Shown here piece by piece: positions 1 through 64,000 of a DNA stretch of 64,000 bases. The DNA is from Nocardiopsis sp. JB363. Lineage in GTDB: Bacteria; Actinomycetota; Actinomycetes; Streptosporangiales; Streptosporangiaceae. The stretch covers positions 1 through 64,000 of the forward strand of contig NZ_FRFF01000072.1 of NCBI RefSeq assembly GCF_900143625.1. The letters run 5' to 3'. The notes below the pieces were generated by a model. That model saw only the letters and a list, made by a program, of their open reading frames with translations. It was not told the origin of the DNA and searched no databases. A program made the position numbers and the translations under genes. How positions within the stretch are numbered: position 1 is the first letter of the stretch; each line of letters starts with the position of its first letter.

Positions 1-59
1 GCCCCCGTTGTGCTTCTTCTGCTTTGCGTTTCCGCTGGGCTTTTGAAGCGACTCTTCGA

Positions 60-87
60 AGTTTACATGCTCCGAGCACCGCTCGAA
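60..87 (-). promoter_or_regulatory. rRNA operon promoter, downstream copy (P2)
   Basis: On the minus strand a TAAACT -10 hexamer (60-65) lies 16 bp from a weaker -35 element TTCGAG (82-87). The sequence just after the -10, AAGAGTCGCT, also follows the -10 of the second promoter at 183-211, so the two look like duplicated promoters. TAAACT is a typical -10 of actinobacterial rRNA promoters. The rRNA genes themselves would lie beyond the left edge of the window, which is inference. Confidence 0.6.
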
Positions 88-182
88 CCAGGTTGCTGTG
101 AAGAGGATGTCTGTGATCGCGGCCCGGTTCTGAACGTGAACCCTGAGGTTCGTACGTTCGCCGTCCCGCAGCGACTCTTACG

Positions 183-211
183 AGTTTAGGGGTCTCGGGG
201 GCAGACGTCAA
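183..211 (-). promoter_or_regulatory. rRNA operon promoter, upstream copy (P1)
   Basis: On the minus strand TTGACG (206-211) and TAAACT (183-188) are separated by exactly 17 bp, close to a consensus sigma-A promoter. It points away from tyrS towards the left edge. Together with the similar copy at 60-87 and the position behind the tyrS terminator, it is best read as a promoter of an rRNA operon outside the window. Confidence 0.7.
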
Positions 212-401
212 GTCAGGACCCGGATCGGATGCCTTCGCGGCGATCCGGGCCTCGGTCGCCCCGGTTCGGGCGGCTTCTCAAGGCCCCTGACGTGCGCGAT
301 CCTCACACCGGGTCCGCGTGGTCACGTCGGCTGTTGTCGAACATCGGCATCATGCCCTGTTCGTACCCGACCCAAACCCGGGTTTTCCTCGGGACGAGGA
401 A

Positions 402-431
402 GGGGCCGACCTCCACTCGGAGATCGGCCCC
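402..431 (-). terminator. Terminator of tyrS
   Basis: A 13-bp stem with one mismatch (402-414 with 419-431, 4-nt loop) lies 19 bp past the tyrS stop. It separates tyrS from the rRNA-type promoters further left. No clear T-run follows, as is common in actinobacteria. Confidence 0.7.
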
Positions 432-449
432 TCTGTGAGCGGATCGCCC

Positions 450-1748
450 TCACCCGCGCAGGACGACGCCGCCGACGTTGCGCTTGCCCTTGCGCAGGAC
501 GACGAAGCGGTCCTGGAGCACGTCGTCGGCGGACAGCTTGGCCTCGACGTCGGTGACCTTGACGTTGTTCACGTACGCGCCACCCTCCTGGATCGCCCGG
601 CGGGCCGCGGACTTGCTCGGGGTCAGCCCGCTCTGGGCGAACAGGTCGGTGACGAGCAGGTCGGTGACCTGCCCCTCCACCTCGGTCTTGGGCACCTCGG
701 ACAGTGCGGAGTCCAGGGTGCGCGCGTCCAGCTCGGAGAGATCGGCACGGCCGAAGAGGGCCAGGCTGGCCTCCTTGACCTTGCGGGTCTCCTCCTCGCC
801 ATGAACCAGCGTGGTGAGCTGCTCGGCGAGAGTGCGCTGGGCGGCACGGGCCTGGGGACGCTCCTCGGTCTGGCGCTCCAGGTCGGCGAGCTCCTCCTGG
901 GACAGGAAGGTGAACACCTTGAGGTAGCGGGCGACGTCGCGGTCGTCCGCGTTGAACCAGAACTGGTAGAAGGCGTACGGCGAGGTGAGTTCGGGGTCGA
1001 GCCAGACGGTGCCGGACTCGGTCTTGCCGAACTTGGTGCCGTCGGCCTTGGTCAGCAGGTTCGTGGTGAGGGCGTGCGCGGGGCCGTGCGGCTCGTTGCC
1101 CTCCATCCGACGGACCAGGTCGAGACCGGCGGTGATGTTGCCCCACTGGTCGGATCCGCCGGTCTGCAGGACACAGCCGTAGCGCCGGTAGAGCTGCACG
1201 TAGTCGTAGGACTGGAGCAGCACGTAGCTGAACTCGGTGTAGCTCATGCCCTCCCCGTCGAGACGACTCTTGACCGTCTCGCGGGCCAGCATCTGGTTGA
1301 TGCTGAAGTGCTTGCCGACGTCGCGGAGCAGCTCGATGGCGTTGATCTCGCCGAGCCAGTCCCCGTTGTTCGCCAGGATCGCGTCGGTGGGGGCGGGCCG
1401 CTCCCCCTCCGGCGTGAATCGCAGGAAGGACGACAGCTGGCCGGCGAGGTTGCGGACCCAGCCCTGGACCGTCTCCACGGAGTTCATCTGCCGCTCGGCA
1501 CTGGGCTTGGGGTCTCCGATGAGACCGGTGCCCCCGCCCACGAGGGCGAGGGGGCGGTGCCCGGCCCTCTGGAAGCGGGCCAGGGTGAGCGCTTGGATGA
1601 GGTGGCCGACGTGCAGGCTCCCCGCGGTCGGGTCGAAGCCGCAATAGAGGGTGATCGGACCATCGGCCAGCGCCTTGCGGAGTGCGTCAAGGTCGGTCGT
1701 CTGCGCGATGAGTCCGCGCCACTGGAGTTCGTCGATGATGTCGATCAC
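450..1748 (-). CDS. tyrS: Tyrosyl-tRNA synthetase
   Basis: Class I aminoacyl-tRNA synthetase that charges tRNA-Tyr in the cytoplasm. The 432-residue product has the HIGH-type motif HVGH near residue 50, the tyrosine and tRNA contact region, the KMSKS-type loop KFGKT, and a C-terminal S4 RNA-binding domain ending in GGVVLRG; this is full length. The reading frame stays open to an ATG at 1826, but homology starts at the GTG at 1748 (VIDIIDELQWRGL), preceded by the purine-rich AGAGAG. The gene faces away from the hydrolase operon at 1919 and is followed by a hairpin terminator and rRNA-type promoters. tyrS next to an rRNA operon is a plausible actinobacterial arrangement but the rRNA genes are not visible here. 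Confidence 0.95.
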   Translation of the reverse strand: MIDIIDELQWRGLIAQTTDLDALRKALADGPITLYCGFDPTAGSLHVGHLIQALTLARFQRAGHRPLALVGGGTGLIGDPKPSAERQMNSVETVQGWVRNLAGQLSSFLRFTPEGERPAPTDAILANNGDWLGEINAIELLRDVGKHFSINQMLARETVKSRLDGEGMSYTEFSYVLLQSYDYVQLYRRYGCVLQTGGSDQWGNITAGLDLVRRMEGNEPHGPAHALTTNLLTKADGTKFGKTESGTVWLDPELTSPYAFYQFWFNADDRDVARYLKVFTFLSQEELADLERQTEERPQARAAQRTLAEQLTTLVHGEEETRKVKEASLALFGRADLSELDARTLDSALSEVPKTEVEGQVTDLLVTDLFAQSGLTPSKSAARRAIQEGGAYVNNVKVTDVEAKLSADDVLQDRFVVLRKGKRNVGGVVLRG

Positions 1749-1849
1749 TGTGTAGCTCTCTGTCGGATAGGTGGGCCCACGGCCCGATCTGCTTAGCAGT
1801 CTAGGTCGGCGCACCGGGTGCCTCACCCGAATTTCCGTTCGGTGCGCCC

Positions 1850-1888
1850 TTGACCGCTGAAGCTAATAGCATTAGCTTTTAAGCTAAT
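1850..1888 (+). promoter_or_regulatory. Promoter with overlapping TetR-type operator
   Basis: TTGACC (1850-1855) and TAGCTT (1873-1878) are 17 bp apart and form a sigma-A-like promoter. Over it lie three copies of one half-site: AGCTAAT (1861-1867), ATTAGCT (1871-1877) and AGCTAAT (1882-1888). The first two form a perfect 7-3-7 palindrome, and first and third are 21 bp apart, two helical turns. A repressor bound here would block the core promoter. The natural candidate is the TetR protein encoded second in the operon (inference). Confidence 0.7.
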
Positions 1889-1918
1889 ACCCATAACCAA
1901 CATGGAGGAGCACCGGCC

Positions 1919-2728
1919 ATGCACCAGCTATCGCGGCCCGAGGGACGCATCGCCTACGACCTGTACGAGGGGGACGGCGACGGGACCCTCGTGGTCTGCG
2001 TTCCCGGCATGTTCGACCACCGCGCGTCCTTCCGCTTCGTCGGCCGGGCCCTGGCCGCCGCCGGGTACAGGGTCGCCGTCATGGACCTGCGCGGCCACGG
2101 GGACAGCGACATCACCTTCACCGCCCACGACAGCCGCGCGGCCTCGTCCGACGCGATCGCCCTGGCCGAGGAACTGGGCGGGGAGCGAGTGATCATGGTC
2201 GGCAATTCCATGGGCGCCGCCGCGGTGACGATCGCCGCCATCGATCGACCGGACCTGGTCGCCGGCATCGCCCTGCTGGGTCCGTTCCTGCGACAGCCCT
2301 CCCTCGGTCTGCCGACGCGGGCCATGATGCGGATCCTGCTCACCCGCCCCTGGGCGCCGTGGGCCCTCACCTTCTGGTACGACCGACTGCACGTCGGGCG
2401 CACCCCGGAGGGCCACGACGAACAGAAGGAGCGAGTCCTGCGGATGCTGCGTCCAGCGGACCGCTTCCGGGCGATCGCGGCGACGATCAACGCGTCCAAC
2501 GAGACCGTCGACTCCACCGACGGGATGATCGCCGAGGCGGTCGTCATCATGGGCGAGGGGGACCCCGATTGGAAGGACCCGGGAGCCGAGGCGCGCTGGG
2601 TCTCCTCCGTGGTGGGCGGCCGGCTCGTGATGGTGCCCGACTGCGGTCACTACGCCCAGGCTCAGCGACCGGACGTGGTCGCCCCCGTCCTGGTGGACCT
2701 GATCGAGCGGGCGGTCGCCGATGCCTAG
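1919..2728 (+). CDS. Alpha/beta-fold hydrolase
   Basis: Predicted cytoplasmic hydrolase or esterase of 269 residues; the substrate is unknown. Visible landmarks are the oxyanion-hole segment VPGMFDH near residue 29, DLRGHGDS near 56, the nucleophile elbow GNSMG with Ser97, an acidic residue in GEGDPDW, and the catalytic His in GHYAQ near the C terminus. GGAGGAG stands about 9 bp before the ATG. It is the first gene of a two-gene operon with a TetR regulator overlapping its 3' end by 8 bp, behind a promoter carrying palindromic half-sites. Expression is therefore probably switched by a small ligand of the TetR protein. It could equally be a haloperoxidase-like or lactonase-type enzyme. Confidence 0.85.
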   Translation: MHQLSRPEGRIAYDLYEGDGDGTLVVCVPGMFDHRASFRFVGRALAAAGYRVAVMDLRGHGDSDITFTAHDSRAASSDAIALAEELGGERVIMVGNSMGAAAVTIAAIDRPDLVAGIALLGPFLRQPSLGLPTRAMMRILLTRPWAPWALTFWYDRLHVGRTPEGHDEQKERVLRMLRPADRFRAIAATINASNETVDSTDGMIAEAVVIMGEGDPDWKDPGAEARWVSSVVGGRLVMVPDCGHYAQAQRPDVVAPVLVDLIERAVADA

Positions 2729-3302
2729 AGCCGGCCTGACCCCGGAGGTGGTCGTCACCGAGGCCTCCCGGCTGTGCGACGAGCGAGGGTTCGAGGCGCT
2801 CTCGCTGGCCGCTGTGGCCAAACGGCTGGGGGTGGCCACACCCAGCCTCTACAAACACGTCCCGGGGTTGGCCGAGCTGCGCCGCCGGGTGGCGTTGGGG
2901 GCCGTGGACGACTTGACCGAACGGCTGCGCGCGGCCGCGGTCGGGCTCTCCCGTGGTGCCGCCGTACGCGCTCTCTTCACGACGTTCCGGGTGTACGCGC
3001 ACGCGCACCCCGGGCGTTACACGGCGCTACAGCGGGAGGCCCCGTCACCGGAGGACGCCGAGACCTACGCGGCGTTCGCCCGCCCGGTCGAGGTCATCGC
3101 CTCGATCCTTCGGGGGTTCGACATTCCGCAGGACCGCGCGGTGCACGTCATCCGGGCTCTGCGCAGTGCCCTGCACGGGTTCATCGACCTGGAGACGCAC
3201 GGCGGGTTCCAGATGCCGGAAAGCCTCGACGAGAGCTACGCGCTGCTGGTGGACGGCTTCGTCCGGATCCTCGAACAATGGCCCGAGGCGGACAGGGCCT
3301 GA
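2721..3302 (+). CDS. TetR/AcrR-family transcriptional regulator
   Basis: The 193-residue protein has the TetR layout: an N-terminal helix-turn-helix (residues about 9-55, with LSLAAVAKRLGVATPSLYKHV as the recognition region) and a C-terminal ligand/dimer domain of the WHG type. Its ATG overlaps the end of the hydrolase gene by 8 bp, so the two are probably translationally coupled. The palindromic half-sites upstream of the hydrolase are its likely operator, which would make it autoregulatory. The inducing ligand cannot be told from the sequence. Confidence 0.88.
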   Translation: MPRAGLTPEVVVTEASRLCDERGFEALSLAAVAKRLGVATPSLYKHVPGLAELRRRVALGAVDDLTERLRAAAVGLSRGAAVRALFTTFRVYAHAHPGRYTALQREAPSPEDAETYAAFARPVEVIASILRGFDIPQDRAVHVIRALRSALHGFIDLETHGGFQMPESLDESYALLVDGFVRILEQWPEADRA

Positions 3303-3392
3303 GGTTCTCCGGGACTCTTCGATGGTCCAAGCTTGGAGTATCCGTTACCTTCTCTCCGCTGGTCGGGGAGCACAGATGTTGGAGTCTCCCGC

Positions 3393-4103
3393 ATGTCGAA
3401 GCAGTCCTCTCCCGGGGGCCGAAAGCCGAAGTCCAAGTCGGCGGCCGTCATCAGCGCGTTGGTCGGCGTGGTCGTGGTCGCCGTCTTCGTGTTGCAGCAG
3501 ATGGGGGTGATCGATCTGGAGGGCGACGGTACCTCCACCGAGCCACAGGGCGCTCCCGGTAACATCTCGGCCTCCGACCTCGACCAGGCCCGTGAACGCG
3601 TCGAGGAGATCCGTGTCGAGGAGGAGAGCGACCCCGGCGGCTACGACCGGTCGTTGTTCCCGCACTGGAGCGAAGAGGACGGCTGCACGACGCGCGAGGT
3701 GGTGCTGGAACGCGACGGCGAGGGTGTGCGGACCGACGAGGATTGCCGGCCGACCTCCGGCAGCTGGTTCAGCCCCTACGACGGTGAGACCTTCGACGAC
3801 GCCTCGGATCTCGACATCGACCACATGGTCGCTCTGAAGGAGGGGTGGCGGTCGGGCGCCCACGAATGGTCGACCGAGGACCGCGGGCAGTTCGCCAACG
3901 ACCTGGACACCACCCAACTGTGGGCCGTGAGCGCCTCGACCAACCGTTCCAAGGGCGACGCCGACCCGTCGGACTGGCTGCCGCCGCTGGAGTCGTCGCA
4001 CTGCGACTACGTGGTCTCGTGGATCGAGGTCAAGCACGAGTGGGATCTGAGCATGGACCCGGATGAGGAGACCGCGGTGCGCGAGGTGCTGGAGAGCTGC
4101 TAG
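3393..4103 (+). CDS. Membrane-anchored HNH nuclease (DUF1524/GmrSD C-terminal type)
   Basis: A 236-residue protein with a short basic N terminus, one transmembrane or signal helix at about residues 17-37, then an extracellular domain. The domain shows DIDHMVALKEGWRSGA and, downstream, AVSASTNRSKGD and DWLPP, the ββα-metal pattern of secreted HNH nucleases related to the GmrSD C-terminal domain. Conserved Cys residues may form disulfides. The ATG at 3393 is preferred over an upstream TTG because GGAG lies 8 bp before it. Likely a nutritional or competition nuclease; specificity is unknown. Its TAG stop shares the four bases CTAG with the stop of the convergent gene at 4100. Confidence 0.82.
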   Translation: MSKQSSPGGRKPKSKSAAVISALVGVVVVAVFVLQQMGVIDLEGDGTSTEPQGAPGNISASDLDQARERVEEIRVEEESDPGGYDRSLFPHWSEEDGCTTREVVLERDGEGVRTDEDCRPTSGSWFSPYDGETFDDASDLDIDHMVALKEGWRSGAHEWSTEDRGQFANDLDTTQLWAVSASTNRSKGDADPSDWLPPLESSHCDYVVSWIEVKHEWDLSMDPDEETAVREVLESC

Positions 4104-4606
4104 AGATCGGCCGGGACCACTCCCCTGGCGGTGGCGAGCAGTCCCTCCTCTCCCACGAGCCCCGAGGCGTCGCGGACCTCCACCGCGACGCCTTCGCCCG
4201 GGACCCAGAAGGCCTCGGTGTCGCCGTACAGTCCGGGAGCGCCGTCGTCCCGGGTCAGGTCGGTGAGCTCCCAGTCGTCGGGGTCGCGTTCGTGGTAGCG
4301 GGCGAGGAAGGCCCGGACCGCGGCCAGGTCGACGAGTTCGTCGCCGCGCAGCACCAGGACCTGGAGCACCACCTGGAATCCGCCGCTCTCCTTGGCCTGT
4401 TCCCAGACCCTTGAGGTGAAGGCCACGTCCTCCCACTCGTAGGTGAAGTCGGCGGCCGAGGCCTGCGGCCCGACCGGGTCGGGCAGGTGCGTGACGGTGA
4501 ATCCGTCCAAGGGTCCTCCTCGGGGTCCTGCGGCCGGTGCGGCCGCGGTGAGCACGAGTGCGAGTACGACGGCCAGGACCGTCGGGGCCCACCTGGTCAG
4601 GGACAT
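4100..4606 (-). CDS. Secreted protein of unknown function
   Basis: A 168-residue product starting MSLTRWAPTVLAVVLALVLT, a clear signal peptide ending near AAAPAAG. The remainder is an acidic soluble domain with no motif I recognise. The start at 4606 follows GGAGG by about 6 bp; the reading frame is open further upstream without a good ribosome site. It converges on the HNH nuclease gene with the two stop codons sharing CTAG. No function is assigned. Confidence 0.7.
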   Translation of the reverse strand: MSLTRWAPTVLAVVLALVLTAAAPAAGPRGGPLDGFTVTHLPDPVGPQASAADFTYEWEDVAFTSRVWEQAKESGGFQVVLQVLVLRGDELVDLAAVRAFLARYHERDPDDWELTDLTRDDGAPGLYGDTEAFWVPGEGVAVEVRDASGLVGEEGLLATARGVVPADL

Positions 4607-4722
4607 TGCGCCTCCACCGGTGACCACGGGACCCTCCCGCGCCACCCTTTCCATCGTCGGCGCGGCGGCGGCCCGGTACCAGGGTGTCCTCGAACCTGTG
4701 GATAACTCCGGTCCGACACACC

Positions 4723-5952
4723 CTAGTGAGAGGGTCGGTGCCCGGCCACGTGCGAGTCGTAGAGGAACTCGGCGATCGCGAGGGAGGAGGTCGCCGCGGG
4801 TGAGGGCGCGTTGCGCACGCACACCACCCGCCCGTGTGTGTCCACGTGGAAGTCGTCCAGCAGGGAACCGTCCCGGCCGAGTGCCTGGGCGCGCACCCCG
4901 GCGGGGGCGGGGCGCAGGTCGGCGGTGGTGATCTCGGGCAGCAACCGGCGCGCCTGCGCCGCGAACACCGCTCGGGACGCCGAAACGACCGTCTCGCGCG
5001 CACCCACCGTCCAGTGTCGACGGGCCAGCCGCCAGAAACCGGGCCAGGCCAGGGTCCGGCCGAGTTCACGGGCGCGCAGATCGCGGGCGCGATATCCCTC
5101 CAGCGCGGTGGCCAGGATCGCGTTCGGCCCGGCCATGACCTCGCCGTGGACGTGGCGGGTCAGGTGCACGCCGAGGAAGGGGTAGCGCGGGTCGGGCACC
5201 GGGTACAGGAGGCCGCGGACCAGGTCCCGGCGTTCGGGGACGATCTCGTGGTAGTGCCCCCGGAAGGGGACGACACGGGGGTCGGGGTCGGCCCCGGCCA
5301 TGCGCGCGAGTCGGTCGCTGTGCAGACCACCGCAGAGCACGAGCCGATCGAAACGGTGGATGATCCGCTCGCCTTGGGGGTCTCCGGTGAGGACCTCGGC
5401 ACCATCGTCGTCTTGCCGCAGGTCCAGCACAGGGGTGTTGAGCAGTACCCGTCCCCCTCCCCTGCGGACGTCGTCGGCGAGCTGTTCGGCGACGGCGACG
5501 AAGTCCGTGATGGCGGTGGTGGGCGAGTGGAGCCCCGCCAGGCCCACCGCGTGGGGTTCGATGTCGCGGATGCCGTCGGGGCCCAGGCGCGTGACGTCGG
5601 GGACGCCGTTCTCCTTGGCCCTTTCCTCGATGTCGTCGAGGCGGGCCTCGTCTTCGGCGTTGACGGCGACCAGGAGCTTGCCGGCCTCGCGGTAGGGCAG
5701 GTCGTGCTCGGCGCAGTACTCGCGGAGCATTCCGACGCCTCGGCGGCAGAGGGTGGCTTTGAGGGACCCGGGCCGGTAGTAGAGGCCGGCGTGGACGACG
5801 CCGCTGTTGTGTCCGGTCTGGTGCGCGGCGACCCGGTTCTCCTTCTCCAGGACGGTGACCCGGGTGCCGGGGCGGTGGAGGGTGATGTGGCGGGCCAAGG
5901 CCAGTCCGACGATGCCCGCTCCGATGATGCCGATGTGTTCGGTGCTGCGCAT
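4723..5952 (-). CDS. lhgO: L-2-hydroxyglutarate oxidase
   Basis: FAD-dependent oxidase of the DAO superfamily that converts L-2-hydroxyglutarate to 2-oxoglutarate, a metabolite-repair reaction. The 409-residue product begins with a dinucleotide-binding motif (IGIIGAGIVGLALARH), has the family segment HQTGHNSGVVHAGLYY near residue 45, and keeps the C-terminal substrate region including DGSLLDDF. Length matches the family. No strong ribosome site is seen before the ATG. The neighbours give no pathway link. Confidence 0.88.
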   Translation of the reverse strand: MRSTEHIGIIGAGIVGLALARHITLHRPGTRVTVLEKENRVAAHQTGHNSGVVHAGLYYRPGSLKATLCRRGVGMLREYCAEHDLPYREAGKLLVAVNAEDEARLDDIEERAKENGVPDVTRLGPDGIRDIEPHAVGLAGLHSPTTAITDFVAVAEQLADDVRRGGGRVLLNTPVLDLRQDDDGAEVLTGDPQGERIIHRFDRLVLCGGLHSDRLARMAGADPDPRVVPFRGHYHEIVPERRDLVRGLLYPVPDPRYPFLGVHLTRHVHGEVMAGPNAILATALEGYRARDLRARELGRTLAWPGFWRLARRHWTVGARETVVSASRAVFAAQARRLLPEITTADLRPAPAGVRAQALGRDGSLLDDFHVDTHGRVVCVRNAPSPAATSSLAIAEFLYDSHVAGHRPSH

Positions 5953-6009
5953 GGGCGCACGCTAGCAACACGGTGGTGGAGCGATGGGAGCGGGTGCCGG
6001 AGGCGGGTG

Positions 6010-6456
6010 TTACAGGGAGTGCAGTCCGACGAGGACGGCGTGCAGGATGTCCTGGCGTTCCAGGGGCCGTGAGGGACCACAGCGTTGGAGGGCTCCCTCA
6101 GCGACCATGGCGGCGACCATGGTGCGGACCTGGCCGACCGGAAGGCCGACCTCGGCGACGAGTTCTGCGATGGTCCGGGCGCTCAGGGCGTGGGCGAGGA
6201 TGGCTTCGCGCTCGGGTCTGAGCCCCTCCTTCGGACTCGGGGTTCTGGCGGCCACGACCAGGGAGAGCAGGTCGAGATCGGCCGGCCCGTTCTCAGGCGG
6301 GATGTCCGGTTCCCCGAAACCCGCGTCGATGGCGTAGGGGCGGAGGAACCGTTCGTTCTCCGCGGCTTCCTCGGTGTCCCGACCTCGGGAGAAGGTCCCG
6401 GTGTGGTCGAAGGCGTCTCTTTCCGGACGGCGGGCGTGCCGGCCCTCAGCGTTCAC
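6010..6456 (-). CDS. DUF742 (CvnC-like) conservon protein, second set
   Basis: A 148-residue protein with a disordered N-terminal third, then the DUF742 core: FLRPYAIDAG, the segment LSLVVAAR, and a winged-helix-like stretch ending in the typical LHAVLVGLHSL. DUF742 proteins are the C component of actinobacterial conservons, membrane-associated signalling sets. Its ATG overlaps the upstream sensor gene by 11 bp, so the two are coupled. This set has no adjacent roadblock or GTPase, unlike the full cvnABCD set at 9.9-14 kb. Confidence 0.85.
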   Translation of the reverse strand: MNAEGRHARRPERDAFDHTGTFSRGRDTEEAAENERFLRPYAIDAGFGEPDIPPENGPADLDLLSLVVAARTPSPKEGLRPEREAILAHALSARTIAELVAEVGLPVGQVRTMVAAMVAEGALQRCGPSRPLERQDILHAVLVGLHSL

Positions 6457-8611
6457 TGCGTCCTCCTGGTGGCGTCTGGGTCGGGAGCGGCGCGATCCCG
6501 TGGGGGCCGGACGGACCGAGGTGGCTCTGTGGGCCCGAAGCGCCCACGGTCCATTGCGGCCCGGAGTGGACGGGCGGCCCCTGGGGAGCGGAGGCCCCGA
6601 CCCCGTTGCCGGCGTGCCCGTTCACGGGACCGGAGACGGTGAGCGGGTTGTCGACGGGTTCGAGCAGGCCGTCGGGGATCAGGGCGGTCGCTCGGGTCCC
6701 CCCGTAGGGCGAGGGGTGGAGCCAGACCCTGATGCCGTGGCGTTCGGCGAGGCGGGCCACGACGAACAGACCCAGGCGCGGGTCGTCGGGCAGCGCCATC
6801 ACGTCGAATTCCGGGGGCCTGGTGAGGGTCCGCTCAGCGGCCGCGTACCCCTGTTCGGACATGCCCAGGCCCCGGTCCTCGATCTCCACCAACAGCCCTT
6901 CGGGGGCCGGGGCGCAGCCGACGTCCACCGGGGTTCCCGCCGGGGAGAACTGGGCGGCGTTCTCGACGAGTTCGGCCAGCAGGTGGACGATGTCGGCGAC
7001 GGCCTGCCCGTGCATGAGGACACGGGGCGCGGAGGTGAGGCGGACCCGTTCGAAGTCCTCGGTCTCGGCGATGGCCGCGCGCAGCACGTCCACCACGGGG
7101 CGGGGTTGGCGCCAGCGCCGGGCGGACTGCCCGCCACCGAGGATGATGAGGTTGTCGGCGTAGCGGCGTGCCCGCGTGGCCAGGTGGTCCAGGCGGAAGA
7201 GACGGCGCAGGGCGTGGGGATCCTGTTCGTTGTACTCGATCTCGTCGAGCAGGCGCAGTTGGCGCTGGACAAGGGTCTGATTGCGAAAGGCGATGCCGAG
7301 GAAGGCCCGGTTGGCGCCGCGACGGATCTCCGCTTGGCGGACGGCGGCCTCCACCGCGGTGATCTGGGCGCTGTCGAAGGCCTCGGCGACCTGACCGATC
7401 TCGTCGTCCCCTTGCTCGTCCAGGGGCGGCAGTTCGTCGATGACGTCGACCTTGTGACCCAGTTGGGCGCGCTCGACGATGTCGGGCAGGTCCGCGTCCC
7501 GTTCCATGATCTGCTCGCGCAGCCCGGAGAGGCGTTCGCTGAGGCGGCGGGAGGAGCGACCGACCAGGGCGATGGCGGTCGCGCCCCCGAGAAGGGTGAT
7601 GGCGGCCCCGGCGGCGTACATCCAGATTTCGAGGACGGCGGCGCTCCAGGCCAGGTCGACGGTCCTTTCGGTCTGGGACCGGGTCAGCTCGCCCAAGGCC
7701 TCGACGGAGTCGGTGGAGGAGGCGTCCCACTCGGCCGCACCCACCTCCACGGAGGAGTTCCACTCGCTCAACGGTCCGCCGTCGACCTCGTCGACGCCTT
7801 CGGCGACCGGGGGGCGGGTGACCACGCGTCGGCTGAGCCGTTCGGTCTCGGTCCAGGCGGCGCCTTCGGTGATCGCCTCGTGGTCACGGCTCACCTCGGG
7901 GTGCATGCCGTGGATGGCGCCGTCGAAGGTGGCCCGGTAGGAGGCGGTGAGATAGGTGAAGTGGGCCGTCTCCTCGTAGCCCATCCGACCGGCGGCGATG
8001 GCCCCGGCCAGGAGAGCGTCGGCGGTCGAATAGTCCTCGTACGCGTTGAGGAGTTCACGGGTGAGGACGGCGTCGGTGAGGTTCTCCCCCACTCCGGTGG
8101 AGTGGACCAGGGCGACGGAGGTGCTCTGGAGGGTTTCAACGAGGGCGCCGTAACCGACCAGGATCTCCTCGCGGGCTCCGGAGGGGGCGTCGACCGATTC
8201 GCGCAGCATGGCGAGGCCCTCGGTGGCCTCGGTGATCTCGGCGGCGCCGCGACGGACCTCACCGTCTCGGTCCTCGAAGCCCGCGGACAGATCGACCGCG
8301 CTCTCCAGGGCCTCGTCGGTGCGGCCGCGCTGTTGGTCGAGCGCTTCCCGGACGGTGGAGGTGTCACCGGCGTCCTGGGCACCCAGGTGCACGACGGACA
8401 GTCGGCGTTCGGTGCGCAACTCTTCGGCCGCCGCGGACAGGACCTCGGTCCCCTGGCGTGTCTGTCCGATGTCGCCCACGAACCGGGCGGACTGGACCGC
8501 GCCGACGGTGGCGATGATCAACCAGAGCGCGAGGAAACACAGGCTCGGGATCAACACGATGCGGGTGAGTTGCCCGCGGATCGTCCGGGTGGACGCGTGG
8601 TTTCTGCGCAT
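6446..8611 (-). CDS. Nitrate/nitrite-sensor-like histidine kinase homologue (CvnA-like), second set
   Basis: A 721-residue membrane sensor. Residues about 18-38 form the first transmembrane helix, followed by a roughly 280-residue extracytoplasmic NIT-type helical domain, a second helix (WMYAAGAAITLLGGATAIALV), a HAMP-like linker, and a cytoplasmic module with DHLATRARRYADNL, the N-box ELVENA, EIEDRGLGM and RLGLFVVARLA of an HATPase domain. A standard phosphoacceptor His box is not obvious, as in other CvnA proteins. The ATG at 8611 is chosen because GGAGGGG precedes it; an upstream ATG at 8644 has no such site. The C terminus is a Pro/Gly/Ser-rich tail. It is translated with the DUF742 gene at 6010 and is a paralogue of the sensor at 11442. 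Confidence 0.88.
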   Translation of the reverse strand: MRRNHASTRTIRGQLTRIVLIPSLCFLALWLIIATVGAVQSARFVGDIGQTRQGTEVLSAAAEELRTERRLSVVHLGAQDAGDTSTVREALDQQRGRTDEALESAVDLSAGFEDRDGEVRRGAAEITEATEGLAMLRESVDAPSGAREEILVGYGALVETLQSTSVALVHSTGVGENLTDAVLTRELLNAYEDYSTADALLAGAIAAGRMGYEETAHFTYLTASYRATFDGAIHGMHPEVSRDHEAITEGAAWTETERLSRRVVTRPPVAEGVDEVDGGPLSEWNSSVEVGAAEWDASSTDSVEALGELTRSQTERTVDLAWSAAVLEIWMYAAGAAITLLGGATAIALVGRSSRRLSERLSGLREQIMERDADLPDIVERAQLGHKVDVIDELPPLDEQGDDEIGQVAEAFDSAQITAVEAAVRQAEIRRGANRAFLGIAFRNQTLVQRQLRLLDEIEYNEQDPHALRRLFRLDHLATRARRYADNLIILGGGQSARRWRQPRPVVDVLRAAIAETEDFERVRLTSAPRVLMHGQAVADIVHLLAELVENAAQFSPAGTPVDVGCAPAPEGLLVEIEDRGLGMSEQGYAAAERTLTRPPEFDVMALPDDPRLGLFVVARLAERHGIRVWLHPSPYGGTRATALIPDGLLEPVDNPLTVSGPVNGHAGNGVGASAPQGPPVHSGPQWTVGASGPQSHLGPSGPHGIAPLPTQTPPGGRSER

Positions 8612-8815
8612 GGCCCCCTCCGGCCCGTGCGGGTGCCGGGGCATTCCGTGGAGGTGCCGCGGCGGCTTTCGGTCCTGCCGAGGCTATCGAAAAAACATTG
8701 CCGTACGTTGCCGAATAATCACAAACAGTTATCCATGCAGGTGCGAAAACCGGTCCGAAACGTGTTAGGTGGACCGGAACCCCCGGATGAACACCCAGGT
8801 CACGGCGGATGGGAA

Positions 8816-8855
8816 CAGAACAGGACCGCCTGGATCTCCGGGCGGTCCTGTTCTG
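8816..8855 (-). terminator. Terminator of the CbiX-like gene
   Basis: A perfect 15-bp stem (8816-8830 with 8841-8855) around a 10-nt loop, 30 bp past the stop codon at 8886. It separates the CbiX-like gene from the promoter region of the second conservon set. No T-run follows. Confidence 0.75.
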
Positions 8856-8885
8856 GAACCCTCAGGCCATGGGCGTGTCGCGCCC

Positions 8886-9803
8886 TCAGGCCTCGGGGCG
8901 GTGTCGGGAACCCACCGGCGCGGGCAGTTCCTCGGCGGTCGGGGGCTGTTCCACCCCCAGGGAGTTGAGCACCTCGGCGTAACGCAGGGCCGCGATCTTG
9001 CCGAGCAGGCTGTCGGAGCCCATCGATGTGCCCGGTCGGGCCCCGAAGCGCTCGGCGAGGTCCGCCAGGCGCTCTGCCGGGAACTCCGGCCCCAGGGCAC
9101 TGGGCGCGATGACGGGACGCCGACTGCCGCCCTGATGCAACTGGCCCATGACCTGTTCCATCGAGGCCTCGTTCTCCAGGTCGGCGGGCAGAACGGTCAG
9201 GCCCAGGCGGGCCGCGAGCAGAACCGCGGTCACACCGGCGGCGCCCACGGCCCCCTCCCCGCCGACGGCACCGACGACGACGCCGTCGGCCATGGTCGTG
9301 TTGCGGGCGGTGACGCTGATGAGTCGCATCCGGTCGGCGCGGACGTACCCGGCCTCGGCCAGGCGAAGGTGGAGGACCTCGGCGAGCATCGGGTGCGGGC
9401 CGAGTCCTTCGGTCACCCGGACGTTGGCATCGGTCTCGGAGACCGCGGTCTCGATCGCGTTGCTGGTGGCCAGGTGCGGGGCGGTGACCAGCGGGACCAC
9501 CACACCGGCGAGCGGCCGGTCGTCTCCGTCGCGCAGGTCGGTGAGGGCCTCGGTCAGGGTCTGACGGTCGCCCTCGATGTGTCCGTAGCGGATGGTGACC
9601 TCGGGGCGGTAGGCCCGAACGAGGTCGGCCATCCGGGCGCCGATCGACTCACCGTCGGCCCCCAGGGCCTGTTCGGCCGTGCCCGGCACCGCCATGATCA
9701 GAGCGGGGGTACCGAACCAGTTATCGAAGGACAACGGGTTGCGGTGACGTCCAGAGCGCCGCTTGGGCAGTTCACGTGGGGGAAGTCGGTCAGAGTTTCG
9801 CAT
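8886..9803 (-). CDS. CbiX/sirohydrochlorin chelatase-like protein
   Basis: About 305 residues with the duplicated two-lobed CbiX-like fold: a first half running from GTPALIMAVPG through VVVPLVTAPH to LGPHPML, and a second half starting near MRLISVTARN. Family members insert Fe or Co into sirohydrochlorin, using a His in an HGSR-type motif. Here that position reads AVPGTAEQ, so the first metal-binding His appears lost, although the later His in APH and GPH remain. It may be a non-catalytic relative. The start is uncertain: ATG 9803, ATG 9839 and GTG 9902 are all in frame; a TACAAT -10 candidate at 9867-9872 favours the inner ones. It sits between the two conservon sets. Confidence 0.68.
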   Translation of the reverse strand: MRNSDRLPPRELPKRRSGRHRNPLSFDNWFGTPALIMAVPGTAEQALGADGESIGARMADLVRAYRPEVTIRYGHIEGDRQTLTEALTDLRDGDDRPLAGVVVPLVTAPHLATSNAIETAVSETDANVRVTEGLGPHPMLAEVLHLRLAEAGYVRADRMRLISVTARNTTMADGVVVGAVGGEGAVGAAGVTAVLLAARLGLTVLPADLENEASMEQVMGQLHQGGSRRPVIAPSALGPEFPAERLADLAERFGARPGTSMGSDSLLGKIAALRYAEVLNSLGVEQPPTAEELPAPVGSRHRPEA

Positions 9804-9866
9804 ACCAGGATTCAGACGAGAGGGCGGATGGGTGCGCATGAACAAAGCAGGGGTGACTGCGGCGAC

Positions 9867-9872
9867 ATTGTA
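9867..9872 (-). promoter_or_regulatory. Candidate -10 element for the CbiX-like gene
   Basis: TACAAT on the minus strand, about 65 bp before the ATG at 9803. No good -35 sits at the right distance. Its position inside the longest possible reading frame argues that translation starts further in. Confidence 0.35.
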
Positions 9873-9952
9873 GCGTTCAACACCACATTCAGGGGCGTTC
9901 ACCCTGAACGTATACCGGTTCGGCCCCCTCTCGTTGCCCGGGGGCGCCCCGG

Positions 9953-10555
9953 TCAGCCGCTCAAGGCGGGCCGGCGGCCCTCGATGACGTGGGTCACCAG
10001 ACGGACGAGGACCTCCTTGGCCGAGGCGCGTTGACGCGCGTCCGACATCAGCACCGGTACGTGTGCCGGGACGTCGAGGGCTTCGCGCACCTCCTCGGTC
10101 TCATAGGAGGTGGCGCCGTCGAAGCGGTTGACCGCCACCACGAAGGGAACCTCGCGGCGTTCGAAGAAGTCGACGGCGTGGAAACAGGTGTCGAGTCTGC
10201 GGGTGTCGGCCAGGACCACGGCGCCCAACGCGCCTTCGGCGAGTTCGTCCCACATGAACCAGAAGCGGTCCTGGCCGGGTGTGCCGAAGAGGTAGAGGAC
10301 GACGTCCTGGTCGATGGTGATGCGGCCGAAGTCCAGAGCGACCGTGGTGGTGGACTTGGACTCCACCCCGGAGAGGTCGTCCACGCCGTAGCCCGCCTCG
10401 GTCATCACCTCCTCGGTGCTGAGAGGGGTGATCTCGCTGACGGCGCCGACCAAGGTGGTCTTGCCTGCGCCGAACCCTCCGGCGACGATGATCTTGACTG
10501 CCTGCGGGATCGCCTCTTGGGCGTCCGGCCGGTTTTCAGAGTCTGCGGATGCCAT
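9953..10555 (-). CDS. Ras-like small GTPase of conservon (CvnD)
   Basis: A 200-residue GTPase with Walker A GGFGAGKTT near residue 27, the switch region with a conserved Thr-rich STTTVALDFG segment, LFGTPGQDRF as G3, and NRFDG as G4. These match the actinobacterial CvnD/MglA-like family, which associates with the membrane and the other conservon proteins. It overlaps the DUF742 gene by 20 bp and ends the four-gene operon. The C terminus has no CaaX-type cysteine. Confidence 0.92.
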   Translation of the reverse strand: MASADSENRPDAQEAIPQAVKIIVAGGFGAGKTTLVGAVSEITPLSTEEVMTEAGYGVDDLSGVESKSTTTVALDFGRITIDQDVVLYLFGTPGQDRFWFMWDELAEGALGAVVLADTRRLDTCFHAVDFFERREVPFVVAVNRFDGATSYETEEVREALDVPAHVPVLMSDARQRASAKEVLVRLVTHVIEGRRPALSG

Positions 10556-11009
10556 CGAGTACCGCCTGAAGCACTTTCTTCTCGGGAAGCTTGGTCATGG
10601 GCGTGTCCGCCCGGGTCCGGACGTCGCCCTGGGCGATCAGGTCACCCAAGAGGACCCTGACGACGGTCAGGGGGATGTCCAGGCGCGCGGAGACCTCCGC
10701 GACCGAGATCGGGCGACGACACAGGTCGAGGATTTCCTGACGTTCGGGGTCTTGAGGGCGCCCGTCGTGATCACCCACCGCCATCACGATCGTGATCATG
10801 TCCAGCCGCCCGCCCTCGGTGGGAGGCCGGGTGCGGCCCTTGGTGATGGTGTAGGGACGCACCAACGGACCGGCGGGAGCGTCCCCCGGACGCGCACCCG
10901 AGGTGGGACCTTCGGAGGTGGGGTGGCCTCTCCCCCAGTGCCGGGTGCGGTCTCGACCGTGGAACGGTCCCCGCCCCCGCGCACCTCGCCGTTCATGTGC
11001 GGCGCTCAT
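10536..11009 (-). CDS. DUF742 protein of conservon (CvnC)
   Basis: A 157-residue protein with an Arg/Gly-rich disordered N terminus, then LVRPYTITKGRT and the DUF742 winged-helix region (RPISVAEVSARLDIPLTVVRVLL) ending LQAVLDGIRRL. It starts with an ATGA overlap on the roadblock gene and overlaps the GTPase by 20 bp, so the set is translated as a unit. It probably bridges sensor and GTPase, by analogy with studied conservons. Confidence 0.92.
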   Translation of the reverse strand: MSAAHERRGARGRGPFHGRDRTRHWGRGHPTSEGPTSGARPGDAPAGPLVRPYTITKGRTRPPTEGGRLDMITIVMAVGDHDGRPQDPERQEILDLCRRPISVAEVSARLDIPLTVVRVLLGDLIAQGDVRTRADTPMTKLPEKKVLQAVLDGIRRL

Positions 11010-11440
11010 GAGCCGGCACCTCCCGTGGACGTGAGTTGCCCTGGACGGCGGGGCGCGGCGGTGAGGAATTGGCCGACCCGCTTGACCCGGAGGTTCATTT
11101 CGTAGGCGACCAGTCCGACGTCCGCGTCCTCGGTCGCCAGCACCGCCAGGCAGGCGCCCTCGCCCGCGGCGGTGACGAACAGGTAGGAGTGCTCCATCTC
11201 CACCACGGTCTGTCGGACGTCTCCGCCGCCGAAGTGCCGCCCGGTGCCCCGTGCCAGGCTTTGAAAGGCCGAGGCCAGGGCCGATAGGTGTTCGGCGTCC
11301 TCGGCGCCGAGGTCCCGGGATCGGCCGAGCAGTAGTCCGTCGGCCGACAACACGATCGCGTGACCGGCGCCGACGACACGGTCCACCAGGTCGTCGAGGA
11401 GCCAGTCCAGGTTGTCCGCAGCCTTGCTCTTGCCCACCAT
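11006..11440 (-). CDS. Roadblock/LC7 protein of conservon (CvnB)
   Basis: A 144-residue roadblock/LC7-domain protein (NLDWLLDDLVDRVVGAGHAIVLSADGLLL and following). Roadblock proteins act as GTPase-activating or scaffolding partners of MglA-like GTPases. The start at ATG 11440 is chosen because it follows the sensor stop by 1 bp and a GAGAGAG tract; the frame is open further upstream inside the sensor gene. The end overlaps the DUF742 start by 4 bp (ATGA). Confidence 0.92.
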   Translation of the reverse strand: MVGKSKAADNLDWLLDDLVDRVVGAGHAIVLSADGLLLGRSRDLGAEDAEHLSALASAFQSLARGTGRHFGGGDVRQTVVEMEHSYLFVTAAGEGACLAVLATEDADVGLVAYEMNLRVKRVGQFLTAAPRRPGQLTSTGGAGS

Positions 11441-11441
11441 C

Positions 11442-13961
11442 TCAGTCGCTCTCTCCCGTGTGGTCGTCGGCAGCTGCACCGACCTGGTCTTCGCTTCCGT
11501 GTCCGAGACCGTCGGCGCCGAGGTCCTCGGCCCGACCGCGTCGAGTTCCGGCACTGAAGGCGTTCATCATGCGGCGTGCCTGTTCCGGGCTGCGCTGTGT
11601 CGCCGACGCGGACTCGGCGGGGGCACTGTCCCGGAGCCGTGGCGCCAGGCTGGCCTGCTTACGACGTCGAGGCAGTCCCTCCCGGTCGGGGCCCGCGCCG
11701 ACCCTCGCGGATTCGATCTGCGACACCCGGTCGTCCTGCCGCTCCGGTCCCTCGCCTGTGGCACGCCTCGCGTTCCGTCGGGGCAGTGGCGCGTTCCCGC
11801 TTTGCGGGTGGGGGACCTGGCGGAGCGTGGGCGGCCGGGTGAGTTCCTCCCCGGCGCGGGGAGCGACTTCCTCGTGGTGTTCGGGCACCGGCCGCAGGAT
11901 CGGGCGTCCGGGCCTGGTCCCCGCCTCGGTGGCGAGCAGATCGGCGGCGTCGGGCTCCGCCTCGGGACCGCCGGATCCGTTCGCGCCGGACCGGGCCAGG
12001 GCGGTGATCCCGGCCAGGTCGTGCGAGGGGCCGGAGGCCACCAGGTCGCCCGGGATCAGTACGACGGCCCTGGTGCCCCCGTAGGGCGAGGGGCGCAACT
12101 GCACCCCGATGTCGTATTTGCGCGCCAGGCGGGCCACCACGAACAGGCCGAGTCGACCGTCGGTCCCGGGGGTCATCATGTCGAACTCGTGGGCGTGGGC
12201 GAGGGTGCGCTCGGCCTCGCGCAGTACCTCCTCGGTCATGCCCAGGCCGCGATCCTCGATCTCGATCGCCACGCCCTTGGGGACGGTGCCGGTATCGATG
12301 GTGACGTCGGTGTGCGGCGGTGAGTAGGCGGTGGCGTTCTCCACCAGTTCGGCGAGCAGGTGGATGACGTCGGCCACGACGGACCCCACCAGGGACAGCT
12401 CGGGCGCGGAGGTGAGTTCGACGCGGGCGTACTCGTCGGTCTCGGAGATGGCGCCGCGCAGGATGTCGACGAGAGGCACGGGGTGGCGCCAGCGCCGGCC
12501 CGGCCGACCCCCGCCCAGGATGATGAGGTTCTCGGCGTGCCGACGTCCACGCGTGGCCAGGTGGTCGAGCTGGAAGAGGCTTTCGAGCAGGTCGGGATCC
12601 TCCTCCTCGCGTTCGACCCGGTCCAGGAGCTGGAGTTGGCGTTGGACCAGCGACTGGTTGCGATGGGCGATTCCGAGGAAGACCCGGTTGACCCCGGCCC
12701 GGATGTCGGCCTGCTTGACGGCGGCGGCCACGGCGGTGCGTTGGGCGGTGTTGAAGGCGTCGGCGACCTGACCGACCTCGTCGCCGCCGTGGTCGAGCTG
12801 TTTCATCTCGGTGTCCAGGTCCACCGGTTCTCCGGCCTCCAGGCGGCGCACGATCCTGGGCAGGTCGGTGCGGGCCATGGCCAGGGTCTGGGCCCGGAGG
12901 GTGGCCAGGCGGTGGGTGAGCCGGCCGGCCGAACGTGCCGCGACACCGTAGGCGACGGTGCCGGCGAACAGCGAGGTGATGCCTCCGCCCACGGCGAGGG
13001 TGAACATCCAGGAACTGGACGATTCGGTGGCCTCGACCACGGCGTCCGCGCGTTCCGCGGCCGTGGCGGCCAGGACCTGCTCGATCCGATCGGCCGAGGC
13101 ACGCCAATCGCCGAGTCCCGTGGGGACGGAACGATCGTGGACCCGTTCACCGGTGAGGGGGTCGATCTCGACCGTGCCCTCGTGGTGGGCGAGGGTGCCG
13201 GCGATCTCCGTCGCCCGCACCCAGGACGCCGAGTCCAGGAGTTCGGCGACCTCGTCGGAGCCCTCACCCTCGGACGCGGCCAAGGCTTCCAGGCGACCGG
13301 ACACCTCCCCGTTCAGGGAGGCGAGGTCGGCCCGGCGGCCCGGGTCCAGGTCGCCTTCGGTCAACACCCCGCTGACGACGGCGTCGGCGTGGGCGAATCC
13401 CTCCTGGGCCCAGAGCAGGTCCCCGGTGGTCGCGGCTTCGAGGGCGGCGGGGCCGTCGTCGAGTCCGCGGACGGAGTGCTCGTAGAGGCGGACTCCCAGC
13501 CGCGCGGCCTCGGTGTACACCCGCATGGTGTCCTCGGCCTCCCCCGGTTCGACGAGGTCGGCGGCGCGCGTCTCCTCGACCGCCGAGAGGGACTCCTGGA
13601 AGGCGCTCGCGCGCGGGTCCGGGTTCTCGGGGTCGCCTTCGAGGATGTCCCAGACCTCGCGCACCCCCTCCAGGGCGGTGTCGGTCTCCCCCGCCGCCGC
13701 GGCCCACACGCCGCGGCGGTCCGCGTCGGGACGGGCGAGGTATTGGGCGCTCACCCGTCGTTCGTGTTGGAGCGCGGTGAGCGCGGTGGTGAGTTCGGCG
13801 GCGGCCCGGCCGTCGGTGACCGAGGAGCGCAGGGAGACCGCCTGGGCGAGGGTGGCCGAGCTGAGCACCAAGAACAGCACGAGGAAGGTGATGCCGGGGA
13901 TCAGCACGATGCGGTTGAGCTGTGTTCTGATCCCGGACCCCGGACCTGCGAACTGTCCCAC
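11442..13961 (-). CDS. Conservon sensor histidine kinase-like protein (CvnA)
   Basis: An 839-residue sensor and first gene of cvnABCD. After a short N terminus comes a transmembrane helix (IVLIPGITFLVLFLVLSSATL), a long extracytoplasmic NIT-like helical domain, a second helix (WMFTLAVGGGITSLFAGTVAYGV), a HAMP-like linker, and the cytoplasmic DHLATRGRRHAENL, ELVENA, EIEDRGLGM and LGLFVVARLA motifs of an HATPase. The last 200 residues are disordered and rich in Arg, Pro and Glu. GTG 13961 is chosen as start because GGGAGGAG lies 5 bp before it. Paralogue of the sensor at 6446. Confidence 0.9.
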   Translation of the reverse strand: MGQFAGPGSGIRTQLNRIVLIPGITFLVLFLVLSSATLAQAVSLRSSVTDGRAAAELTTALTALQHERRVSAQYLARPDADRRGVWAAAAGETDTALEGVREVWDILEGDPENPDPRASAFQESLSAVEETRAADLVEPGEAEDTMRVYTEAARLGVRLYEHSVRGLDDGPAALEAATTGDLLWAQEGFAHADAVVSGVLTEGDLDPGRRADLASLNGEVSGRLEALAASEGEGSDEVAELLDSASWVRATEIAGTLAHHEGTVEIDPLTGERVHDRSVPTGLGDWRASADRIEQVLAATAAERADAVVEATESSSSWMFTLAVGGGITSLFAGTVAYGVAARSAGRLTHRLATLRAQTLAMARTDLPRIVRRLEAGEPVDLDTEMKQLDHGGDEVGQVADAFNTAQRTAVAAAVKQADIRAGVNRVFLGIAHRNQSLVQRQLQLLDRVEREEEDPDLLESLFQLDHLATRGRRHAENLIILGGGRPGRRWRHPVPLVDILRGAISETDEYARVELTSAPELSLVGSVVADVIHLLAELVENATAYSPPHTDVTIDTGTVPKGVAIEIEDRGLGMTEEVLREAERTLAHAHEFDMMTPGTDGRLGLFVVARLARKYDIGVQLRPSPYGGTRAVVLIPGDLVASGPSHDLAGITALARSGANGSGGPEAEPDAADLLATEAGTRPGRPILRPVPEHHEEVAPRAGEELTRPPTLRQVPHPQSGNAPLPRRNARRATGEGPERQDDRVSQIESARVGAGPDREGLPRRRKQASLAPRLRDSAPAESASATQRSPEQARRMMNAFSAGTRRGRAEDLGADGLGHGSEDQVGAAADDHTGESD

Positions 13962-14187
13962 TGTGCTCCTCCCCCGGCCATGGCCGCGGGCACCGAACAG
14001 CACGCGTCGGAGTGGCGGTTCCCGCGCCGATGATCACGTTGTGCGCAGAGGGGAACACGCGTGGTGCCCGCAGTGTCAGGACGCTATCGCACTCCCCCCG
14101 GCGGCGTACGGGGAATTCCACATCGGTCGTGGAAACCGTGCCACCTCGGGTGATGCGGTCGTCAGGGGCGGCCTCACGAACGCGCGT

Positions 14188-14215
14188 GGGCGCGCGTCCC
14201 GGTGGACGCGCGCCC
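14188..14215 (-). terminator. Terminator after argH
   Basis: A perfect 12-bp stem (14188-14199 with 14204-14215) with loop CGGT, beginning 8 bp past the argH stop. It ends the arginine gene run and precedes the conservon promoter region (13962-14187), in which no other element stood out. Confidence 0.8.
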
Positions 14216-14222
14216 TGTCCTC

Positions 14223-18366
<4,144 letters not shown>

Positions 18367-18370
<4 letters not shown>

Positions 18371-19353
18371 TTTGTCTCTCCCGGGTTCGTGCCGTTGGTG
18401 TGGGTGGGGCGCCAGGGGCGCGGATAGTGGCCGGTGCCGCCGAGCAGCTCGGCCTCCAGCTCCTCGTCGGCGACCATCGTGCCCACGCCCCGGTCGGTGA
18501 AGACCTCCAGGAGCAGGGAGTGCGGGACCCGGCCGTCGATGATGTGGGCTTGGGGAACGCCGCCCTCGACCGCTCGCAGGCACGCCTCCATCTTGGGGAG
18601 CATGCCCGAGGACAGGGAGGGCAGCAGGGCGCGCAGTTCGTCCACGTTCAGCCGGCTGATGAGGTCGGTGTTGGCCGGGTAGTCGGCGAACAGGCCCTCG
18701 ACGTCGGTGAGCATGATGAGTTTGCTGGCGCCGAGCGCGACCGCGAGCGCGGAGGCCGCGGTGTCGGCGTTGATGTTGTAGACGCCGCCGTCGTCGGCGC
18801 GGGCGACGCTGGAGACGACGGGGATGCGACCGTCGGCGATGAGCGCGGAGACCGCACCGGGGTCCACCCCCTTGACCTCGCCGACCCGACCGATGTCGAG
18901 CTTCTCGCCGTCGACCTCCACGCTCTTGCGCTCGGCGTACAGGAGGTTGGCGTCCTCACCCGACATACCGACGGCGAAGGGGCCGTGTTGGTTGATCAGG
19001 CCGACGATCTCGCGATTGACCTGGCCGGTGAGGACCATGCGGACGATGTCCATGGCGTCGTCGGTGGTGACGCGCAGACCGGCGGTGAACGTGGACTCCA
19101 CCCCGGAGCGTTCGAGCATGGCGCTGATCTGGGGGCCACCGCCGTGGACGACGACGGGACGCAGTCCGGCGTAGTGCAGGAAGACGATGGACTCGGCGAA
19201 GCGGACCCGCAGTTCCTCGCTGACCATGGCGTTACCGCCGTACTTGACCACGACGGTGCGTCCGTGGAAGCGCGAGAGCCAGGGCAGCGCCTCGATGAGG
19301 TTGGCCGCTTTGTCCAGGGCCCGGGCCTGCTCCTGTGAGGTGCGGGAGTTCAT
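18367..19353 (-). CDS. argB: N-acetylglutamate kinase
   Basis: Phosphorylates N-acetylglutamate, the usual feedback-controlled step. The 328-residue product has the amino acid kinase motifs [30 protein letters not shown] and the C-terminal TDRGVGTMV. It starts with an ATGA overlap on argJ and ends with GTGA on argD. The N-terminal helix before the kinase core is the type linked to hexamers and arginine inhibition. Confidence 0.95.
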
Positions 19354-20132
19354 GCGGTGACCTGCTTGTCTTCGGTTGTGGGGGGATCGGCGGCGAGTTG
19401 GGCGGCGAGTTCGGCGCATACCCGGGCCAGGAGGTCGCGGACGACGTCCTCGTCCGTCGGGCCCTCGGCGGCTCCACTGGCCAGGAACAGCACCGTGTCG
19501 TTGGTGCCGGTCAGTGGCGCGAAGACCTTCGCGGTGGCCTCCTCGACCATGGCCTGGCACTGGTGGTGGTCCAGGTCGGCGTCGGTGGTGAGGACGCACA
19601 GGACGGATCCCACGGAGGGGTCGGGGCCCTTGGCCATACCGCCGACCGTGACTCCCCCACCACGCCGGAAGGCGATCTTGGCGACGGTGTCGTTGGTGCG
19701 GATGGCGTCGGCGGCGGCCAGGCCACCACCGCGTCCGGCTTCGGCGACGGCCCTGGTGAGGCCTTCGTCGAGGGTCTTCAGGGGTGGTCTGGTCCCCACG
19801 GGGCCGGCCGCGCACAGCACGATCTCGGCGGCGGAGTCCTTGAGCAGTTCGGCGGCGTGTTCGGCTTCGGAGTGGGCGTCCTGGAAACCGGGCGGCCCGG
19901 TGCCGGCGTTGGCGCAGCCGGCGTTGAGGACCACGGCGCGCACTCGTCCGCCCGAGACGACCTGGCGGGACCACAGCGCCGGCGGGGCCGGGTCCGAGTG
20001 GGTGCCGAAGACGACTCCGGCGGCCCGGGAGGGCCCGTCGTTGACCACGAAGGCGACGTCACGGCGGCCGTCGGGGACGATTCCGGCGTGGACGCCCGCG
20101 GCGCGAAAGCCCAGGGGTGCGGTGACACTCAT
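19350..20132 (-). CDS. argJ: Short, degenerate ornithine acetyltransferase (ArgJ-like)
   Basis: ArgJ recycles the acetyl group from acetylornithine to glutamate after self-cleavage at a conserved Thr. The first 245 residues here follow ArgJ closely ([51 protein letters not shown]). However, the whole product is 260 residues against about 385-400, lacking the last ~125 residues with the usual DPNWGR and NSAYSS segments. The cleavage region is three residues shorter and the usual ATML reads GSVL, so the nucleophilic Thr is at best Ser. The oxyanion-hole STG is AAG. It still overlaps argB by ATGA and has no stop or frameshift. It is probably not a working ArgJ. Confidence 0.8.
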
Positions 20133-20145
20133 GGGGTGTCCTTCC

Positions 20146-21174
20146 TCAGGGGGCGACCGCGGCGAGCGGCAGTCCGGTGGTCTCGGGGAGCCCGAGGGCG
20201 AGGTTGGTGCTCTGGACGGCACCGCCCGCGGTGCCCTTGGTGAGGTTGTCCAGGGCCGCGACCGCGACCATGCGGCCGGCGTCGGCGTCCACGGTGACCT
20301 GCACGAGGGTGGTGTTGGCCGCCAGGGTCATGGCGGTGTTGGGCCAGGTGCCCTCGGGAAGCAGGTGGACGAAGGGTTCGTCGGCGTAGGTGGTCTCGTA
20401 GGCGGCGCGGACCTGGTCGGCGGTGACGCCGGGCTTGAGGGGGGCGGTGCAGGTGGCGAGGATGCCTCGGGGCAGCGGCGCCAGGACCGGGGTGAAGGAC
20501 AGACGGACCGGCTCTCCGGTGACGGAGGTGAGGTTCTGGACGATCTCGGGGTTGTGCCGGTGGGCGCCACCGACCCCGTAGGGGCTGAGGGCACCCATGA
20601 TCTCGCTGCCGACCAGGTTGGGTTTGGGCGCCTTGCCCGCGCCGGAGGCCCCGGTGACGGCGACGACGGTCAGGTCGGGCTCGACGAGCTGTTCGGCCAG
20701 GCCGGGGAAGAGTCCGAGGGTGGCGACGGTGACGTGGCAACCGGGGACGGCGATGCGGCGGGCGTCGGTGAGGCGTTCGCGCTGACCGGGAAGCTCGGGC
20801 AGGCCGTAGGGCCAGGTGCCGGCGTGGGGGGTGCCGTAGAAGCGTTCCCACGCGGCGGCGTCGTCGAGCCGGAAGTCGGCACCGCAGTCGACCACGAGGG
20901 CGTCGTCGCCGAGCTGTCGGGCGATGTCGGCGGACTGGCCGTGCGGCAGGGCGAGGTAGACGACGTCGTGGCCGCGCAGTTCCTCGATCGTGGTGGGGGC
21001 CAGGATCCGGTCGGCGAGCGGCAGCAGGTGGGGCTGGTGCTGGATGAGCGGGGTGCCGGCGTTGCTTCCGGCGGTGACGGTTCCGATCTCGATCTCGGGG
21101 TGTCCCAGGAGCAGACGCAGCAGCTCACCTCCGGCGTAGCCGCTGGCTCCGGCGATCGCCGCTGTGTATCCCAT
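20146..21174 (-). CDS. argC: N-acetyl-gamma-glutamyl-phosphate reductase
   Basis: NADPH-dependent reductase giving N-acetylglutamate semialdehyde. The 342-residue protein has the nucleotide loop [16 protein letters not shown], the active-site cysteine in VPGCHVTVA (usually NPGCYPTA), the [15 protein letters not shown] region and HRHNPEI. ATG 21174 follows a GGGGGG tract and is the first gene of the arginine operon. The 119 bp before it hold an ArgR-type palindrome. Confidence 0.95.
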
Positions 21175-21210
21175 GGTGAGACCCCCCTCTTCGAAATGGA
21201 CTGGACCATC

Positions 21211-21236
21211 ATGCATGCCCTTGCAAGTTTATGCAA
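21211..21236 (-). promoter_or_regulatory. ArgR operator (ARG box) over the argC promoter
   Basis: TTGCA (21221-21225) and TGCAA (21232-21236) form an inverted repeat with a 6-bp spacer. Next to it ATGCAT/GCATGC (21211-21218) gives a second partial palindrome. The spacer contains TAAACT on the minus strand (21226-21231), a good -10, though no clear -35 sits upstream. Paired imperfect palindromes over the promoter are typical of ArgR sites. The assignment rests on argR being in the same operon. Confidence 0.6.
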
Positions 21237-21293
21237 CAAAGTCCGCGTGGAGCCACCATCGATCACGTGACATGGACGACAGAGGTACGGCGG

Positions 21294-22739
21294 TCAGCGG
21301 CCGGGCATGCGGGTGGCGATGCCGGCCAGGCGCGAGGTGCCCTTTCCGCTGGAGCGGGCCTCCCGGCGGTCGGCGGTGCGGTACAGACCGTTCACGATCT
21401 GGGTACCGACCCAGCGCAACGGTTCGGGTTCCCAACCGCCGGCCTCGTGGCCGACCCAGGGCAGCCGGGTCAGGTCGGTGCTGCGGCCCAGGACGAGGTC
21501 GCGCAGGGTCCGCCCGGCCATGTTGCTGGTCGAGACGCCGCTGTGGGCGTAGCCGCCGGCCCAGGCCAGGCCGGACTCGGTGTCCAGGTGCACGGTGGGC
21601 GACCAGTCCTTGGGCACCCCCAGCACCCCGGACCAGGCGTGCTCGACCGGCACGTCGGCCATCTCGGGGAACATGCGGGTCAGGGCGCGCCAGAGTTCGA
21701 CGATGGCGTGCGGCTGAGTGGCGCCCTCGTCGCCCGAGGAGGCACCGGGGCGTCGGGGTGTTCCTCTGCCGCCGATGGCGATGCGCCCGTCCGTGGTGCG
21801 CTGGGCGTAGACGTAGGAGTGGGCCGCGTCGCCGAGGACCTCGCCGCCCTCCCAGCCGATCCCCTTCCACAGCGGGTCGGGGATGGGTTCGGTGACGATC
21901 ATCGAGGAGTGCATGGGGCGCCACCGGCGGCTCTGGCCGCGCAGGGTACCGGTGAAGCCCTCGGTGGCGCGGACGACGTGGTCGGCGCGCACGGTGCCGT
22001 GGTCGGTGACCACGGCGGGACGCTCGGCGCCCTGACGAGGGCGGATCTCCTCGACCGTGGTGCCCTCGAACAGGTCCACGCCCAGCCCCTCCACCACGCG
22101 GGCCAGTCCGGTGACCAGCTTGGCCGGGTTCAGGCGGGCGGCGTGCGGCGTGTAGCCGGCGGCGACCGCGTCGCGCACGGCGATGCGGGGGGTCTCGTCG
22201 GAGTCGACCATGTGGAAGTCGTCGGGCCAGTAGCCCCAGTCCTGGAGGTACTCGATGTGACCTTGGAGCCGTGCGCGCTGGGCCTCGTTGCCGGCCACCA
22301 GGTACATACCGCCTTTGACCTGGTCGGCGTCGATGCCCTCGGCCTCGGCGACCGAGAGCACCTCGTCGACGGTGGTCATCAGGCCGCGTTGCAGCGCGAC
22401 CATGGCGGATTTGCCGTGTGACTGTGCGTAGCTCTCCCGGGAACCGGCGAACTCGGCCGACAGCCACCCTCCGTTACGGCCGGATGCGCCGAACCCTGCG
22501 AACTCACGTTCGATCACGCACACGCGCAGGTCGGGCTGGTCCTTCTTCAGGTAGTAGGCGGTCCACAGGCCGGTGTAACCGGCCCCGACCACGCAGACGT
22601 CGTAGTCGGCGTCCGCCGGCAGAGGTGCCCGTCGCTCGGGCACACCGGTGTCGCGGAACCAATGGGAGACGCCGCCGTTGGCGAATCGCGTGGACCGGGG
22701 AATCGGCCTCAACTGGGCAGCAGTGGTGAAAAGCCTCAT
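21294..22739 (-). CDS. FAD-dependent amine/amino acid oxidoreductase (DAO family)
   Basis: A 481-residue flavoenzyme with the FAD motif VCVVGAGYTGLWTAYYL near residue 48 and the family segment GFGASGRNGGWLSAE. It resembles gamma-glutamylputrescine oxidase (PuuB) and related glycine/D-amino acid oxidases. ATG 22739 follows GGGGGG by 4 bp; the frame is open further upstream. It lies beside a MarR regulator and a class III aminotransferase, which suggests catabolism of an amine or polyamine. The substrate is inference. Confidence 0.82.
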   Translation of the reverse strand: MRLFTTAAQLRPIPRSTRFANGGVSHWFRDTGVPERRAPLPADADYDVCVVGAGYTGLWTAYYLKKDQPDLRVCVIEREFAGFGASGRNGGWLSAEFAGSRESYAQSHGKSAMVALQRGLMTTVDEVLSVAEAEGIDADQVKGGMYLVAGNEAQRARLQGHIEYLQDWGYWPDDFHMVDSDETPRIAVRDAVAAGYTPHAARLNPAKLVTGLARVVEGLGVDLFEGTTVEEIRPRQGAERPAVVTDHGTVRADHVVRATEGFTGTLRGQSRRWRPMHSSMIVTEPIPDPLWKGIGWEGGEVLGDAAHSYVYAQRTTDGRIAIGGRGTPRRPGASSGDEGATQPHAIVELWRALTRMFPEMADVPVEHAWSGVLGVPKDWSPTVHLDTESGLAWAGGYAHSGVSTSNMAGRTLRDLVLGRSTDLTRLPWVGHEAGGWEPEPLRWVGTQIVNGLYRTADRREARSSGKGTSRLAGIATRMPGR

Positions 22740-22901
22740 GATTCCCCCCGGAACGTCCGTGCTCCCGACCCACCCCACGCTGGGTCTCCGAACTCTGGCC
22801 AACCTACATGGGGAACGACCATGCGTGGGATGGTTCCTGCACATTCGCGAGGATCTCAACCCCCCTGAATGGGGATTCGACTACGCAGAGTTCCGAGATC
22901 C
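22740..22901 (-). promoter_or_regulatory. Structured leader of the flavoenzyme gene
   Basis: The 162 bp between the MarR gene and the flavoenzyme are unusually rich in inverted repeats. GAGGATCTC (22849-22857) pairs perfectly with GAGATCCTC (22895-22903); CAGAGTTC near 22886 pairs with GAACTCTG near 22791; ACCAT and ATGGT pairs lie between. This could be a terminator for the MarR gene or a structured 5' leader. I recognise no known riboswitch class. Confidence 0.4.
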
Positions 22902-23393
22902 TCAACTCGAACTGTCACGGAGGGTACGCGCGATGGTGGCGAATTGTCGAACGCCTTCGGCCCCCAACGGGGTGAGCACGTGTTCGTGCAGCCGTTCGAC
23001 GTGTTTGTCGCGTGCCGCGCTGATGAAGGTCAACCCGCTCTCGGTGAGGGTGGCGTAGACGACCCGACGATCCTCGGCACAGTTGTGCCGCTCCAGGTAG
23101 CCCTCCTTCTCCAGCCGGTCGGCGAGCTTGGTGAAACCACCGGTGCTGAGACTGACCTCGCGGGCCAGGCGGCTCATCGGCAACCGGTGGTCGGGGGTGC
23201 GCTGGAGACGGATGAGCACCTCGAACCAGGGGCCTGCCATGTCCTTACCGTCGGGTGTTATACCCCGAAGGAGCTTGGGCTGGATGGAGTGCATCGCCTC
23301 GGAGACCAACCCCCAGGCGGTGATGAGGTCGTCGTCGCTGGGACGACCCTCGTCTTGGGCGTCCTCGACCCTGTCGGCCGGTTGTGCGGTCAT
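22902..23393 (-). CDS. MarR-family transcriptional regulator
   Basis: A 163-residue winged-helix regulator: dimer helices at both ends, the HTH region LPMSRLAREVSLSTGGFTKLADRLEKEGYLER and the wing CAEDRRVVYATLTESG. ATG 23393 follows GGGGAGA and is preferred over an open upstream frame that has no homology. A 30-bp palindrome directly upstream (23450-23479) is its likely operator. It probably controls the flanking amine-catabolic genes and itself. Confidence 0.88.
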   Translation of the reverse strand: MTAQPADRVEDAQDEGRPSDDDLITAWGLVSEAMHSIQPKLLRGITPDGKDMAGPWFEVLIRLQRTPDHRLPMSRLAREVSLSTGGFTKLADRLEKEGYLERHNCAEDRRVVYATLTESGLTFISAARDKHVERLHEHVLTPLGAEGVRQFATIARTLRDSSS

Positions 23394-23449
23394 GATCTCT
23401 CCCCTGTCGTCACCCAGGGCTCCCTGCGTCACACCACACCCTGGAGAAG

Positions 23450-23479
23450 TATCTTCCGAGTAAATATTACCCGAAGATA
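23450..23479 (-). promoter_or_regulatory. Palindromic operator upstream of the MarR gene
   Basis: A near-perfect 30-bp palindrome with outer arms TATCTTC and GAAGATA and an A/T-rich centre (GTAAATATTAC), in otherwise G/C-rich DNA. The centre also offers TAATAT as a -10 on the minus strand. Such a site 57 bp before the MarR start fits autoregulation. Confidence 0.65.
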
Positions 23480-23515
23480 GCAACCAGGGACAGTATTTTC
23501 CTGAGAAATAAATTT

Positions 23516-23543
23516 CCCGTCGGCGCGCTCTCGCGCCGACGGG
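23516..23543 (-). terminator. Terminator of the aminotransferase gene
   Basis: A perfect 12-bp stem (23516-23527 with 23532-23543) with a 4-nt loop, 45 bp past the stop of the aminotransferase, followed on the minus strand by AAATTTATTT. Confidence 0.8.
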
Positions 23544-23587
23544 TGTGTATCGGACCTGTGTACGGGAGCCCGTCCGGACTCCCGCCA

Positions 23588-24895
23588 TCAGTGTCGAGCC
23601 ATCACGGCGTCCAGCGACGCCCTGAGGGTGTTGGCCATGTGGTCGATCTGTTCCCAGGTGATCACCAGGGGCGGCGAGACCAGCAGAGCCCGAGGAATCG
23701 GCCGTACGATCACCCCTCGGGTACGTGCCTCCGCGAAGATCTCCGCCGTGGTGACCCCCCGCTCGGTGAGCGCTTCCTCGGTGAGTTCCACCGCGCCCAT
23801 CACCCCGACCCCGGAACGGACCTCCGCCACCAGCGGGTGGTCGGCCAGCCCACGCAGGGCCGAGTCCAGGTGCCGTTCCACCTCACGGGAGACCGTGAAC
23901 AGGTCCTCCCGCTCCAGGATGTCCAGGTTGGCCAGGGCCGCCGCGCAGGCGGACGGGTGTCCCGCGTAGGTGGTGCCCTGCAGGAACGGGTGCCCCTCCT
24001 GGTTCCAGAACGGGTCGGCCACCCTGCCGTTGACCATGACCCCGCCCAGCGGAAGGTACCCGCTGGAGACACCCTTGGCGAAGACGATCATGTCCGGGCT
24101 CACGCCGAAGCGCTCGATCCCGAACCAGTTGCCCATCCGCGCGAACCCGCAGATGACGCTGTCCACGACGAACAGCACACCGTACTTGCGACAGATCCGC
24201 GCGACCTCGGTGAAGTATCCGTCCTGCGGTGGGAAGACGCCGCCGGCCCCGATGACGGGTTCGGCGAAGAAGGCGGCGACCCGGTCCGCCCCCACCCGGA
24301 GGATCTCCGCCTCCAACGCGGCGGCGGAGTCGTGCGGGATCACAGAGGTGTCCTCGATGAGACGGCCGTGCCCGGTACGGAACCGCTCCATCCCGATGAT
24401 GCTGGTACCGAAGCCGTTGAGACCGTGGTACCCGCCGGTGCGGCTGATCAGGTGTTGACGGTCCGGCTGCCCCAGCGCCGCCCAGTAGCTGCGGGCGAGC
24501 TTGGCGGCGGTGTCGATCGACTCCCCTCCCCCACAGGTGAGGATGGTGCGCGGGTCCTCGATCGGAGCGTGCGCGGCCAGGCGCTCGCTCAGTTCCAGGG
24601 CGGGTTCGTTGGCGAAGTCCCCGTAGATGGTGTAGGCGTCCAGCGTGTTCATCTGACGATGGACCGCGTCCGCGATCTCGGTGCGACCGTGCCCGACGTT
24701 GCAGTACCAGAGGCTGGCCGTGCCGTCGAGGTAGCGGTCTCCGGACCGGTCCCACAGCCACACGCCCTCGGCGCGGGCCACCACGAATTCCGGGCCCTTG
24801 GCCACGGTGTTCATATCGCAGAAGGTATGCCAGAGACGGCTGGGCTCCCGGTGATCCTTGGGAGTGAGCGCGGACGAGACAACCGTTTCGGTCAT
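23588..24895 (-). CDS. Class III aminotransferase (omega-amino acid/amine:pyruvate type)
   Basis: A 435-residue PLP enzyme with SLWYCNVGHG, the TCGGGESIDTAAKLAR cofactor segment, the aspartate in LFVVDSVICGFARMG and the PLP lysine in IVFAKGVSSGYLPLGG. Closest in pattern to beta-alanine/putrescine-pyruvate transaminases. ATG 24895 is preferred over 24919. With the flavoenzyme at 21294 and the MarR protein it probably serves amine or polyamine degradation; the exact donor is unknown. Confidence 0.85.
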   Translation of the reverse strand: MTETVVSSALTPKDHREPSRLWHTFCDMNTVAKGPEFVVARAEGVWLWDRSGDRYLDGTASLWYCNVGHGRTEIADAVHRQMNTLDAYTIYGDFANEPALELSERLAAHAPIEDPRTILTCGGGESIDTAAKLARSYWAALGQPDRQHLISRTGGYHGLNGFGTSIIGMERFRTGHGRLIEDTSVIPHDSAAALEAEILRVGADRVAAFFAEPVIGAGGVFPPQDGYFTEVARICRKYGVLFVVDSVICGFARMGNWFGIERFGVSPDMIVFAKGVSSGYLPLGGVMVNGRVADPFWNQEGHPFLQGTTYAGHPSACAAALANLDILEREDLFTVSREVERHLDSALRGLADHPLVAEVRSGVGVMGAVELTEEALTERGVTTAEIFAEARTRGVIVRPIPRALLVSPPLVITWEQIDHMANTLRASLDAVMARH

Positions 24896-25183
24896 ATGGC
24901 GACCTCCGAGCCGTGACATGCGCGAAAGCGCGCAGTGGAATACGGATCCGACCCCTTACCCGGGCGCCCAGGTTGTGTCAGGTGATTGCAGGCTAAGTTG
25001 TCGACCCGCTCCACAGCAAGAGCCAAAACGAAGGTTCATGCCCCGAAACACAAACTTCATTCCGGCTACCCTCGGTCCAGACGCCCAAAACCCCTGCTGT
25101 ACAGGAAAAACAGGCCTCAAAAAAACTTGGAATCCGGGGTCGAACATCGGACGTTTCGCATGTACACCGGGGTTTCGAAGGGT
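24896..25183 (-). promoter_or_regulatory. Intergenic region upstream of the aminotransferase
   Basis: About 290 bp that are clearly more A/T-rich than the surroundings, with several A-runs. A weak promoter candidate on the minus strand is TTGCTG (25009-25014) with TAGCCT 18 bp on (24985-24990). No coding sequence is supported here. Confidence 0.3.
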
Positions 25184-25220
25184 GCGGGGCGAGCCCTCCC
25201 CCAGGGAGAACCCGCCCCGC
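25184..25220 (-). terminator. Terminator of pheT
   Basis: A long G/C hairpin: GCGGGGCG (25184-25191) with CGCCCCGC (25213-25220), and an inner CTCCC/GGGAG pairing. It starts 28 bp past the pheT stop. Confidence 0.7.
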
Positions 25221-25247
25221 TCACGCGCGATCGGCGTGTCGCCGACC

Positions 25248-27737
25248 TCAGCCGCGCAGAACCGCTCCGGTGCGCTCGGTGGCCAGGGCCACCGCCGCGT
25301 CACGGGCCGCGCCGGCCTCCTCCGCGGTCAGAGTCCGGTCACCGGCCCGGAACCGCAGCGCGAAGGCGACGGACTTGCGTCCTTCCTCCACCTGCTCACC
25401 GTCGTAGACGTCGAACAGGCGCACGCCCTCCAGTAGTTCACCGGCGCCCTCCGCCAGGGCGGAGCTGATCGCACCGACCGGGACGGAGGCGTCCACGACC
25501 AGGGCCACGTCCTGGGTGGCCACCGGGTAGGTGTGGATCTCGGGGGCGGAGATGTCGGTGCGGGCGCTCTCGATCCGGTCGAGGTCCAGTTCCATGGCGG
25601 CGGAACGCTCGGGCAGGGAGAACGCCTTGACGGTACGCGGGTGCAACTCACCGGCGTACCCCACGAGTACCCGCTCTCCCTGGACGCGCACGTACAACGC
25701 CGCGCAACGACCGGGGTGCCAGGGCGCGTGGGCGTCCGCCTCGATCTCCAGTTCCACACCGGACACGTCCGCGACCTCGCGGGCGGCCTGGATCGCGTCG
25801 GCCCAGGAGGCCTGTCGACCCGGACCCCACCAACCGGTGCGCTCGGCGGCGCCGGAGAGCACCACGCCCACACGGCGCGGCTGAGCGGGAAGGGCCGCGT
25901 CGATCCGGGCCAGTTCCGCCACGCTCGGACGACGGTCCACCGGCGGGATCGGGGCGCGTTCGGCCACGGGCCCGGGCCGGTAGACCAAACCCATCTCGAA
26001 GAGGCCGACGTCGTTGAGACCCCGGCCCACGTTGCGCGCCAGAGTCTTGAGCAGGCCCGGCAGCAGCGTGGGGCGCAGCAGCGGTTCCTCGTCGTTGAGC
26101 GGGTTGGCCAGGCGCACGTTGGCGCGACGCGGGTCGTCGGCCTCCAACTGGAGCCCGTCGAGGTCTCGCTCGCCGACGAACGGGTAGGTGAGCACCTCGT
26201 TGTAGCCGACGGCCGCCAGGGTCCGGCCCACGGCACGGCGGAGCCGCTGGCTCCGGGTGAGCCCGCGCCCGAAGCCCTTGAGCCCGATCGAGGGGATGTT
26301 CTCATAACCCTCGAAGCGGATAATCTCCTCTGCGATGTCGTTGGGGTCGGTCAGGTCCGGCCGCCAGGACGGCGGAGTCACCGTGAGCACGTCACCATCG
26401 GCCTCGTAGGTGCACCCGATGGCGCGCAGCCACTTCTCGGTGGTGCCCTCCGGATAGTCGACCCCGGCGACGGAAGCGGCGTGCCCGGTAGGCACCGTGA
26501 TGGTGGCGGGCGCGGACTCGTGGTGGACGTGGGTGTAGGCCGACTCCACCGTGGCGCCGCCCAGCTCGGCGAGCAGCCGAACCGCGCGGGTGGCGGAGAC
26601 CAGCTGCACCCGGGAGTCGACACCGCGCTCGAAACGGCGCGAGGCCTCCGAGGAGAGCTGGTGGCGACGCGAGGCCCGGGCGATGTGACGCGGTTCGAAG
26701 TGCGCGGACTCCACCAGCACCGAGCTGGAGGAGGACCCGATCTCGGTGTCCAGGCCGCCCATGACGCCGGCCACCGCTTGGGCGCCGGACTCGTCCGCGA
26801 TGACGATGTCGTCGGTGTCCAGGGAACGCTGGACGTGGTCCAGGGTCTCCAGCTTCTCGCCCGCCTCGGCGGCGCGCACGGTGACGGTGCCGGTGAGCCG
26901 GTCACGGTCCCAGGCGTGCAGCGGCTGGCCGAGTTCGAGCATCACGTAGTTGGTGACGTCCACGGCCAGGGAGACGGGGCGCATCCCGCTCTGGTGCAGG
27001 CGACGCTTCATCCACAGCGGGGTGGGCGCCTCGGGGTCGAAATCGGTGGCGCCACGCAGCACCAGGCGGTCGGCCAGGGCCGGGTCGGCGATGACACCGG
27101 GGTGGCCCGCACCGGTGGGCTCGGCGACGGTCATCTCGGCGGGGTCGTGGAAGCGGACCCCGTACAGGGCCGCCACGTCACGGGCCACGCCGCGCATGGA
27201 CAGGGCGTAGCCGCGGTCCGGGGTGACGGCGATGTCGAGGACGTCCTCGCGCAGGCCGAGCGCGGCGATGGCGTCGTCTCCCACCGCGCCGAAACCCTCC
27301 GGCAGGACGACGATGCCGGTGTGGTCCTCCCACAATCCGAGCTCGGTGGCCGAGCAGATCATCCCGGCGGACATCTTGCCGTAGGTCTTACGGGCGCCGA
27401 TCTCGAACCCGCCGGGGAGTTCGGCTCCGGGCAGGGAGACGACGACCAGGTCGCCCTCGGAGAAGTTGCGGGCACCGCAGACGATCTCCTGGGGCTCTCC
27501 GGTGCCGTTGGCCCGCCCGACGTCCACCATGCAGTGGCGGATGGGCTTCTTGAATCCGGTGAGCTCCTCGATCTCCAGCACACGGCCGTAGACGATGGGG
27601 CCGGTCAAGTCGTCACCGAGCTCGTCGACGGTCTCGACCTCCAGACCCGCCAAGGTCAGGCGGGAGGCCAGTTCGCGGGCGGTGACGTCGGCGGGCAGCT
27701 CGACGTACTCGCGCAGCCAGGTCATGGGGACACGCAT
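25248..27737 (-). CDS. pheT: Phenylalanyl-tRNA synthetase beta subunit
   Basis: The 829-residue beta chain of the (alpha-beta)2 enzyme. It starts [15 protein letters not shown], carries the tRNA-binding OB domain (residues about 40-150), the B3/B4 editing and B5 domains, and the C-terminal FDX-ACB anticodon-binding domain ending [12 protein letters not shown]. Full length. The ATG shares one base with the pheS stop (TGATG), giving tight coupling. Confidence 0.96.
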
Positions 27738-28855
27738 CAGATCTCACTCCCGAACGCCGAGGTGAAGCGCACGTCACCCTCGACCATGTCGCGCATATCG
27801 CGCACACCGTGCGCGAACATCAGTGTTCGTTCCACTCCCAGGCCGAAGGCCCATCCGCTGTAGACCTCGGGGTCCACCCCGGCGGCGGTCAGCACGCGCG
27901 GGTTGACCACGCCGCAACCACCGATCTCGATCCAGCCCTCGCTGGAGCAGGTGCGGCACGGCTCGTCGGGGTTTCCCACCGACGCGCCCCGGCACACGAA
28001 GCACTCCATGTCGACCTCGGCGGAAGGCTCGGTGAAGGGGAAGTAGGAGGCGCGGAAGCGGGTCCGCAAAGCCTCACCGAAGAAGGACTCGACGAAGGTG
28101 TCGATGGCGCCGCGCAGGTGCCCCATCGTGATGCCCTTGTCGACCACCAGACCCTCGAACTGGTGGAAGACCGGGGTGTGGGTGGCGTCGAGTTCGTCGG
28201 TGCGGAAGGTCTTGCCCGGTGCGACGACGTAGACCGGAAGCTCACGGGTCAGCAGGGAGCGCACCTGCACCGGGGAGGTGTGGGTGCGCAGGACCATGCC
28301 GGACTCCCCGCCGTCGGGTCCCTCCACGAAGAAGGTGTCCTGCATGGTGCGGGCGGGGTGGTCGGGCTGGAAGTTGAGGGCGTCGAAGTTGAACCACTCC
28401 GCCTCGACCTCGGGGCCCTCGGCGATCTCGAACCCCATGCCGACGAACACGTCGGCCATGCGTTCGGCGACCGTGGTCAGCGGATGCCGGGCGCCGCGGG
28501 GGCTGCGGTCCCAGGGCAGGGTGACGTCGACGCGCTCCTCGACCAGGACGCGCTCATCGCGCTCGGCCTCCAGAACGGCCTGGCGGGCCTTGACGGCCTG
28601 TCCGACGTCACGGCGGGCGCCGCCCACGCGCTTGCCCGCGTCGGCCTTGGCGGCCGGTGGCAGGGCTCCGATCTCGCGGTTGGCCAGGGCCAGTGGAGAA
28701 CGGTCGCCGGCGTGGGCGAGCCGGACCTCCTTGAGTTCGGCGAGGTCGCCGGCGGCCTCGATGGCGGCCAACGCCTCCTCGCGCATGCGGGCGACCTCGT
28801 CGGGGTGCAGGGGGGTCACCTCGACCGGGTCGAAGGAATCGTTCGGTGCAGACAT
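27737..28855 (-). CDS. pheS: Phenylalanyl-tRNA synthetase alpha subunit
   Basis: The 372-residue catalytic chain: an N-terminal coiled-coil (to about residue 100), then class II motifs including [24 protein letters not shown], the motif-2 loop [21 protein letters not shown] and the C-terminal [13 protein letters not shown]. First gene of pheST, in the same orientation and order as in Streptomyces, after the PAS kinase gene. Confidence 0.96.
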
Positions 28856-29088
28856 GTGGTTGCCTCGCCGTCACCGCATCCGCGCGGGGCGGGTGCGGGC
28901 GGTGGTCATGGGTCCGCGCGGGGGCGGACGTAGCCGACAGGAAGAAGCACGGGGTTACCGCGAGCCGGACGCGAAGCCGACCAGGTGTCACAGCAAGCCC
29001 GAGGTTGACGGACCACGCCGGACGGAATCCACGGCGGGATAACGGGACGGGGCCTCGTGCGCCCACCGGGGCCGAAGAGTCTGAGGGC

Positions 29089-30225
29089 TCAGACGAACTC
29101 GGGTGTCCCGGCGGGCATCGTAAATCGGAACTCTGCGCCACCGTTGGGGGCGCGGCCGACGGTGATCGTGCCGCCGTGGGCCTCGACGAGGCCCTTGACG
29201 ATGAACAGTCCGAGTCCTGTTCCACCACGGCGCTTGCTACGCCAGAACTGGCGGAAGACGCGCGGAATGGTCTCGGGCGCTATGCCCTGGCCTTCGTCGC
29301 GCACCGACACCGCTGCTCCTCCTTCACACGGCTCGATCACGATACTGACAGTACCAGCGCCGTGCCGTACCCCGTTTTCCACGAGGTTGGTGAGGATCTG
29401 TTCGAGCTTGTCGGGGTCCAGCCACATCTGGGGCATGTCCCCGTGCGTCTCGACCCGGAAGCGCTCCTCCGACTCACCGGAGGCGACCCGTCCGGAGACC
29501 ACCCGACGGACGGCCTCGGACAGGTCGACGACCTGGCGTCGCACTTCCAGGCGTCCCGACTCGATCCGGGAGACGTCCAAGAGGTCGTGGATGAGGCGGG
29601 TGACGCGGTCGGCGTCGGCGTTGACGGTCTCCAACATGAACAGCTTCTGTTTGTCGGTGAGCCGTTCCCATTTGGTGAGGAGGGTGGAGGTGAAGCCCTT
29701 GACGCTGGTCAGGGGGGACCGTAGTTCGTGGGCGACCTCGGAGACCAGGTCCGCGCGGGAGCGCTCGGCTCGCGCGGAGGCGTCTCGGAGGCTGACGACC
29801 AGGCGAACGAGGTCGCCGCCGGGGCGGGCGCGCACGTAGCGGGCCGCGACGAGGACCTCGCGTTCGTCGGGCAGACACAGGACCCGTTCGATCTGACGGG
29901 TGCGGTCGCGGTCACCGCCGTAGGGGGCGCTGGCCTCCCACCAGTCGTGTCCGTCCAGCCCGCGCAGGGGCAGGGCGGTGCGGTAGTCGCGGCCGAGCGC
30001 GGATGTGGTGGGGACGCCGACGAGGTGGGCGGCCTGGGTGTTGAACAGGACGACACGGCCGCGCGCGTCGGCGACGACGACGCCGTCGGGCAGGTCGTCG
30101 GCGTGCAACGGGATGCCGCCGGTCGCGACGATGTCGAGGTCGGAGGTGACGGGTTCGTCCGCCGGTTGCGCCGCCGCGCCGTCGGAGTCCTCCGCCGGTC
30201 GATCCACCTGCCGGCCGCTGCCCAC
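29089..30225 (-). CDS. PAS-domain sensor histidine kinase
   Basis: A soluble histidine kinase of about 378 residues: a PAS domain (LPDGVVVADARGRVVLFN and on), the His box SEVAHELRSPLTSVKGF, and HATPase motifs with NLVENGVRHG, RDEGQGIAPE, GGTGLGLFIVKGLVEAHGG. No transmembrane helix and no response regulator nearby, so the partner is unknown. GTG 30225 is chosen because GGGAGAGG precedes it; the frame is open for another 66 codons upstream. In Streptomyces a kinase of this kind also sits between trmH and pheS. Confidence 0.86.
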   Translation of the reverse strand: MGSGRQVDRPAEDSDGAAAQPADEPVTSDLDIVATGGIPLHADDLPDGVVVADARGRVVLFNTQAAHLVGVPTTSALGRDYRTALPLRGLDGHDWWEASAPYGGDRDRTRQIERVLCLPDEREVLVAARYVRARPGGDLVRLVVSLRDASARAERSRADLVSEVAHELRSPLTSVKGFTSTLLTKWERLTDKQKLFMLETVNADADRVTRLIHDLLDVSRIESGRLEVRRQVVDLSEAVRRVVSGRVASGESEERFRVETHGDMPQMWLDPDKLEQILTNLVENGVRHGAGTVSIVIEPCEGGAAVSVRDEGQGIAPETIPRVFRQFWRSKRRGGTGLGLFIVKGLVEAHGGTITVGRAPNGGAEFRFTMPAGTPEFV

Positions 30226-30746
30226 GCCTCTCCCAGCTCCCCTCCGAAGGTCCGTGGCGCAGGTGTCCTGGGCCGCGGATCTGTGATCGGTGGTGTCCGT
30301 CCTCAGTGGACTCTCCCTGGACACCACCGCAGGTCTACCCTGCTCTCCCACCTGGTACGCCTCGCGTGTCGGGGCACGATCTCGGGTGGGAGTCCGAGCG
30401 TACAGACACCGAGGCCCGCCCACTGGTCATGGACGGGCACCTCCTTCGGACGCGGTCCTCGTCCGAACGCTCACACCGTGTGGTCGAGTCTGCCGTGCGG
30501 ACCGGGCGATCGCACCCTTCTACCCGTGACGCGGGACGCGCGAGGGTGGCCACGCGGAATCCGCATGAACACCGCGGTGCCGGTCCGACCCTATCGACAC
30601 TCGGGCCCCGTGCACGTGCATTCCGGGAGGTTGTCATGACCTGTTACCGAGTGTGTACACCCAGCGAAGCTCAGGCCCACCACAGGGAGGTTTCGAACAC
30701 GGAGGGTGATCAACCGTGGAAGTATCCGAACGTGGTCAGGGGCGGT
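30226..30746 (-). promoter_or_regulatory. Intergenic region between trmH and the PAS kinase, with an inverted repeat
   Basis: About 520 bp without a supported gene. It contains a perfect 10-bp inverted repeat GGTGGTGTCC/GGACACCACC (30289-30298 with 30319-30328), which could be the trmH terminator or a leader structure of the kinase gene. A plus-strand GGGAGG plus ATG at 30637 opens a frame into antisense of trmH, but nothing supports it as a gene. Confidence 0.35.
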
Positions 30747-31592
30747 TCAAGAGCGTCTCTGTTGGCGCGCCGTCGTGTACAGGCACACCGCTGCGGCCGT
30801 GGCCAGATTCAGGCTTTCGGCCCCGCCGTAGATCGGGACGCTGACCGCGCCGTCGGTCAAACGGACGGTCTCCTCCGGCAACCCCCAGGCCTCGTTGCCG
30901 AAGACCCAACCGACCGGACCGTCCAGGTCACCGTCGTCGGCGACCTGGTGCAGGTCCTTGTCGCCCCCGCCGTCGGCGGCCCACACCTTCGCCCCCGCCT
31001 GGTTCAGGAAGTCGATCGCGCCGGCGACCGGCACACCCACCACCACGGGCAGGTGGAACAGGCTTCCGGCGGAGGCCCGCACGCACTTGCCGTTGTAGGG
31101 GTCCACGGACGCGTCCGTGAAGATGACGACGTCCGCACCCGCGGCGTCCGCGGTGCGCAGGACCGTCCCGGCGTTTCCGGGGTCGCGCACGTGGGAGAGA
31201 ACGACGGCCAGACGCACGTCGGTGACCTTCTCCAAGGGAACGTCGACGAACTCGCAGACCGCGAGGACCCCCTGGGGGGTGATGGTCTGCGCCAGTTCGG
31301 ACATCACGTCCAGGCTGACCCGATGGGTCGGCACGCCGGCGGTGTGGGCGGCGTCCATCAGGTCGATGTGACGTTGCATGGCCTCCGCCGTGGCGTAGAC
31401 CTCGACCACTCCCTGGCCGCTCCCGCCATACGGAGGTCCCCCGCCGCCGTTCACCGCGGCGAGAGCCTCCCGCACAGCCTGAGGGCCCTCCGCGAGGAAG
31501 CGCCTCTCACGCTGGCGGAAGGTGCGCTTGGCGAGCCGCCGAACCCCCTTGATCCTGGGTGACCGAACGCTCGTGAACTCGTGGCTCGCCAT
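30747..31592 (-). CDS. TrmH/SpoU-family RNA 2'-O-methyltransferase
   Basis: A 281-residue SPOUT methyltransferase: an N-terminal RNA-binding part (FRQRERRFLAEGPQAVREAL), then the knotted domain with motif 1 LSHVRDPGNAGTVLRTADAAGA, motif 2 WVFGNEAWGLPEE and motif 3 VSVPIYGGAESLNLATAAAVCLY. It modifies a ribose in rRNA or tRNA; the exact site is not told by sequence. It lies 25 bp after rplT, a conserved actinobacterial neighbour. Confidence 0.92.
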   Translation of the reverse strand: MASHEFTSVRSPRIKGVRRLAKRTFRQRERRFLAEGPQAVREALAAVNGGGGPPYGGSGQGVVEVYATAEAMQRHIDLMDAAHTAGVPTHRVSLDVMSELAQTITPQGVLAVCEFVDVPLEKVTDVRLAVVLSHVRDPGNAGTVLRTADAAGADVVIFTDASVDPYNGKCVRASAGSLFHLPVVVGVPVAGAIDFLNQAGAKVWAADGGGDKDLHQVADDGDLDGPVGWVFGNEAWGLPEETVRLTDGAVSVPIYGGAESLNLATAAAVCLYTTARQQRRS

Positions 31593-31617
31593 CGCTACCT
31601 GTCTTCGTCTCGCCGAA

Positions 31618-31989
31618 CTAGGCCGCGGCGGAGGCCGGCAGGGCCTGCTTGGCCTTCTCCACCAGCACGGCGAAGGCGGCCCCGTCGTTGACGGCCAGCT
31701 CGGCCAGCATGCGACGGTCGACCTCGATCTCGGCCAGCTTCAGACCCTGGATGAGACGGTTGTAGGTCAGGCCGTGAGCGCGGGAGGCAGCGTTGATACG
31801 CTGGATCCACAGACGACGGAACTGCCCCTTGCGGTCCTTGCGGTCCCGGTAGGAGTAGGTCATCGAGTGGAGCATCTGCTCCTTGGCCTTGCGGTACAGA
31901 CGCGAGCGCTGCCCGCGGTAACCACTGGCCCGGTCGAGAACGACCTTGCGCTTCTTTTTGGCGTTGAGAGCCCGCTTCACGCGTGCCAC
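31618..31989 (-). CDS. rplT: Ribosomal protein L20
   Basis: A 123-residue basic protein: [43 protein letters not shown]. It binds 23S rRNA early in assembly. In other bacteria L20 also represses its own operon (infC-rpmI-rplT), which matters for the leader seen before infC. The 169 bp between rpmI and rplT hold only G/C-rich repeats. Confidence 0.97.
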
Positions 31990-32158
31990 AGTGACTCCCT
32001 CATTGGTTCTTCCGGCGCGCCCAGCGCGCCGACCGGTCCGGCCAGGACGGGCCCGGCGGCCGTGTTCGCTTCAGGTGGTCGCCCTTCGAGCGCTCAGAGC
32101 GAACCGACCGGGTCGGACGCGGGGCACTGTCGAGAAGGGCTGAGGTTACTGCCGTTTC

Positions 32159-32353
32159 CTAGCGACCCAGGAGCTTCTTGATGCTCTTGGTGTCGGCCGG
32201 GGAGAGCTCCGCCTCGTTGCTCAGCTTGCGCTTGCGCTTGGAGGTCTTGTGCTCAAGGATGTGGTTCTTGTTGGCACGGCGGCGCATGATCTTGCCGGAA
32301 CCGGTGACCTTGAAACGGTCCTTGGCTCCGCTGTGGGACTTGTTCTTCGGCAT
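32159..32353 (-). CDS. rpmI: Ribosomal protein L35
   Basis: A 64-residue L35: [34 protein letters not shown], and the C-terminal KLLGR. The ATG at 32353 matches the family start; the open frame continues upstream without homology. It lies between infC and rplT. Confidence 0.97.
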
Positions 32354-32485
32354 GTCGCCGTCGTCTCCTACTCCGTCGGCGCGGCATCCGCCCCGGGGAC
32401 GAATGTCGCGATTGTTCCGCGCTAGGCGGGTCTCGGATCGCACGCCTGTGCATCGTGGGCTGTTCGCGCACAGCCCACCCCACCA

Positions 32486-32508
32486 CCGGCCGCCTTCGAG
32501 GCGGCCGG
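32486..32508 (-). terminator. Hairpin between infC and rpmI
   Basis: A perfect 9-bp G/C stem (32486-32494 with 32500-32508) with a 5-nt loop, 15 bp past the infC stop. It may attenuate read-through to rpmI-rplT or protect the infC mRNA end. Confidence 0.55.
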
Positions 32509-32523
32509 CCGGTGGGGGAATTG

Positions 32524-33108
32524 CTAGGCCTGGTCGCCGCTCTCGCCGCGGGACTTGTCCCCCGCCGCAGCACGGGCCTCGGCCTTGTGCTCGGAACGCC
32601 GCTTGTGCGGACCGATCACCATGACCATGTTGCGGCCGTCCTGCTTGGGCTGGGACTCGACCATGCCGAGGTCCTGGACGTCCTCGGCCAGACGCGCCAG
32701 CAACCTGCGCCCGAGTTCGGGGCGGGACTGCTCGCGACCACGGAACATGATCGTCACCTTGACCTTGTCCCCACCCTTGAGGAACCGAACGACGTGACCC
32801 TTCTTGGTCTCGTAGTCGTGCGGGTCGATCTTCGGGCGGAGCTTGATCTCCTTGATGATCGTGTTCGACTGGTTCTTGCGCGACTCACGGGCCTTGACCG
32901 CGGACTCGTACTTGAACTTGCCGTAGTCCATCAGCTTGGCGACCGGCGGGCGCGCGGTCGGCGCGACCTCGACGAGGTCGAGGTCGGACTCCTGGGCCAG
33001 ACGCAGAGCGTCCGGCACGGAGACGATTCCGACCTGCTCACCGTTGGGCCCGACGAGTCGGACCTCGGGCACCCGGATACGGTCATTGATGCGGGGCTCG
33101 GCGCTGAT
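32524..33108 (-). CDS. infC: Translation initiation factor IF-3 (ATC start)
   Basis: A 194-residue IF-3. The N-terminal domain begins [29 protein letters not shown] and the C-terminal domain contains [18 protein letters not shown] and [12 protein letters not shown]. The first conventional start, GTG 33072, would cut away the conserved first 12 residues. Conserved coding sequence runs back to ATC at 33106-33108, which has GGAGGGG 6 bp upstream, and no ATG, GTG or TTG lies in frame above it. Rare starts (AUU/AUC) on infC are known to let IF-3 repress its own synthesis. Confidence 0.93.
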
Positions 33109-33236
33109 GAGACCCCTCCCTAGCTTTCTCGGATTACCTGGGACCGGCCGACCACCTCGAAGTGGTCGACCTGTTCGACCGGGTCGCCCGCTCTATCAGG
33201 CCACCCGCCCGCTCCGGGGTCCGTGCAAAGCAAAAA

Positions 33237-33260
33237 CCCCGCCAGCGTGTGCAAGCGGGG
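33237..33260 (-). terminator. Intrinsic terminator in the infC leader (attenuator candidate)
   Basis: On the minus strand CCCCGC pairs with GCGGGG (33255-33260 with 33237-33242) and is followed at once by TTTTTG, one of the few T-runs after hairpins in this window. It lies about 130 bp before infC and about 190 bp after the promoter at 33449. A preceding hairpin at 33356-33384 (CCCAC/GTGGG and CGGAC/GTCCG stems) could be a competing fold. The alternative is a late terminator of aroE. Confidence 0.65.
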
Positions 33261-33448
33261 CGATCCGATCGGACGTGGAGGACGAAGGCGCGACGCACCC
33301 GGGCCTGAAGAACAGCCGAGGGGTGGGAGCCGAACACTCGCCATCCGACCGAAGACCCACACGGACGAAAGTCCGGTAGGTGGGAGGATCATCTCCGCTT
33401 GCGGTTCCCCTACGCCTGAGCGCAGAGGAATGAAGTCGATTTACATCG

Positions 33449-33476
33449 AGTGTATCAGCACTCCGAAGCGCTCCAA
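33449..33476 (-). promoter_or_regulatory. Promoter of the infC-rpmI-rplT operon
   Basis: On the minus strand TTGGAG (33471-33476) and TACACT (33449-33454) are 16 bp apart, just past the aroE stop. It would give a leader of about 330 nt before infC, consistent with a regulated ribosomal protein operon. Confidence 0.55.
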
Positions 33477-33480
33477 CCGC

Positions 33481-34311
33481 TCAGGAATCGGCGGTGGCGC
33501 GACGCTGGAGCTCCGCCTCGCCGGCCTCGCGCATGGCGGCCACCGGAACGTCCACGGCCCCCGTCATGAGTCGGACCTGGGCGACGGCCTGGTGCAGCAG
33601 CATAGGAAACCCGCCCACCACACGTCCGCCCCGATCGGTGACGGCCACGGCGGCCTTGGTCGGCCAGGGCGCGTAGACGACGTCGAACAGGTCGGCCCGG
33701 CAGTCGGCCAAGGCCTCGGCGTGGACGTCCGTGGCGCCGGAGGGCAGGGTGGACATCACCAGGTCCGTGTCCAGGTGCCGTTCCACCTCGGCCAACGGGG
33801 CCACCTCGATCGGCGTCCCCAGCCGTTCGGCCGCCGCCACCACTTCGCCGGTGCGTGCGGTGCTGCGGGCCAGCACCCTGACGGTGCCGATCCCGCCCAG
33901 CTCGCGCAGGGCCGCCAGGGCGGAGGCCGCGGTGGCCCCCGCCCCCAGGACGACCGTGTCGCGCGGTGCGGTGACTCCCGCCTCGGCCAGCGCGACCGCG
34001 ATGCCCTCGACGTCGGTGTTGTGCGCCGCCCACCCGTGGTCCTCCCGGACCAAGGTGTTGGCTCCGCCCACCCGCGTGGACAGGTCACTGACCCGGGCGG
34101 CCAACTCCATGGCGCGACGCTTGAGCGGCATGGTCAGGGACAGACCCGCCCAGTCGTCGTCGAGTCCGCCGAGGAAGGGCGCGAGGCCCTTCTCGTCGCA
34201 TTCGTGACGACCGTAGGACCATTCGGTGAGCCCCATCGCGGCGTAGGCCGCCGTGTGCAGGACCGGAGACAGGGAGTGCGCCACCGGCGACCCCAGGACC
34301 GCGGCGCGCAT
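33481..34311 (-). CDS. aroE: Shikimate dehydrogenase
   Basis: NADP-dependent reduction of 3-dehydroshikimate in aromatic amino acid synthesis. The 276-residue product has SPVAHSLSPVLH, the catalytic lysine in LTMPLKRRAM, GGANTLVRED, and the nucleotide loop VLGAGATAASALAAL. Its ATG shares a base with the mltG stop (TGATG), continuing the ruvX-mltG-aroE order seen in other actinobacteria. Confidence 0.94.
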   Translation of the reverse strand: MRAAVLGSPVAHSLSPVLHTAAYAAMGLTEWSYGRHECDEKGLAPFLGGLDDDWAGLSLTMPLKRRAMELAARVSDLSTRVGGANTLVREDHGWAAHNTDVEGIAVALAEAGVTAPRDTVVLGAGATAASALAALRELGGIGTVRVLARSTARTGEVVAAAERLGTPIEVAPLAEVERHLDTDLVMSTLPSGATDVHAEALADCRADLFDVVYAPWPTKAAVAVTDRGGRVVGGFPMLLHQAVAQVRLMTGAVDVPVAAMREAGEAELQRRATADS

Positions 34312-36551
34312 CAGCTACCGCCACCGCCCCAGGTCTCCTCGAAGGCTTCCTTGAGGAGCTCGAACTCCTCATGGGTCTCGGCGAACTCGGTGACACCGTT
34401 CTCGGGATCGGTGGCCACGAAGTACAGCCACTCACCCTCCTCCGGCTCCAGGGCCGCCTCGATGGCGTCCTCGCCCGGTGCCACGAACGGGCCCGGGACG
34501 AGACCGGTGCGGTGGTAGGTGTCGAACCCGCTGTCATCGGCCTCGCAGGCGGACAACTGATCGTTGTTCAGTGCGATGCCGTAGTCACCGATGGCGTAGA
34601 AGCAGGTGCTGTCCATCTGCAACGGCATGTCGATGTCGAGCCGGTTGTGGACCACCCGGGAGATCTTGGGCATGTCCTCCGCGCTACCGCTCTCGGCCTG
34701 AACGATCGAGGCGATCGCCATCATCTCGTTGGCGTCGTAGCCGAGCCCTTCGGCCCGCCCCTCCAGGTCGAGTCCCTCGGTCACCTGACGATGCTGGGTG
34801 ACCATGGTGCGCAGCATGGACAGGGCGTCGGTGTCGGGCTCGAACCGGTAGGTGGCCGGGTACAGGTAACCCGCGGGCCCCTCGGAGGCGTAGTCCGGCA
34901 GACCGAGCTCGTCGGTCTGGGCGTAGGCCTCTTCCAACTCTTCCTTGCTCGCACCCGTGCTCGCGGCCAGCTCGTCCAGGATCTGGTCACCGCGCAGGCC
35001 CTCCCGGATGGTGACCCGGCCGCCGAGGCGGCTGTCGGGATCGAACAGGGCGGCCACGGCGGCCTCCCCGCTCATGCCCTCGGCGAGGGCGTAGGTACCG
35101 GGGGCGAGCGCCTCGCCGGACTCCCCGAGCGCGTTAGTGAAGGCTCGGCTACTGGCGACGACACCCTGATCGACCAGGGCCTGGGCGACGGAGCCGCCGC
35201 TCTGCCCGTCCTCGACGGTGATGACGACCTCGCCGGAACCGGTCCCTTCGAAATCGCTCGGGAACACGTAGGTCCGCATGACCGCGAAACCACCACCGGC
35301 GATGACCAGCATCAGCACGAGGGCGAGCAGGATGGTCGGACCCTTGCGCTTGCGGCGCGGGGGACGTCCACCGCCGCCTTTGGCCGATTCCCGCCGCTTA
35401 GCCTGTGCCTTCTTCGCGGCCTTGAGCCGCTTGCGGGTGGCTCGTCCGTCGCCGTAGGAGGCGGCGATGTCCTCCAGGCTGTCCTCTTCGTAGTCGTCCT
35501 GCACCGGATCCTCGTCGAACTCCTGCTCGACCGGCTCCGGTTCGGGCTCGGCGCGGCGGCCTCGACGCCGACCACGGCGACGCTTGGGTTCCTCTTCCTC
35601 GGGCAAGGGGAAGGCGCCGGTGGCGGCGGTCTTCTCCTGCACCGGGAAGGAGCCGGTGGACGCTCGGGGTTCGTCCTGGTCACGGGGGTCGTCGGGAAGG
35701 TCGGGAAGGGGGAAGGCACCGCTGCTCGGTTCGGCCGAACGCCGGCGGCGGCCACGGCGGGTTCCGGGTTCCGGTTCGGGTTCGGCGAAGGCTCCGCTGT
35801 CCGGTCCTGCCGCGAAGGACCCCGTGTCGGATCGGGATCCACCCGTGGCGGGGAAGGATCCGGTGTCGCCTGGTTCCTCGTCGGCCCCGCGACGGGCGCG
35901 GCGTCGACCACGGCGTCCGGGCGGTTGCTCGTCGGGAACGGCCTCGAACGCGCTGGTCTCACGTCGGCGGCGGGCGCGGCGACCTTTGGGCTCCTCGTCG
36001 GGGTCTTCGGCGAAGAACGCGGGGGTGGGTTCGTCCTCGTCGTCGCCCCACAGGGGTGAGCGGGCCTCGGGTGCTTCGTCCGCGCGGGTACGGCGAGCCC
36101 TGCGGGGCGGCTCCGCCGGAGGTTCCTCGGGCCGGGGACGGCCGGGCGTCTCGGAGGATCCACCGAGACCGGCCAGGGCGGCGAGGGCCTCCTGGGTGGG
36201 ATCGGCTCCGGGCGCCTGGTGACTGCCCGTGTCCGTGGGCGCGCCCCGGGGACGCTGTCCACCGCGGGCCGCTCGGCTACCCCTCAGGGCGTCGGCCGCG
36301 CCGAAACGGCGCGGCGGCTGCTCATCGACTTCCGGCGGTTCGGCCCTGCGTCGACGCCCCGAGGGCGGACCCATCGGATCGTGGCCGGGAGGCTCGTTCC
36401 AGGCGTTCTGGCCGGGTTCGGGGCGGGCCCGACGGCCGCGCGGCGGGGGTTGCGCGGGCAGGGGATCGCTCAGCGGGTCGTAGTCGTAACCGCCCTGACG
36501 GTCGGCACGGCCACGGTAGGGACTATCGGGGTAGTCATCCCTGTCGGTCAT
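34311..36551 (-). CDS. mltG: Endolytic murein transglycosylase MltG with long disordered N terminus
   Basis: A 746-residue membrane protein. Residues 1-400 are a cytoplasmic, disordered, highly charged region with repeated short motifs TGSFP/TGAFP/SGAF alternating with Arg-rich RRGRRR blocks. One transmembrane helix follows at about 405-425, then the extracellular YceG domain with the catalytic Glu in IVQAESG and the YHRTGLVPGPF segment. MltG cleaves nascent glycan strands and sets their length. The N-terminal extension is far longer than in E. coli MltG (about 340 residues in all). It overlaps ruvX by 4 bp (ATGA). Confidence 0.93.
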   Translation of the reverse strand: MTDRDDYPDSPYRGRADRQGGYDYDPLSDPLPAQPPPRGRRARPEPGQNAWNEPPGHDPMGPPSGRRRRAEPPEVDEQPPRRFGAADALRGSRAARGGQRPRGAPTDTGSHQAPGADPTQEALAALAGLGGSSETPGRPRPEEPPAEPPRRARRTRADEAPEARSPLWGDDEDEPTPAFFAEDPDEEPKGRRARRRRETSAFEAVPDEQPPGRRGRRRARRGADEEPGDTGSFPATGGSRSDTGSFAAGPDSGAFAEPEPEPGTRRGRRRRSAEPSSGAFPLPDLPDDPRDQDEPRASTGSFPVQEKTAATGAFPLPEEEEPKRRRGRRRGRRAEPEPEPVEQEFDEDPVQDDYEEDSLEDIAASYGDGRATRKRLKAAKKAQAKRRESAKGGGGRPPRRKRKGPTILLALVLMLVIAGGGFAVMRTYVFPSDFEGTGSGEVVITVEDGQSGGSVAQALVDQGVVASSRAFTNALGESGEALAPGTYALAEGMSGEAAVAALFDPDSRLGGRVTIREGLRGDQILDELAASTGASKEELEEAYAQTDELGLPDYASEGPAGYLYPATYRFEPDTDALSMLRTMVTQHRQVTEGLDLEGRAEGLGYDANEMMAIASIVQAESGSAEDMPKISRVVHNRLDIDMPLQMDSTCFYAIGDYGIALNNDQLSACEADDSGFDTYHRTGLVPGPFVAPGEDAIEAALEPEEGEWLYFVATDPENGVTEFAETHEEFELLKEAFEETWGGGGS

Positions 36552-37036
36552 GAATCTCCCTGGCTGGCACGGACGATCTCGCCCGGGGGATGGCCTGTTG
36601 ACCGTTCCTGGTCCAAGGCACTCTGCAAGAGCACGGTCGCCGCCGCCTGATCGATCACGGAACGGCGGGCACGGCCGCCCTTGGCACCCTTCTTGCCGAA
36701 GGAGGCGCCGGCGAGCAGCTGACCCTGAGCGGTCACCGTGGTGAGTCGTTCGTCCACGAGCCTGACGGGGACGGGGTCGAGGAGTCTGACCAAGGAGTTC
36801 GCGAACCCACGGGCGGACCGAGCGGCCGGTCCCTCCTTGCCGGACAGTGATGCAGGGTAACCCACGATGACCTCACGGGCCTCCCTCTCCACCACGAGAA
36901 GGGCGATGCGCTGGGTGTCCCCCTTGCCGCGAGGGATCGTTTCGACGGGGCTGGCGAGCATCCCGCTCGGGTCACTCGCCGCGACGCCGATACGGGCGTC
37001 ACCAGGGTCGACCGCCAGTCGGACTCCATGCCTCAC
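36548..37036 (-). CDS. ruvX: RuvX/YqgF RNase H-fold nuclease
   Basis: A 162-residue YqgF-family protein, linked to pre-16S rRNA processing and proposed as a Holliday junction resolvase. It shows LAVDPGDARIGVAASDPSG, VIVGYPASLSGKEGP, the acidic site LVDERLTTVTA and the final VIDQAAATVLLQSAL. GTG 37036 is the start, with GGGGAGG 7 bp upstream; the frame stays open to 37420 but without homology. Confidence 0.92.
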   Translation of the reverse strand: MRHGVRLAVDPGDARIGVAASDPSGMLASPVETIPRGKGDTQRIALLVVEREAREVIVGYPASLSGKEGPAARSARGFANSLVRLLDPVPVRLVDERLTTVTAQGQLLAGASFGKKGAKGGRARRSVIDQAAATVLLQSALDQERSTGHPPGEIVRASQGDS

Positions 37037-37484
37037 GAGGACGCCTCCCCCGGTGCGGGGGGAGTGTACGGAGGGGCTGTGCGATCGACGGCACAGCACC
37101 GCTGTTGGGAGATCCTCAACACGGTGGTCCTGTTCATCAGCGGGGTCGCGGGAAAGCCGCGCAGACAGCCATGGGGTTCGGCTGTGGCGCGCCACAGTAT
37201 GCCCGATTCGATGCCGGTGCGCAGCCTCGGCCTCGGCATCCGTCAGCTCGGGGTTCTCCGACCGGGTGGAGGGCCTCGTGTCGGGCTGCGGCGGGTGTCC
37301 AGGGCGAACACGTACCGTCCGAGTGTAGATCACCCAGGCCCCACCTCGCGTCGGACTCGGAGGCTTGTACGGGTTCGGTACGATCACGGATTCGGTACAT
37401 GAGAACAACCACATAGTCACACAGAGTCACACTACGGGCGTTTTCGGTGTCCGTTGTGGAGCGCGCGGATTCGGAGTGGCGAAC
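37037..37484 (-). promoter_or_regulatory. Intergenic region upstream of ruvX with short direct repeats
   Basis: About 450 bp between alaS and ruvX, genes usually almost adjacent. It holds two direct repeats: GTACCGAA twice, 17 bp apart (37374-37399 area), and AGTCACAC twice, exactly 10 bp apart (37415-37422 and 37425-37432), followed by a third partial copy. These could bind a regulator near the ruvX promoter. No gene is supported. Confidence 0.35.
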
Positions 37485-37517
37485 GCCCCGCGCGGTTCCC
37501 TCGGGTCCGCGCGGGGC
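37485..37517 (-). terminator. Terminator of alaS
   Basis: A perfect 11-bp G/C stem (37485-37495 with 37507-37517) and 11-nt loop, 12 bp past the alaS stop. Confidence 0.75.
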
Positions 37518-37529
37518 AGATCACACTTC

Positions 37530-40196
<2,667 letters not shown>

Positions 40197-40411
40197 TGTG
40201 ATGCCCTCCTGTGTTCGGCTCCACCGCTGCGGAGGCGGCGGGGTTGTCCCTGAGTGGGACCGTGGTCACGCATGGTCGATAGGGGCCCATCGTAGAGGGG
40301 AATCCCGCACCGGCGCGCATGGTTTGTCGTGGCCGCCGAGGGACCCGTCATCCGGGACGACGGTGGCGGTCCGGTCGTTCCACCAGGCTATCGCCGCCGG
40401 ACCGCCGAACG

Positions 40412-40443
40412 CCCGTGGGGCCCGCCGAAGCGGGCCCCACGGG
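40412..40443 (-). terminator. Terminator of the membrane protein gene at 40462
   Basis: A perfect 14-bp stem (40412-40425 with 40430-40443) with loop CGAA, 18 bp past the stop codon; one of the strongest hairpins in the window. Confidence 0.8.
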
Positions 40444-40461
40444 GGCGATCTTCGCTACCGA

Positions 40462-40932
40462 TCAGAGGCCGTAGTAGGCACGCACCCGCGGCGTGAACAT
40501 CAGGCCCGTCATCACGGTGTGGAGGATCAGCGGAACCCACCATGAGGAATCCCCCATGACGATGAAGAACAGTGAGAACAGGGCGGCTGCGACAACGAAC
40601 CCGACGACGCTCCGGAAGACGCCCTTCCTTCGACGTCTCATGAGCGCGGCGAGCGTGATCGAGAAGGCGCCGTATCCCAGTGGGAGGAAGACCAGCACGA
40701 CGTTCGGTGCATCGACGATGAGGTGCAGGACGCCGATGAACAGGCCTGCAAAGACACCGCAGGAACCGAGGACGAACATCAGGACACGGGCCGCGACCCC
40801 TTGGCCCGGGAGGGCGGTCACACCCTGGAACGCCCTCGTGGGAGGACGGGGCGGACGACCGATCGGCGCGGGGTTTCGGCGCACCGGCCCGCGCGGCGGT
40901 TCCGGGTACTCGGACGGAGATGGGGGATGCAC
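40462..40932 (-). CDS. Small membrane protein, paralogue of the next gene
   Basis: A 156-residue protein: a Pro/Arg-rich cytoplasmic N terminus of about 45 residues, then four hydrophobic helices (VLMFVLGSCGVFAGLFIGVLHL; VVLVFLPLGYGAFSITLAAL; SVVGFVVAAALFSLFFIV; WVPLILHTVMTGLMF) and a C-terminal PRVRAYYGL. The GTG at 40932 follows GAGAGGGG. It resembles the product of the gene at 41035 in layout and in the VRAYY/TRAYY end. Function unknown. Confidence 0.75.
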   Translation of the reverse strand: MHPPSPSEYPEPPRGPVRRNPAPIGRPPRPPTRAFQGVTALPGQGVAARVLMFVLGSCGVFAGLFIGVLHLIVDAPNVVLVFLPLGYGAFSITLAALMRRRRKGVFRSVVGFVVAAALFSLFFIVMGDSSWWVPLILHTVMTGLMFTPRVRAYYGL

Positions 40933-41034
40933 AGGGCCCCTCTCGGTGTGATGTGTTCACGACGCCTCGGGGATCCTACTGAGAGGATCGACGGGGCCGA
41001 CCCGTGAGTCGACCCCGAACGAAGGCGTACCGGC

Positions 41035-41595
41035 TCAGTAGGCGCCGGGGTGACCGGGCGCCGCGGGGTACCCGGGGCCGGCCGGCTTGTTCTCGTAGTA
41101 GGCGCGCGTGTTGGGCACGACCATCAGGACGATCATGCCGATGGTGAAGATCAGCGGGATGATCGAGGCGAACCCTCCCATGACCACGGCCAGGACCAGC
41201 AGCAACGCGGCCAGGCCTTGGAAGACCACGACCGACCACATGACGCCGGCGCTGCGTCGGCCCATGAGGGAGGCCAGCACGATGGACAGCACCCCGTAGA
41301 TGAACGGGATCGCGCCCATGATGCCGAAGTACGCCCCGGCCTGACCGCCGGAGAGCGGCAGCCCGGCGTCCCCCATCCCGTCGAGGAAGTCCCGGCTGAA
41401 CTGCCCCTCGCCGGTGGCCATCACCGCGAGGAGCCAAAAGAGCACGCCGAACAGCACCCCGCACACACCACCGATGAACTTCAGGACCCGCACGGCGATG
41501 GCCGTCCCCGGCATCCCCGTGGGTACCGGAGGGCCCGGCTGGTAGGCGTACGCCCCGGCGGCGTAGGGGTCGTGGGGCGGTTGTGGCGGATACAT
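41035..41595 (-). CDS. Small membrane protein with Pro/Tyr-rich N terminus
   Basis: A 186-residue protein starting MYPPQPPHDPYAAGAYAYQPGP, then helices VLKFIGGVCGVLFGVLFWLLAV, IMGAIPFIYGVLSIVLASLM, VVVFQGLAALLLVLAVVM and IIPLIFTIGMIVLMVV, and the end NTRAYYENKPAGPG. GGAGG precedes the ATG by 5 bp. Paralogue of the gene at 40462, probably by tandem duplication. Function unknown. Confidence 0.77.
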   Translation of the reverse strand: MYPPQPPHDPYAAGAYAYQPGPPVPTGMPGTAIAVRVLKFIGGVCGVLFGVLFWLLAVMATGEGQFSRDFLDGMGDAGLPLSGGQAGAYFGIMGAIPFIYGVLSIVLASLMGRRSAGVMWSVVVFQGLAALLLVLAVVMGGFASIIPLIFTIGMIVLMVVPNTRAYYENKPAGPGYPAAPGHPGAY

Positions 41596-41770
41596 GCGAA
41601 CCTCCGTCTGTTCTTCGACTACATCGAGAACCCTATAGAGGCACACTTACCCAGTGTGAGACCGACCAGATGACAATTCCGGGCATCTTGCAACGGTTTC
41701 CGCAAGAACCGGTCACCATCGGTCACCGTTCGACGGAGTCGGTTGGTGACCCGGATCCCCGGGGGTCGAG

Positions 41771-43441
41771 TCACAGACTCCACTCCCCTGTCAACGACTC
41801 CAGCAACCGTTCCTGACGCTCTTCGAGCACCTCAGGAGTCCATTCGGAGTGAGTGAGAACCTGGCTGGTGAGCGCGAAGGTCACCACACCGCTCTTCCCC
41901 AAGAAGTACTTCGCCTTCTTCTTGGGGAAGTCGAAGTTCTGGGCTTCGGAGTTCTTTCTCCTGTTGAGCAGGACGAGATTGCCGATGCGATGGGTCCAGT
42001 ACTCACGCGCCGCCTCGTCGAAGGTGGAGACCCACTCCTCGCCTGGTGTCTGCGGAAGAACGTGCTCGACCGTGATGGTCTCGTAGTCGTAGACGACGCC
42101 GGGCTCGTCCGCGAGGATCTCGTCGAGACGCAGTAGGACGTAACGGCGGACCTTAGTGGACAGGTATAGCTCACCATCGAGTTCGGCCCTGGTCGCCCGC
42201 TTCTCCTCTTCGGTGAGATCGAAGGAAAGCGCGTCCAGGCCTTTACCGGAGTTGAGCTCGCGCACGAGTTCGACGTAACGCTGGATCCGGGGCGTGCGAT
42301 AGACCCGGCGGATGAACATGCTCGCGGCCAGGCGTTCCAGTCGGCGGAAGTATCGGTCGAGCCATTCGGGGTCATGGCCGTGGTGGCGCACCGCCCAGAG
42401 CGCGGCCGGGCGCCAGTCGCTGTTGTCGAGCTGTTCCAGTCGCTTGAACCAGGCGTTGACCTTGTCCTGCCCTGTCGGAGAGGAGTAGAGCTGGTCACGG
42501 ATCTGGACATAGGCCTCGGTGTAGGGGATCAGGACGTCGTCGATGAACTCCATCGCCCCCTTGGCGTCAGGGAAGTCAACGAGGACCTGTTCGGGGAACT
42601 CCAGCAACAGTTCCCGCCGTGCGCGCTCACCCGAGAAGATCAGCCGCAGATGCAAGAAGATGTCGGCGAAGTCGTCACGCCCCAGGGTCTCCTCGGCGTC
42701 TTCCCACTTGGCCGCGTACACGCTGCTCAGCTTGGGATCCAGGTCACCGATGATCCGTGCCTTGAAGATGTCGGCCGGAGACAGGTCCAGTCCACGGGCG
42801 TTCATGACGCTGAAGATCCGGTGTGCGCTGTTCAGGTCAGGGGTGCTGACCACGACGAGGTAGGTCCGTTCACCGAGCATCCCGGCGAGTTCCAACCGAC
42901 TTTCTTCGGACCACTCCCGCAGCTTGTCTCGCAGGGCCTTCGCGTTGTCCCGGACCGCCTTTTGGGCGCTGGTCTTCAAGGCCGAGGGAGGAAGGTCAAG
43001 GAGGCTGGACACGGAGCCGGTCGTCTGCACGTGCTTCCGGAAGAATTCCGTGTCCTTGGGGCGTAGCGCCAGCCGGGGTTTGGGGTCCAGCTTGAGCATC
43101 TTGCTGCCCGGCTCCGCCACCATCCCCTCCAGCTCGGTCCGCAGCTTCGCGTCCCCGGCCTGGTCCCGCAGGATCGCGAAGAGGATCGTGAGGGTCGTCA
43201 GTCGCTGCTGACCATCGATGACCTCGGCACGGGCCGACTCCTTGCCTTTGACCAACACGACCGACCCGAGAAAGTAGGGTTCTTCCCCGTCGCGCTCCAA
43301 CGCGTCCGTCAGGTCATCGAGAAGCTGGAGCGCGTCCTCGACCTCCCAGGCATAGGGGCGTTGGTAGTCGGGGATGCGAAAGTCGTAGTCACTGGAGAAG
43401 ACCTTGTGCAGGGGGACCTCGTGGGCTTCGAGTTGTTGCAT
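41771..43441 (-). CDS. DUF262-DUF1524 (GmrSD-type) nuclease
   Basis: A 556-residue single-chain protein. The N-terminal DUF262 has YQRPYAWEVEDALQLLDDL and the NTPase-type signature VIDGQQRLTTLTILFAIL. The C-terminal DUF1524 has the HNH-like VEHVLPQTPGEEW followed by HRIGNLVLLNRRKNSEAQNFDFPKKKAKYF. Such proteins include the type IV restriction enzyme GmrSD, which cuts modified phage DNA. No methylase or partner is near, and it interrupts the alaS-DUF6167 neighbourhood, so it may be a solitary acquired defence gene. Confidence 0.88.
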   Translation of the reverse strand: MQQLEAHEVPLHKVFSSDYDFRIPDYQRPYAWEVEDALQLLDDLTDALERDGEEPYFLGSVVLVKGKESARAEVIDGQQRLTTLTILFAILRDQAGDAKLRTELEGMVAEPGSKMLKLDPKPRLALRPKDTEFFRKHVQTTGSVSSLLDLPPSALKTSAQKAVRDNAKALRDKLREWSEESRLELAGMLGERTYLVVVSTPDLNSAHRIFSVMNARGLDLSPADIFKARIIGDLDPKLSSVYAAKWEDAEETLGRDDFADIFLHLRLIFSGERARRELLLEFPEQVLVDFPDAKGAMEFIDDVLIPYTEAYVQIRDQLYSSPTGQDKVNAWFKRLEQLDNSDWRPAALWAVRHHGHDPEWLDRYFRRLERLAASMFIRRVYRTPRIQRYVELVRELNSGKGLDALSFDLTEEEKRATRAELDGELYLSTKVRRYVLLRLDEILADEPGVVYDYETITVEHVLPQTPGEEWVSTFDEAAREYWTHRIGNLVLLNRRKNSEAQNFDFPKKKAKYFLGKSGVVTFALTSQVLTHSEWTPEVLEERQERLLESLTGEWSL

Positions 43442-43597
43442 GCACTCGATGGTGCCCGAGTCCGGTGACTTTTTCGTCGCGAAGGTGGGTTCTTCGCGCC
43501 CGCGCGAGAACGCAGCCGGGGGCCACGTCGAGAAGCGCCCCCGGCGGGCGTCGGTACCGAATGAAAAGGATGGTTCGCATCGTTGAGGATGGTGCGA

Positions 43598-43882
43598 TCA
43601 ATCGTCCCGGCGGGCCGATGATTCTTTCGGAGTGATCGTAGGACCGCTCACGGCACCTCGGCTCGGGGAGTAGTGGCGGAGCAGTTCGGCCTCCTCCTCG
43701 CGAACGGCCTCGGCCAGGTCGTCGTTGAGTTCGCGCAGGGCGCCCTTGTACTGGCCGACCCTGTTCTCCACCCGGTCGGCGATCCCGCCGGGCGTCAGCG
43801 CGTTCCGGGCCCGGTTGACGCGGTGGACCACGTAGCCGCCCACCACCGCCCCGGCGGCGACGTAGAACAGTCGGCCGATCAC
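43598..43882 (-). CDS. Small membrane protein (DUF6167-like)
   Basis: A 94-residue protein with one N-terminal helix (LFYVAAGAVVGGYVVHRV) and a charged helical tail (GALRELNDDLAEAVREEEAEL). It begins with an ATGA overlap on the DUF948 gene. This pair lies beside alaS in many actinobacteria. Function unknown. Confidence 0.82.
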   Translation of the reverse strand: MIGRLFYVAAGAVVGGYVVHRVNRARNALTPGGIADRVENRVGQYKGALRELNDDLAEAVREEEAELLRHYSPSRGAVSGPTITPKESSARRDD

Positions 43883-44271
43883 CGGCGCTCCTTCCGGCGA
43901 CGTCCCCGCATCACGGCCAGGGCCTTGCGGCGTCCCAGGACCTGACGGATGGCGTAGGAGAACGACGCGACCCTCACCAACGGTCCGGTGAACACCGAAC
44001 GGGTCAGGGCCGTCATGGTGGAGACATCCTCGGAGGAGGCCTGCACGTTGGCGGTGATCTCCTCCACGCGCTCCAGCGAAGTGTGGGTACGCTCCATGGT
44101 GGAAGCCACGTCGTCCAGTAGTGGCGGGGTACGTTCACCGAGTTCGGAGACGACCTTGGTGGTCTCGTTGATGAGCTTGATCAGTTTGACGAGCGCCACG
44201 CACATGAACGTGGCCAGCACCGCCCAGACCACCGCGGCGACGAGCGCGGCGACCTCTCCTCCGGTCAGCAT
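43879..44271 (-). CDS. DUF948 membrane protein
   Basis: A 130-residue protein: a transmembrane helix (GGEVAALVAAVVWAVLATFMCVALV) followed by a long helical region (KLIKLINETTKVVSELGERTPPLLDDVASTMERTHTSLERVEEIT) typical of DUF948, and a basic end. ATG 44271 follows GGAG; an open frame further upstream lacks homology. Coupled to the following gene. Confidence 0.87.
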   Translation of the reverse strand: MLTGGEVAALVAAVVWAVLATFMCVALVKLIKLINETTKVVSELGERTPPLLDDVASTMERTHTSLERVEEITANVQASSEDVSTMTALTRSVFTGPLVRVASFSYAIRQVLGRRKALAVMRGRRRKERR

Positions 44272-44665
44272 TGAGGCTCCGTAGGCAGATAGCAGGGTTG
44301 CTTCGAGGGTGTGCGAACGCGCCCTAGGGGCGAACACGGGGCACACGGGGGTGGGGAAGCCGGCGACTGCGCCGGGTCGGGCTCCCGGTCCGGGAACGTC
44401 GCGGGGCCCTGAACGGGCCGGGGACGAGCCGGTTTCGGCCGACCCTATCGTGTCCACCCGCTGTCCGCGCGGGCACGCCACGGTGTGCCGGGAACCGGAT
44501 GGGGGTGAGGTGATCGTCTGCCTCGCCCACCGCCCTGGCCGATGCGGGACGCGGGGATCGACGAGGTCACGGTCTTCCGCGAGAATCACTCCAGAGCGGG
44601 ATCTTCACTACGATGTCCGGACACCACGCCGCCCGCCTGCCAATGGAAGCACCGACAGGACACCC
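44272..44665. other. Divergent intergenic region
   Basis: About 390 bp between the divergently transcribed DUF948 gene and the kinase-like gene; it must hold both promoters. TACGAT near 44607 is a possible -10 for the kinase-like gene, without a convincing -35. Nothing else stood out. Confidence 0.3.
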
Positions 44666-46240
44666 ATGAGCCCTCGTTCTCCCCGAGAGATCTCCGTACT
44701 GGTACCACCGGACCTCGCTCCCCTGTATCCGGACGACCCGTCGCGGATCGGTCCCTACCTCGTCCTGGGGCGGTTGGGGCAGGGGTCCACCGGCACCGTC
44801 TACGCCGCGGTGGACACCTCCTCCTCCAGCGCGGACGACCGCCTGGTCGCGGTGAAGGTGCTCAAGGCCCCCGAGCTCGACACCCCCGACGCCTATACGA
44901 AACTGGCCCGCCGGTTGCGGAACCTGTCGGCGGCCGACCCCGAGCGGGTCGTGGTGCCGATGACCTTCGACGCCGACGCCAACCCGCCGTGGCTGGCCAT
45001 GCCCTACCTGGCGGGGGAACGACTCTCCCACTTCGTGACCAAGAGGGGCGGCCTGGGCTTCGGCAAGCTCATCGCGTTGGCCACCGGGCTGGCCGAAGGG
45101 CTGGCGTCCCTGCACGCCCGAGGGGAGCCCCACGGCTCCCTGCGCCCCAGCGAGATCCTCCTGGAGTCGCGCGGGCCGCACATCATGGAGTGCGCCATCG
45201 CCGCCGACTCCGAGCGACTGCTCGGTTCCGGGGCGACCTGGTTGGGTCCCGAACGCTACCGAGGCGGCCCGCCCACGACCGCCGCGGACGTATTCGGCTG
45301 GGGTGCGGTGGTGGCCTTCGCCGGAACCGGGCGTCTGCCCTTCGGCCCGGGCGAACCGGAGGAGATCGCCCAGCGGGTGGCCTCGGGCACCTTCGACCTG
45401 GAGGGTCTGTCCAAGGGGCTGCGGCCCGTGGTGAGCCGTGCCCTGGACCCCAACCCGGACCACCGGCCCAGCCTGCGCGAGGTGATCGGCGCGGTCATCG
45501 CGGTCTGGCAGACCGAGACCGCGGAGGAAGACGCGCCCCCGACTCCGGGCGACCGCGAGGAGATCAATCGGCTCCTGGAGCGGGAGTGGCACGGGGTGGA
45601 ACCACCGCCCCGGATCCCCGAGGTGATCCGGTTGGAGGGGCGGATGTCCAACAAGCGTCCGACCCGCACCCTGTTCGTGGTCGGTTCCGCCGTCCTGGCC
45701 GCGGTCCTGATCGGCGGGGGGATCTGGGGGATCGGCCAACTGGTCGGCGACAGCGCCCAGGCCGGTCCGGTCGCGGACGGGGCCGAGGAGGACGCTTCCG
45801 AGGACGCGAGCGCCGCCGAGGAGGAAGAGGATCCGCTGACCCTGGTGGTGCGCTTCGACTCCGAGGAGCAGGAGGAGCCCGAACCCGGCGAGGAGGAGCG
45901 TTCCTGGGTGTACACCCCCGTCACGCGCGAAGGCGAGGTCCCGCGCAACCAGGGTGTACCCAGCCACGAGGCCTGGGCCGAGGAGTGGGAGGAGGACGGC
46001 GAGCCCGGTGAAGCGATCATCGACCCCGACGCCGAGGTCCTGTGCGCCAAGTTCTGCGCCGCACCCGACCACGTGTTCCTCGACGAGGAGGGGCGCGGCA
46101 CCTGGGAGCTGACCGGTAGCGACTTCGAGGGCTACCTGTCCTGGGGACCGGTGCTGATCGTGGAGGTCACCTTCGCCGAGGAGCAGGAGGGCGAGGGCCC
46201 CCGTGAGGTCGTACAAGTGACGGAGCTGTTCTCCGACTAG
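44666..46240 (+). CDS. Transmembrane Ser/Thr pseudokinase
   Basis: A 524-residue protein with a PknB-like domain (about 28-285), a transmembrane helix (335-359) and an acidic extracellular domain with two Cys (460, 464). The glycine loop [12 protein letters not shown] (35-46) and VAVK lysine (Lys64) are intact. The catalytic loop, normally HRDLKPxN, reads HGSLRPSE (156-163), so catalytic Asp, Lys and Asn are all replaced, and no DFG is seen where [11 protein letters not shown] stands. It should bind nucleotide poorly or without transferring phosphate. ATG 44666 follows AGGA. The stop shares CTAG with the convergent rarA stop. Confidence 0.87.
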
Positions 46241-47577
46241 TTCCGACCGCCGCCCCGCAGCACCTCCTTGATCTTGTTCAGGACCTCGGTCAGGCGGCGT
46301 TCGGTGCCGTGTTGGGTGGGCCGGTAGTACTCGCGGTCGGTGAGACCGTCCGGGGCGTGCCGTTGCGGGGCCACCCCGCCCGGGTAGTCGTGCGCGTAGC
46401 GGTATCCCTTGCCGTGTCCCAGGTCGACCGCGCCCTTGTAGTGGGCGTCGCGCAGGTGCGCGGGGACCGGTCCGGCCTTTCCGGCGCGCACGTCCGACAT
46501 GGCCTCGTCGATGGCGGTGATGACCGCGTTGGACTTGGGGGCCAGGCTGATGTGGATGACCGCTTGGGCCAGGTTGATCCGGGCCTCGGGCATGCCGATG
46601 AGCTCGACCGCCTGGGCCGCGGCGATGGCGGTCTGGAGCGCGGAGGGATCGGCCATGCCGACGTCCTCGCTGGCGTGCACGATCAGCCGGCGGGCGATGA
46701 AGCGGGGATCCTCCCCCGCCTCCACCATGCGGGCCAGGTAGTGCAGGGCGGCGTCGGCGTCGGAGCCGCGCATGCTCTTGATGAACGCGCTGATGACGTC
46801 GTAGTGCTGGTCGCCGGAACGGTCGTAGCGGACCGCGTGACGGTCGACGGCGCGTTCGACGTGGGCGCCGGTGATCTCCACCGGCTCCTTGGCGGGTGGG
46901 CCGGAGACGAGGGCGGCCGCCTCCAGGTAGGTCAGGGACCGCCGTCCGTCTCCCCCGGCCAGCCGGATGAGGTGGTCGGCGCCCTCCTCGGTGAGGGTGT
47001 AGCGCCCGTCCAGACCGCGTTCCTCGCTCAGGGCACGGTCCACCAACGTCCTGACGTCGGTGTCGTCGAGCGACTCCAAGGACAGCAGCAGGGAACGCGA
47101 CAGCAGCGGGCTGACCACGGAGAAGAACGGGTTCTCGGTGGTGGCGCCGATGAAACTGACCCAACGGTTCTCCACCGCGGGCAGCAGGGCGTCCTGCTGG
47201 GTCTTGTTGAACCGGTGGACCTCGTCCACGAAGAGCAGGGTGCGGGTGCCGTTCATACCCATGCGGCGTTTGGCCTCGTCCACGACCGCTCGCACGTCCT
47301 TGACCCCGGCGTTGACCGCGGACAATTCCACGAACCGGCGCTTGGTGACCCGGCTGACCACGGAGGCCAGGGTGGTCTTCCCGGTCCCGGGCGGCCCCCA
47401 CAGGAACACGGACATGGGAGCGTCGTCCTCGACCAGGCGACGCAGCGGGCTGCCCTCGCCCAGGAGGTGGCTCTGACCCACCACCTCGTCGAGGGTGCGC
47501 GGCCGCATGCGCACGGCCAGCGGCTCCTGTCCCTTGGCCGCTTCGGCCCCGGCAGCGTCGAACAGTGTTTCGGACAT
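46237..47577 (-). CDS. rarA: Replication-associated recombination protein A (MgsA/RarA)
   Basis: A 446-residue AAA+ ATPase acting at stalled replication forks. It has Walker [12 protein letters not shown], Walker [11 protein letters not shown], sensor 1 GATTENPFF, and the C-terminal tetramerisation region with [22 protein letters not shown] and the Gly/Lys-rich [22 protein letters not shown]. Normal length. Usual actinobacterial neighbour of the DUF948-DUF6167-alaS group. Confidence 0.95.
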
Positions 47578-47613
47578 CAGTTCAGAGTAGGCCAGACCGG
47601 TGACGGCCCGGGC

Positions 47614-49644
47614 TCAGTTGGAGGGGACCGACAGGTTCTCCGGGCTCCCACCCTGCTCGGGCGGGGCCGGGGTACGCGGCGGCATCCGGGTGATGAGCAG
47701 GGCGATGTCGTCGCCCCGCCCGGCGGGTGCCATCTCGGCCAGGACCTGGGCCGCCGCCTTGGGGTTCTCCGCGTATTCGGCGAGCGCCTCCCCCACCAGG
47801 GCCAAACCCTCGCTCATCGGCATCTCCGAGCTCTCCACGAGCCCGTCCGAGCACAGCAACAAGGTGGTGCCGGGTGCGAGCACACGCGTGGTGACGGTGT
47901 ACTCGGTGTCGGGCATGACGCCCATGGGCGGACCGGTCTCCGGGGACCACAGCTCGTAGGTGCCCTTGGCGGCGAGCACCGCGGGCGGCTGCCCGGCCCA
48001 GGCCGCCTGCATGACGCCGCTCTCACGGTCCACGACCAGGTACCCGCATGTGGCGAAGACGATCTCACCGGTCTCGGTGAGCAACCGGTTGGTCTCACCC
48101 AGGACGACACCGGGGTCGGACTGGTTGGTGGCGTAGGCGCGAAAGGCCACCCGGATCTGCCCCATGGCGGCCGCCGCCTCCACACCGTGGCCCTGCACGT
48201 CACCGACCAGGAGCCCCACCTTGTTGTCGGGCAGTTCGATGACGTCGTAGAAGTCGCCGCAGATCCGCCACTCGGCGCGTGAGGGCAGGTACTTGGTGGC
48301 GATGTCCATGTCGGGGAAGCTGGCGACCTGGCGGGGCAGCATACGGCGCTGGACGGCGTCGGCCAGTTCGAGTTCGGCCTGTTGGGCCTTTATGCGCTGC
48401 AACGCCTGTCCGGCGAGGCCGGCGAAGGTGAGCATGAGCGCGCGTTCGTCGCGGCTGGCGTGGTGGGGGCGGTCCCATATCATCTGCCACACCCCCAGAG
48501 CGATCTTGCCGTCACCGAAGATCGGCACGGTGGCCCACGCCTGGCCCCGGACGGTGCGCATCATCTCGGCGGCGGCCGGGAAGCGGCTGACGATCTCGGC
48601 GCGGCTCTCGAAGAAACGGGGTTGACGGTCCTGGATGACCGCGCCCATCGGGTAGTCGGTGTCGTCTGCGCGACGCCCGTCGATGTGGGAGATGCCCCCG
48701 CGTTCCACCGCGCTGGGCGAGGCCCGGAGCATGCCCTCCTCGACGTAGAGGGCGACCGCGTTGAACCCGCCGAAGATCGGCAGGAACTCCTCGCTGAGCA
48801 GGTCCATGACCTTGTCCACGGTGGTGGCCGAGACCAGTTTGGAGGACAGCTCGGTGACCAGGCGGCCGTGTTCGGCCTCGGTACGTCGACGGTCGGCCAG
48901 GCGGCGGACCAGCTGGACGTGCTCGGTGACGTCGTCGACGATCCCGACGAGGCGGTCGGGTGTGCCCGGGACGAAGCGGGCGCGCACGTGGAGCGAGCGC
49001 TCGTCCCCGAGACGATCGAAGACCCGGAAGCGCTGCTCGTAGTCGCGACCGTGGAAGGACGCGGACATGGCGTCGCGGACCCGGGCGGTGTCGTCCGGGT
49101 GGATGCGCGTCAGAATGTTCTCCAGCTCGCAGTCGTTACCGGCCAGGAGCGCGCCCAGCGGGGTGGGCCCGAACAGTTCGCGGATGCGTCCGCTGCTCAG
49201 GTCCAGACTCCACAGGACCGAGTCGGAGTTGTCGGTGCGCAGGTCACCGACGACCCTCAGGTCCGCTTCCTCGGTGGAGAGGGTGTGGATCAGGAGCACC
49301 GCGGTGTCGTGGTCGGTCTCGGGTCGGACCGGGCGCACCTCGACCTCCGCCATCCGGGAGGCCTTATCGGTGACGGCCAGGCGCAGGCGGACACGGCGGA
49401 CGTCGCCGTTCACGGCGTCCCTGTGCAGGCGAGCACCCCGGGCGACCTCCCCGCCTTCCAAGAGGTCGAACCAGGCCGTGCCGGAGAGATCGGCGACGGT
49501 ACGGCCGAACAGTTCGGTGAACGCGAGATTCGCGTGCCGGATCGCACCATCCTCCGCGGTGAGGGCCATGGGCTCGGGCGCATGGCGGAAGGCTCCCGCG
49601 AGTGCCGCCTCGGAGCCATCGCCTGAAGCACGTTTTCCGTTCAC
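47614..49644 (-). CDS. PAS-GAF-SpoIIE (PP2C) phosphatase
   Basis: A 676-residue soluble signalling protein: a PAS domain (about 15-110), a second PAS-like domain (about 140-260), a GAF domain (about 275-430) and a C-terminal SpoIIE/PP2C domain with CGDFYDVIELPDNKVGLLVGDVQGHG and the final GRGDDIALL. Such phosphatases act on anti-anti-sigma factors in stress or development. No anti-sigma partner is adjacent. GTG 49644 (VNGKRASG) is preferred; an in-frame GTG at 49680 is possible. Confidence 0.87.
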   Translation of the reverse strand: MNGKRASGDGSEAALAGAFRHAPEPMALTAEDGAIRHANLAFTELFGRTVADLSGTAWFDLLEGGEVARGARLHRDAVNGDVRRVRLRLAVTDKASRMAEVEVRPVRPETDHDTAVLLIHTLSTEEADLRVVGDLRTDNSDSVLWSLDLSSGRIRELFGPTPLGALLAGNDCELENILTRIHPDDTARVRDAMSASFHGRDYEQRFRVFDRLGDERSLHVRARFVPGTPDRLVGIVDDVTEHVQLVRRLADRRRTEAEHGRLVTELSSKLVSATTVDKVMDLLSEEFLPIFGGFNAVALYVEEGMLRASPSAVERGGISHIDGRRADDTDYPMGAVIQDRQPRFFESRAEIVSRFPAAAEMMRTVRGQAWATVPIFGDGKIALGVWQMIWDRPHHASRDERALMLTFAGLAGQALQRIKAQQAELELADAVQRRMLPRQVASFPDMDIATKYLPSRAEWRICGDFYDVIELPDNKVGLLVGDVQGHGVEAAAAMGQIRVAFRAYATNQSDPGVVLGETNRLLTETGEIVFATCGYLVVDRESGVMQAAWAGQPPAVLAAKGTYELWSPETGPPMGVMPDTEYTVTTRVLAPGTTLLLCSDGLVESSEMPMSEGLALVGEALAEYAENPKAAAQVLAEMAPAGRGDDIALLITRMPPRTPAPPEQGGSPENLSVPSN

Positions 49645-50225
49645 GTATGACTCATCCTCATGTCGTCTCGGACGCCACACCCGCGCTCAGACGCGGTCAC
49701 CCCTGGAACGTTCCGATTCGGCTCATTGTAGTGTCCGAAAGCGGACCCGGCCCGGGCAGGGACCGGAACGGGCACGAAGGCTCCCGTTCGCTTTCGGGCG
49801 CGTCACCTCGCCCAATACGCCGATGCACTCCCCGCCGACACGGATGATCCACGGTCGGCCCCACCTAGGGATATCCCTCCCGGACGACCCCCAGGCGCGA
49901 ATCGTTACGCTCGCGTGACTTGGTGGCGCACAAATGCACTCCGCACCCTCCGCGCCTCCAAAGGAGGTCGGCCCCACCGGTGCACCGTCTTCACTCCAGG
50001 ACGCGTGCCGTTCTCGGTATGGGAGGGTGATTCGCCCCCAACGGTAGGGGATGACGGCCCCGATCGCATCCACGTACGTGCCACATCCGCATTCCGGGCG
50101 TGCATTTTGGTCACTTAATCACCATTTTCAGGTATATGACTGAATGTGGAAAGTTCAAAGAGGAGACTTTACGGGCACCGATTCTGCAGCGGAGAACTCG
50201 CCGAACTTCCCCGAGGACACACTTC
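49645..50225. other. Intergenic region before the zinc finger gene
   Basis: About 580 bp between divergent genes. It is G/C-rich up to 50100, where it turns A/T-rich (50100-50170), a likely promoter area for the small gene at 50226. TTGGTC (50107-50112) with a weak GTATAT (50132-50137) is a poor candidate. No coding sequence is supported. Confidence 0.3.
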
Positions 50226-50363
50226 ATGGACCCTGTCACCGGCCGCCCCGCTCCGAGGACCCGCCTATCCACCGTCCGGAACTGGACCTGTCCCCTCTGC
50301 ACCCACAGCAACCCCGACGACGAGGACATCTGCTGTCAGCAGTGCGGCGCCGGCAAACGCTGA
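50226..50363 (+). CDS. RanBP2-like zinc finger microprotein
   Basis: A 45-residue protein whose second half reads NWTCPLCTHSNPDDEDICCQQC: Trp20, Cys22-x2-Cys25-x3-Asn29-x7-Cys37-x2-Cys40. This is the RanBP2-type zinc finger pattern (W-x-C-x2-C-x3-N-x6-C-x2-C) with one extra residue. In eukaryotes such fingers bind ubiquitin or single-stranded RNA. The ATG at 50226 follows GAGG by about 10 bp; the frame is open upstream to 50100. A strong hairpin follows the stop. It stands alone; function unknown. Confidence 0.6.
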   Translation: MDPVTGRPAPRTRLSTVRNWTCPLCTHSNPDDEDICCQQCGAGKR

Positions 50364-50380
50364 CGCGCCTCGCCCCGCCC

Positions 50381-50408
50381 GCCCCGTCCCCGTACATGAG
50401 GACGGGGC
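50381..50408 (+). terminator. Terminator of the zinc finger gene
   Basis: A perfect 9-bp stem (50381-50389 with 50400-50408), 17 bp past the stop. Confidence 0.65.
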
Positions 50409-50461
50409 GGTGCGCTGAGGTCGATCCCCGCACACCGCCCCGTGAAGAGCCCTGAGTCGCT

Positions 50462-51210
50462 CTACTCGACCTTCGCGGCCTTCTTCTCGGCCTTCTCCGC
50501 CTCCGGGTCCACGTCCACCCCGGCCTCGGCCCGTTCGGTGTAGGCGTAACCGTCAGCGCGTTGAAGCAACCGAACATGCCGGTGGTGCACGCCTTGAACC
50601 ACCGTTCGACCGCTACGGATGTTGAACTTTCCACTGGCCCTGACCGCGACCCTGCCCACGTGAGTGCCCACCTTCTTGCCACGGGGGACGACGGCCCTGA
50701 CGAAGTCCCCCGTAGCGAAGCCGAAGAAGCGCTTCTGCCTGGGCATGAGCAGCCGAGGAAACCCATACCGGTCGCTCCTGGTTCGGGCATGGCTACCTCG
50801 ACCCGTGCACTCCGCGATCAGGACGGTGGACACGACCTCCCTGACCCCACTCGGCTCACCAAGGGCCAACGCATCCAGTGTGTGCGATTTGGGAAGTCCC
50901 CACCTGTGTCGATTCCACTTCGTGCGGCCACCTGAAGACACACTGGTAGGAAAACCATCCCGCAGCCTCCGCAACAGAGCCCACCTTGTGGACTGGACCA
51001 CCGCCGCGTCCCGAAGCGGCGCCCTCACCTGGGACAGAACCTTGGCAAGAGTCCGTGGTCTTCCCTGAAGGAATTCCTGAAGAGAGCGTGAGTCCTTATC
51101 CTGATTGCAGGGTCCACATGCGATGACCAGGTTCGACAACCGATCCGAGCCGCCTCTGCCACGGGGATGGATGTGGTCGATGTTCAACGGAACACCCGTC
51201 ACGCCACAGT
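50462..51210 (-). pseudogene. iscB: IscB RNA-guided nuclease, 3' part (split by IS)
   Basis: The C-terminal half of IscB, an ancestor-like relative of Cas9. From the insertion point it reads GVTGVPLNIDHIHPRGRGGSDRLSNLVIACGPCNQDKDSR (HNH domain with the DHIHP site), then the RuvC-III segment LPKSHTLDALALGE with its conserved His and Asp, and the C-terminal target-recognition part (YGFPRLLMPRQKRFFGFATGDFVRAVV) with a Lys/Glu-rich end. The 5' half lies at 52196-52799. Joining the halves across one copy of the 3-bp duplication restores a continuous frame. No stop or frameshift other than the insertion is seen. Confidence 0.87.
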
Positions 51211-52195
51211 GAGGTGATCTCAGCGATTTTGCTTCTCGATATTTGTCAGAGCCAACGCCGCTTGCACGATCGAGCCGATCTTGGATGGGCTCATCGTGGT
51301 GTGGCGCAGCACTCTCCATCGGCCGGTAAGCACGGCCATCGCGCGCTCGCCGATGCACCGCAGACCGCGTAGGAGCCGGTTGTGGGCCCGGTCATCGACA
51401 TGCCATCGGTGCTCGTCGACCTGGGGCGGACGCTTGATCGGGGTGCGCACACCCACTCCGGCGCCCTCGTAGCCAGAATCGGCCAGCGTCACCACCCCGC
51501 CGGCCATGGCCTTGTGCAAAAGCGGGAACACGTGCAGGCGGGCGGCGGTGATGTCAGCTGTGGATCCGGGCTCGACCTCAGACACCCACAAAGGTTCTCC
51601 GCGAGCGTCGGACAGGAACTGGATGTTGCCGCCGTGGCGGTGTTTGTGGCCGCTGTACCAAAGGTCGCTTTTGCCGGTGGGGCCCGGCTCCGCGCTACGG
51701 TCGGAAGGAAATAGTTTTCCGTCCAGGATCAGAGGGTCCTGCGGAACCAGACGGGCGTGTTCGAGCACTTCGTACAGGTCGGGGGCTTGGTCGGCCAGCA
51801 CGTCGACACCCTCGTCGATGTAGCGGTAGCCGGTGGCCCGGGAGATGTGGTTGTCCCTGGCCAGCGCTTCGATGGCCGTGTCATCGCGAAACCACCGCAA
51901 GATCAGGACCGCCTGTTTGTAGCAGGTCAGGGAGCGGGTTCCCGTGCGGGTGCCGCGGCGCCGGCGTTCGGCGTTCAGCAGAGCCGAAAGATGCCAAACG
52001 GTGGCCTGGTCCACGTCGAGGGTGGCAGTATAGGGAACCACGTGGAGCCTTTCATGGTGGTCCGGTGCAGATTCGACACCTCGCCTTCTACCTGGGGCTC
52101 CACGTCTGTGTCAGGGGAACGGAAGTTCACCCATGAATGCACTTCTCGTCTTGATTGTCCATTTCCTGCCGATTCCCAGTTACTGAGATCACCTC
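51211..52195 (-). mobile_element. IS5-family insertion sequence (ISL2-like), 985 bp, inside iscB
   Basis: Ends are inverted repeats: GAGGTGATCTCAG at 51211-51223 and its complement CTGAGATCACCTC at 52183-52195. Both sides carry AGT (51208-51210 and 52196-52198), a 3-bp target duplication of the form ANT/ANT complement typical of the ISL2 group. The single transposase gene fills most of the element and its stop codon lies inside one terminal repeat. Removing the IS with one AGT rebuilds Ala-Tyr-Cys-Gly of the IscB HNH region. Confidence 0.9.
51220..52041 (-). CDS. IS5-family DDE transposase
   Basis: A 273-residue transposase with an N-terminal helix-turn-helix (TAIEALARDNHISRATGYRYIDEG) and a DDE core: first Asp in PLILDGKLFPSDR, second in VTLADSGYEGAG, Glu in GERAMAVLTGRW. 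It appears intact, without frameshift. The likely start is the GTG at 52041. The frame is the same direction as the interrupted iscB. Confidence 0.9.
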   Translation of the reverse strand: MVPYTATLDVDQATVWHLSALLNAERRRRGTRTGTRSLTCYKQAVLILRWFRDDTAIEALARDNHISRATGYRYIDEGVDVLADQAPDLYEVLEHARLVPQDPLILDGKLFPSDRSAEPGPTGKSDLWYSGHKHRHGGNIQFLSDARGEPLWVSEVEPGSTADITAARLHVFPLLHKAMAGGVVTLADSGYEGAGVGVRTPIKRPPQVDEHRWHVDDRAHNRLLRGLRCIGERAMAVLTGRWRVLRHTTMSPSKIGSIVQAALALTNIEKQNR

Positions 52196-52799
52196 AGTAG
52201 GCACAGCTTCGATCCCACTTGGCCAGAAGATACTCGCGCGCCTCGAACCCATACAGCGTTCCGCGCTGGTACTCGACACCTTCCAAGGGCCGCCCCGCGG
52301 ACAGAGCATGAGTGTCGAACCGCGCCAACTCCATGTGGACCGTCCTCACCGGCACCCATCGAGCTATCCGCTCCACCCAACTCGCCACACTCTCCACCTG
52401 ATGCCGGAGCGAGGGCGGGAGCCAGCCACGCGCCCGACGCCTGTTGTGGAATCGAGGCCCTCGGTAGCGCAGGTTCCGGCTGCGCCTCGCTCTTCGCAGG
52501 CTGGAGCGTCGCTCCATCTTCTGGCGGATCCACCTGCCTCTATGCTCGATCACGAGGGCGAACCGGCTATGCCTCACACCGGAGCGTGCAGCGAATACCG
52601 CGATCCCCGTGTGTTTGGATCCAGGATCGACTCCGACCTCACAACCCTCCACTTCGGACTCGGCGAGTTCACGGTCCTTGAGCCGGATGACGAATGGTGT
52701 TCGTCGATGCACGACCGCCCGTCCGGCCTTGAGCAACTTTCTGGCCCGGGCCGGACGGCACGGATCCAACGGGCGTCCATGTCTGTCGATCACGAACAC
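52196..52799 (-). pseudogene. iscB: IscB RNA-guided nuclease, 5' part (split by IS)
   Basis: The N-terminal half of IscB: the PLMP-like domain (VFVIDRHGRPLDPCRPARARKLLKAGRAVV), RuvC-I GVDPGSKHTGIAV with the catalytic Asp, the Arg-rich bridge helix (RRSSLRRARRSRNLRYRGPRF), RuvC-II VHMELARFDTH with Glu, and the first HNH Cys in WDRSCAY. The frame then runs into the IS and stops. GTG 52799 is the best start, as IscB usually begins just before this VFV(I/L)D segment; the frame is open to 53039 but that part looks like guide-RNA DNA. Together with the 3' part a product of about 449 residues is restored. Confidence 0.85.
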
Positions 52800-53055
52800 G
52801 GAAGGGTGCACCTCACGGTGCTTCTCCCCGACCTCGATGAAGTCAGGGGTAACGCCGGCACCGCCAGGTGCGGCGGCTCCGGTCTCACCTCGCACATGTC
52901 CCGCAACGGCTGCCGTGGAGTGGCCTCCGAACCCCGTTTCGTCCCTGATCCCGGGGGTGTCTACTGATTCGGATTCCAGAGCAGGCCGCTGGTGAAGCAC
53001 GGCCTGGTGGGTCTTCCCACCTTTACGGAACGTAGCCAATATCAGTCACCTCTGA
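52800..53055 (-). ncRNA. Candidate omega RNA of IscB
   Basis: IscB guide RNAs are encoded just upstream of, and reading towards, iscB. This stretch holds several stable hairpins on the minus strand, such as GGTGGG-AAGA-CCCACC (about 53017-53032), AGGCCG with CGGCCT just after it, and a CCCCG/CGGGG pair near 52935. The guide would be at the 5' end, near or past 53055. Its boundaries are inference. Confidence 0.45.
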
Positions 53056-53118
53056 ACTCGTATCGGCTTGTGCTGGTAACGGCGGCCCCGGCCCCTTGGG
53101 ACGTGAAGCTTCCACCCA

Positions 53119-53448
53119 TCAGGCGGAGGATCCCGCTACGTAAGGCGTCTCGATGCGCGTTTCCGTCCGGAAGACACGGGTTTCACGGTTGGCCACACTG
53201 GAGCCGTCCCACAACAGCAACTCCTCGCGATGGCACACGAGCTCCTCGCCCTCCTCACCGAGCTCGACGTGACTGGAGCTGTACAGTCCCAGTTCGTAGC
53301 CCCTGGACAGTTCCTCGATCGTCCACCGGTAGAGCCCGCTGCCAGAGGGGATCTCCCCTTTCAGGTGATGGGTCACCAGGGTGAGGAAGGTAGGGGCTTC
53401 CTTCGGTTTCGGTGAGGCCCAGACGGCAGAGAGCAGGTAAGCATCCAC
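53119..53448 (-). CDS. Hypothetical protein
   Basis: A 109-residue acidic soluble protein starting MDAYLLSAVWASPKPKEAP, with GLYRWTIEELSRGYELGLYSS in the middle. The GTG start follows GAGGAG by 7 bp, which supports it as real. No motif or family is recognised. It is divergent from the XRE gene and shares a region with two palindromes. Confidence 0.55.
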   Translation of the reverse strand: MDAYLLSAVWASPKPKEAPTFLTLVTHHLKGEIPSGSGLYRWTIEELSRGYELGLYSSSHVELGEEGEELVCHREELLLWDGSSVANRETRVFRTETRIETPYVAGSSA

Positions 53449-53489
53449 GAAGTCACTCCTCTTAGCAGCTCCAGGATCTTACGGTAACA

Positions 53490-53526
53490 TGGATTAATCC
53501 ACCTAGTTGGAATATCTGATAGATAT
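53490..53526 (+). promoter_or_regulatory. Two palindromes between the divergent genes
   Basis: TGGATTAATCCA (53490-53501) is a perfect 12-bp palindrome and ATATCTGATAGATAT (53512-53526) a perfect 6-3-6 one, in an A/T-rich stretch 37-73 bp before the XRE gene. They are likely operators for that XRE protein. Confidence 0.5.
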
Positions 53527-53562
53527 GATTCAATCCGGCTCACACGATGCGCGGGGAGTTCG

Positions 53563-54399
53563 ATGGCTCAGGTGAACATCCGGCGGCACCGGCTCGGCCG
53601 CAAGCTCGCTGAGATCCGCAAACAGGCGGGATTCACACAGGCCCAGGTGGCCGACCACCTGGAGACCCTCCAAGGGTCCTTCGCACGCTACGAACGAGGC
53701 GAGCGCATCCCCAAGCGCGCGGTGCTTCACCAGCTCTTCAAGATCTACGAGGCCTCAGATGACGTTCGGCAGGAGGTCATGTCACTCTTCCGTCTCGCGG
53801 AACAGCCGAGTTGGTGGCATCCCTACCGCGATCTCCTACAGCCCGAATACGCGGCCCTGTTGGACCTGGAAGTGGACGCCTCGGAGATCCGGACCTATCA
53901 GGTGATCGTCCCGGGGCTCTTGCAAACCCCCGAGTACACGCGTCAGATCCTGCTGTACGGCCCGCAGGAGCTCGACGACGAAGAGGTCGAGCGGCGCCTT
54001 GAACTGCGCATGGCACGGCGGCAGATCCTCTCCCATGAGGCAAGCCCTCGTCTCCTGGCCCTCATGGACGAGGGCGCACTACGCCGAATCGTGGGAAACG
54101 AACAGGTGATGCGGGAACAGGTCCAGCACCTTCTGAACGTCTCAGGCCAAGCACAGACCTCGGTACAGATCGTGCCGTTCTCCGCAGGCGCCCACCCGGC
54201 CGCGGTAGGGGGCCTGACCCTGCTCGACTGTGACGATCGTCGAGTGGTCTACGTGGAGACCACCGTGGGTGAGCTGTTCTTGGACAAACCCACCGAGGTC
54301 ACCACCTCCGCTCGTGCTTTCGAGAGCCTGCTGGGCTTCGCGTTGAGTGTGAAAGAATCCCGTGAGCTGATGGAGAAGTACGTCGAGGAGTACTCGTGA
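53563..54399 (+). CDS. XRE-family regulator with DUF5753
   Basis: A 278-residue protein: an N-terminal HTH (LGRKLAEIRKQAGFTQAQVADHLETLQGSFARYERGER) and a C-terminal DUF5753 domain (WWHPYRDLLQPEYAALLDLEVDASEIRTYQVIVPGLLQTPEYTR). This pairs with the DUF397 gene that overlaps its end by 4 bp (GTGA). Such pairs are abundant in actinobacteria and regulate development or act like toxin-antitoxin-type modules. It may control neighbouring accessory genes; that is inference. Confidence 0.9.
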   Translation: MAQVNIRRHRLGRKLAEIRKQAGFTQAQVADHLETLQGSFARYERGERIPKRAVLHQLFKIYEASDDVRQEVMSLFRLAEQPSWWHPYRDLLQPEYAALLDLEVDASEIRTYQVIVPGLLQTPEYTRQILLYGPQELDDEEVERRLELRMARRQILSHEASPRLLALMDEGALRRIVGNEQVMREQVQHLLNVSGQAQTSVQIVPFSAGAHPAAVGGLTLLDCDDRRVVYVETTVGELFLDKPTEVTTSARAFESLLGFALSVKESRELMEKYVEEYS

Positions 54400-54602
54400 G
54401 GATCAAATCGAGCTTCAGCGGGCAGAAGGGGGAGTGCGTGGAGGTGGAGCAGGTCGGCGACGAGTTTCACGTCACGGACAGCAAGCACCCCGAACGTCCC
54501 GCCCACGTGTACACCCGTGGGGAGTGGCGTGCGTTCCTCCAGGGTGCACGTAACGGCGAGTTCGACTTCGACGTGTTCGATGTAGAGGGCGTCCAGGCCT
54601 GA
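54396..54602 (+). CDS. DUF397 protein
   Basis: A 68-residue DUF397 protein, with the typical SSFSGQKGECVEVEQVGDEFHVTDSKHPERP and a final GEWRAFLQGARNGEFD. It starts at a GTG overlapping the XRE stop. DUF397 partners bind and modulate their XRE regulators. Confidence 0.9.
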   Translation: MRIKSSFSGQKGECVEVEQVGDEFHVTDSKHPERPAHVYTRGEWRAFLQGARNGEFDFDVFDVEGVQA

Positions 54603-54617
54603 CATCCGGACCGAACG

Positions 54618-54647
54618 GGGCGGGGCATCCGAATCGGTGCCCCGCCC
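54618..54647. terminator. Bidirectional terminator
   Basis: A perfect 10-bp stem (54618-54627 with 54638-54647) between the convergent DUF397 and CmoA-like genes, close to both stops. It can serve both strands. Confidence 0.75.
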
Positions 54648-54651
54648 TCGT

Positions 54652-55380
54652 CTATCTCACCGCGAGGTAGACGACGAAGTTGTACCAGCGGAACACCTCA
54701 TCCACCCGAGAGAACCCCGCCTTGAGCAGTGCGTCACGATTCTCCGAGACACGGTACGGAACGAGGACGTTCTCCAGGGCTTCCCGCTTCTTCGCGATCT
54801 CGGTCCGGGAGTAGCCGCTGCGCTCCTTGTAGTCGTGGTAGAGGTCGATGTAGACCCGGGAGAGGTCGTTGTCGTCTCCAAGCACCTTCTCCCCCAGCAG
54901 CAACGCCCCGCCTGGTTCGATGGACGCACAGATCTTCGCCAGGACCGCGTCGCGCTGAGGCGGTCGAACGAATTGCAGGGTGAAGAGCATGATGACGACT
55001 CGTGCACCGGGGAGATCCGGCAGACATTCCACCGAATCCTCAAGGATGTCGACCTCGTGGCCGAGACCCTCCGCTCGAATCTTCTCCCGACACCGTGCCC
55101 GCATCGCGGCCGAAGGCTCCACACCCACGAACTTCACCCGGGTCTTCGGAGAGATCGCCTTCATCAGTCGGACCAACGTGTTCCCCGTGGAGGAACCCAC
55201 GTCGTAGACGGTCCCACCCTCCTCTTCGAGGAAGCTTCGACTGAGTTCGACGGACATCCTCTGGATCTCGTCGTAGAACGGGATGCTGCGGTCCAGCATG
55301 TCGTCGAAGACGTCCGCCACACCCTCATCGAAGACGAAGTCGCCCACCTGGGTCCTGTCCACGAAGATCTCGTCACGCAT
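54652..55380 (-). CDS. CmoA-like carboxy-S-adenosylmethionine synthase
   Basis: A 242-residue class I methyltransferase-fold protein that follows E. coli CmoA along its length: DFVFDEGVADVFDDMLDRSIPFY, the SAM loop VYDVGSSTGNTL, IMLFTLQFVRPPQR, PGGALLLGEK, and the KREALENVL segment with Arg199, part of the CmoA site that binds the prephenate-derived carboxylate. CmoA turns SAM and prephenate into carboxy-SAM, used for wobble uridine modification in proteobacteria. Here no CmoB is near; instead it overlaps the MccB-methyltransferase gene by 8 bp. In Bacillus and Yersinia microcin C-like clusters, carboxy-SAM feeds carboxymethylation of cytosine. That role is proposed here. Confidence 0.85.
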   Translation of the reverse strand: MRDEIFVDRTQVGDFVFDEGVADVFDDMLDRSIPFYDEIQRMSVELSRSFLEEEGGTVYDVGSSTGNTLVRLMKAISPKTRVKFVGVEPSAAMRARCREKIRAEGLGHEVDILEDSVECLPDLPGARVVIMLFTLQFVRPPQRDAVLAKICASIEPGGALLLGEKVLGDDNDLSRVYIDLYHDYKERSGYSRTEIAKKREALENVLVPYRVSENRDALLKAGFSRVDEVFRWYNFVVYLAVR

Positions 55381-57196
55381 CGAGACTCCTCTCCAAGACC
55401 ATGACCAGGAAGTAGGGGATGCGGCTCGACTTGTCGAAGATGACGGGATCTCGTTCCGCGATCAGCTCGTCGGGCTCTGGTTCCAGCACTCGACGCACGA
55501 GAAACCCCTGGCCGATGAACTCTTCGAAGTACCTGGACATCGTCCTGTGGTGGGTTCGAATCCCTCGGATCCTGACCTCGCCGTGCCGGTCCTCTCGATC
55601 CTTCAGGCATTCCCCCTCGACGAAGTAGTCATCGAGGACGTAGTGCCGGTACTCCCACCCTTGTGGGCCGGGAACCTTGTACCAACCGCCGCGATCCTTC
55701 ATCGGGTGTGGGAGCGACAGCACGAGACGGCCCCCGGGTTTGAGCGCCGAGTGAAGACTCCGAACACTGGCCGACAAGTCGGCGATGTGGTCCAGGACGT
55801 TGAGGCAACAAATAGTGTCGTAGCGTCCTTCAGCCTCGGTGAGGGCCTCCAGACCGGCACGATGCACCTCAACGCGCTTCTCCCACCCCTGGACACGGTC
55901 ACGAAGGATCCGCTCCATCGCCCCATCTGGCTCATAAGCGTCAACGTTCGCTCCCAGGGCCACGAGTCGATCCGTGACCTGCCCGGAGCCCGCACCTACG
56001 TCTGCCACCCTTTGCCCCTGGATCGACCCCACGAGTTCGGGAACGAGAGGATCGAGCAGAACCGCGTTGAAGGAATGCACTTCGCGTTCCTCCGCGTACT
56101 GAGCCGCGATGCCCTCCCAATCCGCCTTCGTGCTCTCTCCACATACGGAACAGCCGGCGTCGCGCTGACGAAACTCCTCCCAGGTGGTGTCGTACGAACG
56201 GGAGTCAATGAGCATCCGGCGTCCTTCCGTCACCGCGGGGAGCCCCAAGAGCCACCGGATCGCCTCATTGGCCTGTACCGATGCCACCAGAGCGTTCAGG
56301 GGTCCAAAACTCGGGGCCTGCCAGTGAGGGTTCAGCTCAACGTCGAGTGTTGGCTGCACGGAAACGCTGTCGCCTGTGTTCTCCTCCGTCTCCGGAAGAC
56401 TCTCGGCCTGCTCTTGGCTGCAAGGGAAACAAGGTGTCCTCGGTGGCAGAAGCAAGGGCCCCACACTGCCGTGCCCCTCGATGTATCCCGAGGCACTGAA
56501 CGGGATCCCCCGGCTCTGACAGGCGCGACCGGTCCAGAGGTGAACGTCGGCCGGACGGTCGGCGGACAGTAGAACGATGTCCGATCGCGCGGCCACCCGC
56601 CCCGCCAGATCGGAAGAAGTGAACGATTCGGGGATCGTGACCACTTCCAGGTCCGAACGGAGTTCGAGCAGTCTTTCCGCCGCGACGTCGACCTTGAGTC
56701 GGCCGACGTCCTTCTCCTTGAAGAGCGTTTGCCGGGTGAGGTTGGACAGCTCCACCACGTCACCGTCCGACATCACCAGACGTCCGACCCCGGCGGCGGC
56801 CAGATGCGTCGCCACATGGGTGCCGATTCCACCCATACCCACCAGACCCACCGTGACCTCGGAGAGCCGCTCCTGCGCGCCCTCGTCGACCCCCATGAGC
56901 TGAAAGAAAAGACCGTGGCGGTCGTACCGGCCACGGTCTTCGGGTGCGGGGACAAGGACACGGGCCTGTTCCAGGTCAGCGATCATCGCTGTGCATTCGG
57001 CCCGTGTCCAGCCGGAAAGCTCGGCTGCCGCCTCTACCAGTCCTTCACGTTCCCTTGGCCGAATACAGCCTTGGAGCAACGGAATGAGGAACTCGGGTGG
57101 TTCCTCAAGGTGCCACGCGTTCGGTGGAAGGGTCCCTATGCGGAGACCACCATCGGTTCGACGAATCGAGAGGTAGGGCGGCAGCCAAAGCTTCAT
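55373..57196 (-). CDS. MccB-type peptide adenylyltransferase fused to a SAM methyltransferase
   Basis: A 607-residue fusion. Residues 1-85 match the MccB peptide-clamp region; 86-355 are an E1-like (ThiF) domain with GRYDRHGLFFQ, the ATP loop GMGGIGTH (120-127), NLTRQTLFKEKDVGRLK (152-168), SADRP, and two zinc Cys pairs (256/259 and 349/352). These follow E. coli MccB motif by motif; MccB joins a nucleotide to the C-terminal Asn of a small peptide. Residues about 356-607 form a class I methyltransferase (VADVGAGSGQ at 397-406, PGGRLVLSLPHP), probably the carboxymethyltransferase using carboxy-SAM. The ATG directly follows the aspS stop with no gap. Confidence 0.88.
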   Translation of the reverse strand: MKLWLPPYLSIRRTDGGLRIGTLPPNAWHLEEPPEFLIPLLQGCIRPREREGLVEAAAELSGWTRAECTAMIADLEQARVLVPAPEDRGRYDRHGLFFQLMGVDEGAQERLSEVTVGLVGMGGIGTHVATHLAAAGVGRLVMSDGDVVELSNLTRQTLFKEKDVGRLKVDVAAERLLELRSDLEVVTIPESFTSSDLAGRVAARSDIVLLSADRPADVHLWTGRACQSRGIPFSASGYIEGHGSVGPLLLPPRTPCFPCSQEQAESLPETEENTGDSVSVQPTLDVELNPHWQAPSFGPLNALVASVQANEAIRWLLGLPAVTEGRRMLIDSRSYDTTWEEFRQRDAGCSVCGESTKADWEGIAAQYAEEREVHSFNAVLLDPLVPELVGSIQGQRVADVGAGSGQVTDRLVALGANVDAYEPDGAMERILRDRVQGWEKRVEVHRAGLEALTEAEGRYDTICCLNVLDHIADLSASVRSLHSALKPGGRLVLSLPHPMKDRGGWYKVPGPQGWEYRHYVLDDYFVEGECLKDREDRHGEVRIRGIRTHHRTMSRYFEEFIGQGFLVRRVLEPEPDELIAERDPVIFDKSSRIPYFLVMVLERSLDA

Positions 57197-58969
57197 CTAG
57201 CTCCTTTTTTTGTCTCCCTGAGGGATGACCGTTCGGATGTGCACGTCACTCAGCTGCTTCTCAGAGACGGCCGCGGGGGCACCCATCATGAGGTCCTGGG
57301 CGTTCTGGTTGAGCGGGAAGGCGATGGTTTCGCGGATGTTGGGCTCATCGGCCAGCAACATGACGATCCGGTCGATGCCAGGAGCGATGCCACCGTGAGG
57401 CGGAGCACCGAACTTCAGGGCCTTGAGCATGCCGCCGAACTCGGCTTCGACGGCGTCCTTGTCGTAGCCGGCGATCTCGAAGGCCTCGTACATGATCTCG
57501 GGCGAGTGGTTCCGGATCGCGCCGGAAGACAACTCCACACCGTTGCAGACGATGTCGTACTGCCAGGCCAGAATGTCCAGAGGGTCCTTGTTGAGCAACG
57601 CGTCCATCCCGCCCTGCGGCATGGAGAACGGGTTGTGGCTGAACTCGATGTCGCCCTCGTCGGAACGCTCGAACATCGGGAAGTCCACGATCCAGCAGAA
57701 GCGGTAGACCTTCTCCTCCGCCAGGCCCGCGCGCTTACCGGCCTCGACACGGACCGGGGCCATGATCCGGTTGATCTCGGCCTCGTCCTCACTGGCACAG
57801 AAGAACAGGCCATAACCGGGACCGGCGCCGAGGGTGGTCAACAGCTCGTCAGAGATTTCGGTGACGAACTTGGCAATGGGACCGGTGAGTTCGTTGTTCT
57901 CCCCGACCTTGAGCCAGGCCAGTCCCTTGGCGCCCTGTTCGACGGCGAAGTCGCCGATGCCGTCGTAGAACTTGCGCGGCTGCCCGCCCACGTTCGGCAC
58001 GGCCAAGGCGCGGACCTTCTTACCGGCGAAGGCGCGGAAGTCGGTCTTGTCGAACAGCGCGGTGACGTCGAGCATCTTCATCGGTACTCGCAGGTCCGGC
58101 TTGTCGGTGCCGTACCACTCCAGGGCGTCCCGGTAGGCGATGCGCGGGTAGGGAGAGGTGATCTCCCAACCGGTGGAGAACTCGCGGAAGACGTCGGTCA
58201 TGACCTTCTCGATGACCTCGAAGACGTCCTCCTGCTCGACGAAGCTCATCTCGACATCGAGCTGGTAGAACTCACCGGGCGAACGGTCCGCGCGGCTGTC
58301 CTCGTCCCGGAAGCAGGGGGCGATCTGGAAGTACCGGTCGAACCCGGCGATCATGAGGAGCTGCTTGAACTGCTGCGGCGCTTGGGGCAGGGCGAAGAAC
58401 TCGCCGGGGTGCAGGCGCGAGGGGACCAGGAAGTCGCGAGCACCCTCAGGGCTGGAGCTGGTGAGGATCGGGGTCTGGAACTCATTGAAGCCCAGGTCCG
58501 TCATCTTCTTACGGATGGCGGCCACGACCTGCGAACGCAGCATGACGTTGCGGTGCATCCGCTCACGACGCAGGTCCAGGAAGCGGTAGGTCAGGCGACG
58601 CTCTTCGGAGGTGTTGTCCTCGGGGAAGACCGTGAGGGGAAGCTCCTCGGTCGTTCCAAGGATCTCCACCTCCGCCGCCTCGATCTCGATCTCACCGGTG
58701 GGCAGGTTCGGGTTGATGTTCCCGGCGCTACGCGCAGAGACCTCGCCCGTGACCTGAATCACCGATTCCTTGGAGATTCGGCTGAGTTCCTCGAACACCG
58801 GGGATTCGGGGCGAGCCATGAGCTGCGTGACGCCGTAGTGGTCGCGCAGGTCGACGAAGAGCAGACCACCGAGATCCCGGCGGTTGTGCACCCAGCCAGA
58901 AAGGCGCACCTGCTGCCCGACGTGCTCCTTACGGAGCTGACCACACGAATGAGTCCTGTAACGATGCAT
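57197..58969 (-). CDS. aspS: Aspartyl-tRNA synthetase
   Basis: A 590-residue bacterial-type AspRS: OB anticodon domain ([26 protein letters not shown]), class II motifs [24 protein letters not shown], the GAD insertion, and the motif 3 region [39 protein letters not shown]. It resembles Streptomyces AspRS, so it may be the only, housekeeping copy. Yet the next gene begins on the base after its stop and a precursor-like gene lies just upstream. Processed microcin C inhibits AspRS, so this enzyme could be the target or a tolerant, self-protecting version. The ribosome site is weak. Confidence 0.95.
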
Positions 58970-59114
58970 GAGTTACCAAGTCCACTAACTACACGGCTGG
59001 GTGAGGATGCCGGGGAGCCCGCGGCCGGGTCCGGCTGAAGGCATGGCATGCCCTTGAACAACTGGGATCCTACCGCCAACCACGCCACCTGGCCTCCTGG
59101 TTCAAGTGGCACAC

Positions 59115-59138
59115 GGACCCCCGAAGGCCCGGGGGTCC
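59115..59138 (-). terminator. Hairpin between the precursor gene and aspS
   Basis: GGACCCCC (59115-59122) pairs with GGGGGTCC (59131-59138), 11 bp past the 21-codon gene. No T-run follows. In the E. coli microcin C operon a stem-loop between mccA and mccB favours precursor transcripts; this may play the same part. Confidence 0.6.
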
Positions 59139-59149
59139 GATCCCGGCCG

Positions 59150-59215
59150 CTAGTTGGCGACCACGGTGGTGCTGCCCTTGACCTTGCGGACCGGGGTCAT
59201 CGAGATACGGCGCAT
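59150..59215 (-). CDS. Microcin C-like precursor peptide, ends in Asn
   Basis: A 21-codon gene: the product starts MRRISM, has the basic core PVRKVKG and ends TTVVAN, followed by TAG. GAGGAG lies 6 bp before the ATG, an excellent ribosome site in a region where nothing else is coded. MccA peptides are short, keep their initiator Met, need no leader removal, and must end in Asn, the residue MccB modifies. Its size, basic character and terminal Asn fit that, and it lies upstream of aspS and the MccB gene on the same strand. It is followed by a hairpin and preceded by a palindrome-rich promoter. Too short for standard gene finders. Confidence 0.72.
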   Translation of the reverse strand: MRRISMTPVRKVKGSTTVVAN

Positions 59216-59266
59216 GCGGCTCTCCTCGGGCTGTATCGAACACCGCCGGGATCGACGGCACTCGAA

Positions 59267-59327
59267 ACGCTACGCCAGCATGCTGGAATATTCCAAGGCT
59301 TGGAAGGAAACCATATCTCTGAAGATA
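59267..59327 (-). promoter_or_regulatory. Palindrome-rich promoter of the precursor gene
   Basis: On the minus strand TTGGAA (59291-59296) and TAGCGT (59267-59272) lie 18 bp apart, giving a start about 45 bp before the ATG. Overlapping perfect palindromes cover it: CCAGCATGCTGG (59275-59286), TGGAATATTCCA (59284-59295) and TTCCAAGGCTTGGAA (59291-59305), plus TATCT/AGATA (59314-59327). One or more regulators probably act here. Confidence 0.55.
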
Positions 59328-59354
59328 GGAAATTCCACGACGCGTAAGACCGGG

Positions 59355-60032
59355 TCAGCCAGCGATATCGCGCAGGTAGGGGTTGGTGGCGCGCTCGCGC
59401 TCCACGGTGGTGGCCGGGCCGTGCCCGGGCAGGATCCGAGTGGCGTCGGGGCGGTCCAGGACCGCGGAGGCCAGACTGCGGTTCATCGCGTCGGTGCTGC
59501 CACCGGGGAAGTCGGTGCGGCCGATGGATCCGGAGAAGACCAGGTCACCGGCGAACATGACCGGGACGCCATCCTCGGCGGTCACCGTGTAGACGACCGA
59601 ACCCGGGGTGTGGCCGGGGGTGTGCTCGACACCGAACTCCACCCCGGCCAGGGTGAGGGTGTCGCCGCCACTCAACTCACGCAGGTCGGCGGGGACCGGG
59701 TAGGGGCCGGGGCCCAGCAGCATTTGCAACTGCGCGGCGAAACCGGCGTCCACTCCGGCGGCGGGTTCGGTGAGCAGGCCGTGGTCCTCGACGTGCAGGT
59801 ACACCGGGACCCCGTGGGCCTCGGCGAGTTCGGCGGCCGACCACACGTGATCGAAGTGTCCGTGTGTGAGCAGGATCGCCGCCGGGGTCAGGTCGTGTTC
59901 GGCCAAGACCTCGGCCACCTGGACCGTGGCTTCCTGCCCGGGGTCGACGATGACGCAATCGCCGCCCGGGGCCGGTGCGAGCACATAGCAGTTCGCGGCA
60001 AGGGGCCCGGTGGGAAGAGCGGCGATGAGCAC
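59355..60032 (-). CDS. MBL-fold metallo-hydrolase (glyoxalase II-like)
   Basis: A 225-residue metallo-beta-lactamase-fold hydrolase: the metal motif THGHFDH, later His in EHTPGHTPGSVVY, Asp in MFAGDLVFSGSIGRTDFPGG, and the final GHGPATTVERERATNPYL. This subgroup is often annotated as hydroxyacylglutathione hydrolase-like; the substrate is uncertain. GTG 60032 is the likely start, with AGGA upstream; an open frame continues to 60155. In Mycobacterium it lies next to hisS, which is absent here. Confidence 0.88.
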   Translation of the reverse strand: MLIAALPTGPLAANCYVLAPAPGGDCVIVDPGQEATVQVAEVLAEHDLTPAAILLTHGHFDHVWSAAELAEAHGVPVYLHVEDHGLLTEPAAGVDAGFAAQLQMLLGPGPYPVPADLRELSGGDTLTLAGVEFGVEHTPGHTPGSVVYTVTAEDGVPVMFAGDLVFSGSIGRTDFPGGSTDAMNRSLASAVLDRPDATRILPGHGPATTVERERATNPYLRDIAG

Positions 60033-60491
60033 GGCAGCGGTCGTCCTGTCCTGGTTTGTCGTGGTCCGGAAGGGATCGGCCCGGGTGCGGGGCACACGAA
60101 CCGGTCGGGTACAGAGCCTACCGAGAGGGAGGAGGAGCGGCGAACCGAAAAGCACAGGGCGGAAGGCGTTTGATCACCATTCGATCACCGCGCATGCCCG
60201 GGCTCTTTGCGGAACCGCGTGGTAATGCCATATTGGTCACCGTCGTCGTGTGTGTCGGGGCCCTCGACCTGCGCCTCCTTTCCGGGGTGCCGGGCCCGGG
60301 CCGACCACAGGAGGACGAAAGCAGACCCGAAAGATCTGCGTAGACGTTGAACACGGCGCGTCGTTGTCCGCCAGAACGTGGGGATATCGTGCAGGGCACG
60401 GTGGCCTTCCCCTCACGAAGAGGCCCGGATACCGCCGCGACGACCCGAACCCGGCCCCGCCCGGCCTGGTTCACGACAGCAGGAGGACACG
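60033..60491. other. Divergent intergenic region
   Basis: About 460 bp between the MBL and DUF349 genes. GATCACC occurs twice 12 bp apart near 60171-60190 with a related GGTCACC near 60235, and GCAGA/TCTGC form a small inverted repeat near 60322-60340. These may be regulatory. No gene is supported. Confidence 0.3.
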
Positions 60492-61724
60492 GTGACCACG
60501 GACCCTTGGGGCCGCGTAGACGACGACGGCACGGTCTATGTGCGCACAGGTGATGGCGAGCGGGTCGTCGGATCGTGGCAGGCGGGTGCCCCGGAGGAGG
60601 CCCTGGCCTTCTACCGGAACAAGTACGACGCCCTCGTGACCCAGGTGGGGCTGCTCGAAAAGCGGCTCCGCAGCACGGACCTGTCCGCCTCAGCCGCGAT
60701 GAGCAGCATCGACAAGCTCCGCGACGCGGTCAAGGACGCCAACGCCGTCGGTGACCTGGACGCGCTGATGGAGCGTCTGGAGAAGCTGTCCGGCCGCGCC
60801 GAGGAGCGCAAGGTCGAGCAGAAGCAGGCTCAGGAGCAGGCTCGCGGCCAGGCCCGCGAGATCAAGGAACGGATCGTCGCCGAGGCCGAACGGGTCGCCG
60901 TCGAGACGACCCACTGGAAGTCCGGTGGCGAGCGCATGCTCCAGTTGATCGAGGAGTGGAAGAAGGCCCCTCGGGCCGACCGCCCCACCGAGCAGGCGCT
61001 GTGGAAGCGCATGTCGGCGGCGCGCAACTCCTTCTCCAAGCGGCGCAAGACCTACTTCGCCAACCTGGACCAGCAACGCGAGGGGGTGCGCACCGACAAG
61101 GAGCGCATCGTGGAGGAGGCCGAGGCACTGTCGGGTTCCACCGAGTGGGGGCCCACCGCCCGCGCCTACCGGGACCTGATGCAGCGTTGGAAGGCCAGTG
61201 GCCGCGCGGACAGGTCCAGCGAGGACAAGCTGTGGACGCGGTTCAAGGCCGCCCAGGACACCTTCTTCGACGCGCGCAACGCCACCTTCGCCGAACGTGA
61301 CGCCGAACTGAGGGTCAACGCCGACGCCAAGGAGAAGATCCTGGCCGAGGCCAAGGCGGAGATCCCGGGTATCACGAACCCGCGCCGTGCCCGCGCCCGC
61401 CTGCGTGACTTCCAGGAGGCCTGGGAGGAGGCCGGCGAGCTGCCCCGCGATGTCCGCGACAAGCTGGAGGGTTCCTTCCGGCAGATCGAGGAGGGTGTGC
61501 GCCGGGCCGAGGACGCCGAGTGGGATCGCACCAACCCCGAGGCCCGCGCCCGTGCCAAGGACACCGTCGACCAGCTGTCGACGGCGATCCAGGGTCTGGA
61601 GACCAAGCTGGAGAAGGCCCGGACCGCGGGTGACGAGCGTCGGATCAAGGAGCACGAGGCCGCCCTGGAGGCGCGCCGTTCCTGGCTGACCGAGGCCGAG
61701 AAGGCACTCGACGACATGAGCTGA
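60492..61724 (+). CDS. DUF349 coiled-coil protein
   Basis: A 410-residue, mostly helical protein with three DUF349 repeats (WKSGGERMLQLIEEWKKAPRADRPTEQALWKRMSAARNSF; GPTARAYRDLMQRWKASGRADRSSEDKLWTRF; and a third), flanked by coiled coils and starting DPWGRVDDDGTVYVRTGDGERVVG. GTG 60492 follows GGAGGACAC. Cytoplasmic, function unknown; a regular actinobacterial neighbour of the MBL gene. Confidence 0.9.
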   Translation: MTTDPWGRVDDDGTVYVRTGDGERVVGSWQAGAPEEALAFYRNKYDALVTQVGLLEKRLRSTDLSASAAMSSIDKLRDAVKDANAVGDLDALMERLEKLSGRAEERKVEQKQAQEQARGQAREIKERIVAEAERVAVETTHWKSGGERMLQLIEEWKKAPRADRPTEQALWKRMSAARNSFSKRRKTYFANLDQQREGVRTDKERIVEEAEALSGSTEWGPTARAYRDLMQRWKASGRADRSSEDKLWTRFKAAQDTFFDARNATFAERDAELRVNADAKEKILAEAKAEIPGITNPRRARARLRDFQEAWEEAGELPRDVRDKLEGSFRQIEEGVRRAEDAEWDRTNPEARARAKDTVDQLSTAIQGLETKLEKARTAGDERRIKEHEAALEARRSWLTEAEKALDDMS

Positions 61725-61749
61725 GGCCCCTCGCCGCGAGGACCCGTCA

Positions 61750-61778
61750 CGGGCCGCATCCCACCGGGGTGCGGCCCG
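61750..61778 (+). terminator. Terminator of the DUF349 gene
   Basis: A 13-bp stem with one G-T pair (61750-61762 with 61766-61778) and a 3-nt loop, 25 bp past the stop. Confidence 0.8.
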
Positions 61779-61796
61779 TTCGCGTGCGCCACATAC

Positions 61797-62477
61797 TCAG
61801 CGGTGCGCGTCCAGGTGGTAGACCGGCGCGCGGTCGGAGGCGGGGTCGGGAACGGGGTCGGGGTCGACGTCGGGCACCGGATCCGGGGCCTGGTCGTTCG
61901 GTGGCTCCGGTTCGACTCGTGGTCCACGCGAGCCCCGGTAGCGCAGGTATCCGCCGACCCCCGCGGCGAGGGCCACCACCAGCGCCACGCCGGCGACCAC
62001 CCAGGCCATCGGCAGCTCGCGGTGCACCCGGTGGACGCTGGCGGTGCAGGAGGCGAGCCGCGCGTCGGCGGCGGGGCGCATGCAGACGGTGGAGACCGGT
62101 TGTACGCCTTGCTCGGGCAGGGTGGTGACCTCGGCGGTGACGGTGAGGACGTGCCGCTGGCCCGGCTCCAGGGGGATGTCCCAGACGCCTTGGCCCGCCT
62201 CCACGCCTTCGGGGGCCCCGGAAACGTAACGCATCGACTCCGGCAGGAACTGCACGACCTGGGCTTCGGGTACCGCGTCGTAGCCGGCGTTGCGCACCCT
62301 GATGGTGTATTCGATCCGGTCACCGATCCGGAGGTGCTCCTCGGAGCGCTCACCGACGGTGACGTGCAGGCTTCCCGCTCCGGGTACCGGCCCCTCCTCG
62401 TCCTCCGGGGCCGGTTGCCCGGGAAGAGCGATCAGTACGGCCAGTCCGACCGCCGACACCGCCGATGGCACGGCCAT
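61797..62477 (-). CDS. Membrane-anchored protein with an Ig-like/DUF11-type domain
   Basis: A 226-residue protein: a signal peptide (MAVPSAVSAVGLAVLIALPG), an extracellular beta domain resembling DUF11 repeats (RIGDRIEYTIRVRNAGYDAVPEAQVVQFLPESMRYVSG), a C-terminal transmembrane helix (MAWVVAGVALVVALAAGVGGYL) and a Pro/Asp-rich cytoplasmic tail. GAGGGAG precedes the ATG. Probably cell-surface; function unknown. Confidence 0.72.
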   Translation of the reverse strand: MAVPSAVSAVGLAVLIALPGQPAPEDEEGPVPGAGSLHVTVGERSEEHLRIGDRIEYTIRVRNAGYDAVPEAQVVQFLPESMRYVSGAPEGVEAGQGVWDIPLEPGQRHVLTVTAEVTTLPEQGVQPVSTVCMRPAADARLASCTASVHRVHRELPMAWVVAGVALVVALAAGVGGYLRYRGSRGPRVEPEPPNDQAPDPVPDVDPDPVPDPASDRAPVYHLDAHR

Positions 62478-62587
62478 GGTGTTCTCCCTCGCGAAGCATC
62501 GCGCCAATGACTCGAAGTACGTACTTTGTAACACTGTGTAGTCATCGAGCGTGGGAGGCATGCGGGGAAATGTCCCATGGACGCACC

Positions 62588-62624
62588 GAGGGGGCGCACG
62601 CCCCTCGCGGTCGGGCGCCCCCTC
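62588..62624 (-). terminator. Terminator of metK
   Basis: A perfect 10-bp stem (62588-62597 with 62615-62624) 35 bp past the metK stop, with a 17-nt loop. Confidence 0.7.
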
Positions 62625-62659
62625 TCGGAGTGCCCAGGTGTCCAGGCGCTTACGCGAGT

Positions 62660-63853
62660 CTAGGCGCCCACGAACGACCGCAGCGCGGCGGCGCGGTCGG
62701 TGTTCTCCCAGGTGAACTGCTTGAGCTCACGGCCGAAGTGACCATAGGCGGCGGTCTTGGAGTAGATCGGACGCAGCAGGTCCAGGTCGCGCACGATGGC
62801 GGCCGGACGCAGGTCGAAGACCTCCTTGACGGCCTTCTCGATCAGCTCCGGAGCGACCCGCTCGGTGCCGAAGGTCTCCAGGAACACACCGACCGGGTGC
62901 GCCTTGCCGATCGCGTAGGCCACCTGGACCTCCACGCGCTCGGCCAGCTCCGCGGCGACGATGTTCTTGGCGACCCAGCGGGTGGCGTAGGCGGCCGAAC
63001 GGTCCACCTTCGACGGGTCCTTGCCGGAGAAGGCACCGCCACCGTGGCGGGCGTAGCCGCCGTAGGTGTCGACGATGATCTTGCGGCCGGTCAGACCGGC
63101 GTCGCCCATCGGGCCGCCGATCTCGAAGCGACCGGTCGGGTTGACCAGGAGACGGTAGTCGTCGGCGTCCAGGCCGTAGGCGGCCACGACCGGCTCGATG
63201 ACGTGCTCCCGGATGTCCGGGGTCAGCATCTCTTCGAGGTTGATGTCGGCGGAGTGCTGGCTGGAGACCACCACGGTGTCCAGGCGGACCGGGGTCTGAC
63301 CCTCGTACTCGACGGTGACCTGGGTCTTGCCGTCGGGGCGCAGGTAGGGCACCGTGCCGTCCCGTCGGACACCCGCGAGCCGCTCCGAGAGCGCGTGCGC
63401 CAACTTGATGGGCAGGGGCATGAGCTCGGGGGTCTCACGGTTGGCGTAGCCGAACATCAGACCCTGGTCACCCGCGCCCTGACGGTCGAGGGCGTCCTCT
63501 TCGTTCTCGACACGCGCCTCGTAGGCGGTGTCGACGCCTTGGGCGATGTCGGGGGACTGCGCGTCGATGGAGACGTTGACCCCGCAGGAGTCACCGTCGA
63601 ACCCCTTGGCGGAGGAGTCGTATCCGATCTCGAGGATCTTCTCGCGCACGATGGCGGGGATGTCGACGTAGGTCTGGGTGGTGACCTCACCCGCGATGTG
63701 GACCTGACCGGTGGTGATCAGCGTCTCGACCGCGACCCGGCTGGCGGGGTCGGTGGCGAGCATCGCGTCGAGGATCGCGTCACTGATCTGGTCGGCCATC
63801 TTGTCGGGGTGGCCTTCGGTGACGGACTCGGAGGTGAAAAGGCGGCGGGACAC
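62660..63853 (-). CDS. metK: S-adenosylmethionine synthetase
   Basis: Makes SAM from methionine and ATP. The 397-residue product begins [30 protein letters not shown], has [12 protein letters not shown], the loop [12 protein letters not shown], and the P-loop-like [23 protein letters not shown] 63853 follows AAGGAG by 9 bp; an ATG at 63889 lacks a ribosome site. SAM made here would also supply the carboxy-SAM pathway proposed nearby. No SAM riboswitch is recognisable in the 147 bp upstream that remain in the window. Confidence 0.96.
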
Positions 63854-64000
63854 GTTGCGTGACTCCTTGCAGCGGCTGCTGGCTGACATGGTCGGTGCGG
63901 TCCGGCTCGCCCCGGCTGCGCGCCGGGGGTGGTCAATGCCGACCGACGGGGTTGGTTATTCGTCCACTGTAACGGGAGCAGTGGGGATGGTCGCCCGCTG

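What the first reader, a model, noticed from the sequence alone, without database searches (positions are those of the whole stretch)
50462..53055. An IscB (OMEGA) gene interrupted by a recent IS5-type insertion
Both halves keep all catalytic motifs: RuvC-I Asp, RuvC-II Glu, HNH DHIHP, RuvC-III His/Asp. The 985-bp IS has 13-bp inverted repeats and AGT on both sides. Removing it with one AGT restores the frame exactly (530 codons including stop from 53039). No other damage is visible, so the insertion looks recent and the nuclease was probably functional until then.
Basis: partly seen in the sequence, partly recalled or inferred. Interest (0 to 1): 0.75.

Follow-up and report, generated by a model that had tools for sequence, protein, structure and literature searches.

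The report
Wrecked IscB gene left in aspS
An RNA-guided DNA-cutting gene (iscB, from the family that gave rise to Cas9) in a Nocardiopsis genome has indeed been split by a jumping gene, but it was already the stranded, one-ended remains of a mobile element that had landed in a now mostly deleted tRNA-synthetase gene; three unbroken copies in the same genome make the loss itself ordinary.

Summary
Joining the flanks gives 529 open codons with all catalytic residues, and the omega RNA (Rfam HEARO) lies at 53139-52878.

(1) "No other damage" is wrong: the OMEGA element's right end is gone, and IscB residues 507-529 plus the downstream hairpin are the 3' end of a deleted aspartyl-tRNA synthetase gene (aspS-A). 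(2) The 16-nt guide flank plus ATGA matches aspS-A codons 161-165 in 15 of 16 relatives that have aspS-A, so the element once sat inside aspS-A; a second synthetase, aspS-B, now serves. G034 shares the insertion with a heavily deleted iscB. (3) The 53039 start lies inside the omega RNA. Across actinobacteria that frame is kept open (68/70 loci, 20 lengths) with no amino-acid-level constraint. (4) Three intact paralogues remain in the genome.

"Recent" is compatible (neutral divergence below roughly 2-7%) but unproven; no conspecific strain was available. Known kinds throughout. Bonus: 29 of 32 genus copies sit exactly at an ATG(A) start codon.

The parts
51211..52195 (-). IS5-family, ISL2-type insertion sequence, 985 bp, inside iscB codon 281
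51220..52041 (-). IS transposase ORF, 273 aa (DDE_Tnp_4; NCBIfam transpos_IS5_4 below cut-off)
51208..51210 (.). target duplication AGT, left copy
52196..52198 (.). target duplication AGT, right copy
52199..53039 (-). iscB 5' part, codons 1-281 (RRXRR/PLMP, RuvC-I, bridge helix, RuvC-II); the first 54 codons overlap the omega RNA
50534..51210 (-). iscB 3' part, codons 281-506 (HNH, RuvC-III, TAM-interacting domain)
50462..50533 (-). last 23 codons and stop of the former aspS-A, fused in frame to iscB; replaces the OMEGA right end
50402..50443 (-). terminator-like inverted repeat downstream, shared with aspS-A of relatives
52878..53139 (-). omega RNA scaffold (HEARO, RF02033), 58.8 bits; 53139 is the OMEGA left end
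53140..53155 (-). 16-nt guide (left flank), CATCGAGACGCCTTAC; matches aspS-A codons 161-165 followed by ATGA in relatives
50534..59351 (.). segment that replaces aspS-A relative to the closest relatives (flanks 91-92% identical to G017 and G018)
57197..58969 (-). aspS-B, the AspRS gene left in the genome, 44-45% identical to aspS-A
53119..53448 (-). small ORF upstream of the guide, found only here and in G034 within the genus
55373..57196 (-). ThiF-methyltransferase fusion protein of the same block

Best explanation
This is the remains of an IscB/omega-RNA (OMEGA, HEARO) mobile element. Shown: it has an intact left end, omega RNA and guide; its guide flank matches aspS-A at codons 161-165 before ATGA; and its iscB runs in frame into the last 23 codons of aspS-A. 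Inferred: the element inserted at TAC|ATGA inside aspS-A on a chromosome (or donor segment) that also had aspS-B, so loss of aspS-A was tolerated. Deletion or recombination then removed most of aspS-A and the element's right end and fused iscB to the aspS-A tail, which stranded the element. Later an ISL2-type IS transposed into the HNH CxxC codon and ended the nuclease. While intact, IscB would have bound its own omega RNA and cut DNA carrying guide plus ATGA, i.e. the empty aspS-A site (inferred from characterised IscB/OMEGA enzymes). The omega RNA upstream of the IS is still whole and might load onto one of three intact IscB paralogues (inferred, untested).
For: IscB by profile, by sequence match to solved IscBs, and by predicted fold of a close relative (top hits 8csz, 9k30, 9liq). 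Omega RNA 58.8 bits, within the genus range 30-75. Left end sharp in 38 of 40 aligned genus copies, with mostly unrelated flanks; the full right end is in nearly all of them and absent here. Exact empty site for the paralogue at ruvA: no duplication, right flank starts ATGA. Guide plus ATGA hits aspS-A with 2-4 mismatches in 15 of 16 aspS-A genomes, at least 7 mismatches in all but one aspS-B genome. Tail RAEAGVDVDPEAEKAEK.. equals the aspS-A C-terminus, 91% DNA identity to G017 up to 50533. G034 shares the insertion with a deleted iscB. IS with TSD and perfect TIRs.
Against: Only about 16 nt (24 in G034) of aspS-A remain on the left, so the left side of the insertion rests on a short match; the reversed control pattern gave a similar number of scattered chance hits, though none clustered at one syntenic site. 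No genome with a complete aspS-A::OMEGA insertion was found. The order of right-end loss and IS insertion is not determined. Cleavage activity was not tested.
Confidence: 0.72

Rival explanations
1. One reading: a normal, functional iscB that simply took a recent IS hit, with no earlier history of damage.
For: Open joined frame, catalytic residues kept, perfect TSD and TIRs.
Against: Right end missing and 3' end swapped for the aspS-A tail.
Confidence: 0.1
2. Pseudogene before the IS: a stranded element evolving neutrally, hit by the IS by chance without effect.
For: Right end lost; the orthologue in G034 is heavily deleted; the window copy is the most divergent of the family.
Against: No stop or frameshift in 449 core codons, so little neutral time; codon-position pattern and broken invariants are like those of an uninterrupted divergent paralogue.
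Confidence: 0.3
3. Cleave-and-rescue: the guide of this iscB cut aspS-A chromosomes, and the linked aspS-B, which lacks the site, rescued recipients, so the block homed into aspS loci until the IS killed it.
For: The guide retained is an aspS-A sequence, the block sits at the aspS locus, it carries the remaining aspS, and aspS-A and aspS-B alternate at this locus in the genus.
Against: A guide matching the insertion site is automatic for any OMEGA element; other aspS-B genomes have no iscB there; 2-4 mismatches to present aspS-A sites; the bearer is broken in both genomes that have it.
Confidence: 0.04
4. Split but working: the two halves are expressed separately and reassemble.
For: Both halves open; a GTG at 51358 inside the IS is in frame with the C half.
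Against: The break is inside the HNH zinc knuckle, with one cysteine on each side; no sign of a dedicated start for the C half was seen.
Confidence: 0.03

Closest known systems
IscB OMEGA nucleases (OgeuIscB, TbaIscB, HfmIscB; NCBIfam NF040563, Pfam RRXRR)
   Same: Domain order, catalytic residues, upstream HEARO/omega RNA, variable 5' guide flank, NTGA-like adjacent motif
   Different: Broken by an IS; right end lost; C-terminus grafted from aspS; in this actinobacterial clade the reading frame begins inside the omega RNA
HEARO RNA elements (Rfam RF02033; Nat Commun 2022, PMC9755519)
   Same: HEARO RNA directly upstream of the HNH/RuvC nuclease gene; guide at the 5' end
   Different: That paper describes the RNA as the 5' UTR; here it overlaps the open frame by about 54 codons. 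The original HEARO description was not held, so novelty of the overlap could not be checked
IS5 family, ISL2 group
   Same: About 985 bp, single DDE transposase ORF, short TIRs, 3-bp ANT duplications
   Different: NCBIfam transpos_IS5_4 score 99 is below its cut-off of 140

Membership tests
IscB (RNA-guided OMEGA nuclease) | RRXRR/PLMP plus split RuvC with HNH inserted, profile above cut-off | tested here: met
   N half alone 261 bits against cut-off 175; C half continues the same profile 198-313; HNH in Pfam
IscB (RNA-guided OMEGA nuclease) | Catalytic RuvC D/E/H/D and HNH histidine | tested here: met
   D138, E237, H293, H390, D393; alignment to solved IscBs
IscB (RNA-guided OMEGA nuclease) | Cognate omega RNA upstream with 5' guide | tested here: met
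   HEARO 53139-52878, E 6e-11 in the genome search, below Rfam's gathering score as are the intact genus copies
IscB (RNA-guided OMEGA nuclease) | One uninterrupted gene | tested here: not met
   IS in codon 281
IscB (RNA-guided OMEGA nuclease) | RNA-guided DNA cleavage | not testable with these tools
   needs biochemistry
Mobile OMEGA/HEARO element | Conserved left end with variable flank | tested here: met
   GTAGCGGG at 53139 against consensus GTAA[A/C]GGG
Mobile OMEGA/HEARO element | Conserved right end (hairpin, ..CGATGA) | tested here: not met
   replaced by the aspS-A tail
IS5 family, ISL2 group | DDE transposase, TIRs, 3-bp ANT target duplication | tested here: met
   AGT here, ATT and ACT in relatives; the ANT rule itself is from general knowledge
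IS5 family, ISL2 group | Curated IS5 family profile above cut-off | tested here: inconclusive
   transpos_IS5_4 99.1 bits, cut-off 140

The most novel reading that the evidence does not exclude
The block iscB/omega RNA (guide against aspS-A) plus aspS-B worked as a natural cleave-and-rescue system that converted aspS-A chromosomes to aspS-B at the same locus, and the IS insertion is how it was disarmed.
Probability: 0.04. Interest if true: 0.85.

Novelty: new member of a known kind. Interest (0 to 1): 0.42.

Why it matters
As a broken gene it is ordinary: elements of this clade decay often, and three intact copies remain here. What adds value is the reconstructed history (an OMEGA element inside one of two alternative aspartyl-tRNA synthetase genes) and two clade-level facts met on the way. 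First, the iscB frame starts inside the omega RNA and is kept open without amino-acid constraint, so one stretch of DNA must serve as guide RNA scaffold and as translated leader. Second, the elements sit exactly at ATG(A) start codons of host genes, some essential, which makes directly testable how RNA-guided transposon retention coexists with expression of the gene it sits on.

Tried and rejected
The search for related loci with the window N half alone found nothing; the family alignment found 227 relatives. Omega-RNA decay as the cause of inactivity: rejected, score within the genus range. Conserved leader peptide: rejected, no third-position excess (0.249, 0.255, 0.245; P 0.57) and no excess of synonymous change over the other frames; predicted disorder of residues 1-73 in a relative. 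Downstream start instead of 53039: less likely, only 19 of 68 loci have an SD-preceded downstream start against 64 of 68 at the omega-RNA start. Y1 TnpA as resident mobiliser: only 13 of 40 genomes have one, and G031, which has several full-length iscB copies, has none. The founding HEARO (2009) and OMEGA (2021) papers are not in the library.

Full report
Observation. Joining the flanks in a script with one AGT gives 529 codons without a stop. The N half matches RRXRR and NCBIfam guided_IscB well above cut-off; the C half carries the HNH and the rest of that profile. Solved IscBs align over the RuvC and HNH motifs, and a predicted model of a close relative (L158) finds IscB and IsrB structures first. 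The IS interrupts codon 281, between the two cysteines of the HNH knuckle. It is the only copy in the draft genome, but relatives at 86-91% identity occur in several Nocardiopsis species, six full-length copies in G004, with ATT and ACT duplications in the two examined, so ANT.

What it belongs to. The genome is a Nocardiopsis (genus from named relatives). The same genome holds three other full-length copies with open frames (C143, C162, C123) and a deletion relic (C88); the genus holds many full-length copies and many relics that keep only the two ends. Rfam HEARO, the omega RNA family, matches 53139-52878 on the minus strand with 58.8 bits in the genome search; intact genus copies score mostly 52-75. 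Aligning the copies shows a sharp left end GTAA[A/C]GGG with unrelated sequence upstream, the guide, and a right end made of a hairpin and ..CCAACAAA.CGATGA. For the C123 copy the empty site in five relatives is exact, without duplication, and the right flank begins with the ATGA start of ruvA.

What is different in the window copy. It lacks that right end. From 50533 downwards the sequence is instead the 3' end of an aspartyl-tRNA synthetase gene with its downstream inverted repeat: IscB ends ..RAEAGVDVDPEAEKAEKKAAKVE, and AspRS of G017 ends ..RAEAGVDVDPEAEKAEKAAKAE. In the closest relatives G017 and G018 the DNA is 91-92% identical from 46001 (G018: 46912) to 50533 and again from about 59352 on; between these points they have aspS-A, where the window has iscB, a small ORF, an HTH/DUF397 pair, a methyltransferase, a ThiF-methyltransferase and aspS-B. 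aspS-A is gone from this genome. The genus alternates between the two gene types at this locus, 16 genomes with A and 23 with B.

The guide. The 16 nt left of the element, CATCGAGACGCCTTAC, followed by ATGA, match aspS-A at codons 161-165 (..VETPY|M..) with 2-4 mismatches in 15 of the 16 aspS-A genomes, while aspS-B loci give at least 7 mismatches in all but one. Scattered hits of the same pattern are at chance level (the reversed control gives about as many), but the aspS-A hits all fall on one syntenic codon, in the same orientation and order as the window's guide, element and aspS-A tail. I therefore infer insertion inside aspS-A. G034 shares the left flank and the family-specific omega-RNA differences, and its iscB is mostly deleted, so the insertion is old while the split by the IS is known only from this genome.

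Was it functional? Leave-one-out over 29 copies: the window copy changes 7 of 118 otherwise invariant core residues, against 11 of 122 for the uninterrupted copy L016, none of the window's changes catalytic. Divergence by codon position resembles L016. Point mutations to a stop have probability 0.033 per substitution; absence of any stop or frameshift bounds neutral divergence at 6.7% without indels and 1.7-2.7% with an assumed indel share of 5-10%. So the reading 'nuclease kept until not long ago' is fair, but recency is a bound, not a date.

The start codon. The frame from 53039 begins behind GAGGTGA inside the omega RNA. In 34 genus copies and in 68 of 70 actinobacterial loci where the landmark could be read that frame runs into the IscB domain, with 20 different in-frame lengths from 76 to 116 codons; one of the 68 carries a stop. 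Within codons 1-35 no codon position is more variable than another, the first 73 residues are predicted disordered in a relative, and a downstream SD-preceded start is present in only 19 of 68 loci. My reading is that translation starts inside the omega RNA and the frame is selected, while the RNA dictates the letters. Caveats: the loci were ranked with a query that includes the leader, related copies are not independent, and one order-level locus (L134) has a shifted frame.

Mechanism. By analogy with characterised IscB and IsrB enzymes (NTGA-type motif for DtIsrB, PMC9581776), an intact copy would bind its omega RNA and cut the empty site, guide plus ATGA, helping the element to be kept. In the window copy the protein part is dead because the HNH is split; the omega RNA is upstream of the IS and may still be made. 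Whether paralogous IscBs, 63-65% identical, use it is untested.

Verdict. Observation confirmed; interpretation partly supported. A degraded member of a known family, with a reconstructable and unusual history.

Noticed in passing
L002-L062 (Nocardiopsis OMEGA copies), right ends: 29 of 32 copies end exactly at ATGA/GTGA that opens an ORF of 80 codons or more (MurG, RuvA, FumC, HisA, MenD-like and others by their N-termini; 35% expected from all ATGA sites), and the left flank often holds an SD-like motif: the elements sit between SD and start codon. Copies are not all independent.
   Followed up: partly
L201, L203, L207, L211 and similar actinobacterial loci, right ends: The element's own right end carries an SD-like GGAGG just before the ATGA (ACGCTGGAGGTAATTG|ATGA before unrelated genes), as if it rebuilt the translation start of the host gene.
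   Followed up: no
52878-53039 and homologous loci: The omega RNA doubles as the 5' coding end of iscB across actinobacteria: frame kept open, no amino-acid-level constraint.
   Followed up: yes
57197-58969 and syntenic loci of 39 genomes: Two AspRS genes only 44% identical alternate at the same locus across Nocardiopsis.
   Followed up: partly
54652-57196: A ThiF-methyltransferase fusion and a methyltransferase lie next to aspS-B, here and in G034. A microcin C-like pathway with a tolerant AspRS is one guess; not tested.
   Followed up: no
L021, L023, L044, L045, L060: Internal-deletion derivatives that keep mainly the ends of the OMEGA element, like non-autonomous elements.
   Followed up: no
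genus-wide: Y1 (TnpA) transposase genes are found in only 13 of 40 genomes and are missing from G031, which has several full-length iscB copies, so what moves these elements is open.
   Followed up: no
29468-29564: ARAGORN calls a 97-nt tRNA-Asp (gtc), long for this tRNA.
   Followed up: no

Follow-up and report, generated by a model that had tools for sequence, protein, structure and literature searches.

A microcin C-like gene cluster with an embedded aspS at the native aspS site of Nocardiopsis sp. JB363: aspartyl-tRNA synthetase as a candidate immunity factor

The window analyzed here, a 64,000-nucleotide stretch of the genome of Nocardiopsis sp. JB363 (G000; contig NZ_FRFF01000072.1), presumably a soil bacterium, carries at its aspS locus an 8.8 kb island with a microcin C-like gene cluster whose product is probably a peptide-(carboxymethyl-nucleotide) and in which the only aspartyl-tRNA synthetase (AspRS) gene of the genome is embedded. 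We favor the reading, at a probability of roughly two in three, that this AspRS provides immunity by target substitution and that the island displaced the essential native aspS. MccB would join a nucleotide to the C-terminal Asn of the 21-residue MccA, its fused methyltransferase domain would add a carboxymethyl group donated by the carboxy-SAM of CmoA/MccS, and the processed product would inhibit AspRS, while the divergent type 1 (T1) AspRS encoded in the cluster would be poorly inhibited by it, or made in excess, so that the producer survives. The abutting or overlapping of aspS with mccB would tie immunity to the poison-making enzyme. In the window lineage the island would have inserted at this locus, taking the place of the native type 2 (T2) aspS and becoming the sole source of an essential enzyme. 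The features are listed below.

50462..50533, minus strand: scar, the final 24 codons including the stop of the displaced native T2 aspS (sequence comparison)
50537..51358, minus strand: iscB, HNH part, which shares its reading frame with the aspS scar (sequence and Pfam match)
51220..52041, minus strand: IS transposase (DDE_Tnp_4) separating the two iscB parts (Pfam search)
52194..53039, minus strand: N-terminal (RRXRR) part of the interrupted iscB (PF14239, 219 bits)
52878..53139, minus strand: HEARO (IscB omega RNA; 58.8 bits, E 4.5e-11, model positions 1-211 of 211)
53119..53448, minus strand: small protein, oriented divergently to the regulator and conserved in G575 (54%) and G018 (49%)
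53563..54399, plus strand: HTH/DUF5753 regulator, kept beside the cluster in G575 (85%) and G018 (62%)
54393..54602, plus strand: DUF397 small protein, after the regulator (PF04149)
54652..55380, minus strand: cmoA/mccS, carboxy-SAM synthase (TIGR00740)
55373..57196, minus strand: mccB, with an N-terminal region, an MccB/ThiF nucleotidyltransferase and a C-terminal methyltransferase domain, the proposed carboxymethyl transferase (domain search, PDB matches, tree)
57197..58969, minus strand: aspS, coding for a T1 AspRS of 590 aa; sole aspS in the genome and proposed immunity gene (NF001750); its stop codon abuts the mccB start codon
59114..59139, minus strand: hairpin directly behind mccA, before aspS (stem in all four loci)
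59150..59215, minus strand: mccA, 21 codons, MRRISMTPVRKVKGSTTVVAN, C-terminal Asn (same length and VVAN end in all four loci)
59216..59352, minus strand: mccA upstream region with two 12-bp palindromes and a promoter-like pair (palindrome search; promoter by eye)

Gene content and predicted product of the cluster

The initial annotation had placed on the minus strand a 21-codon gene with a terminal Asn, aspS, a ThiF/MccB-methyltransferase fusion and a CmoA-type gene; all were present in that order, but the extent given for the unit (54652-59350) was too small, the island spanning about 50462 to 59352. The order mccA-hairpin-aspS-mccB-cmoA was common to all four clusters found, which lie in two Nocardiopsis genomes (the window genome and G575), in another genus of the same family (G018) and in a MAG named Dactylosporangium (G580). 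At each of these loci aspS is flanked by mccA on one side and mccB on the other, and its junction with mccB is abutting in two loci and a four-base overlap in two. For finding cluster loci in genome contigs a single-protein scan returned none and an alignment scan returned two loci; in two of the genome searches scoring was limited to the best three candidates per genome.

The reading as a microcin C-like system of the carboxymethyl type was supported by the mccB product, a protein of 607 residues in which the ThiF domain occupies residues 100-350 and methyltransferase matches lie at about 381-500. Its best PDB matches were MccB chains (115 bits vs 95 for ThiF). A ThiF or MoeB identity, which would have spoken against the reading, was ruled out by the tree, in which the domain formed a group with MccB of E. 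coli (ultrafast bootstrap 100) that left out ThiF and MoeB of the same species. With its mean pLDDT of 52, the AlphaFold model of MccB was left out of all conclusions. The protein encoded at 54652-55380 scored 215 bits against the CmoA equivalog TIGR00740, above its cut-off of 193, and 155 bits against the narrower PRK15451, below its 285. A carboxy-SAM synthase was found by whole-genome search (E 1e-30) in 2 of 40 genomes of the genus, exactly the two that are mcc-positive.

The short gene, on whose conservation the reading also leaned, was of equal length and in the same place in all four loci carrying this type of mccB, with Asn as the C-terminal residue of each precursor. Between the window and G575 it showed four synonymous and no amino-acid differences, and within the genus all 38 gaps between MBL and aspS at mcc-negative loci lacked an mccA-like short gene. 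Judged from these sequence comparisons, it is not a chance ORF. The hairpin stem behind it was present in 4/4 loci despite unrelated sequences (MFE -39.7 to -49.8; z against mononucleotide shuffles -1.8 in the window, -2.2 in G575, -6.9 in G018 and -6.6 in Dactylosporangium), and appears to be the counterpart of the terminator that separates mccA from mccB in E. coli, according to the text available of PMC6495379, with the difference that here aspS comes next. Of the palindrome-rich promoter proposed upstream of mccA, the two perfect 12-bp palindromes are there, but neither is intact in G575; TTGGAA at about 59291-59296 and TAGCGT at about 59267-59272, read by eye, form a putative promoter pair. 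An unrelated short ORF at L062, one of the 38 mcc-negative gaps, likewise ends in Asn.

Probable replacement of the native aspS

The score of the cluster aspS against NF001750 was 796 bits (cut-off 443). Two close relatives, G113 and G560, carry a T2 aspS at the same site, where identity is about 91% in either flank, and the native T2 aspS of these sister genomes is 44% identical to the cluster aspS. At the site of the relatives' T2 aspS the window has the island and a 72-bp T2 scar. The scar was matched best by the relative G113 (72 bp, 94%). All 16 T2 loci gave matches, 21-72 bp long, and none of the 26 other loci scanned gave one at E 1e-6. In the scar, the displacement of an essential housekeeping gene by an antibiotic cluster would be directly visible.

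The aspS type of the two mcc-positive Nocardiopsis genomes is in conflict with their placement in the rpoB tree, which comprised 35 of the 39 fetched genomes (G547, G551, G555 and G565 were dropped by the motif filter, and G562 had no rpoB match). In this tree G000 grouped with G113 and G560, which both carry T2 (UFBoot 100), and G575 with G574, likewise a T2 genome (94); the nodes that would put G046 and G548 around G000 were weak (53 and 54). In the T2 gene tree T2 was shared within both of these host clades (support 89 and 100). It seems that G575 went through the same aspS swap; a T2 scar was not found in it. The T1 tree was built without G552 and G571, whose aspS is split in two pieces, and with L158 represented by residues 1-483.

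In the Dactylosporangium MAG there are two aspS genes in different contexts, a T2 copy elsewhere, adjoining a short MBL match and a gene read as hisS, and a T1 copy in the mcc cluster. The latter has a one-base frameshift, due either to misassembly or to a broken gene, and its contig comes from a MAG. In this MAG the target gene is present in a second, divergent version within the cluster, albeit frameshifted; the window genome has the cluster copy only. This second copy, together with the gene order kept in all four clusters, rules out as a sole account that a housekeeping aspS stands beside the cluster by chance.

AspRS as candidate immunity factor and alternative readings

At 31 alignment columns where E. 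coli AspRS and the T2 AspRS of G113 agree, a different residue was common to all 30 T1 copies compared (L158 being represented by residues 1-483 only), including the changes S193A, Q226S, H449N and S487A (numbered as in E. coli). The motif 2 loop of T1 AspRS has one additional residue. T1 AspRS may be predicted to resist the product. It may be noted that several observations weaken the case for aspS as the immunity gene. T1 is common without mcc, being the sole aspS match (E 1e-100) in 22 of the 40 genomes of the genus, all of these without mcc, and T1-like copies occur in eight genomes of another genus, probably Streptomyces. No residue was common to the mcc-positive T1 AspRS and missing from the other T1 copies. 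Neither an MccC-type exporter nor any other transporter was seen by Pfam among the genes filling the island (50462-59352), and none of the known immunity genes (MccE2, MccF, MccG, MccH) was seen among them either. Finally, another MccB adjoins a HIT protein on a different contig of the window genome (G000:C77); this HIT protein could confer immunity in trans. A limited scan of the window genome and three relatives showed no Asn-terminated precursor gene near the second MccB.

By another account, unlikely in our estimate but worth weighing, the mcc genes once settled on either side of a T1 aspS resident in some actinobacterium, the AspRS has no role in immunity, and protection comes from a gene elsewhere, such as that of the HIT protein. 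Here aspS would travel along because homologous recombination in the flanks moves the whole stretch. The Nocardiopsis and G018 clusters do lie at an aspS locus beside an MBL gene, and comparison with three mcc-negative T1 loci showed conservation over the 125-136 bp ahead of aspS, hence aspS has retained its own leader; the frequency of T1 in genomes without mcc and the second MccB with its HIT protein fit as well. This account is opposed by the Dactylosporangium unit, which stands in another context and still has a T1 aspS despite the T2 aspS present, and by the enclosure of aspS between mccA and mccB, with mccB abutting or overlapping it, in 4/4 loci. That T1 always arrived with mcc was rejected, as a search at E 1e-3 through stretches of about 9-11 kb detected no relics of mccB, cmoA or the regulator beside aspS at any of the 38 mcc-negative loci, of which 22 are T1.

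We regard it as improbable that the peptidyl-nucleotide stays inside the cell without an exporter and regulates or arrests translation via AspRS, for example in a stress or defence response. The island's coding space without a transporter, the dedicated HTH/DUF5753 regulator conserved in the window, G575 and G018, and the adjoining of the AspRS gene to the gene for the maker of an AspRS poison would agree with such a device, but an exporter may sit elsewhere in the genome, and at the Dactylosporangium locus genes for an amino-acid permease and an acetyltransferase lie upstream. Moreover, all McC-like compounds studied are described, in the text available of PMC9239234, as acting by a Trojan-horse mechanism, the mature compounds being exported by dedicated transporters. 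Hardly any credence is due to a different product, with the MccB-like protein activating another peptide end or the methyltransferase performing plain methylation and AspRS not the target: the methyltransferase domain does match general methyltransferase models only, and the product is predicted from genes, but the C-terminal Asn of 4/4 precursors, the MccB grouping, the restriction of the carboxy-SAM synthase in the genus to genomes with this mccB, and a plan close to that of Nocardia vaccinii, for which in vitro cytidylation and carboxymethylation of the peptide are described (PMC9239234, text available), all speak against it.

Relation to known systems

The fusion of a methyltransferase to MccB, taken in the initial annotation for an undescribed arrangement, is in fact known: as far as the text available of these papers goes, bifunctional MccB with a separate MccS occurs in N. 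vaccinii and Yersinia pseudotuberculosis (PMC9239234), and the Bacillus amyloliquefaciens type is likewise (PMC12250964). What is new is aspS inside the cluster, for which the annotation's claim held, no earlier case having been found in the literature searched. The N. vaccinii mcc cluster encodes a 21-aa MccA, bifunctional MccB, MccS and MccG in the text available of PMC9239234, and the window cluster of this fellow actinobacterium resembles it in the 21-residue Asn-terminated precursor, the MccB-carboxymethyl transferase fusion (here predicted) and the separate carboxy-SAM synthase. In contrast, N. vaccinii has mccC, mccD, mccE1, a homologue of mccX, and mccG for an immunity peptidase (same source), none of which was recognized in the window island, which has aspS instead. 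The carboxymethyl-cytidine microcins of B. amyloliquefaciens and Y. pseudotuberculosis have the fused C-terminal carboxymethyl transferase that is predicted here, with MccS as donor enzyme, and, unlike in the window, no aspS is mentioned for their clusters in the text available (PMC12250964, PMC9239234). Clusters of the mcc type were already known in Nocardiopsis: in Nocardiopsis kunsanensis and Hyalangium minutum immunity is conferred by MccH, a HIT phosphoramidase, and the text available of PMC7157772 does not mention aspS, which the window cluster has; a likely counterpart lies elsewhere in the window genome (G000:C77).

Self-resistance through an extra synthetase was not found described for microcin C in the literature searched. 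Antibiotic clusters with an extra insensitive aminoacyl-tRNA synthetase for self-resistance include those of albomycin (SerRS), mupirocin (IleRS) and indolmycin (TrpRS). The principle, a cluster bringing along its own version of the target, would be the same here, except that in the window the cluster copy replaced the native gene and was not added to it. The known routes of self-protection in microcin C producers are export, acetylation and cleavage of the poison, and a target-carrying cluster would add target substitution to these routes. It would further predict that T1 AspRS resists AspRS-directed Trojan-horse compounds, and suggests one reason for the exchange of aminoacyl-tRNA synthetase genes between bacteria. 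Tentatively, and leaning slightly against it ourselves, we extend immunity by target substitution to an island that swaps out an essential target, bringing an insensitive AspRS while the native aspS is lost; since the sole aspS lies inside, the island could not be lost as a unit, and the toxin cluster would be self-stabilizing like an addiction module, with the T1/T2 patchwork across Nocardiopsis as a record of an arms race around AspRS poisons.

As regards the remaining genes, the small protein at 53119..53448 had no Pfam match, and a GNAT protein gene lies upstream of mccA in L158. The HEARO match is full length yet under the gathering score (58.8 vs 83 bits). Homing of the IscB guide into aspS at the T2 locus was considered and rejected, as exact matches of 13 and 16 bases occurred in only two of four loci, with no clear target. 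Remnants of iscB are also present in G575.

Genes of the mcc island

The genes named in the initial annotation were all found on the minus strand, and the Pfam and NCBIfam assignments agree with them:

59150-59215, minus strand: mccA, encoding MRRISMTPVRKVKGSTTVVAN
57197-58969, minus strand: aspS, aspartate--tRNA ligase (796 bits against a cut-off of 443, NCBIfam)
55373-57196, minus strand: mccB, 607 residues, with ThiF (1.4e-49) and methyltransferase domains (Pfam)
54652-55380, minus strand: CmoA-type protein (TIGR00740, 215 bits against a cut-off of 193)

Against solved structures, the 607-residue protein scored higher with MccB chains (115 bits) than with ThiF (95) or MoeB (84). Grouping with MoeB/ThiF had been named beforehand as one outcome that would speak against the microcin C-like reading. 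The four fused MccB proteins and a second MccB of the window genome (G000) grouped with E. coli MccB at an ultrafast bootstrap of 100 in a tree that also contained ThiF and MoeB of E. coli and further ThiF proteins from actinobacteria; this grouping ruled out a ThiF or MoeB identity. The fused proteins keep NLTRQ and SAD-P, while ThiF and MoeB carry NLQRQ and CTDN instead; the two CxxC pairs are uninformative, as they are common to all three. The fusion of a methyltransferase to MccB, initially taken to be undescribed, is known from other systems, together with a separate carboxy-SAM synthase. The CmoA-type protein matched the solved CmoA chains 1im8 and 4gek in a structure database search and reached 155 bits with PRK15451, below the cut-off of 285.

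An HTH/DUF5753 regulator and a DUF397 protein adjoin the mcc genes (Pfam). No exporter or known immunity enzyme was found among the genes of the island with Pfam and NCBIfam, and the island is considered to be devoid of both because the listed genes fill its coding space. A 109-residue protein without a Pfam match (53119-53448) is divergent from the regulator and is kept in G575, a second mcc-positive Nocardiopsis, and in G018, from another genus of the family.

Distribution and conservation of the mcc unit

A family search with mccB matched 57 of 150 genomes (E 1e-20), with a full-length relative in two, the window genome and G018 (60%). Scoring the best three candidates per genome, we found no relative beyond the window genome in 396 phylum genomes (E 1e-40) or 394 class genomes (E 1e-60). 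The mccB of G575, 74% identical, was reached through the aspS search of 40 genus genomes, in which mccB was sought at every aspS locus and, for those in the family, phylum and class samples, in whole genomes. A collection of named genomes gave two mccB loci, in Nocardiopsis sp. ATB16-24 (taken as G575) and in the Dactylosporangium sp. Site_C28 MAG (L158, 61%). CmoA (E 1e-30, whole genomes) was present in 2/40 genus genomes, exactly the two with the fused mccB.

The order mccA, hairpin, aspS, mccB, cmoA was the same in all four loci. Each precursor has 21 residues, MRRISMTPVRKVKGSTTVVAN in the window and G575, MRRIKMSRVRKTKGSTTVVAN in G018 and MRRITLVRITQSKGTTSVVAN in Dactylosporangium, and the window and G575 genes differ by four synonymous and zero amino-acid changes. 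The short gene is conserved in these related loci. No mccA-like gene occurred in the 38 mcc-negative gaps between aspS and the neighbouring MBL gene in the genus; one such gap (L062) holds a short ORF ending in Asn and unrelated to mccA. The hairpins 3' of mccA are unrelated in sequence, and their z scores against mononucleotide shuffles were -6.9 in G018 and -6.6 in Dactylosporangium but only -1.8 in the window and -2.2 in G575. The E. coli cluster, as described in PMC6495379, has a terminator hairpin separating mccA from mccB, which yields a short mccA message. In the window and in G575 the aspS and mccB genes abut; in G018 and L158 they share a four-base overlap. The regulator is 85% identical to that of the window in G575 and 62% in G018, while L158 holds a distant one (31%).

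Two AspRS types and displacement of the resident aspS

The window genome has one aspS, of a type (T1) found in 24/40 genus genomes at 84-100% identity; the remaining 16 have only the other type (T2, 43-45%), at the same site and adjoining the same MBL gene. T1 is the rarer kind in the family and phylum samples. Of the 150 family genomes 142 gave a match at E 1e-100, T1 in eight (76-100%) and the other kind in 134 (42-47%), and among 296 phylum genomes (E 1e-175) T1-like copies of 67-70% occurred in eight genomes of one genus, by inference Streptomyces, and copies of 49-50% in three genomes of another family. T1 is by no means confined to mcc clusters, since 22 of the 24 T1 genus genomes lack mcc at the aspS locus. 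Across the genus, a single site is occupied by one or the other of two AspRS types that are only ~44% identical, and T2 appears in three rpoB clades: an essential gene has been replaced in place repeatedly. In G552 (L061) and G571 (L060) the sole aspS match at E 1e-100 is in two pieces, probably through sequencing errors.

DISPLACEMENT

50462-50533: last 72 bp of a T2 aspS, following an HNH (IscB) fragment in the same frame

The flanks of the T2 genomes G113 and G560 are ~91% identical to the window on both sides, to 50533 and from ~59352 on; the interval between them spans 8.8 kb in the window and in G113 consists solely of T2 aspS and its leader. The scar matched G113 best (94%); 16/16 T2 loci matched it, over lengths of 21-72 bp, and the 26 other loci scanned gave no match at E 1e-6. 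Therefore a T2 aspS was once present there and was then displaced. A midpoint-rooted rpoB tree of 35 of the 39 genomes placed G000 with G113 and G560 (support 100); the next nodes, adding the T2 genomes G548 and G046, were weak (54 and 53). The flanking DUF349 and MBL proteins gave trees with the same placement of G000. G575 grouped with the T2 genome G574 (94), nested among T2 genomes (99). Both host clades came out as groups in the T2 gene tree (support 89 and 100), which makes T2 ancestral in both. Both changes from T2 to T1 coincide with the mcc cluster, that of G575, where no T2 scar was found, being read from the trees alone. Such displacement of the essential aspS by an mcc cluster is unusual. 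The T1 tree placed the window copy, though weakly supported there, near T1 sequences from an adjacent Nocardiopsis clade; its donor may therefore be close. At the end of the island (50462-53139) lie an iscB split by an IS transposase and a HEARO/omega RNA, with the scar abutting, and G575 has decayed iscB remnants in the matching position.

Proposed product, proposed immunity and a likely second pathway

In known systems MccB attaches a nucleotide to the C-terminal Asn of a peptide. The window cluster resembles that of Nocardia vaccinii, whose MccB, according to PMC9239234, adds both a cytidylyl and a carboxymethyl group in vitro to an MccA of 21 residues; the same source and PMC7157772 describe processed microcin C-like compounds as inhibitors of AspRS. 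By the same chemistry, the MccA of the window would be nucleotide-modified at its Asn and carboxymethylated, and immunity of the producer would come through a T1 AspRS tolerating the product. An alignment of 30 T1 copies (L158 by residues 1-483 only) showed 31 columns with one residue common to E. coli and G113 (T2) AspRS and a different one common to every T1 copy; these T1-wide changes include S193A, Q226S, H449N and S487A, and the motif 2 loop of T1 has one extra residue. From known AspRS structures, these positions are presumably close to the adenylate site. No residue in this comparison separated mcc-positive from other T1 copies, and resistance, if real, would therefore belong to T1 as a whole or be an effect of dosage.

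The Dactylosporangium MAG has two aspS genes, a T2 copy (712 bits) and the T1 copy of the mcc cluster, the picture expected of a target resistance copy. This support, which is independent of the Nocardiopsis loci, calls for caution, as the sequence is a MAG and its T1 gene shows a one-base frameshift. The T2 copy follows a short MBL match and a gene that was recognised as hisS by eye, in what looks like the housekeeping locus. Genes for an amino-acid permease and a GNAT acetyltransferase lie directly upstream of mccA (L158, 4799-6894) and could serve in transport and extra immunity; MccE2 is an immunity protein of the acetyltransferase type in E. coli. The initial annotation knew of no described system with aspS inside an mcc cluster, and mainly in open-access literature, including the accessible parts of PMC12250964, PMC7157772, PMC7136475, PMC9239234 and PMC6495379, we found no earlier report of it or of AspRS substitution as microcin C immunity.

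On another contig of the window genome (L025, G000:C77, 312-1903) lies the second, E. coli-like MccB, 36% identical to the window MccB and 39% to the E. coli plasmid MccB, followed by a HIT-domain protein. A limited scan found no precursor gene nearby. The pair is likely an MccB/MccH cluster by analogy with its counterpart, the known cluster of Nocardiopsis kunsanensis, so this one genome appears to encode two pathways of the microcin C type, and the HIT protein may protect in trans.

Follow-up and report, generated by a model that had tools for sequence, protein, structure and literature searches.

A microcin C-like operon of Nocardiopsis enclosing the only aspartyl-tRNA synthetase gene found in the genome

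Why would an essential housekeeping gene be kept inside the operon of a toxin that may be directed against its own product? The aspartyl-tRNA synthetase (AspRS) is the usual target of microcin C-like antibiotics, and in the stretch of Nocardiopsis sp. JB363 DNA analysed here (64,000 nucleotides of contig NZ_FRFF01000072.1, hereafter the window) the AspRS gene aspS belongs to a microcin C-like operon with the gene order mccA - aspS - mccB - mccS (Table 1). An earlier sequence-only reading of the locus, which gave no strand, dealt with mccB and mccS; it overlooked the other two genes of the operon, those for the precursor and for AspRS.

Table 1. Features of the mcc operon and its surroundings (positions in the window)
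Feature	Position	Strand	Description
Exchanged block	50534..59351		Relative to sister genome G023 (type-B aspS at this place); identity of the flanks 91% and 89%
Regulator gene	53563..54399	+	HTH_31-DUF5753; beside the operon in both mcc genomes, 85%
Small partner of regulator	54396..54602	+	DUF397; beside the operon in both mcc genomes
mccS	54652..55380	-	CmoA-type carboxy-SAM synthase, 242 aa; 8 bp overlap with mccB
mccB, C-terminal part	55376..56128	-	Residues 357-607; domain with a class I methyltransferase fold, presumably the carboxymethyltransferase
mccB, N-terminal part	56129..57196	-	Residues 1-356; MccB/ThiF-type nucleotidyltransferase with CxxC...CxxC
aspS	57197..58969	-	Type-A aspartyl-tRNA synthetase; TIGR00459 and PRK00476 over cut-off
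aspS leader	58970..59101	-	Conserved among type-A Nocardiopsis; contains GGTAGGAT
Hairpin	59108..59144	-	Strong, directly 3' of mccA; possible terminator/attenuator, no T run
mccA candidate	59150..59215	-	21-codon precursor MRRISMTPVRKVKGSTTVVAN, C-terminal Asn; GAGGAG upstream

The fused mccB is a minus-strand open reading frame (55373-57196) encoding 607 aa; the plus-strand translation of the same interval was rejected as not being a gene. The sequence-only reading had proposed a fusion of an MccB-like protein with a methyltransferase, and the searches bear this out. The Pfam family ThiF matches residues 100-350 (E 1.4e-49), the top PDB matches of the N-terminal part are the MccB structures 3h5a, 3h5n and 6om4 (E ~4e-32, residues 87-354), and Methyltransf_23 matches residues 381-500 (E 6e-16) in a domain with the motif VADVGAGSGQ. 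A model of the C-terminal domain by itself, built on 13 sequences, reached pLDDT 83.3 and pTM 0.85; the model of the whole fusion, made from two sequences, had pLDDT 32. A check of conservation, suggested in the same reading, revealed a full-length fusion with 74% identity in Nocardiopsis sp. ATB16-24 (G011), in the same order and place. This genome was the sole match in single-protein and domain-alignment scans of the genome contigs for a fused MccB, and a search with the C-terminal domain across the class found no further genome at E 1e-22. Since both the full-length fusion and the CmoA-like gene are kept in ATB16-24, the fusion is not a chance arrangement.

The adjoining mccS, noted earlier as a separate, slightly overlapping CmoA-like gene, was recognised as such by the NCBIfam CmoA model TIGR00740 (215.2 bits against a cut-off of 193.3); a second CmoA model, PRK15451, scored 155, below its cut-off of 285. 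The PDB matches of the product are 1im8 and 4gek (E ~4e-42), and the alignment to them places Arg199 of CmoA, which we take to be the carboxylate-binding residue, within a conserved KRxxLENV. The homologue in ATB16-24 shows 78% identity and has the same order and place. Among 394 sampled genomes of the class, TIGR00740 was passed in one, namely that of the window. Weaker CmoA-like matches occur in the actinobacteria G139, G181, G220 and G110, and no homologue of the MccB C-terminal domain was detectable in the surrounding stretches examined. As a separate observation, on a Rhizobium leguminosarum plasmid (L058, 5380-10392) YcaO and TfuA genes are followed downstream by consecutive genes for MoaD/ThiS, a MoeB-like protein, a class I methyltransferase and LanM; the MoeB-like gene abuts the methyltransferase gene.

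The C-terminal half of MccB could also be an ordinary SAM-dependent methyltransferase acting on the peptide or the nucleotide. Its closest folds are 3g5l (Z 24.9, rmsd 2.3, 219 residues aligned) and 3bkw (Z 23.9, rmsd 2.6, 212 aligned), both uncharacterised SAM methyltransferases and also its nearest relatives by sequence. Its CmoB score stays below the cut-off (PRK15068, 39.3 bits against 209) and covers the Rossmann core only, and CmoB is absent among the 50 listed entries of the structural comparison. Between HPM and DYF it has a longer stretch than ordinary Nocardiopsis methyltransferases do. The sequence-only reading had named a match to some unrelated methyltransferase family as the outcome that would speak against carboxymethyl transfer. 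The dissimilarity to CmoB did emerge; as a refutation it does not stand, because the C-terminal domain of MccB_Bam likewise does not significantly resemble CmoB, yet is strictly cxSAM-specific (PMC10491745), and unlikeness to CmoB is what the known family of fused MccBs would predict. An ordinary methyltransferase would, moreover, have to be reconciled with an overlapping cxSAM synthase gene that exceeds a CmoA cut-off so rarely passed in the class and that is kept in ATB16-24, and so this alternative is considered improbable. The evidence supports instead a microcin C-like system of the carboxymethylating kind, in which the adenylyltransferase bears the transferase and the carboxy-SAM synthase has a gene of its own.

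The further claim that such an arrangement departs from the known systems, in which both carboxymethylation functions were thought to reside in MccS, had to be abandoned. In MccB_Yps and MccB_Nva, an N-terminal nucleotidyltransferase is followed by a C-terminal carboxymethyltransferase, and MccS is a separate cxSAM synthase (PMC9239234); MccB_Bam and its MccS are built alike (PMC12250964, PMC10491745). Judged by the published descriptions of their C-terminal domains, the fused MccB of the window would belong to a type of microcin C maker that is rare but has been described before, in B. amyloliquefaciens, Y. pseudotuberculosis and Nocardia vaccinii. The N. vaccinii system is also similar in its actinobacterial host and in its MccA of 21 residues with a C-terminal Asn (PMC9239234). 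It differs in having mccC (export), mccD, mccE1, mccX and the immunity peptidase MccG, none of which was found here, whereas aspS lies inside the operon only in the Nocardiopsis case. The B. amyloliquefaciens cluster (Serebryakova 2016, cited in PMC12250964 and PMC10491745) resembles the one described here in its small size, fused MccB with a CmoB-unlike C-terminal domain and separate CmoA-like MccS; it comprises four genes with a 19-residue precursor, and the reviews consulted do not mention an AspRS gene.

The candidate precursor gene reads ATG...AAC TAG and is located upstream of aspS. The predicted peptide is identical in the window and in ATB16-24. At the DNA level, 62 of 66 nucleotides are the same and all four changes fall at third codon positions; the DNA flanking mccA has diverged. 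Because these synonymous changes are the only differences, comparison of the two sequences indicates that mccA is under purifying selection. Among 40 Nocardiopsis genomes it was found in two, both of them mcc-bearing. For the hairpin that follows mccA, the predicted energy is -29.7 kcal/mol (z -1.7) with the window sequence and -30.1 (z -3.3) with that of ATB16-24, which is different. Homology with type-A genomes stops at 59101, so that mccA falls outside it, and the conserved segment adjoining aspS probably represents the gene's own promoter and leader. It was also observed that GCCGTGTAGTTAGTGGACTTGGTAACTC, with small variations, stands right before the type-A aspS start in all the type-A genomes shown (58970-59000 in the window), and that this part of the leader has no clear ribosome-binding site. 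In another actinobacterial genus, MLKLGGN, a possible 7-residue Asn-ending precursor, was noticed upstream of an MccB homologue (G374, L051).

In both mcc genomes, aspS is situated between mccA and mccB, and its stop codon is followed by the mccB start without any gap. It is the sole AspRS gene found in the window genome (210 contigs, 99.96% complete), and the ATB16-24 genome likewise has a single one. The gene occupies one common place in 37 Nocardiopsis genomes, between genes for SpoIIE and an MBL-fold protein, and two AspRS types, A and B, with a mutual identity of about 42-45%, alternate there. Type A is common in Nocardiopsis without mcc genes. The family mostly has type B, but type A was found in four of its further genera (76-81%), and outside them in genus g20, by inference Streptomyces, in the 11 genomes that the phylum sample returned (67-70%). 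Compared with type B and the T. thermophilus enzyme, type A has a one-residue insertion in the motif 2 loop (type B: RADRQP-EFTQ), a Thr-to-Tyr change in the same loop, and in motif 3 HNPFS where the others have HHPFT, plus a Pro. Active-site changes specific to the operon were sought in AspRS and none was found; the listed differences characterise type A in general. In two other genomes, G013 (L042) and G022 (L041), the type-A aspS is split over two frames, owing to a sequencing error or a real frameshift.

An in-place exchange of aspS was demonstrated in the mcc-bearing genomes, for the window genome by comparison with its sister G023. The borders of the exchanged block are sharp (50533 and 59352, the latter being the stop codon of the MBL gene), and the G+C content is lower within it. 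In ATB16-24 the right border matches and the left border lies ahead of the operon. The tree of five linked genes placed the window genome (G000) beside G023 and G026, both type B, with support 100, and ATB16-24 inside a type-B group with support 94-99. In the tree of the unlinked rpoB, the window genome grouped with G023 (100/98), and ATB16-24 appeared in a rooted group of five with type-B genomes (87/91). Both mcc genomes thus carry type A despite their position within type-B clades. Their AspRS genes are not sisters, which indicates at least two transfers, or recombination. The aspS of the window genome shows slightly more divergence than expected from its flanks, by +1.5 sd on average, a value that is not decisive between long-term retention of type A and replacement. 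Within the window, an IscB-like gene in pieces was also observed (50462-53139, minus strand), with its RRXRR part at 53039-52194 and its HNH part at 51358-50462; an open reading frame for a DDE_Tnp_4 transposase (52041-51220) sits between the two, and a HEARO (omega RNA) match at 53139-52878 scored 58.8 bits, under the gathering score of 83.

In the microcin C producers known so far, self-protection relies on modification or cleavage of the toxin (MccE, MccF, MccG, MccH). No gene of these types was found in the exchanged block, and no exporter was found in the block or in the neighbouring genes scanned. An exporter is counted among the minimal mcc genes (PMC9239234). Without one, the product might stay inside the cell, and the operon would then be a self-stabilising pair of toxin and resistant target and not a secreted antibiotic. 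The location of the sole AspRS gene within the operon would also fit such a pair; an exporter may, however, lie elsewhere in the genome, and an intracellular product is judged unlikely.

Immunity functions may themselves be encoded at a distance. Both mcc genomes contain a second MccB homologue elsewhere and encode S66 (MccF family) peptidases. In the window genome, the genes for the second homologue and a HIT protein lie side by side on contig C77 (L021, 800-1903 and 312-857, minus strand). The HIT protein carries EGYGVDHAHVKLF, which corresponds to the MccH-type motif ExxxxxHxHxK, and the MccB homologue is without the methyltransferase domain; no Asn-ending precursor was found just upstream of it. 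A HIT motif of this kind was present downstream of MccB in all 12 other Nocardiopsis loci checked. Proteins of the MccH type are proven immunity factors, and Nocardiopsis kunsanensis, which belongs to the same genus and has an mcc-like cluster, uses the HIT phosphoramidase MccH (PMC7157772); its likely counterpart in the window genome is the C77 locus, not the operon.

An alternative is that aspS is a hitchhiker. The mcc genes would once have entered a type-A Nocardiopsis to either side of aspS, and recombination in the conserved flanks would later have carried them, with aspS between them, into type-B species; the AspRS type would be irrelevant to immunity, and an MccH-type HIT protein or an S66 peptidase would protect the cell. 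The presence of these unlinked genes, the retention by aspS of its own conserved leader and the frequency of type A in mcc-free members of the genus agree with such a course of events. Less easily accommodated are the position of mccA outside the leader and the gapless junction of aspS and mccB in both genomes, and chance alone hardly explains why two lineages should have kept an essential gene within a toxin operon. Hitchhiking is regarded as possible, if less likely than not.

The explanation that appears on balance probable is that of a microcin C-like operon with a swapped-in, presumably resistant AspRS that serves both as the housekeeping enzyme and as self-immunity. The N-terminal half of MccB would activate the terminal Asn of MccA and join a nucleotide to it through a phosphoramidate bond; by analogy with the characterised fused MccBs, this nucleotide is most likely CMP. 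MccS would make carboxy-SAM, which the C-terminal half of MccB would then use to carboxymethylate the base, and processing of the product would set free an AspRS inhibitor, an aspartyl-nucleotide mimic. The divergent type-A AspRS of the operon would have replaced the native type-B gene in place, and therefore the one remaining AspRS would have to ensure both translation and self-immunity. That type A tolerates the payload is plausible because of the differences from type B and the T. thermophilus enzyme in the region of the active site. What points against the explanation is that the aspS leader is common to mcc-free type-A genomes, and aspS was thus not made for the mcc operon. Recombination that moved mccA and mccBS together would also necessarily drag aspS along. 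The lack of operon-specific active-site changes, the unlinked MccB homologues and S66 peptidases as possible sources of immunity, the non-sister relation of the two operon AspRS genes and the lack of an exporter in the block likewise speak against it.

Self-protection by a resistant target is familiar from the producers of albomycin (SerRS), agrocin 84 (LeuRS) and mupirocin (IleRS). The resistant synthetases of these producers are usually extra copies, whereas the operon AspRS described here is the only copy and occupies the native aspS locus. The open-access literature, to which the search was confined, yielded no account of an mcc operon that contains an AspRS gene.

Replacement of the target would be a solution to self-protection different from that of MccE, MccF, MccG and MccH, and one with its evolutionary context visible: two AspRS types alternate at one locus, and the antibiotic genes are confined to type-A genomes nested within clades that are otherwise type B. 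It is quite possible, and is suggested here tentatively, that the mcc cassette spreads together with a resistant AspRS that replaces the only copy of the host, that the producer comes to depend on the operon's own target enzyme, and that the patchwork of types A and B in Nocardiopsis is a trace of selection by AspRS-targeting antibiotics. According to a long-standing idea, natural inhibitors of aminoacyl-tRNA synthetases drive the lateral exchange of synthetase genes. In this group of Nocardiopsis, such inhibitor-driven exchange becomes directly testable.

Follow-up and report, generated by a model that had tools for sequence, protein, structure and literature searches.

Does a 21-codon frame on the minus strand of a Nocardiopsis contig encode the precursor of a microcin C-like compound, and what is the place of the aspartyl-tRNA synthetase (AspRS) gene that lies between it and the gene of its putative modifying enzyme? 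The window analysed here is the whole 64,000-nucleotide stretch from Nocardiopsis sp. JB363 (contig NZ_FRFF01000072.1, positions 1 to 64,000), and the features discussed are collected in the table below. A sequence-only reading had proposed the frame as mccA, an ATG frame of 21 codons with GAGGAG 6 bp before the start and a VVAN-stop ending, and both the frame and these two signals were found as described, the stop being TAG. The 64 kb contain 43 short ATG frames (10 to 45 codons) preceded by a Shine-Dalgarno-like motif, and it is the sole one of them that ends in Asn. A gene of this size would probably be overlooked by automatic annotation and gene callers. We conclude that the frame is very likely to be the mccA gene of a microcin C (McC)-like cassette, as supported by an intact Asn-ending frame in all loci identified with the MccB-methyltransferase fusion, a frame that was not found in genomes of the order without this fusion.

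Table. Features of the putative microcin C-like cassette and its surroundings in the window
Feature	Position	Strand	Basis
mccA, 21-residue precursor MRRISMTPVRKVKGSTTVVAN	59150..59215	-	conserved in four loci; co-occurrence with MccB fusion
Shine-Dalgarno GAGGAG, 6 nt 5' of mccA ATG	59222..59227	-	read from sequence
Promoter-like TTGGAA-18 nt-TAGCGT upstream of mccA, overlapping palindrome GGAATATTCC	59267..59296	-	read from sequence
Strong hairpin stretch directly 3' of mccA stop, probable terminator or attenuator	59089..59149	-	folding, z -2.5
aspS, type A aspartyl-tRNA synthetase, 1.77 kb	57197..58969	-	NCBIfam aspS far above cut-off
mccB, ThiF-type nucleotidyltransferase with C-terminal methyltransferase domain, 607 aa	55373..57196	-	Pfam; structure matches
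mccS, CmoA-type carboxy-SAM synthase, 8-nt overlap with mccB end	54652..55380	-	TIGR00740; structures
XRE/DUF5753 regulator and DUF397 gene, convergent with mccS	53563..54602	+	Pfam

Homologous loci were searched for in 347 genomes of the order and by a scan of GTDB contigs for the MccB-methyltransferase fusion. The full-length fusion was recovered from three of the 347 order genomes (the window genome, G034 and G076), and the GTDB contig scan added a further locus, L082, from a MAG labelled Dactylosporangium. Scanning genome contigs with a single protein query gave no match, and an alignment query then gave two loci; no fusion was found in the viral contigs scanned, and the class and phylum samples yielded no additional one at strict cut-offs. 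The fusions of G034, G076 and L082 are 74%, 60% and 61% identical to that of the window, respectively, and with G076 belonging to another genus of the same family, the four loci span three genera. Mis-binning of the L082 contig is possible, as it comes from a MAG, and its aspS gene is frameshifted as assembled.

In each of the loci, an mccA frame lies about 180-260 bp upstream of aspS. The G034 peptide is identical to that of the window at 21 of 21 residues, while those of G076 (MRRIKMSRVRKTKGSTTVVAN) and L082 (MRRITLVRITQSKGTTSVVAN) are also encoded by 21 codons and end in VVAN. MRRI, KG, one T and VVAN are invariant in the four peptides (pattern MRRI...KG.T.VVAN). Compared with its G034 counterpart, the window frame has four base differences, all of them synonymous and at third positions; identity is 94% within the frame and about 72% and 58% over the 100 bp on either side. 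Homologous loci lacking the frame, carrying a broken one or ending in a residue other than Asn would have refuted the sequence-only reading, and none was met, since G034, G076 and L082 all have 21 intact codons with a terminal Asn. The RKVK core, the conservation of which was to be checked along with that of this residue, varies (RKVK, RKVK, RKTK and TQSK). A degenerate codon pattern for KG(S/T)TTVVAN-stop was present in three of the 347 order genomes, exactly the carriers of the fusion, and its reversed control gave no match in the 347 genomes. The frame was also absent between the MBL and aspS genes in 14 relatives without the fusion, nine of which have the same AspRS type and keep the sequence just 5' of aspS, the mccA block being missing. 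A chance reading frame without function, in favor of which one could invoke a length of only 21 codons, is rejected by the conservation across three genera, the exact co-occurrence with the fusion and the fact that the two closest loci differ only synonymously, which leave it virtually no room.

The order on the minus strand is an MBL-fold hydrolase gene (60155-59355), mccA, aspS, the ThiF-methyltransferase fusion gene and the CmoA-type gene. The claim that the frame sits upstream of the MccB gene is thus right as to the side, but not as to direct adjacency, as the 1.77-kb aspS gene intervenes; the CmoA-type gene that follows mccB had likewise escaped the sequence-only reading. As to the promoter proposed for mccA, a promoter-like pair was seen, and both hexamers and their spacing also occur in the G034 locus, but a consensus promoter scan of the window reported no promoter for the TTGGAA-18-TAGCGT pair. 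The palindrome overlapping this pair is a possible operator, and no copy other than the palindrome itself was found in the window. The hairpin claimed to follow the frame is present, and each of the other three loci has one of unrelated sequence at the same place. For the 61 nt that follow the stop, the folding energies are -34.4 (window), -33.9, -44.7 and -41.6 kcal/mol, with z-scores of -2.5, -3.8, -9.3 and -6.8 in the same order, and equal stability is reached by about 1.2%, 1.4%, 0.03% and 0.2% of 61-nt stretches drawn at random from the 64 kb. Since the sequences are unrelated, it is apparently the structure that is conserved. A terminator scan of the window did not list the hairpin because it lacks a T tract, and for the same reason factor-independent termination is not certain. 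In E. coli mcc, a hairpin terminator between mccA and mccB gives an excess of mccA transcript (PMC6495379), an arrangement that the present loci resemble.

A position upstream of aspS with a hairpin after the frame would also be compatible with a regulatory leader or attenuator of aspS, whose peptide would sense charged tRNA or ribosome stalling rather than serve as an MccB substrate. We judge such a leader, or a T-box, to be very improbable. The frame contains no Asp codon, it was found solely with the MccB fusion, and it is missing in the 14 relatives that carry aspS at the same locus, among them the nine that share both the AspRS type and the sequence 5' of aspS. Moreover, its amino acids, terminal Asn included, are conserved across genera, and an RNA-family search detected neither a T-box nor any other family.

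The enzymes encoded downstream are in agreement with the mccA reading. In MccB, Pfam recognizes a ThiF domain (1.4e-49) and a Methyltransf_23 domain (6e-16, residues 381-500), and the closest solved structures are those of E. coli MccB (about 1e-41). The window protein retains the NLTRQ, DVG..K and SAD.P motifs and both CxxC pairs, and its alignment to PaaA extends into the N-terminal domain. Its AlphaFold model (mean pLDDT 48.6) was too poor for use. The mccB start codon abuts the aspS stop, with the mccB ribosome-binding site inside the last aspS codons. MccS scores 215 bits against the TIGR00740 cut-off of 193 and matches the CmoA structures 1im8 and 4gek over most of its length. The XRE/DUF5753-DUF397 gene pair adjoins the cassette in the window, G034 and G076 and is farther away in L082; none was seen in the regions examined of relatives without mccB, and the pair possibly regulates the cassette.

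The nearest described system is that of Nocardia vaccinii, in which a 21-residue Asn-ending MccA is cytidylated by a bifunctional MccB that also uses carboxy-SAM to carboxymethylate the cytidylate (PMC9239234). The present cassette shares with it the 21-residue Asn-ending precursor (MccA-Nva MKIVLKLKRIVRGAGPIIVSN), the C-terminal carboxymethyltransferase domain of MccB and MccS. By contrast, the exporter gene mccC, the aminopropylation genes mccD and mccE1 and the immunity peptidase gene mccG of N. vaccinii are missing beside the window cassette, and aspS, which lies between mccA and mccB here, is not described inside the N. vaccinii cluster (PMC9239234). Precursors of 17-56 residues go with a separate MccB clade (PMC6495379). 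The peptidyl-carboxymethyl-cytidylate McC systems of Bacillus amyloliquefaciens and Yersinia pseudotuberculosis likewise combine a long precursor (19 and 11 residues, respectively), a carboxymethyltransferase domain in MccB and an MccS-type enzyme supplying the carboxyl donor, but differ in peptide sequence and gene order, and their description mentions no AspRS gene within the cluster (PMC12250964). E. coli microcin C7 (mccABCDE, mccF) has in common with the present cassette the MccB chemistry family and a leaderless Asn-ending precursor; it differs by a 7-residue precursor, an unfused MccB, an adenylated product and a cluster that includes genes for export and immunity. By its parts list, the enzyme set fits the carboxymethyl-cytidylate branch of McC, the choice of nucleotide, the carboxymethylation and an antibiotic activity being inferred by analogy. 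The mccA-aspS-mccB-mccS order was not found described in the literature searched, an earlier listing in supplementary tables of mining work not being excluded, and it is best read as a new arrangement within a known antibiotic family.

Plasmid pRlX2 of Rhizobium beringeri (L097:481-8392) carries YcaO, MoaD/ThiS-like, MoeB-like, methyltransferase and LanM genes and looks like a RiPP cluster mixing several maturation chemistries.

An exporter gene is part of the minimal McC gene set (PMC9239234). The frame lists of the window, G034 and G076 revealed no exporter gene next to the cassette, so that this element of the set is lacking at the locus, and neither mccD/E nor genes for MccF, MccG or MccH were seen in those lists beside the Nocardiopsis-type cassettes. 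In L082 (4799-6897), the genes for an amino-acid permease and a GNAT acetyltransferase overlap; the latter ends 83 bp upstream of mccA, and the two are a possible export and immunity pair. Elsewhere in the window genome (G000, C77:839-1867; L094:312-1903), a second MccB-like gene, unfused, overlaps a gene for a HIT-domain (MccH-like) protein, an association that resembles the mcc-like cluster of Nocardiopsis kunsanensis. No short Asn-ending frame with a ribosome-binding site was detected near it, nor did the roughly 900 bp that precede the unfused MccB-like genes in the genus yield one. Since HIT hydrolases are able to detoxify processed McC (PMC7157772), immunity could also act in trans.

AspRS is the target of microcin C-type compounds, and its gene is found between mccA and mccB in four of four loci, which all share the order mccA-aspS-mccB-mccS. 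AspRS is encoded by a single copy in the window genome and in G076, and G034 gave one match at the strict cut-off. The Dactylosporangium MAG (G701) that holds L082 has a type A AspRS in the cassette and a second, divergent type B enzyme elsewhere, and for this reason aspS may travel with the cassette. On linkage, the inclusion of aspS in the cassette is supported; the insensitivity of its product is a hypothesis. No AspRS residue was found that separates cassette carriers from relatives without mcc genes, and the window enzyme nests among those of mcc-free relatives in the tree, so that an adapted cassette AspRS is not demonstrated. At the same locus, 24 of the 40 genomes of the genus, the window's included, carry type A (87-94% identical to the window enzyme) and 11 carry type B (about 45%), the other five falling below the cut-off. 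In the class sample, type A was otherwise met only in one group (f20, probably Streptomyces; 67-70%), most genomes having type B. Aminoacyl-tRNA synthetase genes carried along with a pathway that mimics their aminoacyl-adenylate are known from albomycin (SerRS) and from indolmycin (TrpRS); there, the synthetase is a second or resistant one (PMC9032320), whereas the window genome has no AspRS gene besides that of the cassette, and insensitivity of this enzyme is hypothetical. Neither a second or resistant synthetase for McC nor AspRS-based McC immunity was found reported in the literature searched.

Directly observed were the conservation of the frame and its co-occurrence with the fusion, the hairpins, the order of the genes and the families of their enzymes; the following scheme goes beyond this. 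By inference from studied relatives, mccA would have a promoter of its own, and most transcripts would end at the hairpin, giving more peptide than enzyme. The fused MccB would then activate the leaderless 21-mer at its C-terminal Asn and attach a nucleotide there, probably CMP, through a phosphoramidate link, and the trimmed product would mimic aspartyl-adenylate and block AspRS. Taken together, and by analogy with the described systems, the steps from activation by MccB onwards appear probable. The cassette AspRS may in turn provide self-protection, either as an extra supply of target or as an insensitive target. This last step rests on linkage alone: aspS accompanies mccA and mccB in all four loci, which represent three genera. 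Such linkage suggests target-based microcin C immunity, and we put the step forward tentatively, as rather less than probable.

The linkage may also have a simpler cause, namely that mcc genes were inserted around a housekeeping aspS, immunity being encoded away from it, for instance by the HIT hydrolase gene that overlaps the second MccB-like gene of the window genome. In the Nocardiopsis-type genomes aspS indeed occupies its normal place, preceded by its own upstream sequence, and the window AspRS is not distinct from that of mcc-free relatives. On the other hand, one gene order is shared by all four loci, among them L082, which is outside the usual neighbourhood and whose MAG has the second divergent AspRS, and mccB begins directly at the aspS stop. 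A bystander aspS is thus a serious possibility, short of being the expected one. The absence of a nearby exporter in three loci would, for its part, suit a peptidyl-nucleotide that is not exported but acts on the producer's own AspRS as a regulated translation brake during stress or phage attack, with the XRE-DUF397 pair as switch; the target gene inside the cassette is the sole AspRS gene of the window genome, and the pair adjoins three loci and is farther off in the fourth. XRE-DUF397 pairs are, however, common in actinomycetes, exporters may be encoded elsewhere, L082 has a permease gene upstream, and the known relatives are secreted antibiotics. We therefore consider such an internal role improbable.

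Across the genus, the DUF349-MBL-aspS locus (L034-L062, L064-L077) carries, depending on the species, one of two AspRS types that are about 45% identical. Because these share one locus within one genus, an in-place replacement of the essential aspS is suggested. The aspS linkage in the microcin C-like cassette suggests a reason for two so different enzymes at one locus among related Nocardiopsis: a mobile mccA-aspS-mccB-mccS unit with an insensitive type A AspRS would have replaced the ancestral type B in place in some of them. This proposal is speculative and, on present evidence, unlikely; if true, the AspRS split of the genus would be a trace of microcin C immunity. Under the mccA reading itself, the locus adds a conserved precursor family, likely missed by gene callers, to the small class of Trojan-horse antibiotics, and MccB and the MccA peptide form an enzyme-substrate pair directly testable in vitro.

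Elsewhere in the window (Pfam; 50462-53039, minus strand), a DDE transposase gene has an RRXRR (IscB-like) frame on one side and an HNH frame on the other, which looks like an IscB-type gene interrupted by an insertion. A GmrSD-type restriction endonuclease gene with both domains lies near alaS (41771-43441, minus strand).
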